In this document: positions 1-64,000 of the stretch, piece after piece
Numbering within the stretch: the first letter of the stretch is position 1
Layout of the letters: each line of letters opens with the position of its first letter
Notes under the pieces: generated by a model
Told to the model about the DNA's origin: nothing
Databases searched by the model: none
What the model saw: only the letters and a program-made list of their open reading frames with translations
From: Flavobacteriaceae bacterium
GTDB taxonomy: Bacteria; Bacteroidota; Bacteroidia; Flavobacteriales; Flavobacteriaceae
DNA length: 64,000 nt
NCBI GenBank assembly: GCA_016649715.1
Contig: JAENXC010000002.1
Span: 224,650-288,649, forward strand
Reading direction: 5' to 3'
Program-made: the position numbers and the translations under genes

Positions 1-643
1 CACCCATAGTGTCGCTGCTGCCGTTGATAAATTTGGTCAAACTATGTAAAACAATATTCGCCCCCATTTCCGCAGGCGAAATGCTTAAAGGCGAAAACGT
101 ATTGTCAACCAACAATTGCAGTCCGTATTTTTTCGCAATTTTTGAAAGCGCTTCAATGTCGGCAATTTCCAACAGTGGGTTGCTCACGCTTTCGCAGTAG
201 ATGATTTTAGTATTTTCGGTAATAGAAGATTCAACTTGCTTCAGATTTGTAATATCCACAAATGAAGTTTCAATATTCAATCTTGGCGCAAAGTTTTTCA
301 GAAAAGCATACGTTCCGCCGTAAATAGTTCTACTGGAAACAATATGGTCTCCCGCTTTGCAGAGTTGCAGAATTGCTGGAGTTATAGCGCCCATTCCGCT
401 TGCGGCAACGTTAGCGGTTTCGGTGCCTTCCATTGCCGCCAAAGCTTGGCCCAAATACAAATTGGAAGGGGTGGAGTGGCGCGAATAAAGGTAACAGCCA
501 TCAGCGTTTCCTTCAAAAGTATCGAACATTGTTTTTGCGGAAAGAAATGTGTATGTTGATGAATCTGAAATGGAAGGATTTACGCCTCCATATTCGCCAA
601 AGTATTGTAAATCCTGAATTTTGTCTGCGGGTTTGAATGCCAT
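1..643 (-). CDS. Cys/Met metabolism PLP-dependent enzyme (gamma-lyase / sulfhydrylase type), 3' part cut off by the window edge
   Basis: Manual reverse translation from ATG (complement 641-643): MAFKPADKIQDLQYFGEYGGVNPSISDSSTYTF...YSRHSTPSNLYLGQALAAMEGTETANVAASGMGAI...IVLHSLTKFINGSSDTMG. The SLTKF PLP-lysine motif is present. Not in the ORF track because it is open at the edge. Confidence 0.88.
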   Translation of the reverse strand, partial: MAFKPADKIQDLQYFGEYGGVNPSISDSSTYTFLSAKTMFDTFEGNADGCYLYSRHSTPSNLYLGQALAAMEGTETANVAASGMGAITPAILQLCKAGDHIVSSRTIYGGTYAFLKNFAPRLNIETSFVDITNLKQVESSITENTKIIYCESVSNPLLEIADIEALSKIAKKYGLQLLVDNTFSPLSISPAEMGANIVLHSLTKFINGSSDTMG

Positions 644-765
644 AATCGGGTTTTTTTGATGTACGGCAAATTTGCAAAAATTTACAGGCATACCCAATGC
701 AATGAAGCGTTATTTTAAATTTTATAACCTATCTTTAAGTTTCTTCAATCATTAAAAGACAAAGG

Positions 766-1404
766 TTGGCAAAAAACAAATTATACTTGGCTTGCGAATT
801 TTTTCTATTGTTTGTCCTACTTCCAGTAAGTTTGGCATTGCACTATCCGTTAGTTTTGAAAATTGTCTTTACCGTTGTTGGGTTTGTATATGTACTGTGG
901 GTGCTTCATTATAAAGAAGGAGTGGAGTATAGAGTAAAGAGTGGATTGCCGTGGAAACAGTTTTGGAAAAGATTCCTTTTCACTTTCGTTTTTGTGATAC
1001 TTTCCACGGTTATTTACATGCTTTTAGTGGAACCCAAAAATCTGTTTTACGTGCCGTTTCATCATCCAGTGCTTTTTATGGGCATACTTTTTACTTATAC
1101 ATTGCTTTCGGCTTGGCCACAGGAAATTCTGTACAGAACGTTCTTCTTTAAAAGGTATAGATCATTGTTCCCAAACCAAAAAGTATCGGTATTTATAAAT
1201 GCCGTCCTTTTTTGCATTGCACATCTGTTTTTTAAAAAACCATTGGTGCTACTGATTACTTTCATTGGCGGGATTATTTTTGCACTGACCTATTTAAAAT
1301 TCCGTTCAACTGCAATGGTAACCATTGAGCACGCCATATACGGTAACTGGCTCTACACGGTGGGGCTGGGGTATATGCTGGATTTTCCGGGGTTTGATTC
1401 TTAA
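766..1404 (+). CDS. CPBP-like intramembrane protease family membrane protein
   Basis: Multiple TM segments; QEILYR motif resembling CPBP EExxxR; later conserved His (IAHLFF) and IEHAIYGN. Confidence 0.7.
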   Translation: MAKNKLYLACEFFLLFVLLPVSLALHYPLVLKIVFTVVGFVYVLWVLHYKEGVEYRVKSGLPWKQFWKRFLFTFVFVILSTVIYMLLVEPKNLFYVPFHHPVLFMGILFTYTLLSAWPQEILYRTFFFKRYRSLFPNQKVSVFINAVLFCIAHLFFKKPLVLLITFIGGIIFALTYLKFRSTAMVTIEHAIYGNWLYTVGLGYMLDFPGFDS

Positions 1405-1480
1405 TTCAGTGTTCAGTAATCAGTATTTGACGGATGTTGGATGACGGAGGACGAGTGCAAAATATTGATTGAAAAACGTT

Positions 1481-2725
1481 TCACTTTGGGGCTTTGCGGC
1501 TCTGCCTGTCCGGCAGGCAGGTTTGCGAGAAAATATCAGGAGAAGCGGAAAAACTTCCCAAGAAATAAATAATCACAAAAATCGTGGCGATTGCGGTAAC
1601 AAAAAAAGTAACGCTCGCCCCAAAGTAAAACCACAACAGTCCAGCCACAACACTCGCGAACATTGTCACGATGCTTTGGAATGCGGAATAGGTGCCAACT
1701 GCGGTTGCAGTGTTTTCGTCTTTTGAAATGTTTGTGATCCACGCTTTGGAAATGCCTTCGGTAGCTGCGGCGAATATTCCGTAGCCGAAGAAAAGGGCGA
1801 TGATGGCGTATAAATTTGTTGTTAAACCCATTCCGAAGTAAACCAGGCTGAAGATGATTAATCCGAAGAGGAACATTTTTTTAAGGCCTATTTTATCTGC
1901 GAAACTTCCCAAGGGGAAAGCGGTGAGGGCATAAATCAAATTGTAGAAAATGTAGATTCCGATTACCCAAGTATCGTCCAGACCGGCGTCTTTCGCTTTC
2001 AAAAGAAGAAAAACATCGCTGCTGTTGAAGAGGGCGAAAAGCAATAATCCGATCACAACTTTTCTATATTCCGAAGGGCTTTGCTTCCAATAAGTTATAA
2101 AGGAGAGGAAGCTTATTTTTTTCACTGCCTGCCGAGAGGCATGGTTTTCTGGAGTGGTTTCAACTTTTTTGTCCTTTAGAAGAAAGGAGGCGATTACCGC
2201 TAACATGCCCGGGATAAAGGCTATATAGAAAAGATGTATGTAATCTTCTGGATAAAAATATAAATATAGGAGGGCGAGGGCAGGGCCGAGGACGGCTCCA
2301 AAAGTATCCATAGAACGGTGGAAGCCAAAAACCTTTCCCTTGTTTTCCCTGTTGGTTTCTGCGGAAAGCATGGCGTCGCGGGCGCCGGTGCGTATTCCTT
2401 TTCCCAGTCTGTCTGTGGTTCTTACGAAGAAAATCCATAGCGGATATACAAAAAACGCCATCATGGGTTTTGAAAGGGCACTGAGGGAGTAGCCAAGTTG
2501 CACAAAAGGTGCGCGTTTTGCTTTGCTATCACTTAATTGACCGAAATAGCCTTTGCTGATCCCCGCCACGGCTTCTACCAAACCTTCCAAAACGCCGATT
2601 AGTAAAATTGAAAAGCCAATACTTTCTAAATAGATAGGCATTATGGGGTAGAGCATTTCGCTGGCCATGTCTGTAAACAGGCTGACGAGGGAAAGGATCC
2701 AAACGGTGCGGGTGATGGTTTTCAA
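1481..2725 (-). CDS. MFS transporter
   Basis: 12-TM-like protein starting RTVWILSLVSLFTDMASEMLYPIMPIYL, with GxxxDRxGKGIRTGARDAM. The C-terminus SQTCLPDRQSRKAPK is encoded by a palindromic repeat. Confidence 0.88.
   Translation of the reverse strand: MKTITRTVWILSLVSLFTDMASEMLYPIMPIYLESIGFSILLIGVLEGLVEAVAGISKGYFGQLSDSKAKRAPFVQLGYSLSALSKPMMAFFVYPLWIFFVRTTDRLGKGIRTGARDAMLSAETNRENKGKVFGFHRSMDTFGAVLGPALALLYLYFYPEDYIHLFYIAFIPGMLAVIASFLLKDKKVETTPENHASRQAVKKISFLSFITYWKQSPSEYRKVVIGLLLFALFNSSDVFLLLKAKDAGLDDTWVIGIYIFYNLIYALTAFPLGSFADKIGLKKMFLFGLIIFSLVYFGMGLTTNLYAIIALFFGYGIFAAATEGISKAWITNISKDENTATAVGTYSAFQSIVTMFASVVAGLLWFYFGASVTFFVTAIATIFVIIYFLGSFSASPDIFSQTCLPDRQSRKAPK
1502..1521. repeat. Family A palindromic repeat (CTGCCTGTCCGGCAGGCAG)
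   Basis: Inverted-repeat core; five other related copies in the window. Confidence 0.85.
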
Positions 2726-2792
2726 AAAGATTTCAACAAGTTAACTTCGGAAAGGTAACTTATTTTTTTACACATTTTTTCAAATAATAAAA

Positions 2793-4025
2793 TCATTTTT
2801 TCAAATTCCGAAACCGTTGCAAAAGCGTTGGGTGCGAATAATGCGCAAACACATACAACGGATGCGGGGTTAGATTGCTTAAACTGTTTTTAGAGAGTTT
2901 TTTTAAACCCGAAATAAGAGGCGGAGCGGCGAAGGTGGTTTTTGCGTAGTTGTCCGCTTGGTATTCAAATTTTCTGCTAAGAAAATTCATCAATAATCCC
3001 GTGATTCCAGAGATTGGGCTATAAAGTACGCCGAAAGCCACCAAACCAATATGAAAGGACGGTTGCGAAACGTGCAGGGCTTCCGATAAAAGTGGATTTC
3101 CTATAAAAAGTGAAAGCAACCAAAGCGTAAACCCTGTGGTTACGATGGCGGCGAAAAGGTTGATGATAATGTGGTTTCGTTTGTAATGACCAACTTCGTG
3201 GGCGAGAACGGCCACTATTTCTTCTTCGTTTAAATCTTTTACAAGCGTGTCATAAAGGGTGACGCGCTTTTCGCTGCCGAAGCCAGAGAAATAGGCGTTG
3301 GCTTTGGTGCTGCGCTTGCTGCCGTCTATTACGAAGATTTTATCGAGGGTGAAGCCTACTTTTGAGGCGTAGGTTTCTATTTGGGAGCGCAGTGTGCCTT
3401 CTTCCAGCAGGGTTTGTTTGTTGAAGAGCGGCACGATGAAACGTGCATAAAAAAGATTCATCAATACTGTGAATACTGTAATTATTCCCCAGGCATACAG
3501 CCAGAAGTTTTTGCCCATGCTTTGGTAAAACCATATTATGGCGCCCAAAAGAATGCCGCCGATGATGGCGCCCATCAACCAACCTTTAAGTTTGTCAATG
3601 AAAAAAGTTTTTCGGGTGGTTTTGTTGAAGCCGTATTTTTCCTCGATTACGAAGGTGCTGTAATAACTGAATGGCGTGCTTAAAATATCGCTGGCTATCA
3701 TTATTATTCCAAAGAAAACTAACGCTATGATTATTTCATTGTTTGAAATGGAACGTGCCAAACTATCAACATAAGCAAACCCATCAAAAAAGAAAAATAG
3801 GAGGGTTGCGATAAGTGAAATTGCCGAAGTGAGTATGCTGAATTTGTAGCGTTCCTTTTTGTAGCGTTGCGATTTTTTGTATTCGGCTTCGTCAAAAACA
3901 TCCTGTAATTCCGCGGGAAGTGGGTCGTTGAAATGTTTTGCGTTTAAATGATCAAGCAATTGGTCAATTATAAAACTGACAATCAAAATTGCTATTATTA
4001 TGAGAAAAAGGATTTCTGGTTTCAA
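2793..4025 (-). CDS. M48 family metallopeptidase (Ste24/CAAX prenyl protease type)
   Basis: HEVGH zinc motif in VAVLAHEVGHYKRNH; multiple TMs; EFQAD-like KFEYQADNYA. Confidence 0.92.
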   Translation of the reverse strand: MKPEILFLIIIAILIVSFIIDQLLDHLNAKHFNDPLPAELQDVFDEAEYKKSQRYKKERYKFSILTSAISLIATLLFFFFDGFAYVDSLARSISNNEIIIALVFFGIIMIASDILSTPFSYYSTFVIEEKYGFNKTTRKTFFIDKLKGWLMGAIIGGILLGAIIWFYQSMGKNFWLYAWGIITVFTVLMNLFYARFIVPLFNKQTLLEEGTLRSQIETYASKVGFTLDKIFVIDGSKRSTKANAYFSGFGSEKRVTLYDTLVKDLNEEEIVAVLAHEVGHYKRNHIIINLFAAIVTTGFTLWLLSLFIGNPLLSEALHVSQPSFHIGLVAFGVLYSPISGITGLLMNFLSRKFEYQADNYAKTTFAAPPLISGLKKLSKNSLSNLTPHPLYVFAHYSHPTLLQRFRNLKK

Positions 4026-4074
4026 GTTTCTGGTTTCAAGTTACTAACTGCGAACTGCTACTGCCAACTGAATA

Positions 4075-4899
4075 CTAAAATCCGCGTTGTCGCTTGGCTT
4101 CAAATATAAGTATTCCTGCGGCTACGGAAACGTTCATGCTGTCTATTTCGCCCTGCATGGGGATGATGATGTTTTGGGTGCTGTTTTTTAACCATACTTC
4201 GGAAAGTCCCGTGGCTTCGGCACCCACGACTATTGCGGTACTTTTTGTAAAATCGCAGCTATGATAGGGTACGGAGGCTTGCAAGGCTGCGCAATAAATA
4301 TTAATATTTCTTTCTTTCAAAAACGAAATGATTTCCGAAGTGCTTCCCGTGGCAATAGTATTCGTAAACAATCCCCCCACACTGCTGCGTATTATGTTTG
4401 GGTTGTACATATCAGTCTTTGGGTTGGCAATGATTACGGCATCTACGTTTGCGGCGTCGGCAGTGCGGAGCAGGGCACCGATGTTTCCTGGTTTTTCGGG
4501 GGCTTCGGCTATGAGAATTAGTGGGTAGCGGGGAGAGGGTAGTAGGTGATTGGTAGTGGGTAGTAGGTTTTCCAAGGATAACGGTTTGGAATAGGCGACT
4601 GCAATTATTCCTTCGGTGGAGCTTCGGTAGGCGAGTTTTTGGTAGATTTCTGAAGTGATTTCAATGAATTCGGTTTCGCTATCGGCGGATTCTTTCAGCG
4701 TAAAGACTTCTTCTTCGGAAATGATTTCGGAACAGAAAAGTAGGGTTTTCAGCAGATAGTCACCTTTTATTGCAAGCGAAATTTCGCGTTGTCCTTCAAT
4801 TACGAACAGGCCTGTTTTTCGGCGTTCGCGCGATTTCTCCTGAAGCAGGGCAAGCTGTTTTAGCAGCGGATTTTGCAGGCTTGTGATGATTTTGTGCAT
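4075..4899 (-). CDS. TrmH/SpoU family RNA 2'-O-methyltransferase
   Basis: MHKIITSLQNPLLKQLALLQEKSRERRKTGLFVIEG...NIGALLRTADAANVDAVI...SVGGLF...IVVGAEATGLS...IIPMQGEIDSMNVSVAAGILIFE. The start at 4899 is preferred over 4923, which runs into a repeat. Confidence 0.92.
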   Translation of the reverse strand: MHKIITSLQNPLLKQLALLQEKSRERRKTGLFVIEGQREISLAIKGDYLLKTLLFCSEIISEEEVFTLKESADSETEFIEITSEIYQKLAYRSSTEGIIAVAYSKPLSLENLLPTTNHLLPSPRYPLILIAEAPEKPGNIGALLRTADAANVDAVIIANPKTDMYNPNIIRSSVGGLFTNTIATGSTSEIISFLKERNINIYCAALQASVPYHSCDFTKSTAIVVGAEATGLSEVWLKNSTQNIIIPMQGEIDSMNVSVAAGILIFEAKRQRGF

Positions 4900-4924
4900 A
4901 CTGTTGGAAAAAAAATCTCGCAAA

Positions 4925-4945
4925 CCTGCCTGCCGGACAGGCAGG
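4925..4945. repeat. Family A palindromic repeat (CCTGCCTGCCGGACAGGCAGG)
   Basis: Near-perfect inverted repeat just upstream of the SpoU methyltransferase start. Confidence 0.85.
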
Positions 4946-5087
4946 GTCGCGAAACCGCAAAGATAACGGATAAAAAAAAGATATCGTTTTATTTTCAGAA
5001 TCTGAATGAAGAAAAGAAGATTGAAACCTGCAACAGGCCGTGTATATCGGAATGTTTATAAGTTTTCAAATTACCGGCAGTATTTTA

Positions 5088-5128
5088 ATAGGAAATATTC
5101 CATAAAATAGGAAACATTCCTATTTTTG
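5088..5128 (+). promoter_or_regulatory. Putative operator/promoter of umuDC: repeated ATAGGAA-nnn-TTCC palindromes overlapping a TATTTTTG (TAnnTTTG) box
   Basis: ATAGGAAATATTCC at 5088 and the perfect palindrome ATAGGAAACATTCCTAT at 5107-5123; TATTTTTG at 5121-5128; ATG at 5133. Confidence 0.6.
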
Positions 5129-5132
5129 AAGT

Positions 5133-5501
5133 ATGGAAATTTTCACTTCGGGGAAACTCACAAAGGTAAAAAGCAGGCACGAGCCGGGCGTTTCAAAACA
5201 GACTGGTTTTGCGAGCCCCGCCACGCATTATTTGGAACCGACCATTGATTTGAACCAAGAATTAGTGGTTAATCGCGACGCTACTTTCTTTGTGCGGGTT
5301 GATGGAAACGATTTTAAGGAGCACAACATTCTCCATAAAGATGTATTGATTATTGACCGTTCGCTGTCCCGAAATTTTAATGCACTGGTATTAGTAATTC
5401 AAGATGGCGAATTTAAAATACAACGCATTCCCTTTGGTTTTTCTGAGGAAGAATTCACCGTTTGGGGAATTGTTACCTATATAATCCATTACGCCCGATG
5501 A
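5133..5501 (+). CDS. umuD: UmuD-like S24 family translesion synthesis protein
   Basis: GFASPATHYLEPTIDLNQELVVNRDATFFVRVDG...HKDVLIIDRSL; overlaps umuC by ATGA. Confidence 0.9.
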   Translation: MEIFTSGKLTKVKSRHEPGVSKQTGFASPATHYLEPTIDLNQELVVNRDATFFVRVDGNDFKEHNILHKDVLIIDRSLSRNFNALVLVIQDGEFKIQRIPFGFSEEEFTVWGIVTYIIHYAR

Positions 5502-6769
5502 TTGCCTTGGTAGATTGCAACAGCTTTTACGCTTGCTGCGAACAGGTTTTCCGTCCCGACCTTTTGGGAAAACCCGTCGTGGTGCTCAGCAATAATGACG
5601 GTTGCATTATTGCCGCAAACAAAGAGGCCAAAGCCATTGCGGATATCCCGATGTATGAGCCTGTTTTCAAGATAAAGAATCAGCTAATTAAAAATAAGGT
5701 AGTTTTCTTTTCCTCAAATTACACGCTCTATGGCGAAATGTCGCAGCGGGTGATGAACATCCTCGGAACTTTTTCTCCAAATGTGGAAGTGTATAGCATT
5801 GACGAAGCCTTTGCAGATTTGTCAGGAATGAAAAATATTTCTTTGAAGGAATATGGACATTTAATGAAGGACACTATCTTCAAAAATACGGGATTGCCCG
5901 TGGGCGTAGGGATTGCGACTTCCAAAGGTCTGGCAAAACTGGCCAACAAAATGTCAAAAAAAATTACTGAAAACAGCCACGTTTGTGTAATCGATTCCGA
6001 AGAAAAAAGGATTGAGGCATTGAAATGGTGTAAGATTGGTGATGTTTGGGGCATCGGCAGAAAACACGCCGAGCGCTTGAAAAATATAGGTGTTTATAAT
6101 GCTTTGCAATTTACCGAACTACCGCTCCAATGGGTCCGCAAAGAAATGACGGTGGTGGGCGAGCGCACTTGGCGTGAATTGAATGGCGAGCCGTGCAATG
6201 AATTTGTAACCCAGCCACCGCCCAAAAAAGGAATAGGCACCGCAAAATCCTTCGGTATAAAATTGCCTGATTTGGAACGCATTGAAGAAGCTTGCGCTTA
6301 TTACATCAGTGAAGTGAGCGAAGTGCTCCGCGCCCAAAAATCGTGCGCCACTTATGTTCAGGTTTTTATTGTTACCAACTATCACAGCAATGTGGACAAA
6401 CAATATTCCGATAGCCGCACGGTAACTTTGGAAATTCCCACGAACGATACTTTCAAACTTATTTCCGCTGCGCATAAAGCATTGGTGGCTATTTACAAAC
6501 CCGGCTATCGCTACAAAAAAGTGGGGGTGAATCTTACGGGAATCATTCCGCAGGATTATGTGCAGGGCAATTTGTTCCATCAACTCTCTAAAATTAGCAA
6601 TCCAAAACTTATAGAAACCTTTGATGCCATCAACCGAAAATTTGGAAAAGCCACCATTTCCTCAGGTTTGGTGGGCACACGGGTAATTGAATGGGAACTC
6701 ATAAAAAAGGAACGGAGCCCACGATTCACTACACAGTGGGGGGAATTGTTGCAAATAAATTCCAAATGA
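5498..6769 (+). CDS. umuC: UmuC-like Y-family DNA polymerase V subunit
   Basis: MIALVDCNSFYACCEQVFRPDL...VLSNNDGCIIAANKEAKA...VYSIDEAFADL...GVGIATSKGLAKLANK; start at 5498 overlapping the umuD stop. Confidence 0.95.
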   Translation: MIALVDCNSFYACCEQVFRPDLLGKPVVVLSNNDGCIIAANKEAKAIADIPMYEPVFKIKNQLIKNKVVFFSSNYTLYGEMSQRVMNILGTFSPNVEVYSIDEAFADLSGMKNISLKEYGHLMKDTIFKNTGLPVGVGIATSKGLAKLANKMSKKITENSHVCVIDSEEKRIEALKWCKIGDVWGIGRKHAERLKNIGVYNALQFTELPLQWVRKEMTVVGERTWRELNGEPCNEFVTQPPPKKGIGTAKSFGIKLPDLERIEEACAYYISEVSEVLRAQKSCATYVQVFIVTNYHSNVDKQYSDSRTVTLEIPTNDTFKLISAAHKALVAIYKPGYRYKKVGVNLTGIIPQDYVQGNLFHQLSKISNPKLIETFDAINRKFGKATISSGLVGTRVIEWELIKKERSPRFTTQWGELLQINSK

Positions 6770-6910
6770 AAAATTCCAAATCCCAAAAGGATGACTTTTG
6801 GAATTTGGTACTTGAAACTTGGTGTTTTTTAAAATTATGACATGATGGCAGTAGTTCCCCACTGGCACAATCATTGTCTTAAACAGACCGTGCTTCGGTT
6901 TCAGTTTATC

Positions 6911-6927
6911 TTGAGCCTGTCGAAAGG
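6911..6927. repeat. Family B dispersed repeat, variant (TTGAGCCTGTCGAAAGG)
   Basis: Related to CCTGAGCGAAGTCGAAGG found elsewhere in the window. Confidence 0.55.
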
Positions 6928-6998
6928 CCCAGCAACCGAGGAACAAATGGTTTTTGAACATCAATAAAAAATAATAATAAACAATAAAAATAAAAGAG

Positions 6999-8906
6999 AT
7001 GAGTAAAATAATTGGAATTGACTTAGGTACAACCAACTCCTGCGTTGCCGTTATGGAAGGTAGCGAGCCAACGGTTATTCCGAATGCCGAAGGAAAAAGA
7101 ACAACCCCTTCCGTAATTGCATTTGTGGAAGGTGGCGAAATTAAAGTAGGCGACCCTGCAAAACGTCAGGCGGTTACAAACCCTACAAAAACCATCAGCT
7201 CCATTAAGAGATTTATGGGGAACAAGTTTTCTGAATCTAAGGCGGAAGCGGAACGAGCAGCCTTTAAAGTTGTTAAAGGCGACAATGACACCGCCCGTGT
7301 GGACATTGACGGACGTCTGTACACGCCACAGGAATTGAGCGCGATGATTCTTCAAAAAATGAAGAAAACCGCCGAAGATTATTTGGGACAGCCAGTAACC
7401 CGTGCGGTTATTACCGTTCCTGCCTATTTTAACGACAGTCAGCGCCACGCAACCAAAGAAGCGGGTGAAATTGCTGGTCTTAAAGTAGAGCGAATCATTA
7501 ACGAACCAACTGCTGCTGCATTGGCATACGGTCTTGACAAAAAAGGAACCGACCAAAAAGTTGTAGTATTTGACTTTGGTGGTGGTACGCACGACGTTAG
7601 TATCCTTGAATTGGGTGACGGCGTTTTTGAAGTACTTGCTACCGATGGTGATACTCACTTAGGTGGTGATGATGTTGACCAAAAAATTATCAATTGGTTG
7701 GCAGATGACTTTAAAGCCGAAGAAGATTTTGATCTTCGCAAAGATCCAATGGCATTGCAACGTTTGAAAGAAGCAGCCGAAAAAGCGAAAATTGAGCTTT
7801 CTTCTGCAGCACAAACTGAAATTAACTTGCCTTATATTACAGCTACTGCCAGCGGACCAAAACACTTGGTGAAAAGTTTGACCCGAGCCAAGTTTGAACA
7901 GTTGATCGATGATTTGGTAAAAAGAACAATGAAGCCTTGCGAAACCGCTCTGAAAGCAGCAGGTTTAAGCAAAAGCGATATAGATGAAGTGATTCTTGTA
8001 GGTGGTTCCACCCGTATTCCTGCAGTGCAGGAAGCTGTGGAAAAATTCTTCGGAAAAAAACCGCACAAAGGGGTAAACCCAGATGAAGTGGTTGCCGTAG
8101 GTGCTGCAATTCAAGGTGGTGTATTGACCGGAGATGTGAAAGACGTTCTTCTTTTGGATGTAACGCCACTTTCTCTTGGTATTGAAACTATGGGAGGTGT
8201 AATGACTCATTTAATTGAAGCCAATACAACCATTCCTACCAAGAAAAGCCAAGTGTTCTCTACAGCGGCGGACAATCAGCCAAGTGTTGAGATCCACGTA
8301 TTGCAAGGGGAACGCCCAATGGCAAACGACAACAAGACAATCGGTCGTTTCCACTTGGATGGAATTCCACCAGCACAGCGCGGTACGCCACAAATTGAAG
8401 TAACGTTTGATATTGATGCCAACGGTATCATTAAGGTGAGCGCTACCGATAAGGCTACCAACAAAACGCAGGATATTCGTATTGAGGCTTCTTCAGGTCT
8501 TACAGATGCGGAAATCAAAAAGATGAAAGCAGATGCAGAAGAAAATGCTGAAAGCGATAAGCTTGCGAAGGAAAAAGTGGACAAATTGAACGAAGCTGAT
8601 GCGTTGATTTTCCAGACTGAAAAGCAACTGAAAGAGTTTGGTGACAAATTATCTGATGATAAAAAGAAACCAATTGAAGATGCTTTGGAAGAACTGAAAA
8701 AAGCGTACGAAACCAAAGAGGTGAGTAATATACAACCTGCTTTGGATAAAATAAACGAAGCTTGGAAAACCGCTTCCGAAGAAATGTACAAAGCCCAAGC
8801 CGATGGCCAAGGCGCCCCAACCGGTGATGCCGGAAAAGGAGCAGAGCAGGGAGGCACCGCTGAAAATAGCGATGTTGAGGACGTTGACTTCGAAGAAGTC
8901 AAGTAG
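6999..8906 (+). CDS. dnaK: Molecular chaperone DnaK (Hsp70)
   Basis: [21 protein letters not shown]...[22 protein letters not shown]...[12 protein letters not shown]...[11 protein letters not shown]. Confidence 0.98.
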
Positions 8907-8929
8907 CCTGTCCTGAGCGAAGTCGAAGG
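8907..8929. repeat. Family B dispersed repeat (CCTGTCCTGAGCGAAGTCGAAGG) abutting the dnaK stop
   Basis: Starts immediately after the dnaK TAG; same core as copies at 33791, 36274 and 61850. Confidence 0.85.
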
Positions 8930-8953
8930 GTTGACTTTGAAGAGGTTAAATAA
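8930..8953 (+). pseudogene. Second out-of-frame copy of the dnaK C-terminal tail (VDFEEVK*)
   Basis: GTTGACTTTGAAGAGGTTAAATAA against GTTGACTTCGAAGAAGTCAAGTAG at 8883-8906: five differences, all third-position synonymous or in the stop codon. Confidence 0.8.
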
Positions 8954-8975
8954 GCTTATAGAAATAGATGAATGC

Positions 8976-9010
8976 AAAAACCGCAACCTGAGAGGGTTGC
9001 GGTTTTTTTG
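8976..9010 (+). terminator. Rho-independent terminator downstream of dnaK
   Basis: AAAAACCGCAACCTGAGAGGGTTGCGGTTTTTTT hairpin plus T-tract. Confidence 0.85.
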
Positions 9011-9177
9011 TTTATTATCAGTGTGCTTTCTGAAATTATCCAGAATTGCCTGCCATCTCTCGCGCTGCATTTCCAAGTGGTTTTCAGTTTTCAGCGACAT
9101 AGTATTTAAAAAAAGAGCGACCCAAAAAGAGCCGCTCCATTTTAAAAGCTTTTTTCTAACCAAATATTAAGCTTTAA

Positions 9178-9216
9178 GGTCTTTGAAGTGGGTGGGGGCC
9201 ACTTGGTTCAAAGACC
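9178..9216. other. Structured intergenic hairpin of unknown function
   Basis: GGTCTTTGAA...TTCAAAGACC, perfect 10-bp stem with nested GTGG/CCAC; between convergent dnaK and the Rid gene. Confidence 0.5.
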
Positions 9217-9359
9217 GGGGCAAGCTACTAATAATTTCTAATTTAACAATGCTTTAAACGATAAAATATGCTCGTTGTCGTGTTTTATAAAATATGAGTG
9301 CCTATTCGGAAATTAGTAATTTGTAGAGAAAGGTTCAATAGCTGGTTCCCAAAAATTCC

Positions 9360-9740
9360 CTAAAGCGAGGCAACCACTGAAATCTCCACATTCACAAACT
9401 TGGGCAGGTTGGCTACTTCCACAGTTTCACGAGCGGGTGCGGTGGCTTCGTTAAAATAGCTGCCATACACCTCGTTGATAGCGGCAAAATTGTTCATATC
9501 ACTGATGAAGATGGTAGTTTTCAGTACGTTTTCAAAGTTCATTCCGGCTTCGGTAAGGATGGCCTTTAGGTTTTCCATAACCAGTTTGGTCTCGGTTTTA
9601 ATGTTGTCCGTTACCAAATTCCCAGTTTTTGGATCAATCGCTATTTGCCCAGAAGTGTAGAGCATAGTTCCATTGAGTATCGCTTGGTTGTATGGGCCAA
9701 TGGGCGCAGGGGCGTGGGGGGTGGTGATTATTGTTTTCAT
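9360..9740 (-). CDS. ridA: RidA family enamine/imine deaminase
   Basis: TPHAPAPIGPYNQAILNGTMLYTSGQIAIDPKTG...VLKTTIFISDM...YFNEATAPARETVEVANLPK. Confidence 0.95.
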   Translation of the reverse strand: MKTIITTPHAPAPIGPYNQAILNGTMLYTSGQIAIDPKTGNLVTDNIKTETKLVMENLKAILTEAGMNFENVLKTTIFISDMNNFAAINEVYGSYFNEATAPARETVEVANLPKFVNVEISVVASL

Positions 9741-9920
9741 GTTTTTGGGTTTAGAAGGTTTAGAAGTTTAGATGTCGATGAGTTTAAAGTGTACGGGGTT
9801 CTTCGCGTTTTTGCAGCTTGGCGTGCATTTCTCTCTTGCAAAGCCGCAAAGTGTTTCTTATTTTTTAAATTTTATACAGGTACCATTTAAATTTTGAACC
9901 TTGAATCTTGAATAACAAGT

Positions 9921-9946
9921 TCCCCCTTTTTGGGGGCCAGGGGGGC
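9921..9946. repeat. Family C repeat (TCCCCCTTTTTGGGGGCCAGGGGGGC)
   Basis: C-run/G-run inverted repeat; related copies at 44061, 44143 and 45383. Confidence 0.7.
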
Positions 9947-12706
9947 TTACAAACGTTTATCACTCTCTCTCCGCTTATCATACTTAATATCACTGAGCAT
10001 AGACGATTTTATTCCTATAAAGAAATACCAAGCCGTGTTGATGCTGCCAATGGGTGTCCAGTTGAAACTCATTTGCCAACTTTCCAAATCGCGTTGGAAA
10101 CGGAATTGCGTTAGGGTTATGCCCTTGTTCTTAAAATCATAACCCGAGGAAACGCCCACCGTCCACCGCGGTGCCAGTTCCATATTGGTGCTCATCATAA
10201 ACGATTGGCTGGAAATTTCGTTCTGCCGCCGGGCATTGCCATAGGTGATGGTGTAAGCAAAACGCACATCCCATGGAATGTTGTAATTGTACCATTCCAC
10301 GTTGGTTTTGTCAACAGCTTCCTCGTCATTGTTTTTATATATCTGCCCGTCATAAATATTCGCGGCTTCGCCAAAGAGGTCATCGGGCCGGCCACCGTTT
10401 CGGAAAGTTTCGTTGTCTATTCCCATATCTTTTCCCTTGTCTTCAAAATCTTTGCTGCTGAAGGAATAGTTGATGCTCACATTGGCATTGGTCAACCGGA
10501 AAAGACTTCCGCCATTATTGATGTTAAAAACATCTATTTTGTTATTGTTGTTGTCCAGAGCATACGGGTCCAGCGATCCACTAAAGTTGAAATCCAGCTT
10601 TTTCACAATAGGAATGCTGCCGCTAAATTGCAATGGGCTCCATTTCAGGGAATCGCCCGCAAGATTATAGGCTGTGGAAAAGTTCAGGTTGTTCAGCAAA
10701 ATTACTTTTTTGGGTTCTTTGGCAAGCGTGTCGCTGTCGCGCACTTTGGCCTCAAAGGTATTGCTCAAGGACATCCCGATGCTGCTGGAATATACTTTGC
10801 TTGGCGGACCGTAAAGCGTATTTTCAAAACGTGAATATTCAACAACATGTGCAGCTTCATCTGCCGTTTTTGGCACAAGAAACTCATCGTAATACCTATC
10901 AAAAGCGGGATTCACGTTATAGCCGATGGAAGGGCGTACCACATGGCGGATAGCCTGTATTTTTTTATCTTTTCCGAAGTTGAAAAGCCCGTAAAGTGTG
11001 GTTCCCAAACTGGTTGAAAAATTATAGGTACGGTAACTCTCAAAACCAGAAACGGTATCTTGAACAATGCCGCCCAAACCATTGTTTACGGTTGCATCAT
11101 AGCGTTTACGGGTACTTTTAAGAACCCAAGTTTCCCGAAAGTTGGTCCCTGCAGAAGCACTTAAATATTTAAGGATTTTAAAGTTGGTTGTAATTGGAAT
11201 ATTGTGCTGCGCCCCAATCTGTGCGCTATTAAACATTTCTGACTTAAAAAATAGCGAATCGGCCGTCAATATTCGGTTTTCTGCGGAAAGGTCGTACTGA
11301 AAATTTATATTCTGAATAATCCCTTTTTTGGCGCCATCCTTTGGTGCGAATGGATATATCCGCGAAACGCTTCCGCTCAAGTTTGGCAGCGACATGGATA
11401 TTTGTTGGGTATTTGTGTTCTGTGAATGTGTGGCGGCAAGTGTGAAGTTTACCTGTGGGTCGCCTTCAAAACTTTTGGAGTAGGAAATGGAGGAGCTAAG
11501 CGTATTCACCAATGCACTGGCATTGTTGACCTGATTGATGGATTCAGTAAAATATTTACTGCTCCCAATATTTACTGAAGCGGAAAAACGCGAACTCGGG
11601 TTGCTCTTTGAATCCTGAGTGTGTTGCCAGCGAATGTTGTAAATACTGCTTTCCTGAAAATTGGGAAACCCTCTTTCCTCTTGCACAAGGCTTTCATAAC
11701 GAGCACTGAAATTTCCGCGGTATTTATATTTAAGTACATATGTAGATTCTCCCCGCAAAGCATAGCTTCCGTTGGTGTAATAATCGCCCAGTAGGCTAAA
11801 ATCCAAATAATCATTGATGGCAAAATAATAGCCCCCGTTCTGAAAGAAGAACCCACGGCTGTTGTTTTCGCCAAAGGAAGGAATAATAAAACCAGAAGTG
11901 CGGTCTTCGGTTAACGGAAAGTAAGCAAAGGGTAGCCCTATGGGCGTTGGCACATCGGCTATATACATATTAGTCAATCCCGTAACAATTTTTTTCTTCG
12001 GAACAAATTTCGCCTTTCGGGTGTAGAAATAATATTCGGGGTCGTCAATATTTTTTGAAGTAGTAAACTTCACATTTCGCAAATAAATCACGGAATCGTT
12101 TACTTTTTTGGTTACTTCGGCAATTACATTAAAACCGTTCTGTTCCGTCCGGCTGTTATAAACGAGCGCTTTTTTAGAATTAAAATTATACCGAATGGAA
12201 TCTGGCTCCACTTTATTGTTTCCCTGCACAAAAATAGGGCGTTGGCTGTAAGTGCCCGCACTGTCTATCCCTTTGGCATATACTTCGTTTTTGTTGTAAT
12301 CTAAAATAATCAAACCCGCATCAATCCGCATATCTTCGTAAATGATATACGCTTTGTTGTACATATATACCTTGTTCTCCTTTCTATTGAGAAGCACGTA
12401 ATCTTCGCCGTAATAATCCACAATATCTGTCAAGGTTTCCTTGGGAGGCTTTATGGAATCGGTCTTAACGGTGTCCTTAGCCTTTTCGTTAATTTCGGCA
12501 ATAATCGGTTTTAGGTTTACGGAAACAGTATCCTCATTATTGGTTTTGGGGATGTTAGCTTCATTCTTCGGCGGAATGTCCTGCGCATGCAAAATTGCGC
12601 TGCAAAGTAGCAGGAATGTTAAGAAGATTGTTAAGTAATGCCTGTTGGTCTGCAATGCGCTGATGCTATTATTTTGTAGATTTGGCTCAGTATTTGAAAC
12701 GGTCAA
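9947..12706 (-). CDS. LptD-like LPS-assembly outer membrane protein
   Basis: N-terminal signal-like segment, OstA-like region (VLLNRKENKVYMYNKAYIIYEDMRIDAGLIILDY) and a long C-terminal beta-barrel-like region including PTPIGLPFAYFPLT. Confidence 0.85.
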   Translation of the reverse strand: MTVSNTEPNLQNNSISALQTNRHYLTIFLTFLLLCSAILHAQDIPPKNEANIPKTNNEDTVSVNLKPIIAEINEKAKDTVKTDSIKPPKETLTDIVDYYGEDYVLLNRKENKVYMYNKAYIIYEDMRIDAGLIILDYNKNEVYAKGIDSAGTYSQRPIFVQGNNKVEPDSIRYNFNSKKALVYNSRTEQNGFNVIAEVTKKVNDSVIYLRNVKFTTSKNIDDPEYYFYTRKAKFVPKKKIVTGLTNMYIADVPTPIGLPFAYFPLTEDRTSGFIIPSFGENNSRGFFFQNGGYYFAINDYLDFSLLGDYYTNGSYALRGESTYVLKYKYRGNFSARYESLVQEERGFPNFQESSIYNIRWQHTQDSKSNPSSRFSASVNIGSSKYFTESINQVNNASALVNTLSSSISYSKSFEGDPQVNFTLAATHSQNTNTQQISMSLPNLSGSVSRIYPFAPKDGAKKGIIQNINFQYDLSAENRILTADSLFFKSEMFNSAQIGAQHNIPITTNFKILKYLSASAGTNFRETWVLKSTRKRYDATVNNGLGGIVQDTVSGFESYRTYNFSTSLGTTLYGLFNFGKDKKIQAIRHVVRPSIGYNVNPAFDRYYDEFLVPKTADEAAHVVEYSRFENTLYGPPSKVYSSSIGMSLSNTFEAKVRDSDTLAKEPKKVILLNNLNFSTAYNLAGDSLKWSPLQFSGSIPIVKKLDFNFSGSLDPYALDNNNNKIDVFNINNGGSLFRLTNANVSINYSFSSKDFEDKGKDMGIDNETFRNGGRPDDLFGEAANIYDGQIYKNNDEEAVDKTNVEWYNYNIPWDVRFAYTITYGNARRQNEISSQSFMMSTNMELAPRWTVGVSSGYDFKNKGITLTQFRFQRDLESWQMSFNWTPIGSINTAWYFFIGIKSSMLSDIKYDKRRESDKRL

Positions 12707-13034
12707 AAATAAACATATTTTTTCGGGTATATTTTTTTAAATGAATTTTTTGGGAAAAGGATTATTGAAACAGGAAACAGGACTAAAATGAAACAGGACT
12801 GAAGGGAAATAGGAAGCAGGACTGGAGGGAAACGGGAAACTAGACGGTTTGGTTTTTAAATGTTCTCTATTTCATTATTAAATCCGAATCCGTCCTGTAT
12901 CTTGTAGCGCAGCGATCCTGTTTCCTGAGTCAATTTTAAAAATAATAATCAATAATAACAATCGTAACAGCTTTATGAAATGCCCATTAACAATTTACAA
13001 ACCACAATTTAGGATGAATATTCTAGGCATTCCA

Positions 13035-13061
13035 CCTGCCTGCTTAACGCAGGTAGGCAGG
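13035..13061. repeat. Family A-like palindromic repeat (CCTGCCTGCTTAACGCAGGTAGGCAGG)
   Basis: Interrupted inverted repeat with the same CCTGCCTGC/GCAGGCAGG arms. Confidence 0.7.
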
Positions 13062-13090
13062 TCTTCCGCTTTATCAAATTTTTTATACAG

Positions 13091-14212
13091 ATGAAAACGA
13101 AACTATTTTCTTCTTTCGTATTAATAATAAGTCTTTCATTCTTTTCTTTCACTGCTTCGGCGGCTGAAAATCCAATAAAACCCTTCGTTATTGTTTTGGA
13201 TGCGGGCCACGGTGGTCACGATACCGGAAACATCGGCAATGGCTACAAAGAATCTGAAATAGCGTTGAGTATCATTCTAAAAGTGGGTGCCGAGCTTGAA
13301 AAACTTCCCAACGTTAAAGTAATCTATACGCGCAAAACCGACGTTTTTATTGAACTTCGCGAACGTGCTGCAATCGCCAATAGGGCAGATGCCGATCTTT
13401 TTGTTTCTGTGCATTGCAACGCCCACAGCAGCCAAGCGTACGGAACTGAAACCTTTGTGCTGGGTTTGCACAAGAGCCAAGCCAACTTTGAGGTTGCAAA
13501 AAAGGAAAACGAAGTGATTTATTTGGAAGATAATTACAAGGAAAAATATGGTGGCTTCGACCCTAATGCTCCAGAATCATTGATAGGAATGGTGTTGATG
13601 CAGGAAGAGTATCTGGACCAGAGCATCCTTTTGGCAAGCTTGGTTCAAAACAATATTGTGAACAATCTTAAGCAGAACGACCGCAGCGTGAAACAGGCAG
13701 GTTTTTGGGTGCTCCACAATACCTATATGCCCAGTGTGCTGATTGAAACTGGTTTTCTTACGAATAAAAAAGAGGGAGAATATCTCAATTCTGTAAAAGG
13801 ACAGACCGATATGTCGCGCGAAATTGCCAATGCCATCAAAACTTACATCAGCAGTCTTTCCGTAGCGAACGAAAAAATAAAAGACCCCGAAGTAAAGGAA
13901 CTGGAAGTTGAAAAGGTGATCGAAACAACCAAAGAAGATATTTATGAAGGTGTGACCTTTAAAGTACAATTGGCCGCCAGCAGCAGAAAATTGGACACCA
14001 AACCGAGTAACTTCAAGGGCCTTAAAGACATAGCCCGCGACAAAGAGGATGGACTGTTCAAATATTACTACGGCGAAACTTCCGACTACAACAAAATACA
14101 GATAATGAAAACCTTCGCACAGCAAAAAGGTTTTCCAACTGCATACATTGTTGCATTCAAAAAAGGGAAAAAAGTTAATGTCCCCGAAGTGTTAAAATCG
14201 AAAGCCAATTAG
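13091..14212 (+). CDS. N-acetylmuramoyl-L-alanine amidase
   Basis: FVIVLDAGHGGHDTGNIGNGYKESEIALSI...SVHCNAH...SVLIETGFLTNKKEGEYL; amidase_3 motifs. Confidence 0.95.
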   Translation: MKTKLFSSFVLIISLSFFSFTASAAENPIKPFVIVLDAGHGGHDTGNIGNGYKESEIALSIILKVGAELEKLPNVKVIYTRKTDVFIELRERAAIANRADADLFVSVHCNAHSSQAYGTETFVLGLHKSQANFEVAKKENEVIYLEDNYKEKYGGFDPNAPESLIGMVLMQEEYLDQSILLASLVQNNIVNNLKQNDRSVKQAGFWVLHNTYMPSVLIETGFLTNKKEGEYLNSVKGQTDMSREIANAIKTYISSLSVANEKIKDPEVKELEVEKVIETTKEDIYEGVTFKVQLAASSRKLDTKPSNFKGLKDIARDKEDGLFKYYYGETSDYNKIQIMKTFAQQKGFPTAYIVAFKKGKKVNVPEVLKSKAN

Positions 14213-14266
14213 TGTGCTTTCTTTATATTTATCACTTAAATTTGTTCAAAATCTAAAATTGCACTC

Positions 14267-15217
14267 TTGAAACTATCCAAAGAAGTTAAGACCGGAATCC
14301 TCGCCATAGGCGCCATATTACTTTTGATATTTGGTTACAGTTTTTTAAAAGGCACCAATCTGCTGGATAAAAACCGTGAATTTTACGTGAAATACGACAA
14401 TGTAGAAGGCTTGGCACAGGCTGCTCCCGTTACCATTAACGGGCTTACCGTGGGCAAGGTCCAAAACATTTCGTTTGCCAATTCAAAGGGAGGGCTTATT
14501 GTGAAATTTACTGTTGAAAAAGATTTCGATTTCTCAAAAAACAGTATCGTTAGGATTTATAGTTCGGGCCTTCTTGGTGGAAAAAACTTAGGAATTTATC
14601 CTGAATACGATATAAATAATATTGCGAATAGCGGCGACACCCTTCGTGGCGATGTGGAAGATGGCATGTTGACTGCTGTTTCAAAAGCACTTGGACCTTT
14701 AGAGAAAAAGGTGAACAACACTTTAGCCACCGTGGATACATTATTATTGAATGTAAACGACATTGTGGATGAAAAGACAAGAAAAAATCTAAAGGAAGCC
14801 ATCGAAAATCTTAACAATACCTTGAATTCCTTTTCAGGGGTTTCGGAAAACTTAAATCATATTCTTGCAAACAATACAGGAAAACTGGACAATACCTTTA
14901 CCAATTTGGACAAAACCGCAAACAATCTTTCCAAACTAACAGATTCTTTGGCGCAACTGGAAACCGGAAAATTGGTGACAGATATACAAAACGTTGTGGA
15001 TAAAATGAATAAGATAGTAGCGGGCGTGGATAATGGCGACGGCTCCATCGGAAAACTTTTGAAAGACGACAAGCTCTACGAAAATCTGGAAGGTGCTTCA
15101 AGGCAGCTTGAACAACTTCTGCAAGACGTAAAACTGAACCCGAAACGCTACGTGAACATTTCAGTTTTTGGAAAAAAACAAAGGAAATACGTAACGCCGG
15201 ACAACCCAGACGAATAA
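14267..15217 (+). CDS. MlaD/MCE family lipid-transport substrate-binding protein
   Basis: MKLSKEVKTGILAIGAILLLIFGYSFLKGTNLL...YDNVEGLAQAAPVTINGLTVGKV. Confidence 0.93.
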   Translation: MKLSKEVKTGILAIGAILLLIFGYSFLKGTNLLDKNREFYVKYDNVEGLAQAAPVTINGLTVGKVQNISFANSKGGLIVKFTVEKDFDFSKNSIVRIYSSGLLGGKNLGIYPEYDINNIANSGDTLRGDVEDGMLTAVSKALGPLEKKVNNTLATVDTLLLNVNDIVDEKTRKNLKEAIENLNNTLNSFSGVSENLNHILANNTGKLDNTFTNLDKTANNLSKLTDSLAQLETGKLVTDIQNVVDKMNKIVAGVDNGDGSIGKLLKDDKLYENLEGASRQLEQLLQDVKLNPKRYVNISVFGKKQRKYVTPDNPDE

Positions 15218-15220
15218 GCC

Positions 15221-16552
15221 ATGCAGTACATCCCGAACATACTTTTCACCATCGCCCTTGCGGCGGGTATTGGTTATTTTACCCTCAACATCCGTAAAAT
15301 AATCCGCAACATCAAGTTGGGGCGGGAAGTGGACGCTTCAGACCATACTGGTCAACGATGGAGCAATGTGTTTCGCATTGCGTTGGGACAATCAAAAATG
15401 GTGGTTCGGCCCATTCCAGGTCTGTTGCATATTTTCGTTTATGTGGGTTTTGTTATTATCAATATTGAAGTGCTGGAAATTATCATCGATGGCATTTTTG
15501 GGACGCATCGAGTTCTTTCCACAGTTCTTCCTGAAGGTTTATATAATTTTTTGATTGCTTCTTTTGAAATCTTGGCACTGTTGGTTTTGGTGGGCGTCAT
15601 TCTTTTTTGGACACGTAGAAATATTCAAAAACTACAGCGCTTTTGGAAACCCGAAATGAAAGGATGGCCAAAAAACGACGGTAACTTCATCCTTTATTTT
15701 GAAATGGTTTTGATGATACTGTTTCTAACTATGAATGCTGCCGATCAATCCTTACAAACATTGGGAGTGGTGCATTATGTTGATGCAGGAGCATTTCCTA
15801 TAAGTAAATTCATCACTCCACTAATGGACGGTCTTTCCGAAGGAACATTAATAGCTATTGAACGCGGTGCGTGGTGGTTTCATATTTTGGGAATACTCGT
15901 ATTCCTTAATTATCTGTACTTTTCAAAACACCTTCATATTTTATTGGCCTTCCCAAATGTTTACTTCGGTAAAGTGGTGCCGATGGGTAAATTCAGAAAC
16001 CTTGATTCCGTCACCAACGAAGTAAAAATGATGATGGATCCAAATGTAGATCCATTTGCAACTCCAGCGGAAGGAGCAACTGAAGCCCCTGCAAAGTTTG
16101 GCGCCAGCGATGTTATGGATTTAAGCAGGATTCAACTTTTAAACGCCTATACCTGTACCGAATGTGGCCGCTGCACCAGTGTATGTCCAGCCAATATTAC
16201 AGGCAAGTTGCTTTCTCCCAGAAAAATAATGATGGACACTCGCGACCGTTTGGAAGAAATAGGAAAAAACATCGACAAGAACGGCGAGTTCAAACCAGAC
16301 GGAAAACAGTTGCTCGATGATTATATTCTTCGAGAGGAACTTTGGGCCTGTACCACCTGCAACGCCTGTGTGGAGGCTTGTCCGGTGAGCATAGACCCGT
16401 TGAGCATTATTATGGATATGCGCCAGTATTTGGTGATGGAACAATCTGCCGCACCAACAGAGTTGAACGTGGCGATGACCAATATCGAAAACAACGGTGC
16501 GCCCTGGCCATACAACCAAATGGACCGTTTGAACTGGAAAAATGAGAATTGA
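15221..16552 (+). CDS. Membrane-anchored 4Fe-4S (heterodisulfide reductase-like) oxidoreductase
   Basis: Several N-terminal TMs; CTECGRCTSVCPANITG and CTTCNACVEACPVSIDP. Confidence 0.92.
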   Translation: MQYIPNILFTIALAAGIGYFTLNIRKIIRNIKLGREVDASDHTGQRWSNVFRIALGQSKMVVRPIPGLLHIFVYVGFVIINIEVLEIIIDGIFGTHRVLSTVLPEGLYNFLIASFEILALLVLVGVILFWTRRNIQKLQRFWKPEMKGWPKNDGNFILYFEMVLMILFLTMNAADQSLQTLGVVHYVDAGAFPISKFITPLMDGLSEGTLIAIERGAWWFHILGILVFLNYLYFSKHLHILLAFPNVYFGKVVPMGKFRNLDSVTNEVKMMMDPNVDPFATPAEGATEAPAKFGASDVMDLSRIQLLNAYTCTECGRCTSVCPANITGKLLSPRKIMMDTRDRLEEIGKNIDKNGEFKPDGKQLLDDYILREELWACTTCNACVEACPVSIDPLSIIMDMRQYLVMEQSAAPTELNVAMTNIENNGAPWPYNQMDRLNWKNEN

Positions 16553-16584
16553 TTAAAGACCAACGATTTTAAATAATATTCGTG

Positions 16585-16608
16585 AACCTGCCTGCCGGCA
16601 GGCAGGTT
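16585..16608. repeat. Family A perfect palindrome (AACCTGCCTGCCGGCAGGCAGGTT)
   Basis: 24-bp perfect inverted repeat, intergenic. Confidence 0.95.
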
Positions 16609-16628
16609 CTTGGCAAAAAAGTAGAAAC

Positions 16629-17063
16629 ATGAAAAAAGAAGAAGTAGAAAAAATGCTGCACGATAAAGTAGAAAAGGGCGAGCACATTAGCCCAATTCTT
16701 CCCGAAGGAATAAAAAACTACTTGATAGACATAGACGGAACCATTACCGAAGACATTCCAAACGAGGAACCTGAAAGGATGGCAACCTGTGAGCCCTTCC
16801 CCGATGCTTTGAAAACTTTGAATAAATGGTATGACGAAGGTCACATCATTTGTTTTTTTACTTCGCGTACCGAAGCACACCGAGAAATAACCGAAACCTG
16901 GCTAGCCAAACACGGTTTTAAATATCACACAATGTTGATGGGAAAACCACGTGGGGGTAATTATCACTGGGTGGACAATCATTTGGTGAAAGCCACCCGC
17001 TACAAAGGAAAATTCACCGATTTGGTGGAAAAAGAAGTAACCATTAAGGTATTTGAAGATTGA
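16629..17063 (+). CDS. HAD-superfamily phosphatase-like protein
   Basis: NYLIDIDGTITEDIP...ICFFTSRTEAHREITETWLAKHGF; HAD motifs I/II. Confidence 0.8.
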   Translation: MKKEEVEKMLHDKVEKGEHISPILPEGIKNYLIDIDGTITEDIPNEEPERMATCEPFPDALKTLNKWYDEGHIICFFTSRTEAHREITETWLAKHGFKYHTMLMGKPRGGNYHWVDNHLVKATRYKGKFTDLVEKEVTIKVFED

Positions 17064-17146
17064 TAAACCCAGCGGTTAATGGAAAAGGTTAATAGTTAAT
17101 TGGTGGACCCATTAACCATTAACAATAAACAATTAACAATTTTAAA

Positions 17147-17938
17147 ATGAGTGAACCAATAAAAGTCCCAACTATGGCCGAATACGCGGCTCAAGGCAAA
17201 CAACCGGAAGTCCTGTTTTTCGTGGGATGCGCAGGGAGTTTTGACGACCGTGCAAAAAAAATTACCAAAGCCTTTGTGAAATTACTTCACAAAGCAAACA
17301 TAGATTTTGCAGTTTTGGGAACCGAGGAAAGCTGTAACGGCGATCCCGCAAAAAGGGCAGGAAATGAGTTTCTGTTCCAAATGCAGGCTATGGCCAATAT
17401 AGAAGTGCTCAATGGCTATGGAATAAAAAAAATAGTTACCGCCTGTCCGCACTGTTTCAATACAATAGGCAATGAATATCCCGGTCTTGGCGGTAATTAT
17501 GAAGTGATGCACCACACCCAATTCCTAAAAGCGTTATTAGACGAAGGAAGGTTGAAAGTGGAAGGCGGAAAATTCAAAGGGAAAAAGATTACTTTCCACG
17601 ATCCGTGCTATTTGGGTAGGGCCAATGGCGAATACGAAGCACCCCGAAATCTTCTTGAAAAACTGGAAGTGGAATTGGTGGAGATGGGACGTAACAAAAA
17701 AAATGGTTTTTGTTGCGGAGCCGGTGGGGCACAGGTCTTTAAAGAACCGGAGCCTGGAAACAAGGATATCAATGTGGAACGTACAGAGGAAGCAATGGAA
17801 ACTACCTCTGAAATAATTGCCACCGGTTGCCCGTTCTGTATGATGATGTTGACTGATGGGGTAAAGGCTAAGAATGCCGAAAACAGCATTCAAGTGATGG
17901 ATGTAGCGGAAATGATTGCAAATGCAGAAGATTTATAA
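17147..17938 (+). CDS. (Fe-S)-binding protein with CCG domains
   Basis: FFVGCAGSFDDRA...GTEESCNGDPAKRAGNE...HDPCYLGRANG...FCCGAGGA...ATGCPFC. Confidence 0.93.
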   Translation: MSEPIKVPTMAEYAAQGKQPEVLFFVGCAGSFDDRAKKITKAFVKLLHKANIDFAVLGTEESCNGDPAKRAGNEFLFQMQAMANIEVLNGYGIKKIVTACPHCFNTIGNEYPGLGGNYEVMHHTQFLKALLDEGRLKVEGGKFKGKKITFHDPCYLGRANGEYEAPRNLLEKLEVELVEMGRNKKNGFCCGAGGAQVFKEPEPGNKDINVERTEEAMETTSEIIATGCPFCMMMLTDGVKAKNAENSIQVMDVAEMIANAEDL

Positions 17939-17941
17939 ATA

Positions 17942-18427
17942 ATGTTGACAGATTTTAAAAACCTGCCCGATGATTCCCGAGTATGGGTCTATCAGGCAAA
18001 TAGAAAATTGAGCGACGATGAAGTTGCCGAAATTACCGAACTAACCAACGATTTCCTGACCAAATGGACCGCCCACGGTGCCGAACTGGAAGCGGCTCTC
18101 GAAATTAAATACAACCGCTTTATCGTTATCGGTCTCAATCAGGCAAATGCTTCGGCATCTGGCTGCAGTATTGATGTTTCAATTCATTTTATTCAATCGC
18201 TTCAGGAAAAATTTGATGTGGATCTGCTCGATAAAATGAATGTTACATTCTATTCGGGAGAATTTATCGCTTACAAAACTTTGTCCGATTTCAGAAAAAT
18301 GGCAAAGGACAAATCGGTTTCAAAAAATACCGTTGTCTTCAATAACCTTGTAAACACAAAAGCAGAATATCTTGAAAATTGGGAAGTTCCCGCCGCGGAA
18401 AGCTGGCACAATCGTTTTTTATCGTAA
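17942..18427 (+). CDS. Conserved hypothetical protein of the Fe-S operon
   Basis: 161-aa ORF directly after the Fe-S gene: LTDFKNLPDDSRVWVYQANRKLSDDEV...HGAELEAALEIKYNRFIVIGL. Confidence 0.8.
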   Translation: MLTDFKNLPDDSRVWVYQANRKLSDDEVAEITELTNDFLTKWTAHGAELEAALEIKYNRFIVIGLNQANASASGCSIDVSIHFIQSLQEKFDVDLLDKMNVTFYSGEFIAYKTLSDFRKMAKDKSVSKNTVVFNNLVNTKAEYLENWEVPAAESWHNRFLS

Positions 18428-18443
18428 TCCTGTTTCCGTTGCT

Positions 18444-21362
18444 ATGAAGAAATTTTTGCTCGCTTGTATTCTCTTATCTATATATTTCCCGACAATTGCT
18501 CAGGAAAACAATCCCCTGATTCTAAAAAAGGATTTTAAAAATCAAAAGAAATGGGTAGATAGTATCTATGATAATATGACTTTGGAAGAAAAAATGGGCC
18601 AACTCTTTATGGCCGATATCTTTAGTAGTGACCCAAAAGAAAAAACAGATAAAATAAAAGATTTAATTACGAATTATCATTTGGGTGGCATCATTTTTTC
18701 CAAAGGTGGCCCAGTGCGGCAAGCCAAGTTGAACAACGAGTTTCAGTTACTTGCAAAAGTGCCTTTGATGATTGGGATGGATGCGGAATGGGGTCTGGCC
18801 ATGCGGCTTGATTCAACATACGCCTTTCCGTGGAATATGACTTTGGGCGCGATTACGGACAATAAAATAATTGAAAAAATTGGTCATCGAATTGGTGAAC
18901 AATCCAAACGTTTGGGCGTACACATCAATTTTGCACCAGTGGTTGATATCAACACGAATCCAAAAAATCCAATCATCGGCAACCGTTCTTTTGGGGAGGA
19001 TAGGGATAATGTTACCGAAAAGGCACTGGCATTTATGAAAGGGATGCAAAGTACTGGTGTTATGGGCTGTGCCAAACATTTTCCCGGTCACGGTGATACC
19101 GATATGGACAGCCATAAAACCTTGCCAACGGTCAATTATTCCAGAGAACGGTTGGATACTCTGGAATTGTATCCCTATAAAAAACTGATAAACCAAGACC
19201 TGAACAGCGTGATGGTTGCACATTTGAATATTCCCGCTTTGGAAACGCAAATGAATTACCCGTCGTCTCTCTCTTCAAAAGTGGTTACCGACCTCTTAAA
19301 AAAGGAATTGGGCTTCAACGGGCTTATTTTTACGGATGCTTTAAATATGAAAGGCGCGTCCGATTTTAAAAAGCCAGGCGAAATTGAATTGGCCGCGTTT
19401 TTGGCGGGCAACGATGTATTGCTTATATCCGAAGATGTTCCAAAGGCGATGGAATTTCTTATCAATTCCTATAATGAGCAAGTTATTACTGAAAAGAGAT
19501 TGGCATATTCCGTAAAGAAAATCCTTTATGCAAAATATAAAGTTGGCTTAAATCATTACAAACCTGTGAATTTGGCTTATTTGGTTGAAGATTTAAACTC
19601 CGTGAACGATGATGCGCTTTACGAAGAAGCGATGGACAATGCGTTGACCATTCTCAAAAATAATCGCGCCATTCTTCCTATAAAAGATCTTCAAATGAAA
19701 AAAATTGCCTATATCAATTTTGGCGATGATTCTGGGGAAGATTTTTTAAAGGAATTGAAGAAGTACGGCGAAGTAGATTGGGTAAAAGCCGACAGTTTGG
19801 ATGATTATATCCAGAAATTAAAGGAGTACAATTACGTTATTATCGGTTTTCACAAAAGCAACGAAAATCCGTGGAAAAAGTTTCAATTTTCTGAAAACGA
19901 ACTTGTCTGGCTGTATGAAATTGCACGAACCAATACCGTGATCCTCGATGTTTTTGCACGACCGTATGCAATGTTGGATTTGAAAACTACTGCAAACTTT
20001 GAAGGCATTATAATGTCCTATCAAAACAGTAAAATATCACAGCAGCTTTCTGCCCAGCTTATTTTTGGTGCGCGCGAAGCGAAAGGCAAATTACCAGTTT
20101 CCTTGGGTAAAGATTTTCCTTTGAACACTTTTTTGCAAACAAAATCCTTGCGACGATTGCAATACGGGACTCCTGAAAGTGTTGGAGTTAACAGCTATAA
20201 ATTGAAAAAAATAGATTCTCTCGCAAATCTTGGAATTCGAGAAGGAATGTATCCCGGAGCGCAGATTTTAGTGGCGAGGAAAGGAAAGATTATTTATCAG
20301 AAAAATTTTGGGTATAATGAATACGACAAAAAAATCGCTATTACCGATACAACCATTTACGATCTCGCTTCGTTGACAAAAATATTGGCAACACTGCCAA
20401 TAGTAATGGAATTGGTGGATAAAAAAGAACTGAACCTAAATTCGAAGCTGTTGGAAATGCTTCCGGAGTATAAAAACTCGAACAAGGCAAACGTAACCTT
20501 AAAGCAGATGCTTTCACATTACGCTCGTTTTAAAGCTTGGATCCCTTTTTACAGGCATACGTATAATGATGAAAAAACAGGAGTTTCGTCAAAATATTAT
20601 TCAGATGTTTCCGGAAAGGATTTTAACGTGCAAGTAGCTGAAAATCTTTATATGCGAAGGGATTATATAGATACTATCTTCAAAGATATCCGCGAAAGTG
20701 ATCTCAATCCAAAATTAGAATATAAATACAGCGACCTGCCGTATTATATTCTGAAAAAATATTTGGAACAGAAATTCGATAAATTCTTAGAGATGATTGT
20801 TCAGGAAAATCTTTATGAATCTTTGGGTGCCAACTACACCCTGTACCATCCTTTGGAAAAGTTTTCAAAAGACGATATTCCACCTACAGAACAGGATGAT
20901 ATTTTCAGAAAACAGAAAGTTCAAGGCTACGTGAACGACCAAGGGGCAGCAATGCTTGGCGGAGTGAGCGGACATGCGGGATTGTTCAGTAACTCCAACG
21001 ACGTCGCTAAAATAATGCAGATGTACCTTTGGAAAGGTTTTTACGGAGGTAAACGATATTTTAATCCGGACATTTTAGACGATTTCAATACGTGTTATTA
21101 TTGCGATAAAAACGTTAGGCGAGGCGTTGGTTTTGATAAACCCCAATTGGGAACTTCGGGACCAACCTGTGGCTGTGTTTCTATGACCAGTTTTGGCCAT
21201 AGTGGTTTTACGGGAACTTTAGCGTGGGCAGACCCGGAACAGGAAGTTGTTTACGTATTTTTATCAAACCGAACTTTTCCCGACCCGGAAAATCGAAAAT
21301 TGATAAAGAGCGATTTGCGCAGCAAAATTCAGGAAGCGATTTATGAGGCGATAGATTATTAA
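18444..21362 (+). CDS. Glycoside hydrolase family 3 (NagZ-like) fused to a serine beta-lactamase-like hydrolase
   Basis: GH3: GCAKHFPGHGDTDMDSHKTLP; C-terminal serine hydrolase with SxxK (DLASLTKILAT) and a YSD-type motif (YKYSDLPYYIL). Start taken as MKKFLLACILLS at 18444. Confidence 0.9.
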   Translation: MKKFLLACILLSIYFPTIAQENNPLILKKDFKNQKKWVDSIYDNMTLEEKMGQLFMADIFSSDPKEKTDKIKDLITNYHLGGIIFSKGGPVRQAKLNNEFQLLAKVPLMIGMDAEWGLAMRLDSTYAFPWNMTLGAITDNKIIEKIGHRIGEQSKRLGVHINFAPVVDINTNPKNPIIGNRSFGEDRDNVTEKALAFMKGMQSTGVMGCAKHFPGHGDTDMDSHKTLPTVNYSRERLDTLELYPYKKLINQDLNSVMVAHLNIPALETQMNYPSSLSSKVVTDLLKKELGFNGLIFTDALNMKGASDFKKPGEIELAAFLAGNDVLLISEDVPKAMEFLINSYNEQVITEKRLAYSVKKILYAKYKVGLNHYKPVNLAYLVEDLNSVNDDALYEEAMDNALTILKNNRAILPIKDLQMKKIAYINFGDDSGEDFLKELKKYGEVDWVKADSLDDYIQKLKEYNYVIIGFHKSNENPWKKFQFSENELVWLYEIARTNTVILDVFARPYAMLDLKTTANFEGIIMSYQNSKISQQLSAQLIFGAREAKGKLPVSLGKDFPLNTFLQTKSLRRLQYGTPESVGVNSYKLKKIDSLANLGIREGMYPGAQILVARKGKIIYQKNFGYNEYDKKIAITDTTIYDLASLTKILATLPIVMELVDKKELNLNSKLLEMLPEYKNSNKANVTLKQMLSHYARFKAWIPFYRHTYNDEKTGVSSKYYSDVSGKDFNVQVAENLYMRRDYIDTIFKDIRESDLNPKLEYKYSDLPYYILKKYLEQKFDKFLEMIVQENLYESLGANYTLYHPLEKFSKDDIPPTEQDDIFRKQKVQGYVNDQGAAMLGGVSGHAGLFSNSNDVAKIMQMYLWKGFYGGKRYFNPDILDDFNTCYYCDKNVRRGVGFDKPQLGTSGPTCGCVSMTSFGHSGFTGTLAWADPEQEVVYVFLSNRTFPDPENRKLIKSDLRSKIQEAIYEAIDY

Positions 21363-21425
21363 AAGGACTAAAGGGAATTACGACCGCTTGCTCCTCCGCT
21401 AAAGCTATGGCGGCACGCGGACGCT

Positions 21426-21516
21426 ACACGACCCACGACGGTTTTTGATTAAACTAAACAAATATAGATTAAGCACAAACGGTCGTGGTTCTTTTAAGTC
21501 GTGGTTCGTGGTTCAT
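21426..21516. repeat. Word-like imperfect inverted repeat (CACGACCCACGAC ... GTCGTGGTTCGTGG)
   Basis: Arms complementary with about one mismatch; same words at 26601-26691. Confidence 0.7.
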
Positions 21517-21545
21517 TTTTAGTCGTGTTTCAAAAAAAGAAAAAT

Positions 21546-22682
21546 ATGAAAATAGCAATAGTATGTTACCCAACCTTCGGTGGTAGTGGAGTAGTGGCCA
21601 CAGAACTTGGCTTGGCACTTGCCGAACACGGCCATGAGGTACATTTCATTACCTACAAACAACCAGTTAGGCTGGAACTGCTTTCAAAAAATATTCACTT
21701 TCACGAGGTTTCCGTTCCAGATTATCCGCTCTTCCACTTTCAGCCTTATGAACTTGCGCTTTCCAGCAAACTGGTAGATATGGTGAAACTGCACAAAATT
21801 GAAGTATTGCACGTGCATTACGCCATTCCGCACGCCTACGCAGGCTATATGGCGAAGAAGATGCTGGAGGAAGAAAACATCTATATCCCGATGGTCACCA
21901 CGCTTCACGGAACGGATATCACTTTGGTTGGCAGCCATCCATTTTATAAGACCGCGGTTACTTTCAGCATTAATAATAGCGATGTTGTGACTTCAGTTTC
22001 ACAGAGTTTGAAGGATGATACTTTGCAACTTTTCAATATAAGAAAGGAAATTCACGTTGTTCCTAACTTTATTGATATTCCCAAGAAAATCAATCCTTTT
22101 ACCGATTGTCAGCGCGATTTAATGGCAAATAGGGATGAGCGAATTATCACTCACGTCAGTAATCTTCGGAAAGTGAAAAGGGTAAAGGACGTAATTGAAG
22201 TCTTTGACCGCATTCAGAAAAAAATCCCTGCAAAACTTATTATCGTTGGCGAAGGCCCAGAACGAGAAGCTTGCGAGCAATTATGCGTAAAGAAGGGAAT
22301 AGAGGAGAAAGTATTGTTTGTGGGCAATAGCAACGAAGTTGATAAAATTTTGTGTTTTACAGACCTCTTCATTCTTCCTTCGGAAAAGGAAAGTTTCGGT
22401 CTTGCAGCTTTGGAAGCAATGGCCTGTGGTGTTCCGGTAATATCAAGCAATACGGGCGGACTGCCAGAAGTTAACATTCAAGGCAAGAGCGGTTTTTTAA
22501 GCGATGTGGGAAATGTGGACGAAATGGCTGAAAATGCATTGAAAATTTTAGCTACTGATGAAACCTTGAACCAATTCAAAAAACAAGCTATTGAAGCTGC
22601 AATGGTCTATGACACCAAGAAGATCGTGCCTTTGTATGAGAAGTTATATGAAGAAGCTATTCTTCAGAAAAATCATTGCTAA
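21546..22682 (+). CDS. bshA: N-acetyl-alpha-D-glucosaminyl L-malate synthase BshA (bacillithiol pathway glycosyltransferase)
   Basis: MKIAIVCYPTFGGSGVVATELGLALAEHGHEVHFITYKQP...HVHYAIPHAYAGYMAKKML...FILPSEKESFGLAALEAMACGVPVISSNTGGLPEV. Confidence 0.93.
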   Translation: MKIAIVCYPTFGGSGVVATELGLALAEHGHEVHFITYKQPVRLELLSKNIHFHEVSVPDYPLFHFQPYELALSSKLVDMVKLHKIEVLHVHYAIPHAYAGYMAKKMLEEENIYIPMVTTLHGTDITLVGSHPFYKTAVTFSINNSDVVTSVSQSLKDDTLQLFNIRKEIHVVPNFIDIPKKINPFTDCQRDLMANRDERIITHVSNLRKVKRVKDVIEVFDRIQKKIPAKLIIVGEGPEREACEQLCVKKGIEEKVLFVGNSNEVDKILCFTDLFILPSEKESFGLAALEAMACGVPVISSNTGGLPEVNIQGKSGFLSDVGNVDEMAENALKILATDETLNQFKKQAIEAAMVYDTKKIVPLYEKLYEEAILQKNHC

Positions 22683-22985
22683 TCTCTAATAATTCTTTTT
22701 TATAAATTCCATCGCATTTCCGTACATTAAGAGTTCCACGATAGTTTCTGCATTGATCATGCAATTTCAAAAGTTTTTTGGAAAGGTAATCTTCGGTGAG
22801 GTCTTTCTGGTTTTATGGGGTACACAGACTGTTTTGTTTCGTAGGCTTGTATTTAAAAATTTTGCTGTAAGGTTTTAAGGAAGGATAGCAATGTATATCT
22901 ATATAATACTTTTCCATAACGCACATTTTATTGAATTCTATAAAAATGCGATAAAATATAGAATTTAGAAATAGGTTTTTCCCTA

Positions 22986-23036
22986 TTTTTTTGAATGAAA
23001 TGCCCCTTTTTAATGTGGGCATTTCATTCAAAAAAA
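22986..23036. terminator. Bidirectional terminator between convergent bshA and the OMP gene
   Basis: Perfect 20-bp arms TTTTTTTGAATGAAATGCCC (22986-23005) and GGGCATTTCATTCAAAAAAA (23017-23036). Confidence 0.85.
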
Positions 23037-23051
23037 TATATTGGAAGCAAT

Positions 23052-23552
23052 TTAAAACTTATAACGCGCGCTCAAACCAACGTCAAAACTAACATCATCT
23101 CTGTATCCCAAATTTGCTTGTGGGCGGAAATCAAAGGAAACGAGCAGCGGAAAATCAAAACTATACTCTAGCCCAACATCACCAGTTAAAAAGCCAAAAG
23201 CTTCCGAACCATTATATCTGTCGTCATAGGGATAATCCTTATGGTTTCTGTCATAACTTACAATACCTGCTCCCAAACCTGGACCTGCATACCAATTGAA
23301 ACCACCGTCAATGTTCCAAACCCATTGGTAGATACCTGTAAATTTTACAGCATCCCAATATTGCTTGCTGTGAAAAGCCAAGCCAAGCTCTAATCTGTTG
23401 TTATCGCCAACGGCTCTTTGGTAGTTTACTTCGGGGCCAAAGCCATCACTTTCGCTAAGACGAATCCCGATAGCATTTTTTGATATTTCCTGAGCATTGG
23501 CTTGCAAGCCAAAGGCAATTATAATAAAGAATAATAAAACTGATTTTTTCAT
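23052..23552 (-). CDS. Outer membrane beta-barrel protein, uncharacterised
   Basis: Signal peptide MKKSVLLFFIIIAFGLQANAQ, alternating beta-barrel-like pattern, C-terminal ARYKF. Confidence 0.75.
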   Translation of the reverse strand: MKKSVLLFFIIIAFGLQANAQEISKNAIGIRLSESDGFGPEVNYQRAVGDNNRLELGLAFHSKQYWDAVKFTGIYQWVWNIDGGFNWYAGPGLGAGIVSYDRNHKDYPYDDRYNGSEAFGFLTGDVGLEYSFDFPLLVSFDFRPQANLGYRDDVSFDVGLSARYKF

Positions 23553-23684
23553 AATTTTTATTTTAGTTATTTACCCTGTAAAAATAGATGTATTAAAAGG
23601 CGGCAATAGTTAATGGGAAGCCAATCCTCAACTGAAAATTTACAAAGTTTTGTTAAGGAAGTTTTTTACATTTACATACTGGCT

Positions 23685-26594
23685 ATGAAAAAACAACTCC
23701 ACAATTTTGAAAGGTTATTTAATGGCGAATTTTTCACAGATTCACTCCACACATCGCTTTATGCCACCGATGCCTCAGTATATCGAAAAATTCCGCTTGC
23801 AGTGGCATACCCAAAAAATGAAAGAGGTATAAAACAGCTTGTTTCCTTTGCCGAAATAAATGGAATATCGCTCATTCCGCGTACGGCGGGTACCTCGCTT
23901 GCAGGACAATGCGTTGGCGATGGGATTGTGGTTGATGTTTCCAAACATTTCACTAAAATACTTTCCGTAGATACTGAAAAGAGGACCGTTACCCTCCAGT
24001 CTGGCGTTATTAGAGATGAACTGAACGCTTATTTAAAACCTTTCAATCTTTTCTTCGGACCAAATACTTCAACCAGCAACCGCTGTATGATTGGCGGAAT
24101 GGTGGGCAATAACAGCAGTGGCACGACCTCCATTCAATACGGCGTTACGCGCGACAAGGTTTTAAGATTGAAAACAATTCTTTCAGACGGAAGTGAAGCT
24201 ATTTTTGAACCGCTTTCAAAAGAAGAATTTCTCAAAAAAAAACATTTGAATTCTTTGGAAGGAAAAATTTACAAATCCCTTTACGATGAATTGATTTCTG
24301 AAGAAACACAGCAAGAAATTTTAAAGGAATTTCCAAAACCGGAAATTCATAGAAGAAACACGGGATATGCAGTTGATAGCCTTTTGAGAACTTCGGTTTT
24401 TGGTGAATATAGCGAAGAGATCAACCTCTGTAAACTGCTCTGCGGAAGCGAGGGAACCCTTGCCTTTACTACAGAAATTACACTTCAATTAGATCCGTTG
24501 CCTCCGCAATTCACAGCGATGGTTGCAACGCATTACGAAACATTGGAAGCTTGTTTAAATGATGTGGTTATCGCAATGCAGCACAATCTGTACACCTGCG
24601 AAATGATGGACAACGTGATTTTGGATTGCACCAAAAAGAGCAAAACCTACGAACCGTACCGCTTTTTTGTAAAAGGAAATCCCAGAGCCATTCTATTATT
24701 GGAACTGAAAAGCGATTCCGAAGCAGGTTTACAAATGCAAACCGAAAGTTTGATGCAATCATTAAAAACGTCGAATCTTAGTTATCACAATTCGATTTTA
24801 AAAGGCACAGAGATCGAAATGGCGCTGGAGTTACGAAAAGCAGGTTTGGGCCTGTTGGGAAATATGGTTGGCGATCGAAAAGCTGTTGCGTGTATTGAAG
24901 ATACAGCGGTGGCTTTGGAAGATTTGTCTGCCTATATTGGGAAATTTTCTGCTCTGATGAAAAAGTATGACCAACAAGCAGTTTATTACGCCCACGCCGG
25001 AGCAGGTGAGCTGCATTTGCGGCCCATCCTCAATTTAAAGGAAAAAGAGGGCGTGGAATACTTTCGAAAAATAACAACCGATGTGGCGTTGCTCTGCAAA
25101 AAATACAAAGGCTCTTTTAGCGGTGAACACGGTGATGGCATCGTGCGCGCGGAGTTTATTTCATTAATGATTGGAGCGAAGAATTATGAACTTTTAAAGC
25201 GTATAAAAACAGCCTTCGATCCACAAAACATCTTCAACCCAGGAAAGATTGTCAATGCTTTTAAAATGGACGAATCTCTTCGGTATAAAGCTGGCAGAAA
25301 GGAACCAAAAGTTGAAACGCTAATGGATTTTAGCGATTACAAAGGTATTCTCCGTTTGGCCGAAAACTGCAACGGCAGCGGCGATTGCCGTAAAACCGCA
25401 GATTCCGCTGGCGCGATGTGCCCCAGCTATCACGCAACCAAAAACGAAAAGGACACCACGCGCGCCCGTGCAAATGCCCTGCGTGAAGTTTTGACAAACA
25501 ATGAAGCTGTTAACAAATTCAACTCAAAGGAGTTAAAAGAAGTTTTTGACCTTTGTATAAGTTGTAAGGCTTGCGCCAGCGAATGTCCCAGCAATGTTGA
25601 CATAAGCACCGCAAAAGCTGAATTTTTATATCAGTACAACAAAGCGAACGGGGTTTCTTTTTCCAACAAACTCTTCGGAAAAAGCACGAAATTGAATAAA
25701 ACGGCTTCAAAATTTCCAAAACTTTCAAATTGGTTTTTTTCGAATGTTTTCACTTCAAAAATTATTAAAAATATTGGCGGAGTCCATCCAAATCGCTCGT
25801 TGCCAAAGATTTCGATTAAGAGTTTCAGTGCAATAATCCAAAGTAATAAAAATCAAATTGTTACATCAAATGTATTTCTGTTTGTCGATGAGTTCAGCAA
25901 TTATTTGGATGCCGGAATCGCGCTGGATGCTTTTTTGCTTTTAACAGGTTTGGGTTATAAAGTAACGGTTATAGACACTTTGGACAGTGGCCGAGCACTT
26001 ATTTCAAAAGGTTTCCTATATGAAGCTAAAAAAGAAGTGAATAAAAACGTTGCCTTTTTAAAAGAAAAAGTATCAAAAGATGCTCCTTTGGTTGGCATCG
26101 AACCTTCCGCAATTCTTTCATTTAGAGATGAGTATATTAGATTGGCAGATGATAAATCTTCAGCAGCAGCTATTTCGAAAAATACATTTTTAATTGAGGA
26201 ATTTTTGGCTGCTGAAATTGAAAAGGGTAACATTTCCGCAGCACAGTTTACTTCCGAAGAAAAAATCATCAAAATACATTCTCACTGTCATCAAAAATCA
26301 CTCAGCAACCAAAAAGTGACTTTTGATATTTTAAACCTTCCCAAAAATTATAAACCAACCATCATTACTTCGGGCTGCTGTGGGATGGCAGGAAGTTTTG
26401 GTTATGAAAAAGAGCATTACGATCTAAGTATGAAAATAGGGGAGTTGAAGCTCTTTCCTGCGGTACGTAAAGCTTCCGGAGACACTATTATTGCTGCAAA
26501 TGGAACCAGTTGCAGACATCAAATTTTGGACGGTACGGGTCGAAAAGCACTACATCCGGTTACGGTTCTTAAAAATGCACTTTTTCAAATTTGA
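23685..26594 (+). CDS. FAD-binding oxidase (GlcD/D-lactate dehydrogenase type) fused to 4Fe-4S/CCG domains
   Basis: LIPRTAGTSLAGQCVGDGIVVDVSKHF...NRCMIGGMVGNNSSGTTS...GEHGDGIVRAEF...CISCKACASECPSNVD...CCGMAGSFGYE. Confidence 0.93.
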   Translation: MKKQLHNFERLFNGEFFTDSLHTSLYATDASVYRKIPLAVAYPKNERGIKQLVSFAEINGISLIPRTAGTSLAGQCVGDGIVVDVSKHFTKILSVDTEKRTVTLQSGVIRDELNAYLKPFNLFFGPNTSTSNRCMIGGMVGNNSSGTTSIQYGVTRDKVLRLKTILSDGSEAIFEPLSKEEFLKKKHLNSLEGKIYKSLYDELISEETQQEILKEFPKPEIHRRNTGYAVDSLLRTSVFGEYSEEINLCKLLCGSEGTLAFTTEITLQLDPLPPQFTAMVATHYETLEACLNDVVIAMQHNLYTCEMMDNVILDCTKKSKTYEPYRFFVKGNPRAILLLELKSDSEAGLQMQTESLMQSLKTSNLSYHNSILKGTEIEMALELRKAGLGLLGNMVGDRKAVACIEDTAVALEDLSAYIGKFSALMKKYDQQAVYYAHAGAGELHLRPILNLKEKEGVEYFRKITTDVALLCKKYKGSFSGEHGDGIVRAEFISLMIGAKNYELLKRIKTAFDPQNIFNPGKIVNAFKMDESLRYKAGRKEPKVETLMDFSDYKGILRLAENCNGSGDCRKTADSAGAMCPSYHATKNEKDTTRARANALREVLTNNEAVNKFNSKELKEVFDLCISCKACASECPSNVDISTAKAEFLYQYNKANGVSFSNKLFGKSTKLNKTASKFPKLSNWFFSNVFTSKIIKNIGGVHPNRSLPKISIKSFSAIIQSNKNQIVTSNVFLFVDEFSNYLDAGIALDAFLLLTGLGYKVTVIDTLDSGRALISKGFLYEAKKEVNKNVAFLKEKVSKDAPLVGIEPSAILSFRDEYIRLADDKSSAAAISKNTFLIEEFLAAEIEKGNISAAQFTSEEKIIKIHSHCHQKSLSNQKVTFDILNLPKNYKPTIITSGCCGMAGSFGYEKEHYDLSMKIGELKLFPAVRKASGDTIIAANGTSCRHQILDGTGRKALHPVTVLKNALFQI

Positions 26595-26600
26595 CTGTTT

Positions 26601-26691
26601 GAATCACGACCCACGACAGATTCGTTTATAATAACGAAACTATCTTGTTTAACTTTTAGTCTTGATTCATTTCAGTCGTGGTTCGTGATTC
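26601..26691. repeat. Word-like inverted repeat (GAATCACGACCCACGAC / GTCGTGGTTCGTGATTC)
   Basis: 17-nt arms at 26601-26617 and 26675-26691, complementary with one mismatch. Confidence 0.8.
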
Positions 26692-26748
26692 CCTTTCAAA
26701 ATTTTGAATAATTGAACCCGAAAGTTTACATTTGTTGAAAACCAACCT

Positions 26749-27834
26749 ATGGCGGGCAATTCCTTCGGAAAAATCTTTAAACTTACCACTTTTGGCGAAT
26801 CGCACGGAGCGGCCATTGGCGGAATTATAGATGGCTGCCCCGCCGGACTTTCCCTAGATTTTAAAGCGATCAATGCTGAAATGCAACGCCGCAAACCTGG
26901 CCAATCCAGTATTGTTACTCAACGCAAAGAAGAAGACGAAGTAAAGTTTCTTTCTGGAATATTTGAAGGAAAAACCACGGGCACACCCATTGGCTTCCTT
27001 ATTGAAAATACAGACCAAAAAAGTAAGGATTACAGCCACATCAAAGATATCTACCGTCCTTCCCATGCCGATTATACATACGATAAAAAATACGGAATTC
27101 GCGACTATCGTGGCGGTGGACGATCTTCGGCACGAGAAACTGCTTGTTGGGTTGTTGCCGGTGCTATTGCAAAACAACTACTTCAGAACCCGCCTGCCGG
27201 ACGGACAGGTATAAAAATTACAGCTTATGTTTCTTCTGTAGGCGAAATGGAATTGAAGAAAAACTATTCTGAAGTTGATTTTTCAGAAATTGAAAAAAAC
27301 CCCGTCCGTTGCCCCGATGCTAAAATGGCTTCCAAGATGGAAGATTACATAAAATCAATTCGAAAAGAGGGCGATACTGTTGGTGGAACTGTTACTTGCG
27401 TAATTCAAAATGTGCCCATTGGCTTGGGCGAACCTGTTTTTGACAAACTCCACGCTGAACTTGGCAAAGCAATGCTCTCCATAAACGCCGTAAAAGGATT
27501 TGAATATGGAAGCGGTTTTGCCGGAACCATAATGAAAGGCAGCGAACACAACGATATTTTTAAAGAAGATGGCAGCACAAAAACCAATCACAGTGGCGGA
27601 ATCCAAGGTGGAATAAGCAATGGAGAAGATATTTATTTTAAAGTGGCCTTCAAACCCGTGGCTACCATTATGCAAAAACAAGAAACCATAGACAGCAAAG
27701 GAAACAAAGCCGAAGCTGAAGGTAAAGGCCGTCACGATCCCTGCGTTGTTCCGCGCGCCGTTCCTATTGTAGAGGCAATGACTGTTTTGGTTTTGGCAGA
27801 TTTTTGGTTGTTGAATAAAGTGACAAAATTGTAA
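26749..27834 (+). CDS. aroC: Chorismate synthase
   Basis: [31 protein letters not shown]...[25 protein letters not shown]; contains a repeat-encoded insertion NPPAGRTG. Confidence 0.97.
27187..27210. repeat. Family A palindromic repeat inside aroC (AACCCGCCTGCCGGACGGACAGGT)
   Basis: In-frame copy encoding NPPAGRTG between AKQLLQ and IKITAYVSS. Confidence 0.8.
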
Positions 27835-27923
27835 TATACAATGTCGAAATATTAAAAATTAAATAAAATTAAATTAAACTCAAATTCGCCTAAATTCAAA
27901 GGTCTAACGACTAATATCTATAA

Positions 27924-29369
27924 ATGAAAAAACTCGCGCTACACTGGAAAATAATCATTGGACTCGTTTTAGGTATAATCTGGGCCTTGCTTTCCAGCAA
28001 AATGGGATGGAGCAATTTTACCATCAATTGGATAGCGCCTTTTGGAACCATATTCATCAATCTTTTAAAATTAATTGCCGTGCCTTTGGTTTTGGTCTCC
28101 ATTATCAGCGGAGTGACGAACATTGGCGACGCATCCAGTTTGGGGCGAATGGGAGGGAAGACCTTGCTTGCTTATTTGTTGACAACGCTGTTTGCGGTCA
28201 GTTTGGGATTGGTTTTGGTAAATGCCATAAAACCCGGAAAATTGATTGATGAACAAAGCAGGATTGACAACCGGATAAGTTATGAAATCTGGGCGGCCTC
28301 CGAAGGACACCCTGTGAAAGATGGAATAAATTATTTACAGGACCCCGCTTTCTTTGAGCGTGCACAGAAAATCACAGATCTTTCGAGAGGTGAATTGAAA
28401 GATGCTTCGGTTACCGAAAAAATGCACACTGCCGAAAAAGCCAAAGAAGGTACACCATTACAGCCTTTAGTAGATTTGGTTCCCGAAAACTTTTTCTATT
28501 CGTTGTCAGACAATGGATTGATGCTCCAAATTATTTTCTTCGGAATATTTTTTGGGATTTGCCTTTTATTGATTCCCAATGAAAAATCGCATCCTGTTAC
28601 AGCCTTTATGGACAGTGCCATGGAAGTATTTTTAAAAATGGTGGATTTGGTAATGCAGGCCGCGCCTTTCTTCGTGTTTGCTTTGTTGGCAGGCGTTGTA
28701 AGCAAGATGGCAGGCGATAATATTGGGAAGGTATACGAAATTTTTAAAGGTTTAAGTTGGTATTCCCTCACTGTGTTTTTGGGATTGATGATAATGATTT
28801 TTATTGTCTATCCTTTATTGTTGAAATTGTTTGTGAAAATAGTGCCCTATAAAGGATTTTTTAAAGCAATGGCACCCGCTCAGACCTTGGCGTTTTCAAC
28901 TTCAAGTAGCGCAGCCACACTGCCCGTAACTATGGAATGTGTAGAAGAAAACCTAGGTGTGGACAAAAAAATAACCAGCTTTGTGTTACCTATTGGCGCT
29001 ACCGTAAATATGGACGGCACTTGTCTTTATCAAGCCGTTGCAGTTGTATTTCTTGCGCAGTTGCATATGATTGACCTCACAATGGGACAACAATTAACAA
29101 TTGTTCTGACCGCTACTTTGGCTTCCATTGGTTCCGCTGCGGTGCCGAGCGCGGGATTGGTGATGCTTATTGTCGTTTTGGAATCGGTTGGGTTGAACCC
29201 AGCTTGGATAGCCATAATCTTCCCAGTAGATAGAATTTTGGATATGTTCCGTACGGTAGTTAATGTTACTGGCGATGCCACGGTTTGTACCATTATTGCC
29301 AAAGGCGAAGGGATGCTCAATTATGAACCCCAAGAAAATCCTTCCGAAACTTTTGATTTGGATTCTTAA
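27924..29369 (+). CDS. Dicarboxylate/amino acid:cation symporter (DAACS)
   Basis: TSSSAATLPVTMECVEENLGV...LPIGATVNMDGTCLYQAVAVVFLAQ...SAAVPSAGLVML. Confidence 0.95.
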   Translation: MKKLALHWKIIIGLVLGIIWALLSSKMGWSNFTINWIAPFGTIFINLLKLIAVPLVLVSIISGVTNIGDASSLGRMGGKTLLAYLLTTLFAVSLGLVLVNAIKPGKLIDEQSRIDNRISYEIWAASEGHPVKDGINYLQDPAFFERAQKITDLSRGELKDASVTEKMHTAEKAKEGTPLQPLVDLVPENFFYSLSDNGLMLQIIFFGIFFGICLLLIPNEKSHPVTAFMDSAMEVFLKMVDLVMQAAPFFVFALLAGVVSKMAGDNIGKVYEIFKGLSWYSLTVFLGLMIMIFIVYPLLLKLFVKIVPYKGFFKAMAPAQTLAFSTSSSAATLPVTMECVEENLGVDKKITSFVLPIGATVNMDGTCLYQAVAVVFLAQLHMIDLTMGQQLTIVLTATLASIGSAAVPSAGLVMLIVVLESVGLNPAWIAIIFPVDRILDMFRTVVNVTGDATVCTIIAKGEGMLNYEPQENPSETFDLDS

Positions 29370-29535
29370 TTTTTAGAGTTATTAATGAATATGTAAAAAT
29401 TTCATTTTTAACAAATTACGTTTTGCACAAAAAAAAAAATTATTAATTTTGATTATTACTTCTCCCCGGCAATAAGTGCCCGATCTAAGTTTTTTTTTGA
29501 CTTTACCTTCTTAGCTATGACTAAATATCATAGTT

Positions 29536-30324
29536 ATGAAAAAATTTATCTTATTATTATGTGCCTGCCTTACCATTGGAAATGTGTTTGGCCAAGTGGG
29601 GATTGGAACCGTAAATCCCACTAATTCTTCAATGCTTGAAGTTAGCAGTACTTCAGATGGCGGGCTTACTTATAAAGGGTTAATGCCGCCAAGAGTAGAA
29701 GTCGCTTCTCAAAGGGATTTGATAAACCCCTCAACAAATGATGCAGGTCTAATGATTTTTGTGGAATCTATTGGATGTCTGCAGATTTGGAACGGAACCA
29801 GTTGGGAAAACATTTATTGTTTGGACACAATTGCTGTGGAACCGTGGATCAATGAGTTTCATTATGACAATATGGGTGGGGACGTTGGGGAGTTTGTAGA
29901 AATTGTTGGACCAGCTGGATTGGATTTAAGCAATTATCGGTTATTATTTTATAATGGAAGTAATGGACAATCCAATTATGGACTAAATTTATCTGGAATT
30001 ATTGATGACGAATCTAACAATTATGGAGCAATAGATTTTTATCCTACATCTATACAAAATGATATGGAAGGCATTGCATTGATTAAATTATCAAATAGTC
30101 AAGTTTTACAATTTATAAGTTATGAAGGAAGTTTTACGGCAACAAATAATGTGGCTAATGGAATGACCTCTATAGATATAGGTGTTGAAGAATCTGACAC
30201 GACTACCCCAATTGGGTTTTCTTTACGATTAACAGGAACCGGAAATACTTATGACGATTTTATCTGGAATGCCCCCGCAAATGACTCTCCGGGAGATTTA
30301 AATGATGGGCAAAATATTAATTAA
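29536..30324 (+). CDS. Secreted protein with lamin-tail-like segment
   Basis: Signal peptide KKFILLLCACLTIGNVFGQ; VGIGTVNPTNSSMLEV; PWINEFHYDNMGGDVGEFVEIVGPAGLDLSNYRLLFYNG. Confidence 0.7.
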   Translation: MKKFILLLCACLTIGNVFGQVGIGTVNPTNSSMLEVSSTSDGGLTYKGLMPPRVEVASQRDLINPSTNDAGLMIFVESIGCLQIWNGTSWENIYCLDTIAVEPWINEFHYDNMGGDVGEFVEIVGPAGLDLSNYRLLFYNGSNGQSNYGLNLSGIIDDESNNYGAIDFYPTSIQNDMEGIALIKLSNSQVLQFISYEGSFTATNNVANGMTSIDIGVEESDTTTPIGFSLRLTGTGNTYDDFIWNAPANDSPGDLNDGQNIN

Positions 30325-30722
30325 AGAAATTTTGTCCTCAATTCCGAAGTGGGAATCATACAGCTCTCCTTCTTCCCAAACCATTTATAGCGGTTACGGG
30401 CGATGAAATCGTACACCGCATTTCTAATGATTTTTGGAACAATCATAAAACCAAAAAGTAGGGGATAAGCGCCCGAAAGCTGTTTGGCAATGTGAAGCGC
30501 CGCCGATGATTTTTCGTAGTGTTTTTCTCCATCAATAAGAATGATGGAATCTACTTTTGAAGTATCAATACTGAATTTTGAAACAAGCTCTTTCCCTATT
30601 TCGCTTTGAAGTGTCGCAAATTTGAAGACATCCTCTTTATCGTGCCGAATAACAAAATTGACCGAGCTATTGCAGAGATTGCAAACACCATCGAAGAGGA
30701 TTATTTTGTAATCATTGACCAT
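30321..30722 (-). CDS. DCC family thiol-disulfide oxidoreductase
   Basis: IILFDGVCNLCNSSVNFVIRHDK (DGVCxxC). Confidence 0.93.
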   Translation of the reverse strand: MVNDYKIILFDGVCNLCNSSVNFVIRHDKEDVFKFATLQSEIGKELVSKFSIDTSKVDSIILIDGEKHYEKSSAALHIAKQLSGAYPLLFGFMIVPKIIRNAVYDFIARNRYKWFGKKESCMIPTSELRTKFL

Positions 30723-30732
30723 AAATTGTTAT

Positions 30733-30878
30733 AAAATTCCAAATTTCAAGCGCCAAATTCCAAATAAAACCCAAAAAACAAATCTCAAAACTTAAAAAGT
30801 ATATATTGAAATTAACCCCTTTGATTTTTGATTTTTTGGAAATTGAGTATTATTTGGAATTTGGAATTTGAATTTTAT
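30733..30878. repeat. Word-like imperfect inverted repeat (ATTCCAAATTTC.. / ..TTTGGAATTTGGAATTTG)
   Basis: Left AAATTCCAAAT words and right ATTTGGAATTTGGAATTT words flanking an A/T-rich centre. Confidence 0.6.
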
Positions 30879-30888
30879 TGCTTTATAA

Positions 30889-33108
30889 CTATACTTTTTC
30901 TAATTCTTCCATGTTAACGTTGGTCGTGAACATTCCGTAATTAACAATTGCCTTATTTTTTTCAATAGTATCAATAGTGCCTATGGCTCTACCGTCTATC
31001 ATTCTAACTCTGTCGCCAATTTTTAATGTAACCTTTGGTTTTGGTGGAGGCAGTTTTTTAGCTATTTCCTTTTCCACCTTTTTTCGTTCGCGGATTACTT
31101 CAACTTTTTGCTCAACTTCTTTAATGATCTTTTGTTCTTTGACTTTTACAGCTTTTTTTACTTTTGGCGCAAGCTTTTTTCGTTTGCTATTTTCAATCAT
31201 TACCAGCTTCATCAATTCGTCAATCAACTGCTTTTTCTGTTTGTTGTTGAAATATTTTTCGGAAAGCGCATCAACTTTCTTCCCCAAACTGATGAGCTTT
31301 TGGTTTGCATCAAACAGTTCTTGGTAGCTCTCAAGTTTGTCCTGTACTTTAGCGTTTACTTCTTCCAGTTGCTTGCCTTCAACGCGAGCTTTTTGCTCTT
31401 CATTTTTTAAAGATTCTGAAGTTTTTCTAAGGTTTGAGCGCTCTTTTTGTAAGTTGGCAATGGTCTTGTCAAAACGCACTTTCCCGCCTTCAATCTTTTT
31501 CTTTGCCCTATTTATAAGGCTGTAGGGAATACCGTTTTTCTGTGCAACTTCAAACGTATAACTGCTTCCGGCTTCGCCCAAATGCAAATGATAGAGCGGT
31601 TCCAACGATTTATTGTCAAACTGCATGTTGGCATTGATCACGTGCGGCAGTTCGTTCGCCAACAGTTTCAAGTTTGTGTAGTGCGTCGTGATTATTCCGA
31701 AAGCTTCCCGCTCGTAAAAAACTTCCAAAAAGGTTTCAGCCAAAGCGCCGCCTAGTTCGGGATCGCTTCCGGTTCCAAATTCATCAATTAAAAAAAGTGT
31801 TTTCTTATCGCACTTTTTTAGGAAATGGTTCATTTTTTTCAAACGATAACTATAGGTGCTCAAATGGTTTTCGATAGATTGGTTATCGCCAATATCTGTC
31901 AAAATCCGTTTAAAAAAACACATTTCGCTTTGTGGCTCAGCGGAGATTAGCAAGCCACTCTGAAGCATAACTTGCAGCAGCCCAACAGTTTTTAGCGTAA
32001 TACTTTTTCCGCCAGCATTTGGTCCAGAGATTACGATTATCCTTTTGTCAGGAACCAATTCAATGCTCTGCGGAAATGTTTTTTCTTTCCGTTTATTGTT
32101 TGAAACCAACAACAGCGGGTGAAACGCCTTTTGAAGTGAAATCCTTTTTTCCGCCTGTCCGCTATTTGCGTGGAAAGTTAGAATTGGTAAAACCCCGTTT
32201 ATTTTCAAAGCGTATTTCGCTTTTGCGTAAAGCACGTCCATCGCTATCAAATATTCCTGATAACTTGACAGCAGCTCGGTATGCGGACGTACAAACTCAG
32301 TCAAAGCTTTTAGAATGCGTTTTATTTCTTCGTCTTCCTCATATAATAGATTACTCAGTTCATTAGCATATTCAAGGGTTTCCTGCGGTTCTATGTAAAC
32401 AATGCTTCCGGTTTTTGAACTGCCCAAAACTGCACCTCTCACTTTTTTTCGGTGCATAGCCTTTACAGCAAGCACTCTTCTGTTTTCAACAACAGACTCG
32501 CGGATTTCATCCAAATAATCGTTTTGTATGTATTGCGAAAGTGCTTTTGTGAAAGAGGAATTGATCTTTCCCTTCACGACATTTAATCTTCTGCGAATCG
32601 TACCGAGTTCCGTAGAGGCATCATCTTTTATTTCGCCGTATTTGTCAACGCGCTTATTTATTTCTTCGGAAATGATTGGGGTGTAGCTTACTTCTTCAGA
32701 AAACGAATTTAAATGAATGTAGAATTCCTCAAATTTTTTAAAGAATTTCAGAAGAATTCGAGTGGTTTCTGAAATAGAAAGAATTTTTCGAAACCCAGAA
32801 ATTTCCAAAGTGCTGTTTTCAATATCGAGCAAACGAAGTTCCCTAAAAATAGGGTCGAAGCCGTGGTTTGGGATTTGGTTGTCGCCCTCAAAAGAAGCGG
32901 TGAATTCCTTGACGCGTTGCAGTTCGGGCTCAATTTCGTCAAAATCGTGAAACGGAATGATGGAAAGCACTTTTTCGCGACCCGGTTCCGTAACGCAGTT
33001 TTCAGAAACTTGGCGCAGCACCGAAGGAAATTCGAGGTCTTCTAAAGTTTTAGTGTCTATACGGGCTTTCCGTTTTATTTCCATTAATTTTACTTTTTCA
33101 ACAATCAT
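30889..33108 (-). CDS. mutS2: Endonuclease MutS2
   Basis: ISGPNAGGKSITLKTVGLLQVMLQSGL...LFLIDEFGTGSDPELGGALAETFLE...ITTHYTNLKLLANE. Confidence 0.9.
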   Translation of the reverse strand: MIVEKVKLMEIKRKARIDTKTLEDLEFPSVLRQVSENCVTEPGREKVLSIIPFHDFDEIEPELQRVKEFTASFEGDNQIPNHGFDPIFRELRLLDIENSTLEISGFRKILSISETTRILLKFFKKFEEFYIHLNSFSEEVSYTPIISEEINKRVDKYGEIKDDASTELGTIRRRLNVVKGKINSSFTKALSQYIQNDYLDEIRESVVENRRVLAVKAMHRKKVRGAVLGSSKTGSIVYIEPQETLEYANELSNLLYEEDEEIKRILKALTEFVRPHTELLSSYQEYLIAMDVLYAKAKYALKINGVLPILTFHANSGQAEKRISLQKAFHPLLLVSNNKRKEKTFPQSIELVPDKRIIVISGPNAGGKSITLKTVGLLQVMLQSGLLISAEPQSEMCFFKRILTDIGDNQSIENHLSTYSYRLKKMNHFLKKCDKKTLFLIDEFGTGSDPELGGALAETFLEVFYEREAFGIITTHYTNLKLLANELPHVINANMQFDNKSLEPLYHLHLGEAGSSYTFEVAQKNGIPYSLINRAKKKIEGGKVRFDKTIANLQKERSNLRKTSESLKNEEQKARVEGKQLEEVNAKVQDKLESYQELFDANQKLISLGKKVDALSEKYFNNKQKKQLIDELMKLVMIENSKRKKLAPKVKKAVKVKEQKIIKEVEQKVEVIRERKKVEKEIAKKLPPPKPKVTLKIGDRVRMIDGRAIGTIDTIEKNKAIVNYGMFTTNVNMEELEKV

Positions 33109-33123
33109 ACAAAAGTAAGGATA

Positions 33124-33789
33124 ATGGAGGTAACAATCGAACCTGGATGGAAGGCGATTTTAAAGGATGAATTTGAAAAACCGTATTTTAAAAATTTAGC
33201 GGAATTCGTAAAAAATGAATATTCTTCAACAAAATGTTTTCCACCGGGAAAGGAGATATTTTCGGCCTTTAACCATACGCCTTTTGAGGAGGTAAAAGTT
33301 GTTATAATAGGGCAGGACCCGTATCACGGACCGGGACAAGCTCACGGTTTGTGTTTTTCTGTTGGGGAAAATGTAGCTGTTCCGCCTTCGCTAAAAAATA
33401 TTTTTGAAGAAATAAAAACCGATATAGGCACTCCAGTTCCGAAAAACGGAAACTTGAAGCGTTGGGCTGACCAAGGCGTTTTATTGCTGAATGCAACCTT
33501 AACGGTTCGGGCAAATCAGGCTGGAAGTCATCAAAATAAAGGTTGGGAGCAATTTACGGATGCCGTAAATGAAAAACTTTCTATGGAAAGAGAAGGATTG
33601 GTCTTCCTACTTTGGGGAGGTCCCGCAAAAAAGAAAGGTGCTAAAATTGACACTTCAAAACATTTGGTGCTAACAAGTGGACATCCTTCGCCATTGGCAG
33701 CAAATAGAGGCTATTGGTTCAGAAATAAACACTTCAGCAAAACAAATGAATATTTAAAACTCAATAGTAAAAAACCTATTGATTGGTAA
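33124..33789 (+). CDS. ung: Uracil-DNA glycosylase
   Basis: VVIIGQDPYHGPGQAHGLCFSV...GVLLLNATLTVRANQAGSHQNKGWEQFTD...LTSGHPSPLAANRGYWFRNKHFSKTN. Confidence 0.97.
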   Translation: MEVTIEPGWKAILKDEFEKPYFKNLAEFVKNEYSSTKCFPPGKEIFSAFNHTPFEEVKVVIIGQDPYHGPGQAHGLCFSVGENVAVPPSLKNIFEEIKTDIGTPVPKNGNLKRWADQGVLLLNATLTVRANQAGSHQNKGWEQFTDAVNEKLSMEREGLVFLLWGGPAKKKGAKIDTSKHLVLTSGHPSPLAANRGYWFRNKHFSKTNEYLKLNSKKPIDW

Positions 33790-33790
33790 T

Positions 33791-33808
33791 ACTTCGACTT
33801 CGCTCAGT
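33791..33808. repeat. Family B dispersed repeat (ACTTCGACTTCGCTCAGT)
   Basis: Immediately after the ung stop codon. Confidence 0.75.
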
Positions 33809-33879
33809 AACCTACAATGGGATAATTTCAATAAATAATAAAGAATAAAAATTAAAGAATAGAAACGGGGAGAAATTTT

Positions 33880-33987
33880 CTATTCTTCTTCTGGTACTTC
33901 GGGTTCGGTTGCGTCATTACAGCTAAACTGCAACAACAAGAAGTTTGTGACTAACAACGCCCCCAAAACGATTAAAAAAGTAGTCAT
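33880..33987 (-). CDS. 35-aa single-TM small protein
   Basis: MTTFLIVLGALLVTNFLLLQFSCNDATEPEVPEEE*; manual translation, below the track length cut-off. Confidence 0.5.
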   Translation of the reverse strand: MTTFLIVLGALLVTNFLLLQFSCNDATEPEVPEEE

Positions 33988-34042
33988 AATACTTGGTTTT
34001 ATATAGACAAGATGCACGTTCCACTTCTGGGTTGCGTAAATA

Positions 34043-34909
34043 TTAAGATTTTTTTTGGAAATTCTGTAAGATGCTGTCTTCCTTGATTTTATTTTTAATT
34101 AAATCGAGCTCCAAGAGTTTTTGTTGAATGTTTTCCAGCTCCTTTGAAGTCAATTGGCGGTCACTCCATTCAGTTAATGAGAGCCACTCGCGCACGTCCT
34201 CTATTTTTTGGCCGTAACGTTTGGAAATCATTTCATCAATATTTGCAAGTGTTTTAAAATTGTCGGTGACGGAATTTATTACTTCCAAAATTGATTTCAC
34301 GCTTTCAGTCTCATTTTCCAAAACATCATTACGAACGGCAATTACAAAACTGGGCCACGGAGTAGGGGATTCGCCTATCAAACGGAAGGTGCCGTTGTCC
34401 ACGTGTGGTTTGGTCATAAATTTTTCCCACATAAAGTAATCGCCGTTTCCTTTGGGAAGTCCTTCCAAAGCACCATCCAAATCTTTAATTACCTTAAAAT
34501 TCAAATCGTTTTTTAAATCCCAATTGAGGTTTTCAGCATTCACGAAAGCCATTAAATGAGAGCCGGAGCCGTAACGACTTATTGCGGCTTCCGTTCCTTT
34601 CAAATCTGAAACTGTTTTATAGTCTGAACTGGCTGCAACGTGGATTCCCCAAAGCAAAGGCGATTTTATAAAAACCTGTACTATCTTGCTATCATTGCCG
34701 TTTATAATATCGCGAACCATTCCTTCGGTAAGAATTACGGCCATATCAATTTTCTTTTCCCGCAGCGCGCGACACATTTGACCCGTTCCGCCCGGATAAT
34801 CTTTCCAACGCAGCTCAATTCCTTTTTCGTTGAATTTCTTGTCGCGAAGTGCAATATACCAGGGCAAGTTGAAATGTTCTGGCACACCGCCGATTAGAAA
34901 TTTTTTCAT
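34043..34909 (-). CDS. Cytoplasmic periplasmic-binding-protein-fold (NMT1/SsuA-like) substrate-binding protein
   Basis: MKKFLIGGVPEHFNLPWYIALRDKKFNEKGIELRWKDYPGGTGQMCRALREKKIDMAVILTEG; no signal peptide. Confidence 0.75.
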   Translation of the reverse strand: MKKFLIGGVPEHFNLPWYIALRDKKFNEKGIELRWKDYPGGTGQMCRALREKKIDMAVILTEGMVRDIINGNDSKIVQVFIKSPLLWGIHVAASSDYKTVSDLKGTEAAISRYGSGSHLMAFVNAENLNWDLKNDLNFKVIKDLDGALEGLPKGNGDYFMWEKFMTKPHVDNGTFRLIGESPTPWPSFVIAVRNDVLENETESVKSILEVINSVTDNFKTLANIDEMISKRYGQKIEDVREWLSLTEWSDRQLTSKELENIQQKLLELDLIKNKIKEDSILQNFQKKS

Positions 34910-35787
34910 GCTACAATTTTTCCCAAAGTGTATTGTATAAGTGCATCTATGGTTTTTGATGCGTCTTTACTGAACGTTCCCGAAGCTCGGTTGGCTACAA
35001 TTGCGTTCATTGAAAGTGCTCGGTGGCCCAGCAATTTGGCCAACCCATACATCGTGGCAGTTTCCATTTCCAAGTTTGTTATTTTTTTCTTTTTGTAGCG
35101 GAAAGTGGTCAGCTTTTCGTTGAGATTTTCATCCTTCAATTTCGCCCGAAGCACACGGCCTTGCGGCCCATAAAATCCGACATTGGTAATGGTTATACCT
35201 TGAATGGTTTTTTCCGAAGTGAACTTTTTGAGCAAAGTTTTATCGGCTTCCACTGCGTAGGGAACCGAATTGTCTGGATTCCACTGCGTGTGGTCTATAA
35301 ACGATTGTGCAAAATCGCGATTGAAAATTTTATCGGTTTTGTCGTAATAGTGCATCACGTTATCTAAACCAATTCCTATAACGCTTATTAAAAAGCTATC
35401 CACTTCAACTTCGGGAGTTAACCCCCCAGAAGTGCCAATTCTAATAATATCAAGCGATGTCAGCTTTTTCTTGACCTGCCGCTTTTCAAAATCAATGTTT
35501 ACCAAAGCGTCGAGTTCATTGAAAACAATGTCAATATTATCCGGGCCAATTCCGGTGGAAATTACGCTAATAGGCTTTCCTTTATAAGTTCCCGTATGTG
35601 TTTTGAATTCGCGATGTTCGGCCTTGGTTTCAATAGTGTCAAAATACTTTGAAACTTCTGCCACACGCCCCGGATCGCCAACGGTTATGATGGTTTGGGC
35701 CAACTGGGAAGGGGCAAGGTCTAAATGATAGATTTTGCCTTCGGGCGTCAATATTAGTTCACTGGGCTTTATGGTTTCTGGTTTCAA
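34906..35787 (-). CDS. Nucleoside phosphorylase
   Basis: IITVGDPGRVAEVSKYFD...VISTGIGPDNIDIVFNELDALV...IRIGTSGGL...EMETATMYGLAKLLGHRALSMNAIVANR. Confidence 0.92.
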   Translation of the reverse strand: MKPETIKPSELILTPEGKIYHLDLAPSQLAQTIITVGDPGRVAEVSKYFDTIETKAEHREFKTHTGTYKGKPISVISTGIGPDNIDIVFNELDALVNIDFEKRQVKKKLTSLDIIRIGTSGGLTPEVEVDSFLISVIGIGLDNVMHYYDKTDKIFNRDFAQSFIDHTQWNPDNSVPYAVEADKTLLKKFTSEKTIQGITITNVGFYGPQGRVLRAKLKDENLNEKLTTFRYKKKKITNLEMETATMYGLAKLLGHRALSMNAIVANRASGTFSKDASKTIDALIQYTLGKIVA

Positions 35788-35922
35788 GTTTCTGGTTTAT
35801 TTTATTGTTTCAAGTTGTAGAAGTTGATAAGTTTAGAAGTATGAAGCAATTATATATTTTTTTTAGAGCTAACCGCCACTGCCAACTACTACTTTATTAT
35901 TTTTGAACACTGAACACTTTTT

Positions 35923-36252
35923 TCAACCACCGACTCGCTTCACTTTAAACCCCTTATCCTTCAAAAACTGCATAATTTTATCGCGATAATCTCCTTGAAT
36001 GATAATTTGTTCATTCTTAAAACTGCCGCCAACGCTCAAAAGTTGTTTTATTTTTTTCGCAAGTATTTTAAAATCTGAATCTGTACCATTGTAACCTTCA
36101 ATGATGGTAATAGGTTTGCCCTTTCGCTTTTCGTATTTGCAAATCAGCGGGTCGGCCTGCATCCAAAGTGTTGATTCTTCCTCTGTTTCAGGAACATCTT
36201 TTGGTTCGTGATCGGGGAATAGGTTTTTTAATTGGTCTTCTAAGGAATTCAA
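35923..36252 (-). CDS. SUI1/YciH family translation initiation factor-like protein
   Basis: KGKPITIIEGYNGTDSDFKILAKKIKQLLSVGGSFKNEQIIIQGDYRDKIMQFLKDKGFKVKRVGG. Confidence 0.92.
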   Translation of the reverse strand: MNSLEDQLKNLFPDHEPKDVPETEEESTLWMQADPLICKYEKRKGKPITIIEGYNGTDSDFKILAKKIKQLLSVGGSFKNEQIIIQGDYRDKIMQFLKDKGFKVKRVGG

Positions 36253-36273
36253 AATTCAAAGTTTAAGATTCAA

Positions 36274-36297
36274 CCCTTCGACTGCGCTCAGGGTGAC
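36274..36297. repeat. Family B dispersed repeat (CCCTTCGACTGCGCTCAGGGTGAC)
   Basis: Intergenic copy. Confidence 0.85.
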
Positions 36298-36351
36298 ACG
36301 TTCGATATTATTTATTTGAAATTTAAACTGCTCACTGCCACTGAACACTGC

Positions 36352-37302
36352 TTACTTTTTTATTAAGCCTATCTCCACCAAACGTTGGTGCAAAAACTCA
36401 CCAGCGGTAATATCACCGTATGCTTTTGGATGTTCAGCGTCAATACATTCTGACATACAGTTTAGTTTCATATCGCTGCGTGGGTGCATAAAGAAAGGGA
36501 TGGAATACCGCGGATTTCCCCATTCCTCACGCGGGGGATTCACGACGCGGTGGATTGTGGAGCGCAGTTTGTCATTGGTATGTCTTTCCAGCATATCGCC
36601 CACGTTTATAACAAGTTCGTCTTCATTCGGGATTGCGTCAATCCATTCGCCGTCTTTGCGCAAAACTTGCAGACCGCCAGCAGAAGCACCCATTAAAAGT
36701 GTGACAAGATTGATATCTCCGTGTGCTCCCGCACGCACAGCCCCTTTAGGCTCTTCAGTAATTGGTGGATAGTGGATAGGGCGAAGAATGCTATTGCCGT
36801 TCGTTGCCCAATGATCAAAATAAAATTCATCCAAACCTAAGTATAATGCCAAAGCGCGAAGTACATAAATACCTGTTTTTTCAAGCATTCGGTAAGCTTC
36901 CATTCCGGTGTGGTTGAAATCGGGCAATTCTTTTACTTGCACGTTTTTTGGATATTCTTCAATTAAGTTAGCATCTGCAGCAGGCACTTGTCCAAAGTGC
37001 CAAAACTCCTTCAAATCGCCTTCTTTCTTGCCTTTTGCGTGTTCTTTTCCGAAGGAAATATAACCGCGCTGCCCACCAAGGCCTTCGATTTCGTATTTCT
37101 TTTTTACTTCCAAAGGAAGTGCAAAAAACCCCTTTATTTCTTTATAGAGTTCATCGACCAAAGCATCGCTGAGGAAGTGGTTTTTAAGTGAAACAAAGCC
37201 TATCTCTTCATAAGCCGAACCAATTTCATCTACAAATTTTTGCTTCCCTTTGGGGTCTCCGGAAAGGAAATCAGCCAAATCTACGCTGGGAATGTTGTTC
37301 AT
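36352..37302 (-). CDS. Isopenicillin N synthase-like 2OG-Fe(II) oxygenase
   Basis: IPSVDLADFLSGD...AHGDINLVTLLMGASAGGLQVLRKDGEWIDAIPNEDELVINVGDMLERHTNDKLRSTIHRVVNP (HxD...H, RxS-like). Confidence 0.92.
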   Translation of the reverse strand: MNNIPSVDLADFLSGDPKGKQKFVDEIGSAYEEIGFVSLKNHFLSDALVDELYKEIKGFFALPLEVKKKYEIEGLGGQRGYISFGKEHAKGKKEGDLKEFWHFGQVPAADANLIEEYPKNVQVKELPDFNHTGMEAYRMLEKTGIYVLRALALYLGLDEFYFDHWATNGNSILRPIHYPPITEEPKGAVRAGAHGDINLVTLLMGASAGGLQVLRKDGEWIDAIPNEDELVINVGDMLERHTNDKLRSTIHRVVNPPREEWGNPRYSIPFFMHPRSDMKLNCMSECIDAEHPKAYGDITAGEFLHQRLVEIGLIKK

Positions 37303-37332
37303 GATTTTTTAATTTTTTAATAACAAAGTCAA

Positions 37333-37437
37333 TTTAGGACGAAAAGACTTAAGACATATGACTAAAACGACTTTTAATTGGAATCTTAATTTAAGAATAT
37401 TTCGTCTTATGTCCTACGTCTTAACGTCCTATGTCAT
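37333..37437. repeat. Word-like imperfect inverted repeat (AGGACGAAAAGACTTAAGACATATGAC / GTCTTATGTCCTACGTCTTAACGTCCTATGTC)
   Basis: Reiterated GAC/GGAC words on the left and GTC/GTCC words on the right. Confidence 0.6.
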
Positions 37438-37533
37438 TTTTAAGGTATAAAACAGATAAACTACTTAATAAGTATGTTTACAAATATACCTAAATGTAAA
37501 AGTTTTTCCTCAGATAAAATTTGCGATAATAAT

Positions 37534-37564
37534 CCTTGCGGATACTTGTTTTTTCCTAATTTTG
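37534..37564 (+). promoter_or_regulatory. Bacteroidetes-type promoter upstream of E1 alpha/beta gene
   Basis: CTTG at 37534-37537, 19-nt spacer, TAATTTTG at 37557-37564. Confidence 0.45.
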
Positions 37565-37583
37565 ATGGTTCTAATAAATTATA

Positions 37584-39590
37584 ATGAAACCTGAAACCAC
37601 TCCACATATCTTCTTCGATTATAACCGAAAAAATGTTGATGATGCCACTTTGCTGAAACTATACCGCGGAATGCTAAAACCGAGGATGATAGAAGAAAAA
37701 ATGCTCATTCTCCTCCGTCAGGGAAAAGTTTCAAAATGGTTCAGTGGAATAGGCCAAGAAGCCATTTCCGTTGGGATTACGGAAGTTTTGGACAAAGATG
37801 AATACATTTTGCCAATGCACAGAAACCTTGCCGTTTTTACCATGCGCGACATTCCACTATACAGATTGTTTTCGCAATGGCAGGGAAAAGCAAACGGTTT
37901 TACAAAAGGGCGCGACAGAAGTTTTCACTTCGGAACTCAGGAATTCCATATTATTGGGATGATTTCGCACTTAGGGCCACAATTTGGCGTGGCCGACGGC
38001 ATTGCTTTGGCAAACAAATTAAAAGGAAACAGTAAAATCTGTGCCGTTTTTACAGGCGAAGGCGGAACCAGCGAAGGCGATATTCACGAAGCGCTGAATG
38101 TTGCTTCGGTTTGGCAACTTCCGGTTCTTTTTTGTGTTGAAAACAACGGATACGGGCTTTCAACCCCCACCAACGAACAGTATAATTGTGAAAACATTGC
38201 AGACCGTGGCAAAGGCTACGGAATGGAAGCCCATATTATTGAAGGCAATGATATTTTGGAAGTTTACACCAAATTAAAAGATTTGGTTGAAAGCATGCGC
38301 GCGAATCCGCGGCCAGTTCTTTTGGAGTTCAAAACCTTCCGGATGCGCGGCCACGAAGAGGCGAGCGGCACAAAATATGTTCCCATTGAACTTATTGACG
38401 AATGGGGACTGCGCGACCCACTTCTAAATTTTGAAAGCTATTTACTTGCTGAAGGAATACTTTCCGAAGAAAAAATTCAGGAGTTCAGAAATGAATTCAA
38501 ACACGAAATAGATGAGAATCTCGATATCGCTTTTGCGGAACCAAAAATAGAATCTACTGAAGCTAATGAGTTAGATGATGTTTACAAAACATTTAATTAT
38601 CAAGAAGTTAAAGAAAATAAAGAAAAAGAAAATATCCGTTTGATTGACGCCATTTCACAGGGTTTGAAACAATCCATGGAGCGCCATGACAACCTTATTA
38701 TTATGGGTCAAGATGTGGCAGAATACGGCGGAGTTTTCAAAATAACGGAAGGATTTGTGGAACAATTCGGAAAAGACCGCGTGCGCAATACACCTATATG
38801 TGAATCTGCAATCGTTTCAACAGCAATGGGGCTTTCCATCAATGGTTTCAAGGCTGTGGTGGAAATGCAGTTTGCCGATTTTGTTACTTCGGGTTTCAAC
38901 CCAATAATAAATCATTTGGCCAAAAGCCATTACCGCTGGAACGAAAAAGCCGATGTTGTGGTGAGGATGCCTTGTGGAGCGGGAGTGGGAGCGGGACCAT
39001 TTCATAGTCAAACCAACGAAGCCTGGTTTACACATACACCTGGTTTAAAAGTGGTTTACCCAGCTTTTCCATATGATGCCAAAGGTTTATTGGCCACAAG
39101 TATTGAAGACCCAAACCCTGTACTGTTTTTTGAACACAAAGCATTGTACAGAAGTATCCGCCAGGACGTACCAACAGATTATTACACCCTTCCTTTTGGA
39201 AAAGCATCCCTTTTAAAAGAAGGGAAAGATGTTACTGTAATAACTTACGGTGCCGGCGTTCATTGGGCTTTGGAAACTTTGGAACAAAACCCCGAAATAA
39301 GTGCAGACTTGATTGATTTGCGAACATTAATTCCTTTAGATACTGAAGCAATTTACAATTCAGTGAAGAAAACCGGAAAGGTGATTATCCTTCAAGAAGA
39401 TTCTTTGTTTGGCGGGATAGCTTCAGATATTTCGGCGTTAATTATGGAGAATTGCTTTGAACATTTAGACGCTCCAGTTAAGCGAGTAGCAAGTTTGCAA
39501 ACGCCTATTCCTTTTACAGCAAATTTGGAATCTGCATATCTTCCTAAAGAAAAATTCAAAGAAATCCTATTGGATTTATTGAATTACTAA
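37584..39590 (+). CDS. Fused E1 alpha/beta branched-chain/2-oxoacid dehydrogenase
   Basis: Alpha: ISHLGPQFGVADGIALANKLKGNSKICAVFTGEGGTSEGDIHEALN; beta: MGQDVAEYGGVFKITEGF...FAAD-type QFADFVTSGFNPIINHLAKSHYRW...PCGAGVGAGPFHSQ. Confidence 0.95.
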   Translation: MKPETTPHIFFDYNRKNVDDATLLKLYRGMLKPRMIEEKMLILLRQGKVSKWFSGIGQEAISVGITEVLDKDEYILPMHRNLAVFTMRDIPLYRLFSQWQGKANGFTKGRDRSFHFGTQEFHIIGMISHLGPQFGVADGIALANKLKGNSKICAVFTGEGGTSEGDIHEALNVASVWQLPVLFCVENNGYGLSTPTNEQYNCENIADRGKGYGMEAHIIEGNDILEVYTKLKDLVESMRANPRPVLLEFKTFRMRGHEEASGTKYVPIELIDEWGLRDPLLNFESYLLAEGILSEEKIQEFRNEFKHEIDENLDIAFAEPKIESTEANELDDVYKTFNYQEVKENKEKENIRLIDAISQGLKQSMERHDNLIIMGQDVAEYGGVFKITEGFVEQFGKDRVRNTPICESAIVSTAMGLSINGFKAVVEMQFADFVTSGFNPIINHLAKSHYRWNEKADVVVRMPCGAGVGAGPFHSQTNEAWFTHTPGLKVVYPAFPYDAKGLLATSIEDPNPVLFFEHKALYRSIRQDVPTDYYTLPFGKASLLKEGKDVTVITYGAGVHWALETLEQNPEISADLIDLRTLIPLDTEAIYNSVKKTGKVIILQEDSLFGGIASDISALIMENCFEHLDAPVKRVASLQTPIPFTANLESAYLPKEKFKEILLDLLNY

Positions 39591-39687
39591 TTTTTTAACA
39601 TTCGTAGTTAAACTTAAGACAAAGCCAAACCAAACGTTTAATTTGTTGTTTACTTTAGTGCCATACTAATCATTAAACCACAAAATT

Positions 39688-39849
39688 ATGATACGTTGGA
39701 TCGTTATTTTTCTCGTCATTGCTATCATAGCAGCAATTTTCGGATTTGGAGGCATCGCAGCGGGTGCAACCGATATTGCAAAAATTATCTTTTACATCTT
39801 TATAGTGCTTTTAGTATTATCATTACTTTCAAGATTATTCAGAAGATAA
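39688..39849 (+). CDS. DUF1328-like small membrane protein (53 aa)
   Basis: [53 protein letters not shown]; manual translation. Confidence 0.85.
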
Positions 39850-39893
39850 AAGACTTTACTAACCCTAATTTATTTAAACACAAACTATCACTT

Positions 39894-40376
39894 ATGAAAA
39901 AGATCATTATCATGGCCCTTATTGCGGTCACAGCATTATCCTGCGGCACTCCTAAAACAGTGCAGGAATCCCGAAAAGTTATTAAAGGATATTGGACCTT
40001 GGACAATGTAAACTACGGTTCATCAGGAAAATTTAACGTTACACTTTTCAACGACACCTCTGCGGAGTGTTTTGAAGGTAGTACTTGGCGTTTTATACCT
40101 AATAATAATACGGCGACTTACACAATTAGTAATGCCGATTGTCCAACGGGAGAACGAAATTTTATTTTCACTATTGTGGAAATAGATCCAGCTTCTGGGT
40201 TGTATGATTTTATAATCAAACCCACGAATGCAAAAGGAAAATCAGCAGACAACGCAGGTTTCAGAGTACACCTATCACAGCTTAATGAATCCTCTATGAG
40301 ATGGGAACAGTCTGTTAGTCTTGATGGAAAACCTTTTAAAATTAATATGAACTTTTCTAAAATAAACGAACAATAA
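39894..40376 (+). CDS. Lipocalin-like lipoprotein
   Basis: MKKIIIMALIAVTALSCGTPKTVQESRKVIKGYWTLDNVNYG; lipobox LSCG. The track start at 39696 overlaps the DUF1328 gene and is rejected. Confidence 0.8.
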   Translation: MKKIIIMALIAVTALSCGTPKTVQESRKVIKGYWTLDNVNYGSSGKFNVTLFNDTSAECFEGSTWRFIPNNNTATYTISNADCPTGERNFIFTIVEIDPASGLYDFIIKPTNAKGKSADNAGFRVHLSQLNESSMRWEQSVSLDGKPFKINMNFSKINEQ

Positions 40377-40378
40377 TT

Positions 40379-41086
40379 ATGAAGACATTTTTTAAACAAG
40401 CCACATTAGTCGCTTTAGCATTTACACTTATTTTAAGTCTTGGAAGCTGTGAAGCTACCAGAAATGCCAACAACAAACAAAAAGGAGCCGTGATTGGCGC
40501 TGCTAGTGGCGCAATCCTCGGAGCCATTATTGGAAACAATGTGGGCAAAGGAGGTAATGGCGAACTTGGAGCCGTGATTGGCGGTGTTGTTGGTGGTGGT
40601 GCCGGTGTACTTATCGGAGCCAAAATGGACAAACAGGCCCAAAAGATTGAACAAGAAATCCCCGGGGCTCAAGTAGTAAGAGTTGACGACGGTATTGTTG
40701 TAACTTTTGATGAAAACAGTGGTGTTCATTTTGATACCGCAAAATATAACATTAACGCCGACTCACAGGTCATTTTGGACAAACTTGCAAATGTTCTGAA
40801 AGAATATCCAGACACTAATGTTCTTGTTGTAGGTCATACCGATAGCGTAGGTTCTGATGAGATGAATATGACACTTTCTAGAAATAGAGCACAATCGGTT
40901 ACCAACTATTTTGTGCAAAACAAAGGTTTAAGTTCAGGTAGGTTTACAACTAACTGGTTTGGTGAAAGTGCTCCTGTGGCAGACAACAATACTGCTGAAG
41001 GTCGCGCAAAAAACCGCCGCGTAAACTTGGCTATCATGCCTAATGAAAAAATGAAGAATGAGGCACAACAGCAAGCTGGAGAATAG
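40379..41086 (+). CDS. OmpA family protein with glycine-zipper
   Basis: KGAVIGAASGAILGAIIGNNVGKGG...VLVVGHTDSVGSDEMNMTLSRNRAQSVTNYFV...GRAKNRRVNLAI. Confidence 0.95.
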   Translation: MKTFFKQATLVALAFTLILSLGSCEATRNANNKQKGAVIGAASGAILGAIIGNNVGKGGNGELGAVIGGVVGGGAGVLIGAKMDKQAQKIEQEIPGAQVVRVDDGIVVTFDENSGVHFDTAKYNINADSQVILDKLANVLKEYPDTNVLVVGHTDSVGSDEMNMTLSRNRAQSVTNYFVQNKGLSSGRFTTNWFGESAPVADNNTAEGRAKNRRVNLAIMPNEKMKNEAQQQAGE

Positions 41087-41110
41087 TTGAAAACTTAAAT
41101 TCAAAAAAAG

Positions 41111-41146
41111 AATCCCGTACCATTTTTGGGCGGGATTTTTTTTTTA
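41111..41146 (+). terminator. Rho-independent terminator after ompA-like gene
   Basis: AATCCCGTACCATTTTTGGGCGGGATTTTTTTTT. Confidence 0.75.
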
Positions 41147-41161
41147 GCTTTAAAACTAAAT

Positions 41162-42289
41162 ATGGCTTATAAAACTAAATGGGATATAATAATTATTGGT
41201 GGCGGCCTCGCAGGGCTTACAACGGCTTTGCGACTCGTCAACACTAATTGTAAGGTATGCTTGATTGAAAAAAACAAATTTCCCCACCACAAAGTTTGTG
41301 GCGAATATGTTAGCAACGAAGTTTTGCCCTATTTAAATTCCTTGGGGATCGACCCGTTCTCAATTGGAGCCAAAAAGATTTCAAAATTTGAAATAACCGA
41401 CGTCAAAGGTTTTCCTTTAAAAGCAAATTTACCGCTGGGCGGATTTGGTATTAGCCGCTATGCCTTTGACAATCTTTTGTTCGAAGCTTTAAAAGATAAA
41501 ATTGAAATTATTTTTGACACTGTTGAAAAAGTAACTTTTGATGAAAACCAATTTTTGGTCACAACCCAAAGAAAAGATGTTTTAAATGCGGATTTTGTTA
41601 TTGGGGCCTTCGGAAAACGGTCTAATATAGATTCTTTTCTGAACCGAAAGTTTATGCAGCAGCCTTCGCCGTGGCTCGCCGTAAAAGCGCATTATGAATA
41701 TGATTTTCCCGAAGATACCGTGGCATTGCACAACTTCAATGGCGGTTATTGCGGTTTGAGCAAAACCGAAACCAATGCTGTGAACGCTTGCTATCTGGCC
41801 ACTTTCAAATCATTTAAAAAATATGGGGATATTGAAACTTTTCAAAATAAGGAGCTTTCAAAAAATCCTTTTTTGGATACATTCTTCAAAAAAGCGAAAC
41901 CTATTTTCAAAAAACCATTGACCATCAGTCAAATTTCCTTTCAACGAAAAGATCCAGTTGAAAATCATATTTTTATGTTGGGGGACAGTGCTGGGAGCAT
42001 CCATCCGCTTTGCGGAAATGGAATGGCAATGGCAATTAGAAGTTCCCAGATCTTTTCAGAATTATTTCTGAAAGCTTTTCAGAATAAAGATTTTGACAGA
42101 ATCAAATTGGAAAAGGATTATTCAGAACAGTGGCAAAACGAATTTGGGGGAAGGTTGAGGAGCGGAAGATTTATCCAACGCGTTTTGATGAATCCGTTTG
42201 CCTCAAAAGTTGGGTTTTCATTAGCCAAAATAATTCCGCCATTGTTGCCAAAACTTATTGAGAAAACACACGGAAACCCAGCAAAATGA
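41162..42289 (+). CDS. FAD-dependent oxidoreductase (geranylgeranyl-reductase-like), PKS III locus
   Basis: WDIIIIGGGLAGLTTALRLVNTNCKVCLIEKNKFPHHKVCGEYVS...MLGDSAGSIHPLCGNGMAMAIRS. Confidence 0.9.
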   Translation: MAYKTKWDIIIIGGGLAGLTTALRLVNTNCKVCLIEKNKFPHHKVCGEYVSNEVLPYLNSLGIDPFSIGAKKISKFEITDVKGFPLKANLPLGGFGISRYAFDNLLFEALKDKIEIIFDTVEKVTFDENQFLVTTQRKDVLNADFVIGAFGKRSNIDSFLNRKFMQQPSPWLAVKAHYEYDFPEDTVALHNFNGGYCGLSKTETNAVNACYLATFKSFKKYGDIETFQNKELSKNPFLDTFFKKAKPIFKKPLTISQISFQRKDPVENHIFMLGDSAGSIHPLCGNGMAMAIRSSQIFSELFLKAFQNKDFDRIKLEKDYSEQWQNEFGGRLRSGRFIQRVLMNPFASKVGFSLAKIIPPLLPKLIEKTHGNPAK

Positions 42290-43005
42290 TACTATTCAAC
42301 GAAAAATATCGATCCGACCAATTAGAAATAATGGACGATTTGGATTTTCAGGGGGAAGAGATGAAAAATCTTTTGAAAGACCTAAAAGTAGTAAACAAAT
42401 GGCTGGGCGGGAATAATATTACAATCGATGGATTAAAAAAACTATTGAAAAATCATCAAAAAAACAAAAGCATTACCCTATTGGATATTGGCTGTGGCGA
42501 TGGCGAATTGCTTCGGAAATGCAGTGATTTCGGCATTAAAAACAATTTCAAATTTAAATGTATAGGATTGGATTTCAATGAAAATATTTTGAAAGTAGCG
42601 AAAACCAAAAGCAGGGATTATCCAAACATAACTTTTAAAAAAGTTGATGTTTTTTTGAATGAAGAATTGATTCCGAATTGCGATATTGCATTGTGTACCC
42701 TGTTTCTTCATCATTACAGCGATGAAAAAATTGAAGATTTATTGAATACTCTTATAAAAAGAACAAGAATAGGGGTGATAATCAATGATTTGCAGCGAAA
42801 CAGACAAGCATTTAACCTTTTCAAAATAGTGAGTAGATTGTTTCTGAAAACCGAAACCGCAAAACACGACGGATTGGTTTCCATAGCAAGAGGATTCAAA
42901 AAAAGCGAACTTAAAAGCATTTCAAATAAAATTCCAAATCAAAAAAGCTATATACATTGGCGTTGGGCATACCGATTTCAATGGATACTCAAAAAAGATT
43001 TATGA
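42286..43005 (+). CDS. SAM-dependent methyltransferase
   Basis: ITLLDIGCGDGELLRKCSDFG...CIGLDFNENILKVAK; overlaps both neighbours by ATGA. Confidence 0.9.
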   Translation: MILFNEKYRSDQLEIMDDLDFQGEEMKNLLKDLKVVNKWLGGNNITIDGLKKLLKNHQKNKSITLLDIGCGDGELLRKCSDFGIKNNFKFKCIGLDFNENILKVAKTKSRDYPNITFKKVDVFLNEELIPNCDIALCTLFLHHYSDEKIEDLLNTLIKRTRIGVIINDLQRNRQAFNLFKIVSRLFLKTETAKHDGLVSIARGFKKSELKSISNKIPNQKSYIHWRWAYRFQWILKKDL

Positions 43006-44054
43006 ACGTTAAAATAATCACAGTTGCTAAACAACTTCCCGCACACAGCAGAAACACTGCTGAGGTCATTCCATTTGTAAAACAATGGATGCAGGGGCAA
43101 GACAGCCGTTTTCAAAGAAAAGTGCTAAAAATCTTTGAAGGGGCGGCTGTGGACAAACGCTATTCCATTATGGACCCCATGGAGGTTTTTACAAATACAA
43201 GTTTTGAAGATCGCAATGATATTTACGTCCGTGAAATAACAAAACTGGGCAAACAATGTCTTGAAAAAGCGTTGGAAAAAGCAAGCTGGAAACCAACGGA
43301 CATAGATTTTATAATTACAGTGAGTTGCACGGGAATAATGATTCCTTCCGTGGACGCCTATTTGATAAACGAACTGAAAATGAAGCAGGACATCGTGCGC
43401 CTTCCCGTTACCGAAATGGGTTGTGCTGCCGGCATTTCGGGCATTATTTACGCCGACAATTTTTTAAAGGCAAACCCCGGAAAACGCGCTGCCGTAATTG
43501 CTTTGGAAGCTCCCACGGCCACTTTTCAATTGGAGGATTTTTCGATGGTGAACATTGTTAGTGCTGCAATTTTTGGCGATGGCGCGGCCTGTGTTTTGAT
43601 GTCTTCCAACGAAAAGGATACTGGCCCAGAAATTCTCGCCGAGGAAATGTACCATTTTTATGACGCGACAGATATGATGGGGTTCAAGCTTGTGAATACA
43701 GGGCTACAAATGATTCTCGACAAAAGTGTTCCAGAAAGAATCGCCGAACATTTTCCCGCGATTGTACATCCTTTTCTGAAAAAAAATAATTTGGATATAA
43801 AGGATATAGACCATCTCATTTTCCATCCAGGCGGAAGAAAAATTTTGGAAACTGTTGAAGATTTGTTCGGTAGTTTGGGCAAAAACATTGATGATACCAA
43901 AGAAGTTCTTAAATTGTACGGCAATATGAGCAGCGCCACCGTGCTGTATGTATTGGAACGCTTTATGGACCGAAAACCTGCGAGTGGGGACTTGGGACTG
44001 ATGCTCAGTTTTGGCCCCGGTTTTTCCGCACAGCAGATTCTGTTGAAATTTTAA
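43002..44054 (+). CDS. Type III polyketide synthase (chalcone/stilbene synthase family)
   Basis: Catalytic Cys in VTEMGCAAGISGI, His in HLIFHPGGRKILE, Asn in LYGNMSSATVLYVLERF; GFGPG-like SFGPGFSAQ. Confidence 0.95.
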   Translation: MNVKIITVAKQLPAHSRNTAEVIPFVKQWMQGQDSRFQRKVLKIFEGAAVDKRYSIMDPMEVFTNTSFEDRNDIYVREITKLGKQCLEKALEKASWKPTDIDFIITVSCTGIMIPSVDAYLINELKMKQDIVRLPVTEMGCAAGISGIIYADNFLKANPGKRAAVIALEAPTATFQLEDFSMVNIVSAAIFGDGAACVLMSSNEKDTGPEILAEEMYHFYDATDMMGFKLVNTGLQMILDKSVPERIAEHFPAIVHPFLKKNNLDIKDIDHLIFHPGGRKILETVEDLFGSLGKNIDDTKEVLKLYGNMSSATVLYVLERFMDRKPASGDLGLMLSFGPGFSAQQILLKF

Positions 44055-44060
44055 AATCCG

Positions 44061-44089
44061 CTCCCAAACCCTCCCCAAAGGGAAGGGCT
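44061..44089. repeat. Family C repeat (CTCCCAAACCCTCCCCAAAGGGAAGGGCT)
   Basis: C-run/G-run inverted repeat just after the PKS III stop. Confidence 0.7.
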
Positions 44090-44119
44090 TAAAAGGATGC
44101 TATTGAAAAGTATAAACTG

Positions 44120-44926
44120 ATGATTAAAAAATCACAAAATGATTTTCCCCCTTTGGGGGAATTAAAGGGGGACTGGGCAATAATTCTCGGTGGCAGTAGT
44201 GGCTTGGGCTTGGCCAGTGCAAAAAAACTCGCTTCGGAAGGGATGAATATTTGTGTTGTGCATCGGGACAGGAAAAGTAAACTGGCAAAGTTTGAAGAAG
44301 AAGTAAAAACAATGGAATCTTTTGGGATTACTGTAAAAACTTTCAACCAAGATGCTTTAAACAGTGAAGTTCGAAATGAAATCGTTAAGCAATTTCAAAA
44401 AAATAGCGTAAAACTTCTTTTGCACAGCATCGCAAAAGGGAGCTTGAAAAAAATGTACGGTGCCGAAAATGAAATTCTCTCAAAGCAGGATTTAGACATC
44501 ACTATTCACGCAATGGCAACGAGCTGGTATGAATGGACACAAGCGTTGGTGCAACAAGAAGTTTTCACAAAGAAAGCAAGAAACATTGCGTTTACAAGCG
44601 AAGGAAACAATAGGGTTTGGCCAGGTTACGGAGCGGTTTCTGCAGCCAAATCTGTACTCGAAGCCTTGATGCGAAATATGGCGGTGGAATTGGCTCCCTT
44701 GGAAATAACGACCAATTGCATTCAGGCGGGAACTACTGTGACACCTTCTTTTTTAGTAATTCCCGGCAGCGAAAAACTTGCGGAAATGGCCAAAATGCGA
44801 AATCCTTTTAACAGGCTCACAAAACCTGAAGATGTCGCAAATGTGGTGTATTTGCTCTGCAAAAAAGAAGCAGATTGGATAAATGGAACCATCCTGAAAG
44901 TGGATGGAGGTGAATGTCTGAGATGA
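44120..44926 (+). CDS. SDR-family (FabI/FabG-like) oxidoreductase
   Basis: WAIILGGSSGLGLASAKKLASEGM...YGAVSAAKSVLEALMRNMAVELAPLEITTNCIQAGTT. N-terminal FPPLGELKGDW is encoded by a family C repeat. Confidence 0.9.
   Translation: MIKKSQNDFPPLGELKGDWAIILGGSSGLGLASAKKLASEGMNICVVHRDRKSKLAKFEEEVKTMESFGITVKTFNQDALNSEVRNEIVKQFQKNSVKLLLHSIAKGSLKKMYGAENEILSKQDLDITIHAMATSWYEWTQALVQQEVFTKKARNIAFTSEGNNRVWPGYGAVSAAKSVLEALMRNMAVELAPLEITTNCIQAGTTVTPSFLVIPGSEKLAEMAKMRNPFNRLTKPEDVANVVYLLCKKEADWINGTILKVDGGECLR
44143..44173. repeat. Family C repeat inside the SDR 5' end (TTTTCCCCCTTTGGGGGAATTAAAGGGGGAC)
   Basis: In-frame, encodes FPPLGELKGD. Confidence 0.75.
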
Positions 44927-44956
44927 TTTGCGTTTGACAACTTTAGATATTAGATT

Positions 44957-45415
44957 TTGAAACATAACCAAATTCTTGATTTGCTGCCCTATTCCGAACC
45001 ATTTTTGTTCGTGGATGAAGTGCTTTCTGTTTCGGAAGAAAATATTACGGGCACTTATACTTTTAGTGAAGATGCATTTTTTTACAAAGGACATTTCAAA
45101 AACAATCCAGTAACGCCCGGAGTGATTTTAACGGAATGTATGGCCCAGATAGGGCTGGTATGTCTTGGTATTTATCTTTTAAACAAAGAGAATTTTTCGG
45201 TAAACGCAACATTTGCAATGAACAGCACCGAAATTGATTTTTACTTTCCTGTTTTTCCGGGAGAAAAAGTAATCGTCGTTTCAGAAAAAGTATATTTCAG
45301 GTTTAATAAATTGAAATGTAAAGTGAAAATGATGAACAGCAATGATGAAGTGGTAGCGAAAGGGATTATTAGTGGGATGATAAGCCCTCTAACCCCCAAA
45401 GGGGAAAAACATTAA
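44957..45415 (+). CDS. FabZ/FabA-like hotdog 3-hydroxyacyl-ACP dehydratase
   Basis: ILDLLPYSEPFLFVDEVL...FFYKGHFKNNPVTPGVILTECMAQ; C-terminal SPLTPKGEKH is encoded by a family C repeat. Confidence 0.9.
   Translation: MKHNQILDLLPYSEPFLFVDEVLSVSEENITGTYTFSEDAFFYKGHFKNNPVTPGVILTECMAQIGLVCLGIYLLNKENFSVNATFAMNSTEIDFYFPVFPGEKVIVVSEKVYFRFNKLKCKVKMMNSNDEVVAKGIISGMISPLTPKGEKH
45383..45407. repeat. Family C repeat at the dehydratase 3' end (AGCCCTCTAACCCCCAAAGGGGAAA)
   Basis: In-frame, encodes SPLTPKGE just before the stop. Confidence 0.75.
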
Positions 45416-45495
45416 GAAGAAGAAAAAGAGGAAAGAACAAAGAAAAAATGAAAACAACTAATATTTCCTAAACTCATAAACTTTTAAACACATAA

Positions 45496-46788
45496 TTGAA
45501 AAAGAGAGTCGTAATAACGGGATTGGGAGTGGTTGCGCCAAATGGGGTGGGTATTCCCGAATTTTCGGAAGCCATAAAAAAAGGCATTTCTGGAATCCGG
45601 TTTTTTCCGGAACTGCGCGAGCTTAAATTTTCTTGTCAATTAGGGGCAATGCCAACCATTTCAGAAGAAAAAAAACGGGAATATCTATCGGATCTCCAAC
45701 TTCGTAATTTCAATAGCAGCGGTATTTTATATGGTGTAATAGCAGGAATGGATGCATTGAAAGATGCAAAATTAGAGCCAGCGAAAAGTAATGAAGAACC
45801 CCTTTGGGATTTGGGAATAATCTTCGGAAGTGGCACCAGCGGGGTTGAAAAATTTCGCGAAGCCATTTACAAAATTGACGATAAGAACGTGCGCCGTTTG
45901 GGAAGCAATTCCGTGGCGCAAACCATGACGAGCGGCGTAAGTGCCTATCTGGGCGGGCTTATAGGTGCCGGAAATATGGTTACCGCCAATTCATCGGCCT
46001 GTGCAACTGGAACCGAAGCACTTTTGATGGGTTATGAACACATAGCCAACGGAAAGGCTACCTACATGCTCTGTGGCAGCACCAGCGATTCCGGACCTTA
46101 CATTTGGGGCGGTTTTGACGCGATGAAAGTTACGACCTATAAGTACAACGACTGTCCAGAAAAAGTGGCAGGCCCGATGAGTGCAGATGTCAGCGGTTTT
46201 GTGCCCGGCAGTGGGGCAGGGGCATATTTGTTGGAATCTTATGAAAATGCCAAAAAACGTGGAGCAATCATTTACGCAGAAATTTTGGGCGGAGCCATAA
46301 ACAACGGTGGCCAAAGGGGAGGAGGCAGTATGACTGCACCCAACAGCCAAGCAATTCAAAAATGTATAAAAGATGCCTTGAAAGACGCAAACATTTCTGC
46401 TTCGGAAATTGATTATATAAACGGACATTTAACGGCCACCATCAAAGACCCGGACGAGATTGAAAACTGGAGCATTGCCCTCAACAGAAAAGGGGCTGAT
46501 TTTCCGTATATAAATTCATTGAAAGGAATGGTGGGCCATTGTTTGGCGGCCAGCGGAAGTATTGAGATTGTTTCAGCGATACTTCAGCTTCACGAAGGTT
46601 TTGTTTTTCCGAATGTGAACTGTGAAAAATTGCACCCAAAAATCGTATCTTTGATTTCTTCGGACCTGCCTGCCGGCAAGGCAGGAAAGATTTCAACCAA
46701 ACTCCTAAAGAAACCACTGAAAACAATTGCAAAAGCCAGTTTTGGTTTTGGAGATGTGAATGCATGTGTTATCTTTAAAAAAAATTAA
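45496..46788 (+). CDS. Beta-ketoacyl-ACP synthase (divergent KAS II-like)
   Basis: RVVITGLGVVAPNGVG...ANSSACATGTEALLMGYE (active Cys), YINGHLTATIKDPDEIENW (divergent HGTST), LKGMVGHCLAASGSIE. Confidence 0.93.
   Translation: MKKRVVITGLGVVAPNGVGIPEFSEAIKKGISGIRFFPELRELKFSCQLGAMPTISEEKKREYLSDLQLRNFNSSGILYGVIAGMDALKDAKLEPAKSNEEPLWDLGIIFGSGTSGVEKFREAIYKIDDKNVRRLGSNSVAQTMTSGVSAYLGGLIGAGNMVTANSSACATGTEALLMGYEHIANGKATYMLCGSTSDSGPYIWGGFDAMKVTTYKYNDCPEKVAGPMSADVSGFVPGSGAGAYLLESYENAKKRGAIIYAEILGGAINNGGQRGGGSMTAPNSQAIQKCIKDALKDANISASEIDYINGHLTATIKDPDEIENWSIALNRKGADFPYINSLKGMVGHCLAASGSIEIVSAILQLHEGFVFPNVNCEKLHPKIVSLISSDLPAGKAGKISTKLLKKPLKTIAKASFGFGDVNACVIFKKN
46665..46685. repeat. Family A palindromic repeat inside the KS gene (CCTGCCTGCCGGCAAGGCAGG)
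   Basis: In-frame, encodes DLPAGKAGK. Confidence 0.9.
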
Positions 46789-46791
46789 AAC

Positions 46792-47043
46792 ATGACTTCG
46801 GAAGAAATTTTCGCACTTCTTGAACCTATTATTAAAACCTATTTACCCGAGGATGTTTCGGCAAAGGAAATAAACCGCAATAGCGATTTGACCCGCGAGC
46901 TAAACATAAATTCCGCCCATCTTGTGGATATTGTTTTGGACATTGAGGACGTTTTCAAAATTGAGTTCAAAAATGAGGACATGGAAAAACTCCGGAATGT
47001 GAACGACGCTATCTTGCTAATTCAGCAAAAGATTTCTTCTTAA
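46792..47043 (+). CDS. Acyl carrier protein
   Basis: ELNINSAHLVDIVLDIEDVFKIEFKNEDMEKLRNVNDAILLI; Ser-attachment motif is NSAHL rather than DSL. Confidence 0.88.
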   Translation: MTSEEIFALLEPIIKTYLPEDVSAKEINRNSDLTRELNINSAHLVDIVLDIEDVFKIEFKNEDMEKLRNVNDAILLIQQKISS

Positions 47044-47171
47044 TAATTGCATTTAACCACTTTCTTATAGCATTGTTATTTCCTAATTATAAGCCCGTTA
47101 AAGTGAGTTAAAAGTATTGGCTTCAGATTTTATATAAATTAATTTTAATGGAATTTTTAATCTGACAAACC

Positions 47172-47540
47172 ATGAAAAACCTATTTCAAATTTTAGCGTT
47201 ATTTATCAGTCTTTCCGCTTTTTCCCAAGATCCATTTCTTCAAAAATCCAATCCAGAGGCAAAAAAGGAAGCGATCAAAATCACCAATCGTTATATTCCT
47301 GAACTCGCTTTAACAGGAGAAGAGCAATTATTGTTTCAGCAAAAAGTTGAGGAATTTTTGATTCGTAGATATAAAATTGAAGCTGAATTATCAGGAAAGG
47401 AAAAACTCGACCTGCTTTATCAGCTTCAACAACTGGAAACAGATGATATGCGAGATATTCTTACACACCAACAACTACAAGTTTACATGAAAGTTAAACC
47501 AGAAATTCAACCTTTGGAAACCGTGAAGAAAACCGAATGA
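47172..47540 (+). CDS. Small secreted protein, uncharacterised
   Basis: Signal peptide MKNLFQILALFISLSAFSQ. Confidence 0.6.
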   Translation: MKNLFQILALFISLSAFSQDPFLQKSNPEAKKEAIKITNRYIPELALTGEEQLLFQQKVEEFLIRRYKIEAELSGKEKLDLLYQLQQLETDDMRDILTHQQLQVYMKVKPEIQPLETVKKTE

Positions 47541-47552
47541 TTATTCGGCTTC

Positions 47553-48014
47553 CTAAATAAAATTTTCCGTATCGGTAGTTCTTTCAATATCTAAATGCCC
47601 ATCATCCATGGGACTTTGTTCGAGGCCGGCACTATCCACTCCAAAAAACTCCATGATTTCGGGCGGGTTGTCTATTTGTTTGGTGCGTTTTCCTTTGATG
47701 GCAATAGGTCGGGAAATTACGGAATCATTTTTCTGGATAATTTTAAGCCAGTCATTCGAGCTAAACTCTGCGGTGCTTTCCGAGCTCATATCTAGCTCTC
47801 TTTTATCTACCAGATCCCCAATTTTTACCCCAAGCGCATCCGCAATTTCTGCCCATTGGGTGTCTGAAACTTTTGTTTTTGCCAAGTCTATTGACAGATA
47901 TTTTTCATCAGTTCCCGCCAAATAGCTCAACGTAAGTCTGCCTACTCGCGTGTTACTGCTATATATCAGTGTCACTTGCTTTTCGTTCCTTGCTATTACT
48001 CCCATATTTTTCAT
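47553..48014 (-). CDS. ArsC/Spx-like thioredoxin-fold protein
   Basis: VTLIYSSNTRVGRLTLSYLAGTDEKYLSIDLAKTKVSDTQWAEIADALGVKIGDLVDKR...SVISRPIAIKGKRTK; lacks the usual CxxC. Confidence 0.6.
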   Translation of the reverse strand: MKNMGVIARNEKQVTLIYSSNTRVGRLTLSYLAGTDEKYLSIDLAKTKVSDTQWAEIADALGVKIGDLVDKRELDMSSESTAEFSSNDWLKIIQKNDSVISRPIAIKGKRTKQIDNPPEIMEFFGVDSAGLEQSPMDDGHLDIERTTDTENFI

Positions 48015-48018
48015 TGTG

Positions 48019-48321
48019 TTAATGTGTTTCTAGTTTTTCTTTTCGCTTTTGAAGTTGACCGCGAAGCTCCGTTATTACTTTTGCCACCGAAGCTTCAAAA
48101 GATGCTGCGGATGTTTCAGCGAAGATGGTAGCACCAGGCATACTTAAACGCACACTGCAGATTTTCCCTACTTCCGGATTGGAGGTATTTTCTTTTTTAA
48201 AATAGACATCTGCCCCTACAATGGAGTCGAATTTATTTTCAAGTTTATTTAGTCTTTCAGCCACAAAAGCTTCCAATCTTGGACTAGCCGCCACCTCGTG
48301 ATATTCGAAATTTATATTCAT
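48019..48321 (-). CDS. hpf: Ribosome hibernation-promoting factor (HPF/YfiA family)
   Basis: MNINFEYHEVAASPRLEAFVAERLNKLENKFDSIVGADVYFKKENTSN...VRLSMPGATIFAETSAASFEASVAKVITELRGQLQKRKEK. Confidence 0.92.
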   Translation of the reverse strand: MNINFEYHEVAASPRLEAFVAERLNKLENKFDSIVGADVYFKKENTSNPEVGKICSVRLSMPGATIFAETSAASFEASVAKVITELRGQLQKRKEKLETH

Positions 48322-48398
48322 AGTTTGTTGTTTTTATTCAATCTTAAAGATACAGCAGCCAAAAACCCATTCCAAATTTTTAATATGTTTTTGTGAAA

Positions 48399-49358
48399 TT
48401 AATCTTCTTCTGTTGGTTGTGGGTTTGGATCGAGAATAAGAAGAGATGCTATGATTCCACCTCCAAGAGATGCACCAATAACGGCCAGAGAAAGCCATTC
48501 AGGGATTTCCACATTGTGGGAAAGGATCATTTTTACGCCAACGAAGGCGAGAATGACCACCAAACTGTAATTGATGTAACGAAACTTGGTCAACATTCGG
48601 GAAATCAAAAAGTACATAGACCGCAAACCCAAAATGGCCAAGATATTGGAACTGAAAACAATAAAAGGATCTGCAGTGATGGCGAGAATGGCAGGAATGC
48701 TGTCCAGCGCAAAAAGAATATCCGTTAGTTCAATGATTATGAGCACTACAAAGAGTGGGGTAGCGGCACGAACGCCCATTCGTTTTATAAAAAATTTATC
48801 TCCATCCATTTTATAGCTTATTGGGAAAAGCTTTTTTAGGAAACGGAACATTTTAGATTTTTTCGGATCGAATTCTTCTTCTTTGTGAAACAACATCCTA
48901 AAAGCGGTGAATAATAGAAACGCTCCAAAAACATAGATTATCCAGTCAAACTTATTGATTAATGCAACGCCGAAGAAAATCATTAACGCCCTGAAAACAA
49001 TAGCCCCTAATATTCCCCAAAACAAAACTTCGTGTTGATATTTCTTCGGAATAGCGAAGGAAGAAAAAATGACAGCAATTACAAAAACGTTGTCAATACT
49101 TAACGAAAGCTCTATTAAATAGCCCGTAATATATTTGAGAACAGCGAGCTTTGGAGTGAGATCTGTGGAGTTTTCAATTAAACCTTCATTGAAAAGCCAA
49201 TAAATAACTCCTGAAAAACCAAGTGCTACCGTAACCCAAATCGCGGTCCAAATTGCGGCTTCCTTTGTTTTGATTATGTGCGGTTTGCGGTTGAAAACAC
49301 CCAAATCTAAAGCAAGAAATAAAATTATAAAAGCGATAAAAATTCCCCAGACGATCAT
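48399..49358 (-). CDS. TerC/Alx family membrane protein
   Basis: YLIELSLSIDNVFVIAVIFSSFAIPKKYQHEVLFWGILGAIVFRALMIF...TDILFALDSIPAILAIT. Confidence 0.95.
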   Translation of the reverse strand: MIVWGIFIAFIILFLALDLGVFNRKPHIIKTKEAAIWTAIWVTVALGFSGVIYWLFNEGLIENSTDLTPKLAVLKYITGYLIELSLSIDNVFVIAVIFSSFAIPKKYQHEVLFWGILGAIVFRALMIFFGVALINKFDWIIYVFGAFLLFTAFRMLFHKEEEFDPKKSKMFRFLKKLFPISYKMDGDKFFIKRMGVRAATPLFVVLIIIELTDILFALDSIPAILAITADPFIVFSSNILAILGLRSMYFLISRMLTKFRYINYSLVVILAFVGVKMILSHNVEIPEWLSLAVIGASLGGGIIASLLILDPNPQPTEED

Positions 49359-49472
49359 TTTTTAAGATTTTAGACAAAATTAGGTTTAAATTCAGTCTTA
49401 AAAAAGTGAGGGAAATGTTAATAATACAATTCCAGCTCCCTTTTTTTTATAAAGATTCTGAATTTTACAATC

Positions 49473-49503
49473 AAAAAATCCCTCGGAATGGAGGGATTTT
49501 TAA
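49473..49503. terminator. Hairpin terminator
   Basis: AAAAAATCCCTCGGAATGGAGGGATTTTT. Confidence 0.75.
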
Positions 49504-49530
49504 TAGGTCTAATTAGCGAATCGCAATAGA

Positions 49531-49656
49531 TTAACCTGGATTTATATTTGCTCCTGGTTTTGGTTTTGCTTTTGGCTTTGGCTTTGGTGCAACTTTAGCC
49601 GGTTTTGCCTTTGCAGGCGCTTTTTTGGCTGGTTTTTTTTCTGGTGTTTTGGCCAT
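49531..49656 (-). CDS. Lys/Pro/Ala-rich small basic protein (41 aa, histone H1-tail-like composition)
   Basis: MAKTPEKKPAKKAPAKAKPAKVAPKPKPKAKPKPGANINPG*; manual translation, followed by a terminator. Confidence 0.6.
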   Translation of the reverse strand: MAKTPEKKPAKKAPAKAKPAKVAPKPKPKAKPKPGANINPG

Positions 49657-49785
49657 GATTGAAAATTTTTAGTTAGACATTAGTTAAAGGTAATGAATTA
49701 ATAAATACCCGTATATATATAATCATATTTAATTTAAGTATAGCTGAATGAATTTAAGTAACTTAGCGAAACTAACCGAATATTT

Positions 49786-51753
49786 ATGAGGTTTAACTCC
49801 TTTTTTAAGCAATGCAGCGAAAAGGAAGTCTTTAAAATGTTGTCTATTTATGTGGTGTCTGCGTGGGTAATTTTGCAGGTACTTTCAGTAACATGGCAGC
49901 CTTTGGGTCTTCCCCATAAATCCGTTGCATTTTTGATTGTTGTATTGCTTCTTTGTTTTCCACTCTATATCTTTTTACTGTGGAGATTTAGACTTGCTCC
50001 AAACAAAAAAACTGAAACAGAGCTTGATGAAAAGGAAGAAAAGAAAAACGCCGCCTTTAAGAAAATGTATTTCTCCTCTTTGGGTATCATCACTTCGCTT
50101 TGCGTAATCGGCGTCTTTCTTATTATCAACAAAAATTTTTCCCAAGAAAATAACGAAATCCTTCCAAAAATAATAAAGAGCGATAAAATTGCTGTTTTAA
50201 GATTTGGCAACAATACAGGCGATCCACAATATGACATTGTTAGCAAAATGGCTTCCGATTGGATAATCCACGGCATTACAGAGAATCACGTGGCTCAAGT
50301 GATAACGCAGGATTTAATAGATGAATACAAAACCATTTTAAAAGGAAAAAAAATAGAAGAAGATGAAACCACGATAATCAAGGAATACCTGAAACCCAGC
50401 AAAATTATCTCAGGAAACTTTTACCTTCAAAACGGAAACCTTCTTTTTCAGGGAATGCTCATTGACGGCAAGACAAACAAAACCAATATTTCCTTCAAGC
50501 CCACGGAATGCGCTGCTGACAACCCATTGCAATGTATTGAGGATCTTAACGAATCAATAACAGGCTATTTCATTACCGAAGATAAAAAAGGGCTGATGCT
50601 CCAGGAAACCCCTCCAAAATATGAGGCCTATAAATATTTGCTGGAAGCAAAATACAGCAACGAAAATCAGGAATACATCAATCTCTTAGACAAAGCCATA
50701 GCTGCCGATTCCACTTATTTTGAGCCAAAGGTATTACGCGTTGCCCATTATTACAACCAAAAAGAATACAAAAAAGCGGATTCCTTACTAAAACTAATAA
50801 AGCCAGATTCCTACTCAAACAAACGCCAACTGAACTTGCTGAATATGTATGAAGCACTTTTAAAAGGCGATAACCGCAACGTGTACAAATCAATTTTAAA
50901 AGAATACGAAATAGCGCCATTCGATTTAATAACCAATAAAACCGCAATGGTTGTCGCCTTGCAGTTCGTCAACCGGCCGGAAGACGTTGAAGCCATTTAC
51001 AAAACCGTCAATATGGACAGCATGAGCCTCCAAAATTGTGCGTATTGCGTACAGCGGATTTATGTGAAGGCTTTTGCAGATATTGAATTGGGCAAATACC
51101 CAACGGCCATTCAAAACATTGAAATGGCACAGAAGGAAGACGAGACCAAATCATTGAACAAGCCATTGGCCATTGCTTATGTTCGAGGAAATAAAACGGA
51201 GGCGCTCAACCAATTTTGGAGAAAAATTGAAATTACTTCAACCCCAGCAGAAACCCAGGATTTGTATTTGCAAACAGGGAAGGAGTTTTTGCTAAAAAAT
51301 GATAAAACCAAAGCAAGTGAATTTTTCAATAAAATTATTAATGCCGCAAAAGGAACATTAGATCCAAAGATGCTTTCCGACGCTCTGTTTTATGAGGAAG
51401 AATACACAAAGGCAGAAAAAGTTTTAAAAGAAATTCACATTAAAAACCCTGATGATATTGAGGTTTTGGCCAAACTGGCTATTTGCAACTTTAAACTCGG
51501 GAACCTTTCCGAAGCCGAAAAAGATAGAAAATCGATAGAAACCCTCCGTGGCGACTATCAATACGGCAGCGTTGATTACGCCCTATCACAATACTATGCC
51601 GCCACAGACAACCAACCTGCACTCTATAAGCATTTGCTGAAAGCCGCAGCAAATGGGCATACATACACTTGGCAATTCTATAAGAACGATCCCCAATTTT
51701 TAAAATATAATACATCAAAAGAGTTTAAGGAAGTTATGGATTTTTGGAAATAA
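49786..51753 (+). CDS. Membrane TolB-N-like/TPR signalling protein
   Basis: N-terminal VFKMLSIYVVSAWVILQVLSVTWQPLGLPHKSVAFLIVVLLLCFPLYIFLLWRF (TM module common in CadC/cyclase-TPR proteins), KIAVLRFGNNTGDPQYD, C-terminal TPR-like helices. Confidence 0.75.
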   Translation: MRFNSFFKQCSEKEVFKMLSIYVVSAWVILQVLSVTWQPLGLPHKSVAFLIVVLLLCFPLYIFLLWRFRLAPNKKTETELDEKEEKKNAAFKKMYFSSLGIITSLCVIGVFLIINKNFSQENNEILPKIIKSDKIAVLRFGNNTGDPQYDIVSKMASDWIIHGITENHVAQVITQDLIDEYKTILKGKKIEEDETTIIKEYLKPSKIISGNFYLQNGNLLFQGMLIDGKTNKTNISFKPTECAADNPLQCIEDLNESITGYFITEDKKGLMLQETPPKYEAYKYLLEAKYSNENQEYINLLDKAIAADSTYFEPKVLRVAHYYNQKEYKKADSLLKLIKPDSYSNKRQLNLLNMYEALLKGDNRNVYKSILKEYEIAPFDLITNKTAMVVALQFVNRPEDVEAIYKTVNMDSMSLQNCAYCVQRIYVKAFADIELGKYPTAIQNIEMAQKEDETKSLNKPLAIAYVRGNKTEALNQFWRKIEITSTPAETQDLYLQTGKEFLLKNDKTKASEFFNKIINAAKGTLDPKMLSDALFYEEEYTKAEKVLKEIHIKNPDDIEVLAKLAICNFKLGNLSEAEKDRKSIETLRGDYQYGSVDYALSQYYAATDNQPALYKHLLKAAANGHTYTWQFYKNDPQFLKYNTSKEFKEVMDFWK

Positions 51754-51788
51754 CACTTTAATATTTTGGAAATAAATAATTTAAAAAA

Positions 51789-54029
51789 ATGACAAAGCTC
51801 AGAAACGCTTATGCATTAATAATAGGGGTAGGTAGCAAGGATTTACCGGAAACCGTAACAGATGCCAAAGCACTGCACAAAATTTTGGGAAGTAAGGAGT
51901 TTGGTGGATACTATAAAAAGAATATCAAACTAGTAACCAAGAAAAAAGCTACCCGTAAAGGGATTCTTGAAGCTTTTGACCATCTTTTGGAAGTTACGGA
52001 CGAAAAGTCTTCGGTATTGCTCTACTATTCCGGTCACGGTGGCATGTATAGCGATAACACTTTTATTAAGGACGAAGCCCTAAAGAAACCCGAAGCAGAA
52101 AACCAAAAGTATTTTCACCTGTGCCCGTATGATTATGACCCAGATAATTATAAAACAACCTGGATAAAAGCTGAAGAGATAAAGGCTAAAATCCAGCAGT
52201 TAAAATCTCGAAAATTAATTTTCTTTTTGGACTGTTGTCACGCCGCGGGAATGACGGCGGGAGTTTCAGGCTTAAGTGCACAGCAGCCCAGACATACCAA
52301 TGCAGACGGCCTTGCACAAAATTTGGATGACGGACGCGGCATGTCCATCGTTTCCGCTTGCAGGGCAGAACAACTATCCTATGTAATGGAAGGGGATGAA
52401 AACAGTTTGTTTACAAAATGTATGATAGAAGTTCTAAGGGGAGATGACAAACATGAACAAGATGATCCTTTTGTTCGCATTACGGAAGTGGTGCATTATA
52501 TCTTCAAGAAAGTTCCCGAAGTGAACCCTGTACAAAATCCGTATGCAAACCTTCAGATTTCTGACGATTTTATTGTGAGCTTTGTGCAACATTTGGTTCC
52601 AAATGATTCTAAAGATATTGAAGCTAAAGCTTTAGAAGATGATTCAGAAAAGACTATAAAAGAGTCCATTACTAAATTTAGAGAAACAGAAAACAGTAAT
52701 AGTGCCATACTGTTTGTGCACGGGTTTTCCGGAGATGCGGAAAATACCTTTTCCGAAGCGCCGAAATTAATTATGGCAAATGCAGAAATGGATGGTTGGG
52801 ATCTTTTTCCTTTAGGCTATAGCGGTAATGTAGTGCCTGAAATGGGCAAAAACATTTGGGCCTGCGCGAGCGATATTAAAAGAAACTCAGATTATCTGCT
52901 TACTTCAATAAGGAATAAATTCTCAAAATATAAACGAATCGCAATAGTAGCCCACGATTTGGGGGGAATTGTAGCGCAACAGGCTTTGCTGGAATTGGAA
53001 AAGGAGGATTTAAACGGAATAAGCCACGTGCTGTTTTTTGGTACCCCTAGTAATGGATTGCCGGAAATACAGTTAAAAAACTTCTTTACATACGGCAACG
53101 ATGAAAAAGAGCTAAAGGAATCAAGCCCATATATCCAAGAACTTCGGGCGCGCTGGAATGATACTTTTAAAGAGGATTACCCATTCACTTTTAAAACCAT
53201 TGCCGCTACAAGGGATGAGTTTGTTCCAATCTCTTCCAGTTTGGAGCCTTTCCCTAAAGAATATCGTGAAATAATAGAAGGAGACCATTTTTCCATAGTC
53301 CAAATTAAAAAGGAGGAAGATGATGGCTATATCGCTATTTTGAACACTTTGACAAACCAGAGCTTCTTGAATAAATTTTCCAATAAAGAGGAAATCAATA
53401 TTGCGATGGGAGAATACAACGAGGTTATAAATACCCTTCTCCCCAAACTGACAGCCCTTGACAACAAAGGTTTAGAACGATTGATTTACGCCTTGGAAGC
53501 AGCGGGCAGGGAAGAGGAAGCGATGAAAATTTTGAAGGAACACCCAGCGGCAAAAGACAATTCCAATCTGTTGGGAATTATGGGCGGGCGATACAAACGC
53601 CGATATTTGAAAACGTTTTCGGCGGAAGATTTACAAATGGCCTTTAAACACTACAACGATGCCCTAAAGATTTCTGAAGGGAAAAATGATTATTCCCAAA
53701 TATATTACCACGCCATAAACCTAGCTTTTCTCAGTTTGATGAAAGGAGAGAAAGGCGAAATGGCTGCATTTGCAGACCAAGCATACCAAGCCACCGAGAA
53801 AGACCCATTTCCCAGTCTTTGGAAATTTGCAACCATAGCAGAAGCTTTTCTCTATAAAGGCGATTTTGAAAAAGCTAAGGAAAATTACGGAAAAGCCGCA
53901 GCAATGGCTGGTTTGCGCGAAAAGATTTCAATCCATTCCAACGCCTACAACGCTTACGTGAGCTTAATGCAAACCGACAATCCGGATGATCCGTTTATCA
54001 AATTCCTAAAAATCAATTTTTTATCGTAA
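51789..54029 (+). CDS. Caspase-like (C14) protease fused to alpha/beta-hydrolase and TPR domains
   Basis: RNAYALIIGVGSKDLPETVTDAKALHKIL; YYSGHGG (His) and FFLDCCHAAG (Cys); ILFVHGFSGDAENTF...IAIVAHDLGGIVAQQALLE...GDHFSIVQ; C-terminal TPR. Confidence 0.9.
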   Translation: MTKLRNAYALIIGVGSKDLPETVTDAKALHKILGSKEFGGYYKKNIKLVTKKKATRKGILEAFDHLLEVTDEKSSVLLYYSGHGGMYSDNTFIKDEALKKPEAENQKYFHLCPYDYDPDNYKTTWIKAEEIKAKIQQLKSRKLIFFLDCCHAAGMTAGVSGLSAQQPRHTNADGLAQNLDDGRGMSIVSACRAEQLSYVMEGDENSLFTKCMIEVLRGDDKHEQDDPFVRITEVVHYIFKKVPEVNPVQNPYANLQISDDFIVSFVQHLVPNDSKDIEAKALEDDSEKTIKESITKFRETENSNSAILFVHGFSGDAENTFSEAPKLIMANAEMDGWDLFPLGYSGNVVPEMGKNIWACASDIKRNSDYLLTSIRNKFSKYKRIAIVAHDLGGIVAQQALLELEKEDLNGISHVLFFGTPSNGLPEIQLKNFFTYGNDEKELKESSPYIQELRARWNDTFKEDYPFTFKTIAATRDEFVPISSSLEPFPKEYREIIEGDHFSIVQIKKEEDDGYIAILNTLTNQSFLNKFSNKEEINIAMGEYNEVINTLLPKLTALDNKGLERLIYALEAAGREEEAMKILKEHPAAKDNSNLLGIMGGRYKRRYLKTFSAEDLQMAFKHYNDALKISEGKNDYSQIYYHAINLAFLSLMKGEKGEMAAFADQAYQATEKDPFPSLWKFATIAEAFLYKGDFEKAKENYGKAAAMAGLREKISIHSNAYNAYVSLMQTDNPDDPFIKFLKINFLS

Positions 54030-54051
54030 TTTAAATTCAAATTTATTCGGG

Positions 54052-54276
54052 ATGAAGAAATTCTTTCAAGACAAGAATCCAAAGTTGGATTTCAAAAAAG
54101 CTATAAAAAAGCCAATTCCCATAAAATGTGTGCAGATAAACGAGCCCTTTGAGGTGGAAAGCATGGAAGGACTTGTAAAAGGAAAGGCTGGCGACTGGTT
54201 GATGATTGGCGTGAACGGCGAAAAATATGTGTGTGATGCTGCCATTTTCAAAAAGAGTTATGATATTGTAGATTAA
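54052..54276 (+). CDS. 74-aa PGDYG-like domain protein
   Basis: PIPIKCVQINEPFEVESMEGLVKGKAGDWLMIGVNGEKYVCDAAIFKKSYDIVD. Confidence 0.65.
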   Translation: MKKFFQDKNPKLDFKKAIKKPIPIKCVQINEPFEVESMEGLVKGKAGDWLMIGVNGEKYVCDAAIFKKSYDIVD

Positions 54277-54310
54277 AACAAAACCAATTCAAATTTAAAA
54301 TCGCTAAAAG

Positions 54311-55324
54311 ATGAGTGCAAAAAAGATTTTTATCAGTTATTCAAGAAGGGACACCGATTATGTTAAATCATTGGTGGACGCCTTGCGGAAACAGGGATTC
54401 GAGGTATGGTTTGACAATAATATACGCACCGGGACAGACTGGGACGACACTATAGAGTCTGAGCTTAAGAAAGCGGATGCCATAGTGTTGATACTTTCGA
54501 AAACCTCGGTGGCATCAGATAATGTGAAGGATGAAATATCCTATGCCATTGGGTTGGACAAGCCCGTAAGCCCCATAAAGATAGAGGAATGCGACGTGCC
54601 GATGCGTTTGGCGCGGAAGCAATTTGTCGATTTTACGGCCATGGGCCACGAAGCTGGTTTTGAGCGATTGGTGAACGATTTAAAAATAAGTCTGAAGGAA
54701 GCCGAAACGAGCGTTCCCAAAGGAACATTCACGCCTCCAAAAACAATTACTGGACCAACAAATGCAGTGGCAAAAGGGTCTAAAAAAATATTGCCTTATA
54801 TACTTGGAGGAATTGTTACGCTAATTATTTTCGTTGTTTTAATACTAAATTGTGAAGAAGGAACCACAGAAGATTCGGAGGGAAATGATGCGGAGGCTGC
54901 TACAGAAATTACGAATCCCGATTGGGAGGATGCAGTAAGTTCAAATTCCATAGACAATTATCTAAAGTATATGTATAAAAAGGGTTCCGATGATGAATAC
55001 TTTTGGGCTGCATCAGATTCCATTAATGCGTTAATGCCCAATGAAGGGGTTGTAACGTATGCAGAACCTAATGGCGCAAAACATTTTGTAAAGAATCTTT
55101 TTAAAAATGCGGATGGAGTACTGGAATATGGCCAGGATGACAACCAGCTGCCCAGAGCTGAAGATATTCTTTCAGCTATTGACCTAGTAGATATATATGA
55201 TGTTAATGACAAACAGATTATTCATGGAGAGAATATTATTGCTGGGGAGAAAGTAAGAGTAACCGCAGTAGATTTTCCAGAGGATGGATCTGTTTTAGTA
55301 TCAATCCAATATCCGGATAAGTAA
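54311..55324 (+). CDS. TIR domain protein with single TM and C-terminal uncharacterised domain
   Basis: KKIFISYSRRDTDYVKSLVDALRKQGFEVWFDNNIRTGTDWDDTIESELKKADAIVLILSKTSVASDNVKDEISYAIGLDKPVSPI; TM ILPYILGGIVTLIIFVVLIL. Confidence 0.92.
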   Translation: MSAKKIFISYSRRDTDYVKSLVDALRKQGFEVWFDNNIRTGTDWDDTIESELKKADAIVLILSKTSVASDNVKDEISYAIGLDKPVSPIKIEECDVPMRLARKQFVDFTAMGHEAGFERLVNDLKISLKEAETSVPKGTFTPPKTITGPTNAVAKGSKKILPYILGGIVTLIIFVVLILNCEEGTTEDSEGNDAEAATEITNPDWEDAVSSNSIDNYLKYMYKKGSDDEYFWAASDSINALMPNEGVVTYAEPNGAKHFVKNLFKNADGVLEYGQDDNQLPRAEDILSAIDLVDIYDVNDKQIIHGENIIAGEKVRVTAVDFPEDGSVLVSIQYPDK

Positions 55325-55376
55325 ACACACAAAAATATTAAATAGAACCCAACTATCAAAGTATAGGAGGGTTTCC

Positions 55377-55408
<32 letters not shown>

Positions 55409-55489
55409 GACATTTAAGTGAATATACGAATAGGGCATTTTCTCAATGTTTACAATAGTTCACGAGACATTATTGGATATAAAAGATTC

Positions 55490-57304
55490 CTACTTATTAC
55501 TGTTTATAAAATACATTTTCATTGAACCTCTATTTTTGACTTCTATTTCTCCTCGGTATTCACATTCAAAAGTATCTTTTACAAGCTCATAGGTATTCTC
55601 TCCAATATTTATTTTTCCAGACTCCGACATAGTTTCCATTCGTGAAGCTACATTTACGGTATCTCCCCAAATATCATAGGCAAATTTTTTGGTTCCCACT
55701 ACTCCTGCAACAACGGGTCCTGTATTGATGCCTATTCGGATATCAAAAGTAAGTTCGCTTGCAGACACGTCTTTTTTTGTTTCCTCTACAAATGCAGCGA
55801 TTTCAATAGCGGCCAATATCATTCTTTTGGCATGATCTTCCGTATTGCCATGCAGCCCTCCGGCACACATATAGGCATCGCCTATGGTTTTGATTTTTTC
55901 CAAACCGTGTTTTTCTACAATTTCATCAAACCTTGAAAAGTAAAAGCTCACTGTTTCTACCAGAGCTTCTGGCGATAGCTTTTCTGAATAATTTGTAAAA
56001 CCCTTAAAATCTGTAAACAATACCGTCACGGAATCGTATTTTTTGGCTTTTACCGCCCCATTTCGCTTTAATTCGGCTGCCGTTTCCTCAGGAAGTATAT
56101 TTAGAAGTAAACTATCTGAGCGATCCCGCTCTTCCTCAATAATCTTTTTTGTTTTTCGTATGAAGTTGTTACGCCTATATAGCCCTATGGCAATGAAGCC
56201 TATCAAAAACAGGGCGATAGCGGTGGCAATTGCTATATTGCGTTGGTTTTTTCTTCTCTGGTCCAGTAAATCTACTTCTATCTGTTTTTGCGAAACTTCA
56301 TAATTTGTGCGCAAATCGCCCATTTGTTGCACATTTTTTACATTGATAACACTATCCCTATAAATGATATATGACTTATAATATTTGTAGGATAGCACCG
56401 AATCGCCAGCCTGTTCGTAAAGTTCAGCTATTTTTTTATTGGCATCACCAATCTGTTCCTTTAGACTGTATTGTGTTGCAAGTGTGAGGCTTCTTTTTGC
56501 ATAATCAATTGCGGCCTGCCATTGCCCTTTTTCTAAGTAGATATCAGCCATAGTCATGAGATAGACACTGATTGGGTAATAATCCTCAGTTTCTTCCAGA
56601 ATACGGATAGCTTCATTGATGTTCTTTTCTGCTAATTCGTTTTTCCCAGTATTTGCATATAACATACCTATATCGCCAAGATTATAGGCTTTTCCTATGG
56701 GGTAATTTTCTTGTTCAAAAATTTTACTCGATTCTTTGAAGTACACAAGTGCCGAATCGTAACTTTTGTAGGTAAGCAAAGCATCCCCAGCATTAAATAT
56801 TGTTGATGCTAAATCAATTTTGGCTGTGGTTTTTCGCAATGTAGCGATAGCTTTGTTATAATAAAGCATCGCGTTTTTATGATTATCAGAAATAACATAA
56901 ATGTCCGCAATTGCACCATAGGCACTACCTTCAAGTGGAATTTTATTTTCTCTTTGTGCAATTTCTGCACTTTTGAAAAAAGCCTTTAGGGCTTCTTCCA
57001 GATTGCCCAACAATCTATTGGCACTTCCCTTTTGGAAATAACCTTGCGATTGATACGGATAATCACCCATTTCTTCCGACAGCTTTATTAACTCTTCGGC
57101 ATACTGCAGGCTTCGTTGATTGTCCTTTACTTCATTGAATGATAGTTGCGTTAATAATTCCAACCTTGCTTTACCCGAAAGCGTATTTGCTTGATATATC
57201 TTGACCAAGCTATCCGCAATTTTTTGATCTTGGGCTTTGGTTGAAATGGTAAATATGTGAAAAAAGCCTATTAGTAAATAATAGGCTATTTTATTACGAA
57301 TCAT
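55490..57304 (-). CDS. TPR-TM-class III nucleotidyl (predicted adenylate) cyclase
   Basis: Signal peptide, TPRs, TM NIAIATAIALFLIGFIAIGLY, then SVTVLFTDFKGFTNYSEKLSPE...GLEKIKTIGDAYMCAGG...FAYDIWGDTVNVASRMETMSESGKINIGENTYEL. Confidence 0.93.
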   Translation of the reverse strand: MIRNKIAYYLLIGFFHIFTISTKAQDQKIADSLVKIYQANTLSGKARLELLTQLSFNEVKDNQRSLQYAEELIKLSEEMGDYPYQSQGYFQKGSANRLLGNLEEALKAFFKSAEIAQRENKIPLEGSAYGAIADIYVISDNHKNAMLYYNKAIATLRKTTAKIDLASTIFNAGDALLTYKSYDSALVYFKESSKIFEQENYPIGKAYNLGDIGMLYANTGKNELAEKNINEAIRILEETEDYYPISVYLMTMADIYLEKGQWQAAIDYAKRSLTLATQYSLKEQIGDANKKIAELYEQAGDSVLSYKYYKSYIIYRDSVINVKNVQQMGDLRTNYEVSQKQIEVDLLDQRRKNQRNIAIATAIALFLIGFIAIGLYRRNNFIRKTKKIIEEERDRSDSLLLNILPEETAAELKRNGAVKAKKYDSVTVLFTDFKGFTNYSEKLSPEALVETVSFYFSRFDEIVEKHGLEKIKTIGDAYMCAGGLHGNTEDHAKRMILAAIEIAAFVEETKKDVSASELTFDIRIGINTGPVVAGVVGTKKFAYDIWGDTVNVASRMETMSESGKINIGENTYELVKDTFECEYRGEIEVKNRGSMKMYFINSNK

Positions 57305-57309
57305 AACAA

Positions 57310-57702
57310 TTATACAGTTTGCGTCGGTTTAATTTTCATTACTGGATCTTGACAATAACAGTCACAAGTTGCTCCACTTACGGCATAGACAATACTATAT
57401 GATTTTTCGTTTCCTGGTGGGAAATTACCAACTACGGCCTGCCATGTTCCGTCTGGTTGCAGCGTGGGATTGATGCTAAATACATCATCTCCGCCAGTTT
57501 CTACAACTGCAATAATTTTGGTAATATCTCCAGACATTTTCCAAATCATAATATTTCCAGGGCTCACTAGGGTAACTGTCTTTTGGTCTCCCGGCTCTGT
57601 AATAGACGTAAAACCATTATCATCTTCTAAGCTTGGTGGATAAGGTTTGTCTGTTCTTGCGCCAATGGTAAGGGTAATCTTGGTTGGTTTTGTCCCGCAC
57701 AT
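57310..57702 (-). CDS. Small uncharacterised protein upstream of the cyclase
   Basis: 130-aa ORF ending 6 nt before the cyclase start codon, same strand; beta-rich; C-terminal CDCYCQDPVMKI. Confidence 0.7.
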   Translation of the reverse strand: MCGTKPTKITLTIGARTDKPYPPSLEDDNGFTSITEPGDQKTVTLVSPGNIMIWKMSGDITKIIAVVETGGDDVFSINPTLQPDGTWQAVVGNFPPGNEKSYSIVYAVSGATCDCYCQDPVMKIKPTQTV

Positions 57703-57933
57703 AATTTTGTTTTTTAAGGTTAGTAGTATTATTTACAATATAAGTGTTAAGGTAACAAAATACTGTGAATCAATATATTAAACTTGTATGAAATCATTCA
57801 ATTACTGTCCGAAGCGGTTAATTTCATTATCGAATGGATTTGAAAATAACTTCCAATAGTTATTTTTAGAGATAACATTCAGGATTTTTAACGCTTGATT
57901 TGGGCGCTATTTAGCTTGTAGGAAAGCTTTGTG

Positions 57934-58434
57934 TTAGCTTTTTGGCGGATTGTATTCAAAATAGCGGGTATTGCCTAGATCTTCCTCCGGGATATAGCTA
58001 AAGCCAAGAAACCGAAACCAGGTAATTTGACTGGGATGATCTGAAGTAGAGTACAAACCACAGCTGCATCCTTTGTAAATGGCAGCTTTTTCCTTTAATA
58101 TCTTGCGCATATCAAAGCTTAATTTCAGCGCAGCTTCATCCATGTGTTTGCTTGCAATAAAGAAGGTTTCATATTTTTTATCCTCAACTTTATGAACCCC
58201 TAAAATGGCTATAGGCTCATTATTTGTTGTTCTCCATATATTGGAAAAACCATCCTCAGCACTTAATTTAAGACGACTTAATATGCCAGAAAAGGCATTG
58301 TTTAGCAAACTTTTATCGTGTAAGCTCCATTCGCTTTCAGTTAGCCCCCAAGGGTTATCAAGAATATACGAAATATCAACTGTGCTTATTTCATTTTGAG
58401 GTTCAGCCATAAGGTAGTTAGCTTGTAAAAGCAA
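57934..58434 (-). CDS. GNAT-like acetyltransferase, putative
   Basis: EPIAILGVHKVEDKKYETFFIASKHMDEAALKLSFDMRKIL...WFRFLGFSYIPEED; fold-level resemblance only. Confidence 0.5.
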   Translation of the reverse strand: MLLQANYLMAEPQNEISTVDISYILDNPWGLTESEWSLHDKSLLNNAFSGILSRLKLSAEDGFSNIWRTTNNEPIAILGVHKVEDKKYETFFIASKHMDEAALKLSFDMRKILKEKAAIYKGCSCGLYSTSDHPSQITWFRFLGFSYIPEEDLGNTRYFEYNPPKS

Positions 58435-58563
58435 ATTGGGGAAAATCTTGATGAAAAAGTTAATGATGTGTGATAAAAGATTTTACGCGATTCTCAAGGA
58501 ATTTTGTAGATAATCCATCACACATCACAATCATTGGAATTCTTATTAAATTGTCACCATAAA

Positions 58564-59958
58564 TTAATGGTTTGCGGGTTGTATATTTTGGTTGACCCTG
58601 AATATATTATTTGGGTCGAATTTGCTTTTGATTTCAGACAAGCGCTTATAATTATGCTTATAGCTGGCCTGAACCCGTTCTTGACCTTCATCCATCATAA
58701 AGTTTGAATATGCCCCTCCAGCGGAATGCGGATGCAAGGCTTCCCAATATGCTTTACACCAAGTTGTAATTTTATCGGCATTGGCTGGGTTTGGATCAAC
58801 GCCCACAATAACGCCGGCATAGAGGGCGTCTCTATAAGCCCAAGGCGTGGCATCAGGGGCTACCCTGCTAGCAGCTCCGCTAATGGGATATAGATGCATT
58901 TGTGATAAAGGCGTGGGTATATTAGAACCGAACTGCAAATGTTGTGCCCGAACTTCGGGGCCCAATTCCTTAAAAAAATCGGCTCTCCAATACCATTGTA
59001 ATCCTGGAGGCATTAAACCATCAAACATGGTTTGTATTGCGGGGTAAGGCATTTCGCCTACATGTTCAAATATTGGTTTTTTGGCTAAAATTGGCTTGAA
59101 CAGTTCTTTGGCTTTTTCCATATCGCCCGTATAGCACCACACAATACCACAAAACGCCTTCTTGTGTAAAAACTCAGGAAATGGTGGTCCCGGAATTACC
59201 ATCGTGGCAATAAATCCGTTTAATTCATCTGGCGCAGTCTTTAAAAACTCGTGATACCAGGCCATGATTTCCTCTGTTTGCTCAATGGGCCATAAGGTTG
59301 GGCCACCAAAAACCGTGTTCACTTTATGGGCTTGAAATTTAAAGGAGGTTACAATCCCAAAGTTTCCGCCCCCACCGCGAATTGCCCAAAACAGGTCGGC
59401 ATGCTGGTCTTTATTCACAGTAACAAATGAGCCATCAGCCAAAACCATATCGGCTTCGAGAAGGTTGTCTATGGTCAATCCGTATTTACGGGATAAATGC
59501 CCTATCCCTCCTCCAAGGGTCAAGCCTCCCACCCCCGTGGACGATATAATTCCTGCCGGAACTGCCAGTCCAAAAGGATGGGTGGCGTGATCTACTTCGC
59601 CCCAAAGGTTTCCCCCTCCTACTCTGACTGTATTATTTGAAGTATCTACTCTTACAAATTTAATTCCTGATAAATCTATAACGAGTCCTTCATCACATAA
59701 ACCTAAGCCACCTCCATTATGACCCCCACCTCTTATAGCAATTAATAAATTATTTTCTCTGCCAAAATTTACAGCTGCTATTACATCGGCTACATCTACA
59801 CACATTGCAAACATTCCAGGATGTTTGTCAATCATAGCGTTATACACTTTACGGGTTTCATTGTAATCGGCATCTGAAGGCAATATCACGCGTCCCCGCA
59901 ATTGGGCGGCAAAGGTTTTTATAATGGAAGGATCCAATTGTTTTGCTGAATTTTTCAT
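58564..59958 (-). CDS. FAD-binding PCMH/BBE-type oxidoreductase
   Basis: AIRGGGHNGGGLGLCDEGLVIDLSGIKFVRVD...VPAGIISSTGVGGLTLGGGIGHLSRKYGLTIDNLLEADMVLADG...KFDPNNIFRVNQNI. Confidence 0.94.
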   Translation of the reverse strand: MKNSAKQLDPSIIKTFAAQLRGRVILPSDADYNETRKVYNAMIDKHPGMFAMCVDVADVIAAVNFGRENNLLIAIRGGGHNGGGLGLCDEGLVIDLSGIKFVRVDTSNNTVRVGGGNLWGEVDHATHPFGLAVPAGIISSTGVGGLTLGGGIGHLSRKYGLTIDNLLEADMVLADGSFVTVNKDQHADLFWAIRGGGGNFGIVTSFKFQAHKVNTVFGGPTLWPIEQTEEIMAWYHEFLKTAPDELNGFIATMVIPGPPFPEFLHKKAFCGIVWCYTGDMEKAKELFKPILAKKPIFEHVGEMPYPAIQTMFDGLMPPGLQWYWRADFFKELGPEVRAQHLQFGSNIPTPLSQMHLYPISGAASRVAPDATPWAYRDALYAGVIVGVDPNPANADKITTWCKAYWEALHPHSAGGAYSNFMMDEGQERVQASYKHNYKRLSEIKSKFDPNNIFRVNQNIQPANH

Positions 59959-59978
59959 TGTGCTGTTTATTTGTTTGG

Positions 59979-60353
59979 TTATTTTGAAATAATCATATCT
60001 TTTAACGACCACAGTATGGCCAAGACGTCTTTTTTTGAATCTTCTGAAATGGAATTCTTGTCCAAGGCCGCAAAAATATCATCCATTACATGCATGTATT
60101 CTGAAGGACTTATATTCATACCAGTATGGGTCTTTAGCATATCTTTTCCCGAATAATTCGCAGGACCACCACTACCCATACTAAAAAAATCTACAGTGTG
60201 TTTTTTGATAATGGCCAATTGTTCGGGTTTTTCTTTAAAAGGAAGAAACCGGGCGTTTATAGCTGGGTTATTCATATGCGCATCTACGGTATCATCTACT
60301 ATTGATGTAATACCTTCTTTGCCCCCTAAGCGTTCGTAAAGTGTCTTGGTCAT
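59979..60353 (-). CDS. Group I truncated hemoglobin
   Basis: TLYERLGGKEGITSIVDDTVDAHMNNPAINARF...HTVDFFSMGSGGPANYSGKDMLKTHTGMNISPSEYMHVMDDI. Confidence 0.93.
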   Translation of the reverse strand: MTKTLYERLGGKEGITSIVDDTVDAHMNNPAINARFLPFKEKPEQLAIIKKHTVDFFSMGSGGPANYSGKDMLKTHTGMNISPSEYMHVMDDIFAALDKNSISEDSKKDVLAILWSLKDMIISK

Positions 60354-60466
60354 AATATTTGGTTTTAGTTATAACCCAAAACTAAGGAGACAAAACAGAA
60401 CGCACCGCTACATTTAATTCAAAAAATGACAATTTTGAACCAAGGGGAAATTATATGAAGCTGATA

Positions 60467-61558
60467 TTAAACTGTGTATTGTTGTAAATATTTTGAAGGA
60501 AGCAGGCCATACTTATCCATAAAGCATTTTGAGAAATAGGCAGCGCTGTTAAAGCCAGATTTAAATGCAACCTCAGAAATATTATCTGTTTGTTTCTGCA
60601 GTAAAAGCAAGGCTTGTTCCAAGCGGTAATCTTTTAGGAATGTATTGGGGGATTTTCCAAGAACGGCTATCATTTTACGATAAAGGTGCGACTTGCTATA
60701 GCCTAAATTCACACAAAAGTCGCCTGCACTTAAAGAGGTTTGATGCCATACCCGCTCTGTATAATCCAATAGTTTGTTAAGGAATTTTTCGTCAGCGCTA
60801 CTTAATGCATGTACGTGCTTACTGTTAATAGGTTCATTTAAATTTTCACTTTCGTAAAGGTCCTTTACTTCAGAGGCTATGGAGACAGGGCTGTTTACAT
60901 ACCCACATAAGCGTTCGGCCATTTTTATGGTATCCTCAAAGATGCCATCCTTTTCCGTTACGGGCACTCCGGCACTCAGACCTATATTTAAAACCCACTG
61001 ATTGGGTTGATTAGCAGTACTATTTTGAATTTCCAGAGCGCATAAAATCGCTTGGGTAACCGAATCAAAGGCTGCCAAACTATACTGTAACCGCTGTTTA
61101 ACCATACGGCCCTTATGGGTGTTTAAAGAAGTCTGTATGGAGGTAGTAAGTTTTTGATAGTGAGCCTTTGGGGTTTTGGAGGGTTCCAATAAGCTTAATG
61201 GCCTAGTTGTAATAACCACGATAGTCCTAAAAGCCGGATCGTTAATAATGTTCAAGGCTGTTTTTTTCGATTTTGCGGGGTCTTCTATACGGCCCAAAAA
61301 GGATTCCACCACTGCATCGTCCACTTCTATTATTCTATGGGGCACCTGTCCATGGGCTTGGTCGTGCATTTTCTGTATCGCTTCCTTATTGGGGGCTTCC
61401 ACTAAACAAAACGCTGTTTTTCGGGAGTCGTCAAACCAATAGGTTAGGCCTTTACAGTTAAATTTATCCTGTATTTTTAAGTCCTCTTGGTGTAATTGTG
61501 CCACAATTTCAGCAGTTACTTCTGCCGAAACATCATGGCGGTCCATATATATAGGCAT
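60467..61558 (-). CDS. DUF4242-like (nickel-binding type) / degenerate class III cyclase / AraC-HTH regulator
   Basis: N-term PIYMDRHDVSAEVTAEIVAQLHQEDLKIQDKFNCKGLTYWFDDSRKTAFCLVEAPNKEAIQKMHDQAHG; middle THKGRMVKQRLQYSLAAFDSVTQAILCALEIQ...NIGLSAGVPV; C-term AraC helix-turn-helix (NISEVAFKSGFNSAAYFSKCFMDKYGLLPSKYLQQ). Confidence 0.85.
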   Translation of the reverse strand: MPIYMDRHDVSAEVTAEIVAQLHQEDLKIQDKFNCKGLTYWFDDSRKTAFCLVEAPNKEAIQKMHDQAHGQVPHRIIEVDDAVVESFLGRIEDPAKSKKTALNIINDPAFRTIVVITTRPLSLLEPSKTPKAHYQKLTTSIQTSLNTHKGRMVKQRLQYSLAAFDSVTQAILCALEIQNSTANQPNQWVLNIGLSAGVPVTEKDGIFEDTIKMAERLCGYVNSPVSIASEVKDLYESENLNEPINSKHVHALSSADEKFLNKLLDYTERVWHQTSLSAGDFCVNLGYSKSHLYRKMIAVLGKSPNTFLKDYRLEQALLLLQKQTDNISEVAFKSGFNSAAYFSKCFMDKYGLLPSKYLQQYTV

Positions 61559-61820
61559 AGCATCACATTATAGCAGGTAATGTAGTGATTTTTATTTAGT
61601 TGAAGGATTATTAAAAGGACTTTCGTTTGTTAAGAAACTGGGGGGACTCCCCCAACCGATGACTGTTGTTTGTTTTAACATTTTTTATGCCTTTCTAAAT
61701 GGCTTTGTATATAGTTATACAACTAAAATTATTAATCCTGAAACAACTATACAAATTAGAGAATAGTACCTGATGTAAGAAGGTCTTTCGAGCGGCGTGG
61801 CGTTCAAGCAGACATGAGGT

Positions 61821-61877
61821 CTTCGACTGTGCTCTGGCTACCATAAGGTCTTCGACTGCGCTCAGACTGACATTGGG
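61821..61877. repeat. Two tandem family B copies (CTTCGACTGTGCTCTGG..., CTTCGACTGCGCTCAGACTGACATTGGG)
   Basis: Adjacent copies 61821-61837 and 61850-61877, directly upstream of a truncated gene remnant. Confidence 0.8.
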
Positions 61878-61887
61878 TCTTCAACTC

Positions 61888-62049
61888 TTCGCTAATAAGT
61901 CTTTTGACAGTGCATTTCTAGATGCCTATGCAGTGCATTCCATTCCGCGTTTTATCTTGATTGATCCTGAAGGTAAGATTGTAAACCCAGAAGCGCCACG
62001 ACCTTCTTTTGAAAAAACTAAAACGCTTTTGGATGGATTATTAAATTAA
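61888..62049 (+). pseudogene. 5'-truncated TlpA/thioredoxin-like remnant
   Basis: Manual translation FANKSFDSAFLDAYAVHSIPRFILIDPEGKIVNPEAPRPSFEKTKTLLDGLLN*; no start or thioredoxin active site remains. Confidence 0.75.
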
Positions 62050-62101
62050 AATGTCAGCGAAGAAGACTATATAATCAAACAATCCAATAATCTAATAGCC
62101 G

Positions 62102-63709
62102 TTAATCTTGGCTAGACTCCTTAGCATTCTCATATGAAATTTTGAGCTCCTCGGCTAACACGTTCAAAACCTCATCCATTATAACTCCTTTATCTTCAGC
62201 TAATCTGCTTGGCCAATGATGGAATTTGCTGTGGTTATCAACCTCCTTAAAAAAAGCATCCCCACTAAGTCTTTCAAATAGATATGCTGTTTTCTCCAAA
62301 TTAGGTTGCGCATAAACGCATAGCATCCATAGATTATAAGTTGATAGGTAATGTGGCTGGTAGGATAGCTTTGCGAAAATAAAAGTTCTTAAGGCTCTTA
62401 GGATAGCAGTGGCGAACATATTGTTTAAACCTTCCGGGTTATCCGGTGCGGCATAGTGTCGAAGGACAAAGTATTGGGCAATTATTTTTTCTGTGGCTTT
62501 GTACATATAATCCAGGTCGCCATACATAGGTTTGTGTGGTTTTTCCCAATGCATTGTGAACTGTTTATCTGCCAATTTGAACACCCTGTTTTCAACAGTC
62601 ATGATGCTCTTAAAAAAACCTTGGTGAATAAAGAGGTTATCCTGAATCCAAAAACGACTGTGCCCTATAAGGGCAACAGAAATGGCTCCATTAAACCTAG
62701 TTGTTACGGATTGTTGCATTCTATTCAAAATCGCCGTTCCTATCCCCTCCCCGATTAATAGCAAGTAATAATGCACAATGGCAGAAGTTTGGACTTTGTG
62801 AAACAGATATATTTCTTCCGGCTGTTTTATCTTGTTGATTAGGGAAACGATCACTGACAAATATTGATCTACAGCCAGGGTTTCCGGGAGCGCAACAAGG
62901 GTGGTGTCTATAGGTTTGTTCGACTTGATTCGTTTTTTCAAAGCCAAGAAGCGGTCTACTACCATGTTGTGCAATTGATTTTCCACTTCGCTTATGGCGG
63001 TATATAATTCCCAGTTAATATATATTTCATCTGCTTCCTCGGCCGCTTGTTTGGCTTTTTCCAATTGTGCAATAAGATAATAGGTTTCCCCATTTTGTTT
63101 TACAAACAAGCCCTCCATGGATGGCAGGTACTGGGTTAGGTATTTTATTCGTTGGCTAAGGGTTTTGGAATTAAAACTGTGACCGATATAAAGTTTTTCC
63201 AAATAAGTAAGGTGATGTTCATACAGGGAACTGTAGGTTAGAAAGACACTAGTGCGTGCCTCAAGCCTATAAAAATCATTGTTAATGGTCATTAGAACGT
63301 CGTGTTCGTAAAAATAGTCACGCTCAAATTTTTTGAAACGTTTTTTAAAGCACTTCCAAGTTGTTGATGGCCTAAATTTATAATCGGTATTTTGATACAC
63401 TTTTGCAGAAGCAATACAAAAACCAGGAATAAAGGGATTGCCATTTTTATACCCATACCGCATTTGCTGTGAGCCTAATACGTGAAGCAACACGCTATGC
63501 TCCTTAAAAGCGAGACGAAGCCATTTCCGGGCTTCAATGACTTCTACATTTTTAGTGCTAGCCGAAATAATTATAAGGTGGCCAGGGTTATTGGTTGTAG
63601 CAGCGTGAAAAAATATCTTCTCAATGGCTAGTTCTTTCGTTAGCTGTTGCAGTTTTGCGGCGAATTCTTGCGACAGAGACTGGAAGGATGAGGATTGAAT
63701 TGTTTCCAT
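62102..63709 (-). CDS. Uncharacterised protein with MNT/HEPN-like features
   Basis: SSLYEHHLTYLEKLYIGHSFNSKTLSQRIKYLTQYLPSMEGLF resembles HEPN helices; N-terminal alpha/beta segment HLIIISASTKNVEVIEARKWLRLAFKEHSVLLHVLGS. Confidence 0.45.
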   Translation of the reverse strand: METIQSSSFQSLSQEFAAKLQQLTKELAIEKIFFHAATTNNPGHLIIISASTKNVEVIEARKWLRLAFKEHSVLLHVLGSQQMRYGYKNGNPFIPGFCIASAKVYQNTDYKFRPSTTWKCFKKRFKKFERDYFYEHDVLMTINNDFYRLEARTSVFLTYSSLYEHHLTYLEKLYIGHSFNSKTLSQRIKYLTQYLPSMEGLFVKQNGETYYLIAQLEKAKQAAEEADEIYINWELYTAISEVENQLHNMVVDRFLALKKRIKSNKPIDTTLVALPETLAVDQYLSVIVSLINKIKQPEEIYLFHKVQTSAIVHYYLLLIGEGIGTAILNRMQQSVTTRFNGAISVALIGHSRFWIQDNLFIHQGFFKSIMTVENRVFKLADKQFTMHWEKPHKPMYGDLDYMYKATEKIIAQYFVLRHYAAPDNPEGLNNMFATAILRALRTFIFAKLSYQPHYLSTYNLWMLCVYAQPNLEKTAYLFERLSGDAFFKEVDNHSKFHHWPSRLAEDKGVIMDEVLNVLAEELKISYENAKESSQD

Positions 63710-63866
63710 GACATACTTTTTAAAGATTGCACTAGCAAAGCTCTTTTATGGTATGGGCATATTCAAGTTTTGAAGGGGGTATTTTAGAAGTACGAAGTGG
63801 GAAGTACGAAGTACGGCGACGTGGGATTTGGAATTTGGGGGTTTGGGATTTGGGATTTGAAATCAC

Positions 63867-64000
63867 TGTTGTCCGATAAAAAAAATGCGAGTTGATTAAA
63901 TCAACCCGCAAGATAGTATTTTTGTTTCACCACAAAACAATTAAATACTATGAGCAAAAATGCAAATTTTATCGGACAGCCCATCTTCTCACAACTGTTA
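63867..64000 (+). mobile_element. Left end of an IS4-like insertion sequence, cut by the window edge
   Basis: CTGTTGTCCGATAAAAAAAATGCG end-like sequence, small GCGAGTTGATT/AATCAACCCGC hairpin, then a transposase start. Confidence 0.6.
63950..64000 (+). CDS. IS4 family transposase, N-terminal fragment (MSKNANFIGQPIFSQLL...)
   Basis: N-terminus resembles Bacteroidetes IS4 transposases of the M.K...F.GQPIF.Q.L type; open at the edge. Confidence 0.65.
   Translation, partial: MSKNANFIGQPIFSQLL

Follow-up and report, generated by a model that had tools for sequence, protein, structure and literature searches.

The stretch of DNA analyzed here (64,000 nt; herein the window) comes from a marine-type Bacteroidota genome and carries a gene for a three-domain protein, followed on the same strand by genes for a truncated globin and an FAD-linked oxidoreductase. 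The gap between the first two genes holds a conserved element with the form of an operator and, behind it, a promoter element. The features are as follows, with positions counted in the window:

60467 to 61558, reverse strand: regulator gene, 363 aa, with SCO4226-like, pseudo-cyclase and AraC HTH domains
61322 to 61549, reverse strand: SCO4226-like (DUF4242) domain, residues 4 to 79 (Pfam PF14026, E = 2.6e-20; invariant columns)
60839 to 61228, reverse strand: degenerate class III cyclase domain, residues ~111 to 240 (profile search, AlphaFold2/Foldseek and alignment)
60476 to 60805, reverse strand: AraC-type HTH domain, residues ~252 to 361 (HTH_18; PDB 12aw, 8.9e-32)
60405 to 60442, reverse strand: putative operator, 38 bp, two direct half-sites 21 bp apart, TGGTTCAAAATTGTCAT tttt TGAATTAAATGTAGCGG (conserved gap element)
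60377 to 60384, reverse strand: putative -7 element TAGTTTTG, exactly 20 bp after the operator
59979 to 60353, reverse strand: truncated (bacterial-type) globin, 124 aa, first predicted target (PF01152, 5.4e-10; conserved downstream neighbor)
58564 to 60012, reverse strand: FAD-linked oxidoreductase with a BBE domain, second predicted target (PF01565, PF08031)

Read along the coding strand, the regulator gene is followed by the operator (60442 to 60405), TAGTTTTG (60384 to 60377) and the globin ATG (60353). The globin and oxidase open reading frames overlap by 34 bp (59979 to 60012, reverse strand) when the oxidase is started at the GTG at 60012; because relatives start this gene later, an internal ATG is probably the real start.

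Both ends of the regulator are recognized by Pfam. The SCO4226-like domain scores 72.8 bits against a curated PF14026 cut-off of 28.5; HTH_18 covers residues 284 through 359 (E = 3.3e-19) and is matched by 66 of 66 family members. AraC-type PDB matches with the family profile likewise place a two-HTH AraC DNA-binding domain here, which supports the proposal of an earlier note on this DNA that the protein regulates transcription. Nothing was assigned by Pfam to the middle region of the window protein, where Guanylate_cyc does not rise above its cut-off, and that model matches only 3 of the 66 members, weakly (best E = 0.0014). A single-sequence phmmer search of the PDB matched 3mr7 at E = 2.2e-4, and the 66-member family profile matched 3mr7 and Ma1120 at 2.2e-16 and 8.3e-16, respectively. 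The full-length AlphaFold2 model has a pLDDT of 92.9 and a pTM of 0.91; for the middle domain modeled alone the values are 87.0 and 0.83. All 50 of the best PDB matches listed by Foldseek for the domain-alone model are nucleotide cyclases (best E = 1.2e-7), with class III cyclases at the top, and its TM score to Ma1120 is about 0.6 to 0.74. Profile search and predicted structure together confirm the middle domain as a class III cyclase homolog. The cyclase fold that the earlier note had put to structure prediction is present in the models, and its three-domain architecture stands.

About 100 members of the three-domain family were collected, mostly from Flavobacteriaceae. The protein is common in 201 Flavobacteriaceae genomes and is carried by other Bacteroidota families as well, including a Chitinophaga sequence (L045); the regulator of the closest relative (L033) shares 83% identity with that of the window. 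The regulator gene is usually followed by a variable cassette on the same strand, drawn from genes for truncated globins, FAD/BBE oxidoreductases, free SCO4226-like proteins and cupin, SnoaL-like and PEMT/NnrU-like proteins and, rarely, an acyl-CoA dehydrogenase or a nitrilase. Among the 201 genomes, 21 of the 34 homologs of the window oxidase have a regulator gene no more than 4 kb away, against a chance expectation of well under one (one to a few regulators per genome of ~3.5 Mb).

At L059, L060, L061 and L062, two to four strongly diverged regulator paralogs stand in tandem, and the operator precedes the first of them; such arrays are possibly evolving rapidly. Short regulators of about 250 to 265 residues that lack the SCO4226 domain are found at L064, L065, L067, L068, L069 and L112, and several of them (e.g., L112) adjoin pyruvate dehydrogenase genes at a position where relatives have the full regulator and its cassette. 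In the tree, a fully supported split divides the Bacteroidota sequences from the outgroup, and the short forms are nested among the Bacteroidota; on account of this nesting the short forms look derived, having apparently lost both sensor and cassette.

An operator-like 21-bp direct repeat adjoins the regulator gene in about 60 members. Shifted by 21 bp, the sites match themselves at 0.552, where 0.314 is expected (z = 15.5); no other offset from 14 through 27 stands out. This and the other statistics on these sites overstate independence, because the sites are phylogenetically related and some of them trained the model. A half-site model free of promoter information, in which the -7 element had no part, identified 58 distinct sites on the downstream side of regulator genes. 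In 43 of these, TAnnTTT[GA] begins precisely 20 bp past the site, and no other single offset has it in more than four; the strict form TAnnTTTG, which is the published Bacteroidota -7 element (PMC7366714), occurs 23 times at +20 and once elsewhere. Half-sites are more alike within one operator than between operators (4 of 2000 permutations). Across 40 loci we found 31 pairs of operator and -7 element, against none in a reversed-sequence control, and 28 of the 31 directly precede a cassette or regulator gene. Where the free SCO4226 gene comes first, it is this gene that the pair precedes (L091, L094, L095 and L098); in L097 it is the oxidase, and in L105 and L113 the regulator itself. In some divergent paralogs and in the short forms no operator site was detectable. 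An inverted-repeat operator (TTCAAAA-N8-TTTTGAA), seen in close relatives, was rejected; the 21-bp direct repeat fits 39 sites far better. The free SCO4226-like genes lie under the same operator in many loci, which suggests that the regulator and this target may handle the same ligand; some of their products have a signal-peptide or lipoprotein-like start (L009:3431-3826, L106:8909-9328 and similar).

The window operator is the sole strong site in the 64,000 nt and the sole exact match genome-wide in a permissive pattern search; no further operator in its own genome rises above noise, two matches with two mismatches being at the level of the reversed control. Given this single match, the regulator looks local, acting on the globin and oxidase genes, and the conserved operator-promoter between the regulator and globin genes supports the globin/FAD-oxidase pair as the likely targets, as had been proposed from the window alone. 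In its DNA layout the putative operator is a direct repeat beside the target promoter, with a 21-bp period and a fixed distance to the -7 element. It lies wholly upstream of that element and abuts the -33 region, in which no -33 element is recognizable. AraC-type activators usually bind just upstream of the promoter, abutting the -33 region, and the arrangement is thus the layout of a local AraC-type activator. The same site might instead serve a repressor that shuts off the downstream cassette until ligand releases it, and operator position alone does not fully separate the two modes; we consider a repressor unlikely, however, as a site upstream of -7 at a fixed distance, with no -33 element, is the usual place of an AraC-type activator.

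The nearest outgroup consists of rhizobial two-domain SCO4226-cyclase proteins, annotated "nickel-binding protein," whose cyclase domain is recognized by Pfam. Their LFTDIV and TGDGIM motifs align to VVITTR and RLQYSL of the window protein, so that Asp1 is replaced by Thr and Asp2 by Gln; the transition-state Asn position holds Lys, and the transition-state Arg is kept. The absence of the metal Asp residues, noted earlier, is borne out, and with both of them and the Asn gone the term pseudo-cyclase is justified. FTD had been described as replaced by ITT: the loss is correct, the register is not, as the alignment pairs FTD with V-I-T. None of 101 Bacteroidota members has the complete catalytic set (Asp, Asp, Asn/Gln, Arg), and both metal Asp residues occur in 9 of the 101; their retention in some lineages suggests, at the level of the alignment, gradual or repeated erosion. 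Column entropy is 3.35 bits at Asp1 and 2.71 bits at Asp2, against 0.09 to 0.24 for scaffold Gly/Pro/Phe, and the columns of the P-loop Gly and transition-state Asn are highly variable across the family. Because the outgroup keeps FTD and GDG, the fusion family is the one that lost catalysis; the outgroup also points to an origin in which an AraC HTH would have been fused to a two-domain SCO4226-cyclase enzyme. Class III cyclases act as dimers, and a retained dimerization surface is therefore a natural reason to keep the fold after catalysis is lost; we favor such a scaffold or dimerization role for the pseudo-cyclase.

The pseudo-cyclase could alternatively still bind a nucleotide (ATP, GTP or cAMP) without turnover and so provide the signal input, much as the earlier note had supposed in calling the protein a nucleotide sensor. 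The cyclase fold is retained, both the window protein and 33 of about 90 long members carry the transition-state Arg, and an apparently active cyclase is encoded 3 kb away. Across the family, however, variability is extreme in the columns of the metal Asp residues, the P-loop and the Asn, so that the nucleotide-contact positions drift with no site under visible constraint, and the active cyclase is not a conserved neighbor. The sensor claim is thus unsupported, and nucleotide input is in our judgment quite unlikely. We regard as highly doubtful a true (cyclic-)nucleotide-responsive switch, possibly read together with a metal at the SCO4226 domain; if true, it would make a dead second-messenger enzyme the receptor of a one-component transcription factor.

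The neighboring cyclase is a TPR protein (55490 to 57304, reverse strand) whose class III cyclase domain looks intact (Guanylate_cyc, 2e-59; motifs FTDFKGFT and TIGDAYM). The enzyme is present as described earlier; it is not found beside the regulator in L033 or in the cassettes of other members. Without conserved neighborhood, its proximity is no evidence of coupling, and a functional link was rejected. PADLOC Pycsar cyclase models match this protein (2e-16), probably just through shared cyclase homology. Farther along, three co-directional genes (49786 to 55324, forward strand) encode a TPR protein, a caspase-domain protein (Peptidase_C14, 6.5e-21; TPR-S, 1.4e-14; esterase-like part) and a TIR-domain protein (TIR_2, 4e-28) and form a candidate defense or cell-death module.

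The N-terminal domain is the most conserved part of the regulator, with a mean column entropy of 1.51 bits against 1.83 for the HTH and 2.46 for the cyclase part, and it holds the family-invariant residues D6, H8, H23, D26, C51 and H65; it is for these reasons the likely sensor. The nickel ligands of SCO4226 include His23, Asp43, Ser46, Glu74 and His76, and nickel binding is weak (Kd about 10 μM; PMC4186839). In the window protein H23 and D43 are kept and S46 is Arg, with an ambiguous counterpart of His76; Asp43 is the only Ni-1 ligand clearly retained with unchanged numbering. Given the low affinity of SCO4226 (PMC4186839), nickel is only one ligand candidate, and the conserved D6/H8/H23/D26/H65 suggest a site of some kind. 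From the globin, FAD oxidase, cupin and SnoaL-like cassettes, our guess is that the signal is a metal or a redox-active or toxic small molecule.

Taken together, these data favor, as the likely reading, an AraC-type activator of its own neighbors in which the SCO4226-like domain senses and the dead cyclase serves as a dimerizing relay scaffold. The regulator would be a one-component transcription activator of the adjoining genes. The signal sensed by its N-terminal domain would probably be a metal ion or small ligand, bound through the invariant Asp/His residues, and the cyclase domain, with its catalytic residues lost, would relay that signal as a dimerizing scaffold between sensor and HTH. 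As a dimer the regulator would bind the direct repeat of two half-sites, spaced 21 bp apart and located in the gap that separates its gene from the globin/FAD-oxidase pair, and would bring RNA polymerase to a promoter that lacks an evident -33 element. That the conserved DNA instead serves another factor, or acts as an RNA element, with the regulator working elsewhere, is very improbable: it is found after the regulator gene in front of unrelated cassettes, its halves co-vary, it has the direct-repeat form expected of AraC proteins, and the pair of operator and -7 element is absent upstream, on the gene strand, of 11 of 11 oxidase genes with no adjacent regulator.

Recognition of the hidden cyclase domain, missed by Pfam, makes the proteins so far known simply as SCO4226-like (nickel-binding) plus AraC one defined family with a likely origin by fusion and catalysis loss, a likely DNA site and likely targets. 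As far as we have checked, the family is large and previously unlabeled, and its likely operator is new here. It is a clear example, from bacteria, of a transcription factor that apparently retains a class III cyclase domain as a scaffold, and with this operator-promoter layout both the circuit and the ligand of the SCO4226-like domain can be tested directly in Flavobacteriia. We found no paper describing the SCO4226-like, cyclase and AraC architecture in open-access text, and no passages on HTH in the text of a 2004 cyclase survey. Every domain of this AraC-type one-component regulator is known by itself; to the extent of our check, no description exists of their combination, of the pseudo-enzyme step or of the operator.

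The individual parts have known counterparts. The N-terminal domain shares its fold with SCO4226 of Streptomyces coelicolor (PDB 4oi3/4oi6; TM 0.87 to 4oi6, 34% identity), and D6, H8, H23, D26, C51 and H65 are common to both in the alignment; SCO4226, however, is a free 82-residue protein with weak Ni binding, and the regulator keeps its Ni-1 ligand set only partly. The rhizobial two-domain proteins (e.g., WP_057206949.1 and WP_080830418.1) align over residues 1 through 230 with 31 to 39% identity and the same domain order, but retain the FTD and GDG metal motifs and lack the AraC HTH. With Ma1120, 3mr7 and the Rv1900c CHD the middle domain shares fold and sequence profile; unlike them, it has neither the metal Asp pair nor the transition-state Asn, and its C-terminal strands are replaced by the linker to the HTH. 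Mycobacterial cyclase-HTH fusions of the Rv0386 type likewise join a cyclase domain to a DNA-binding HTH, although theirs is of the LuxR type and the cyclases are at least partly active. With the AraC/XylS activators AraC, ToxT and Rns the regulator shares the HTH family and a putative direct-repeat operator (21-bp period) beside the promoter, whereas its sensor and dimerization part is a SCO4226-like domain and a pseudo-cyclase in place of a cupin or other known AraC input.
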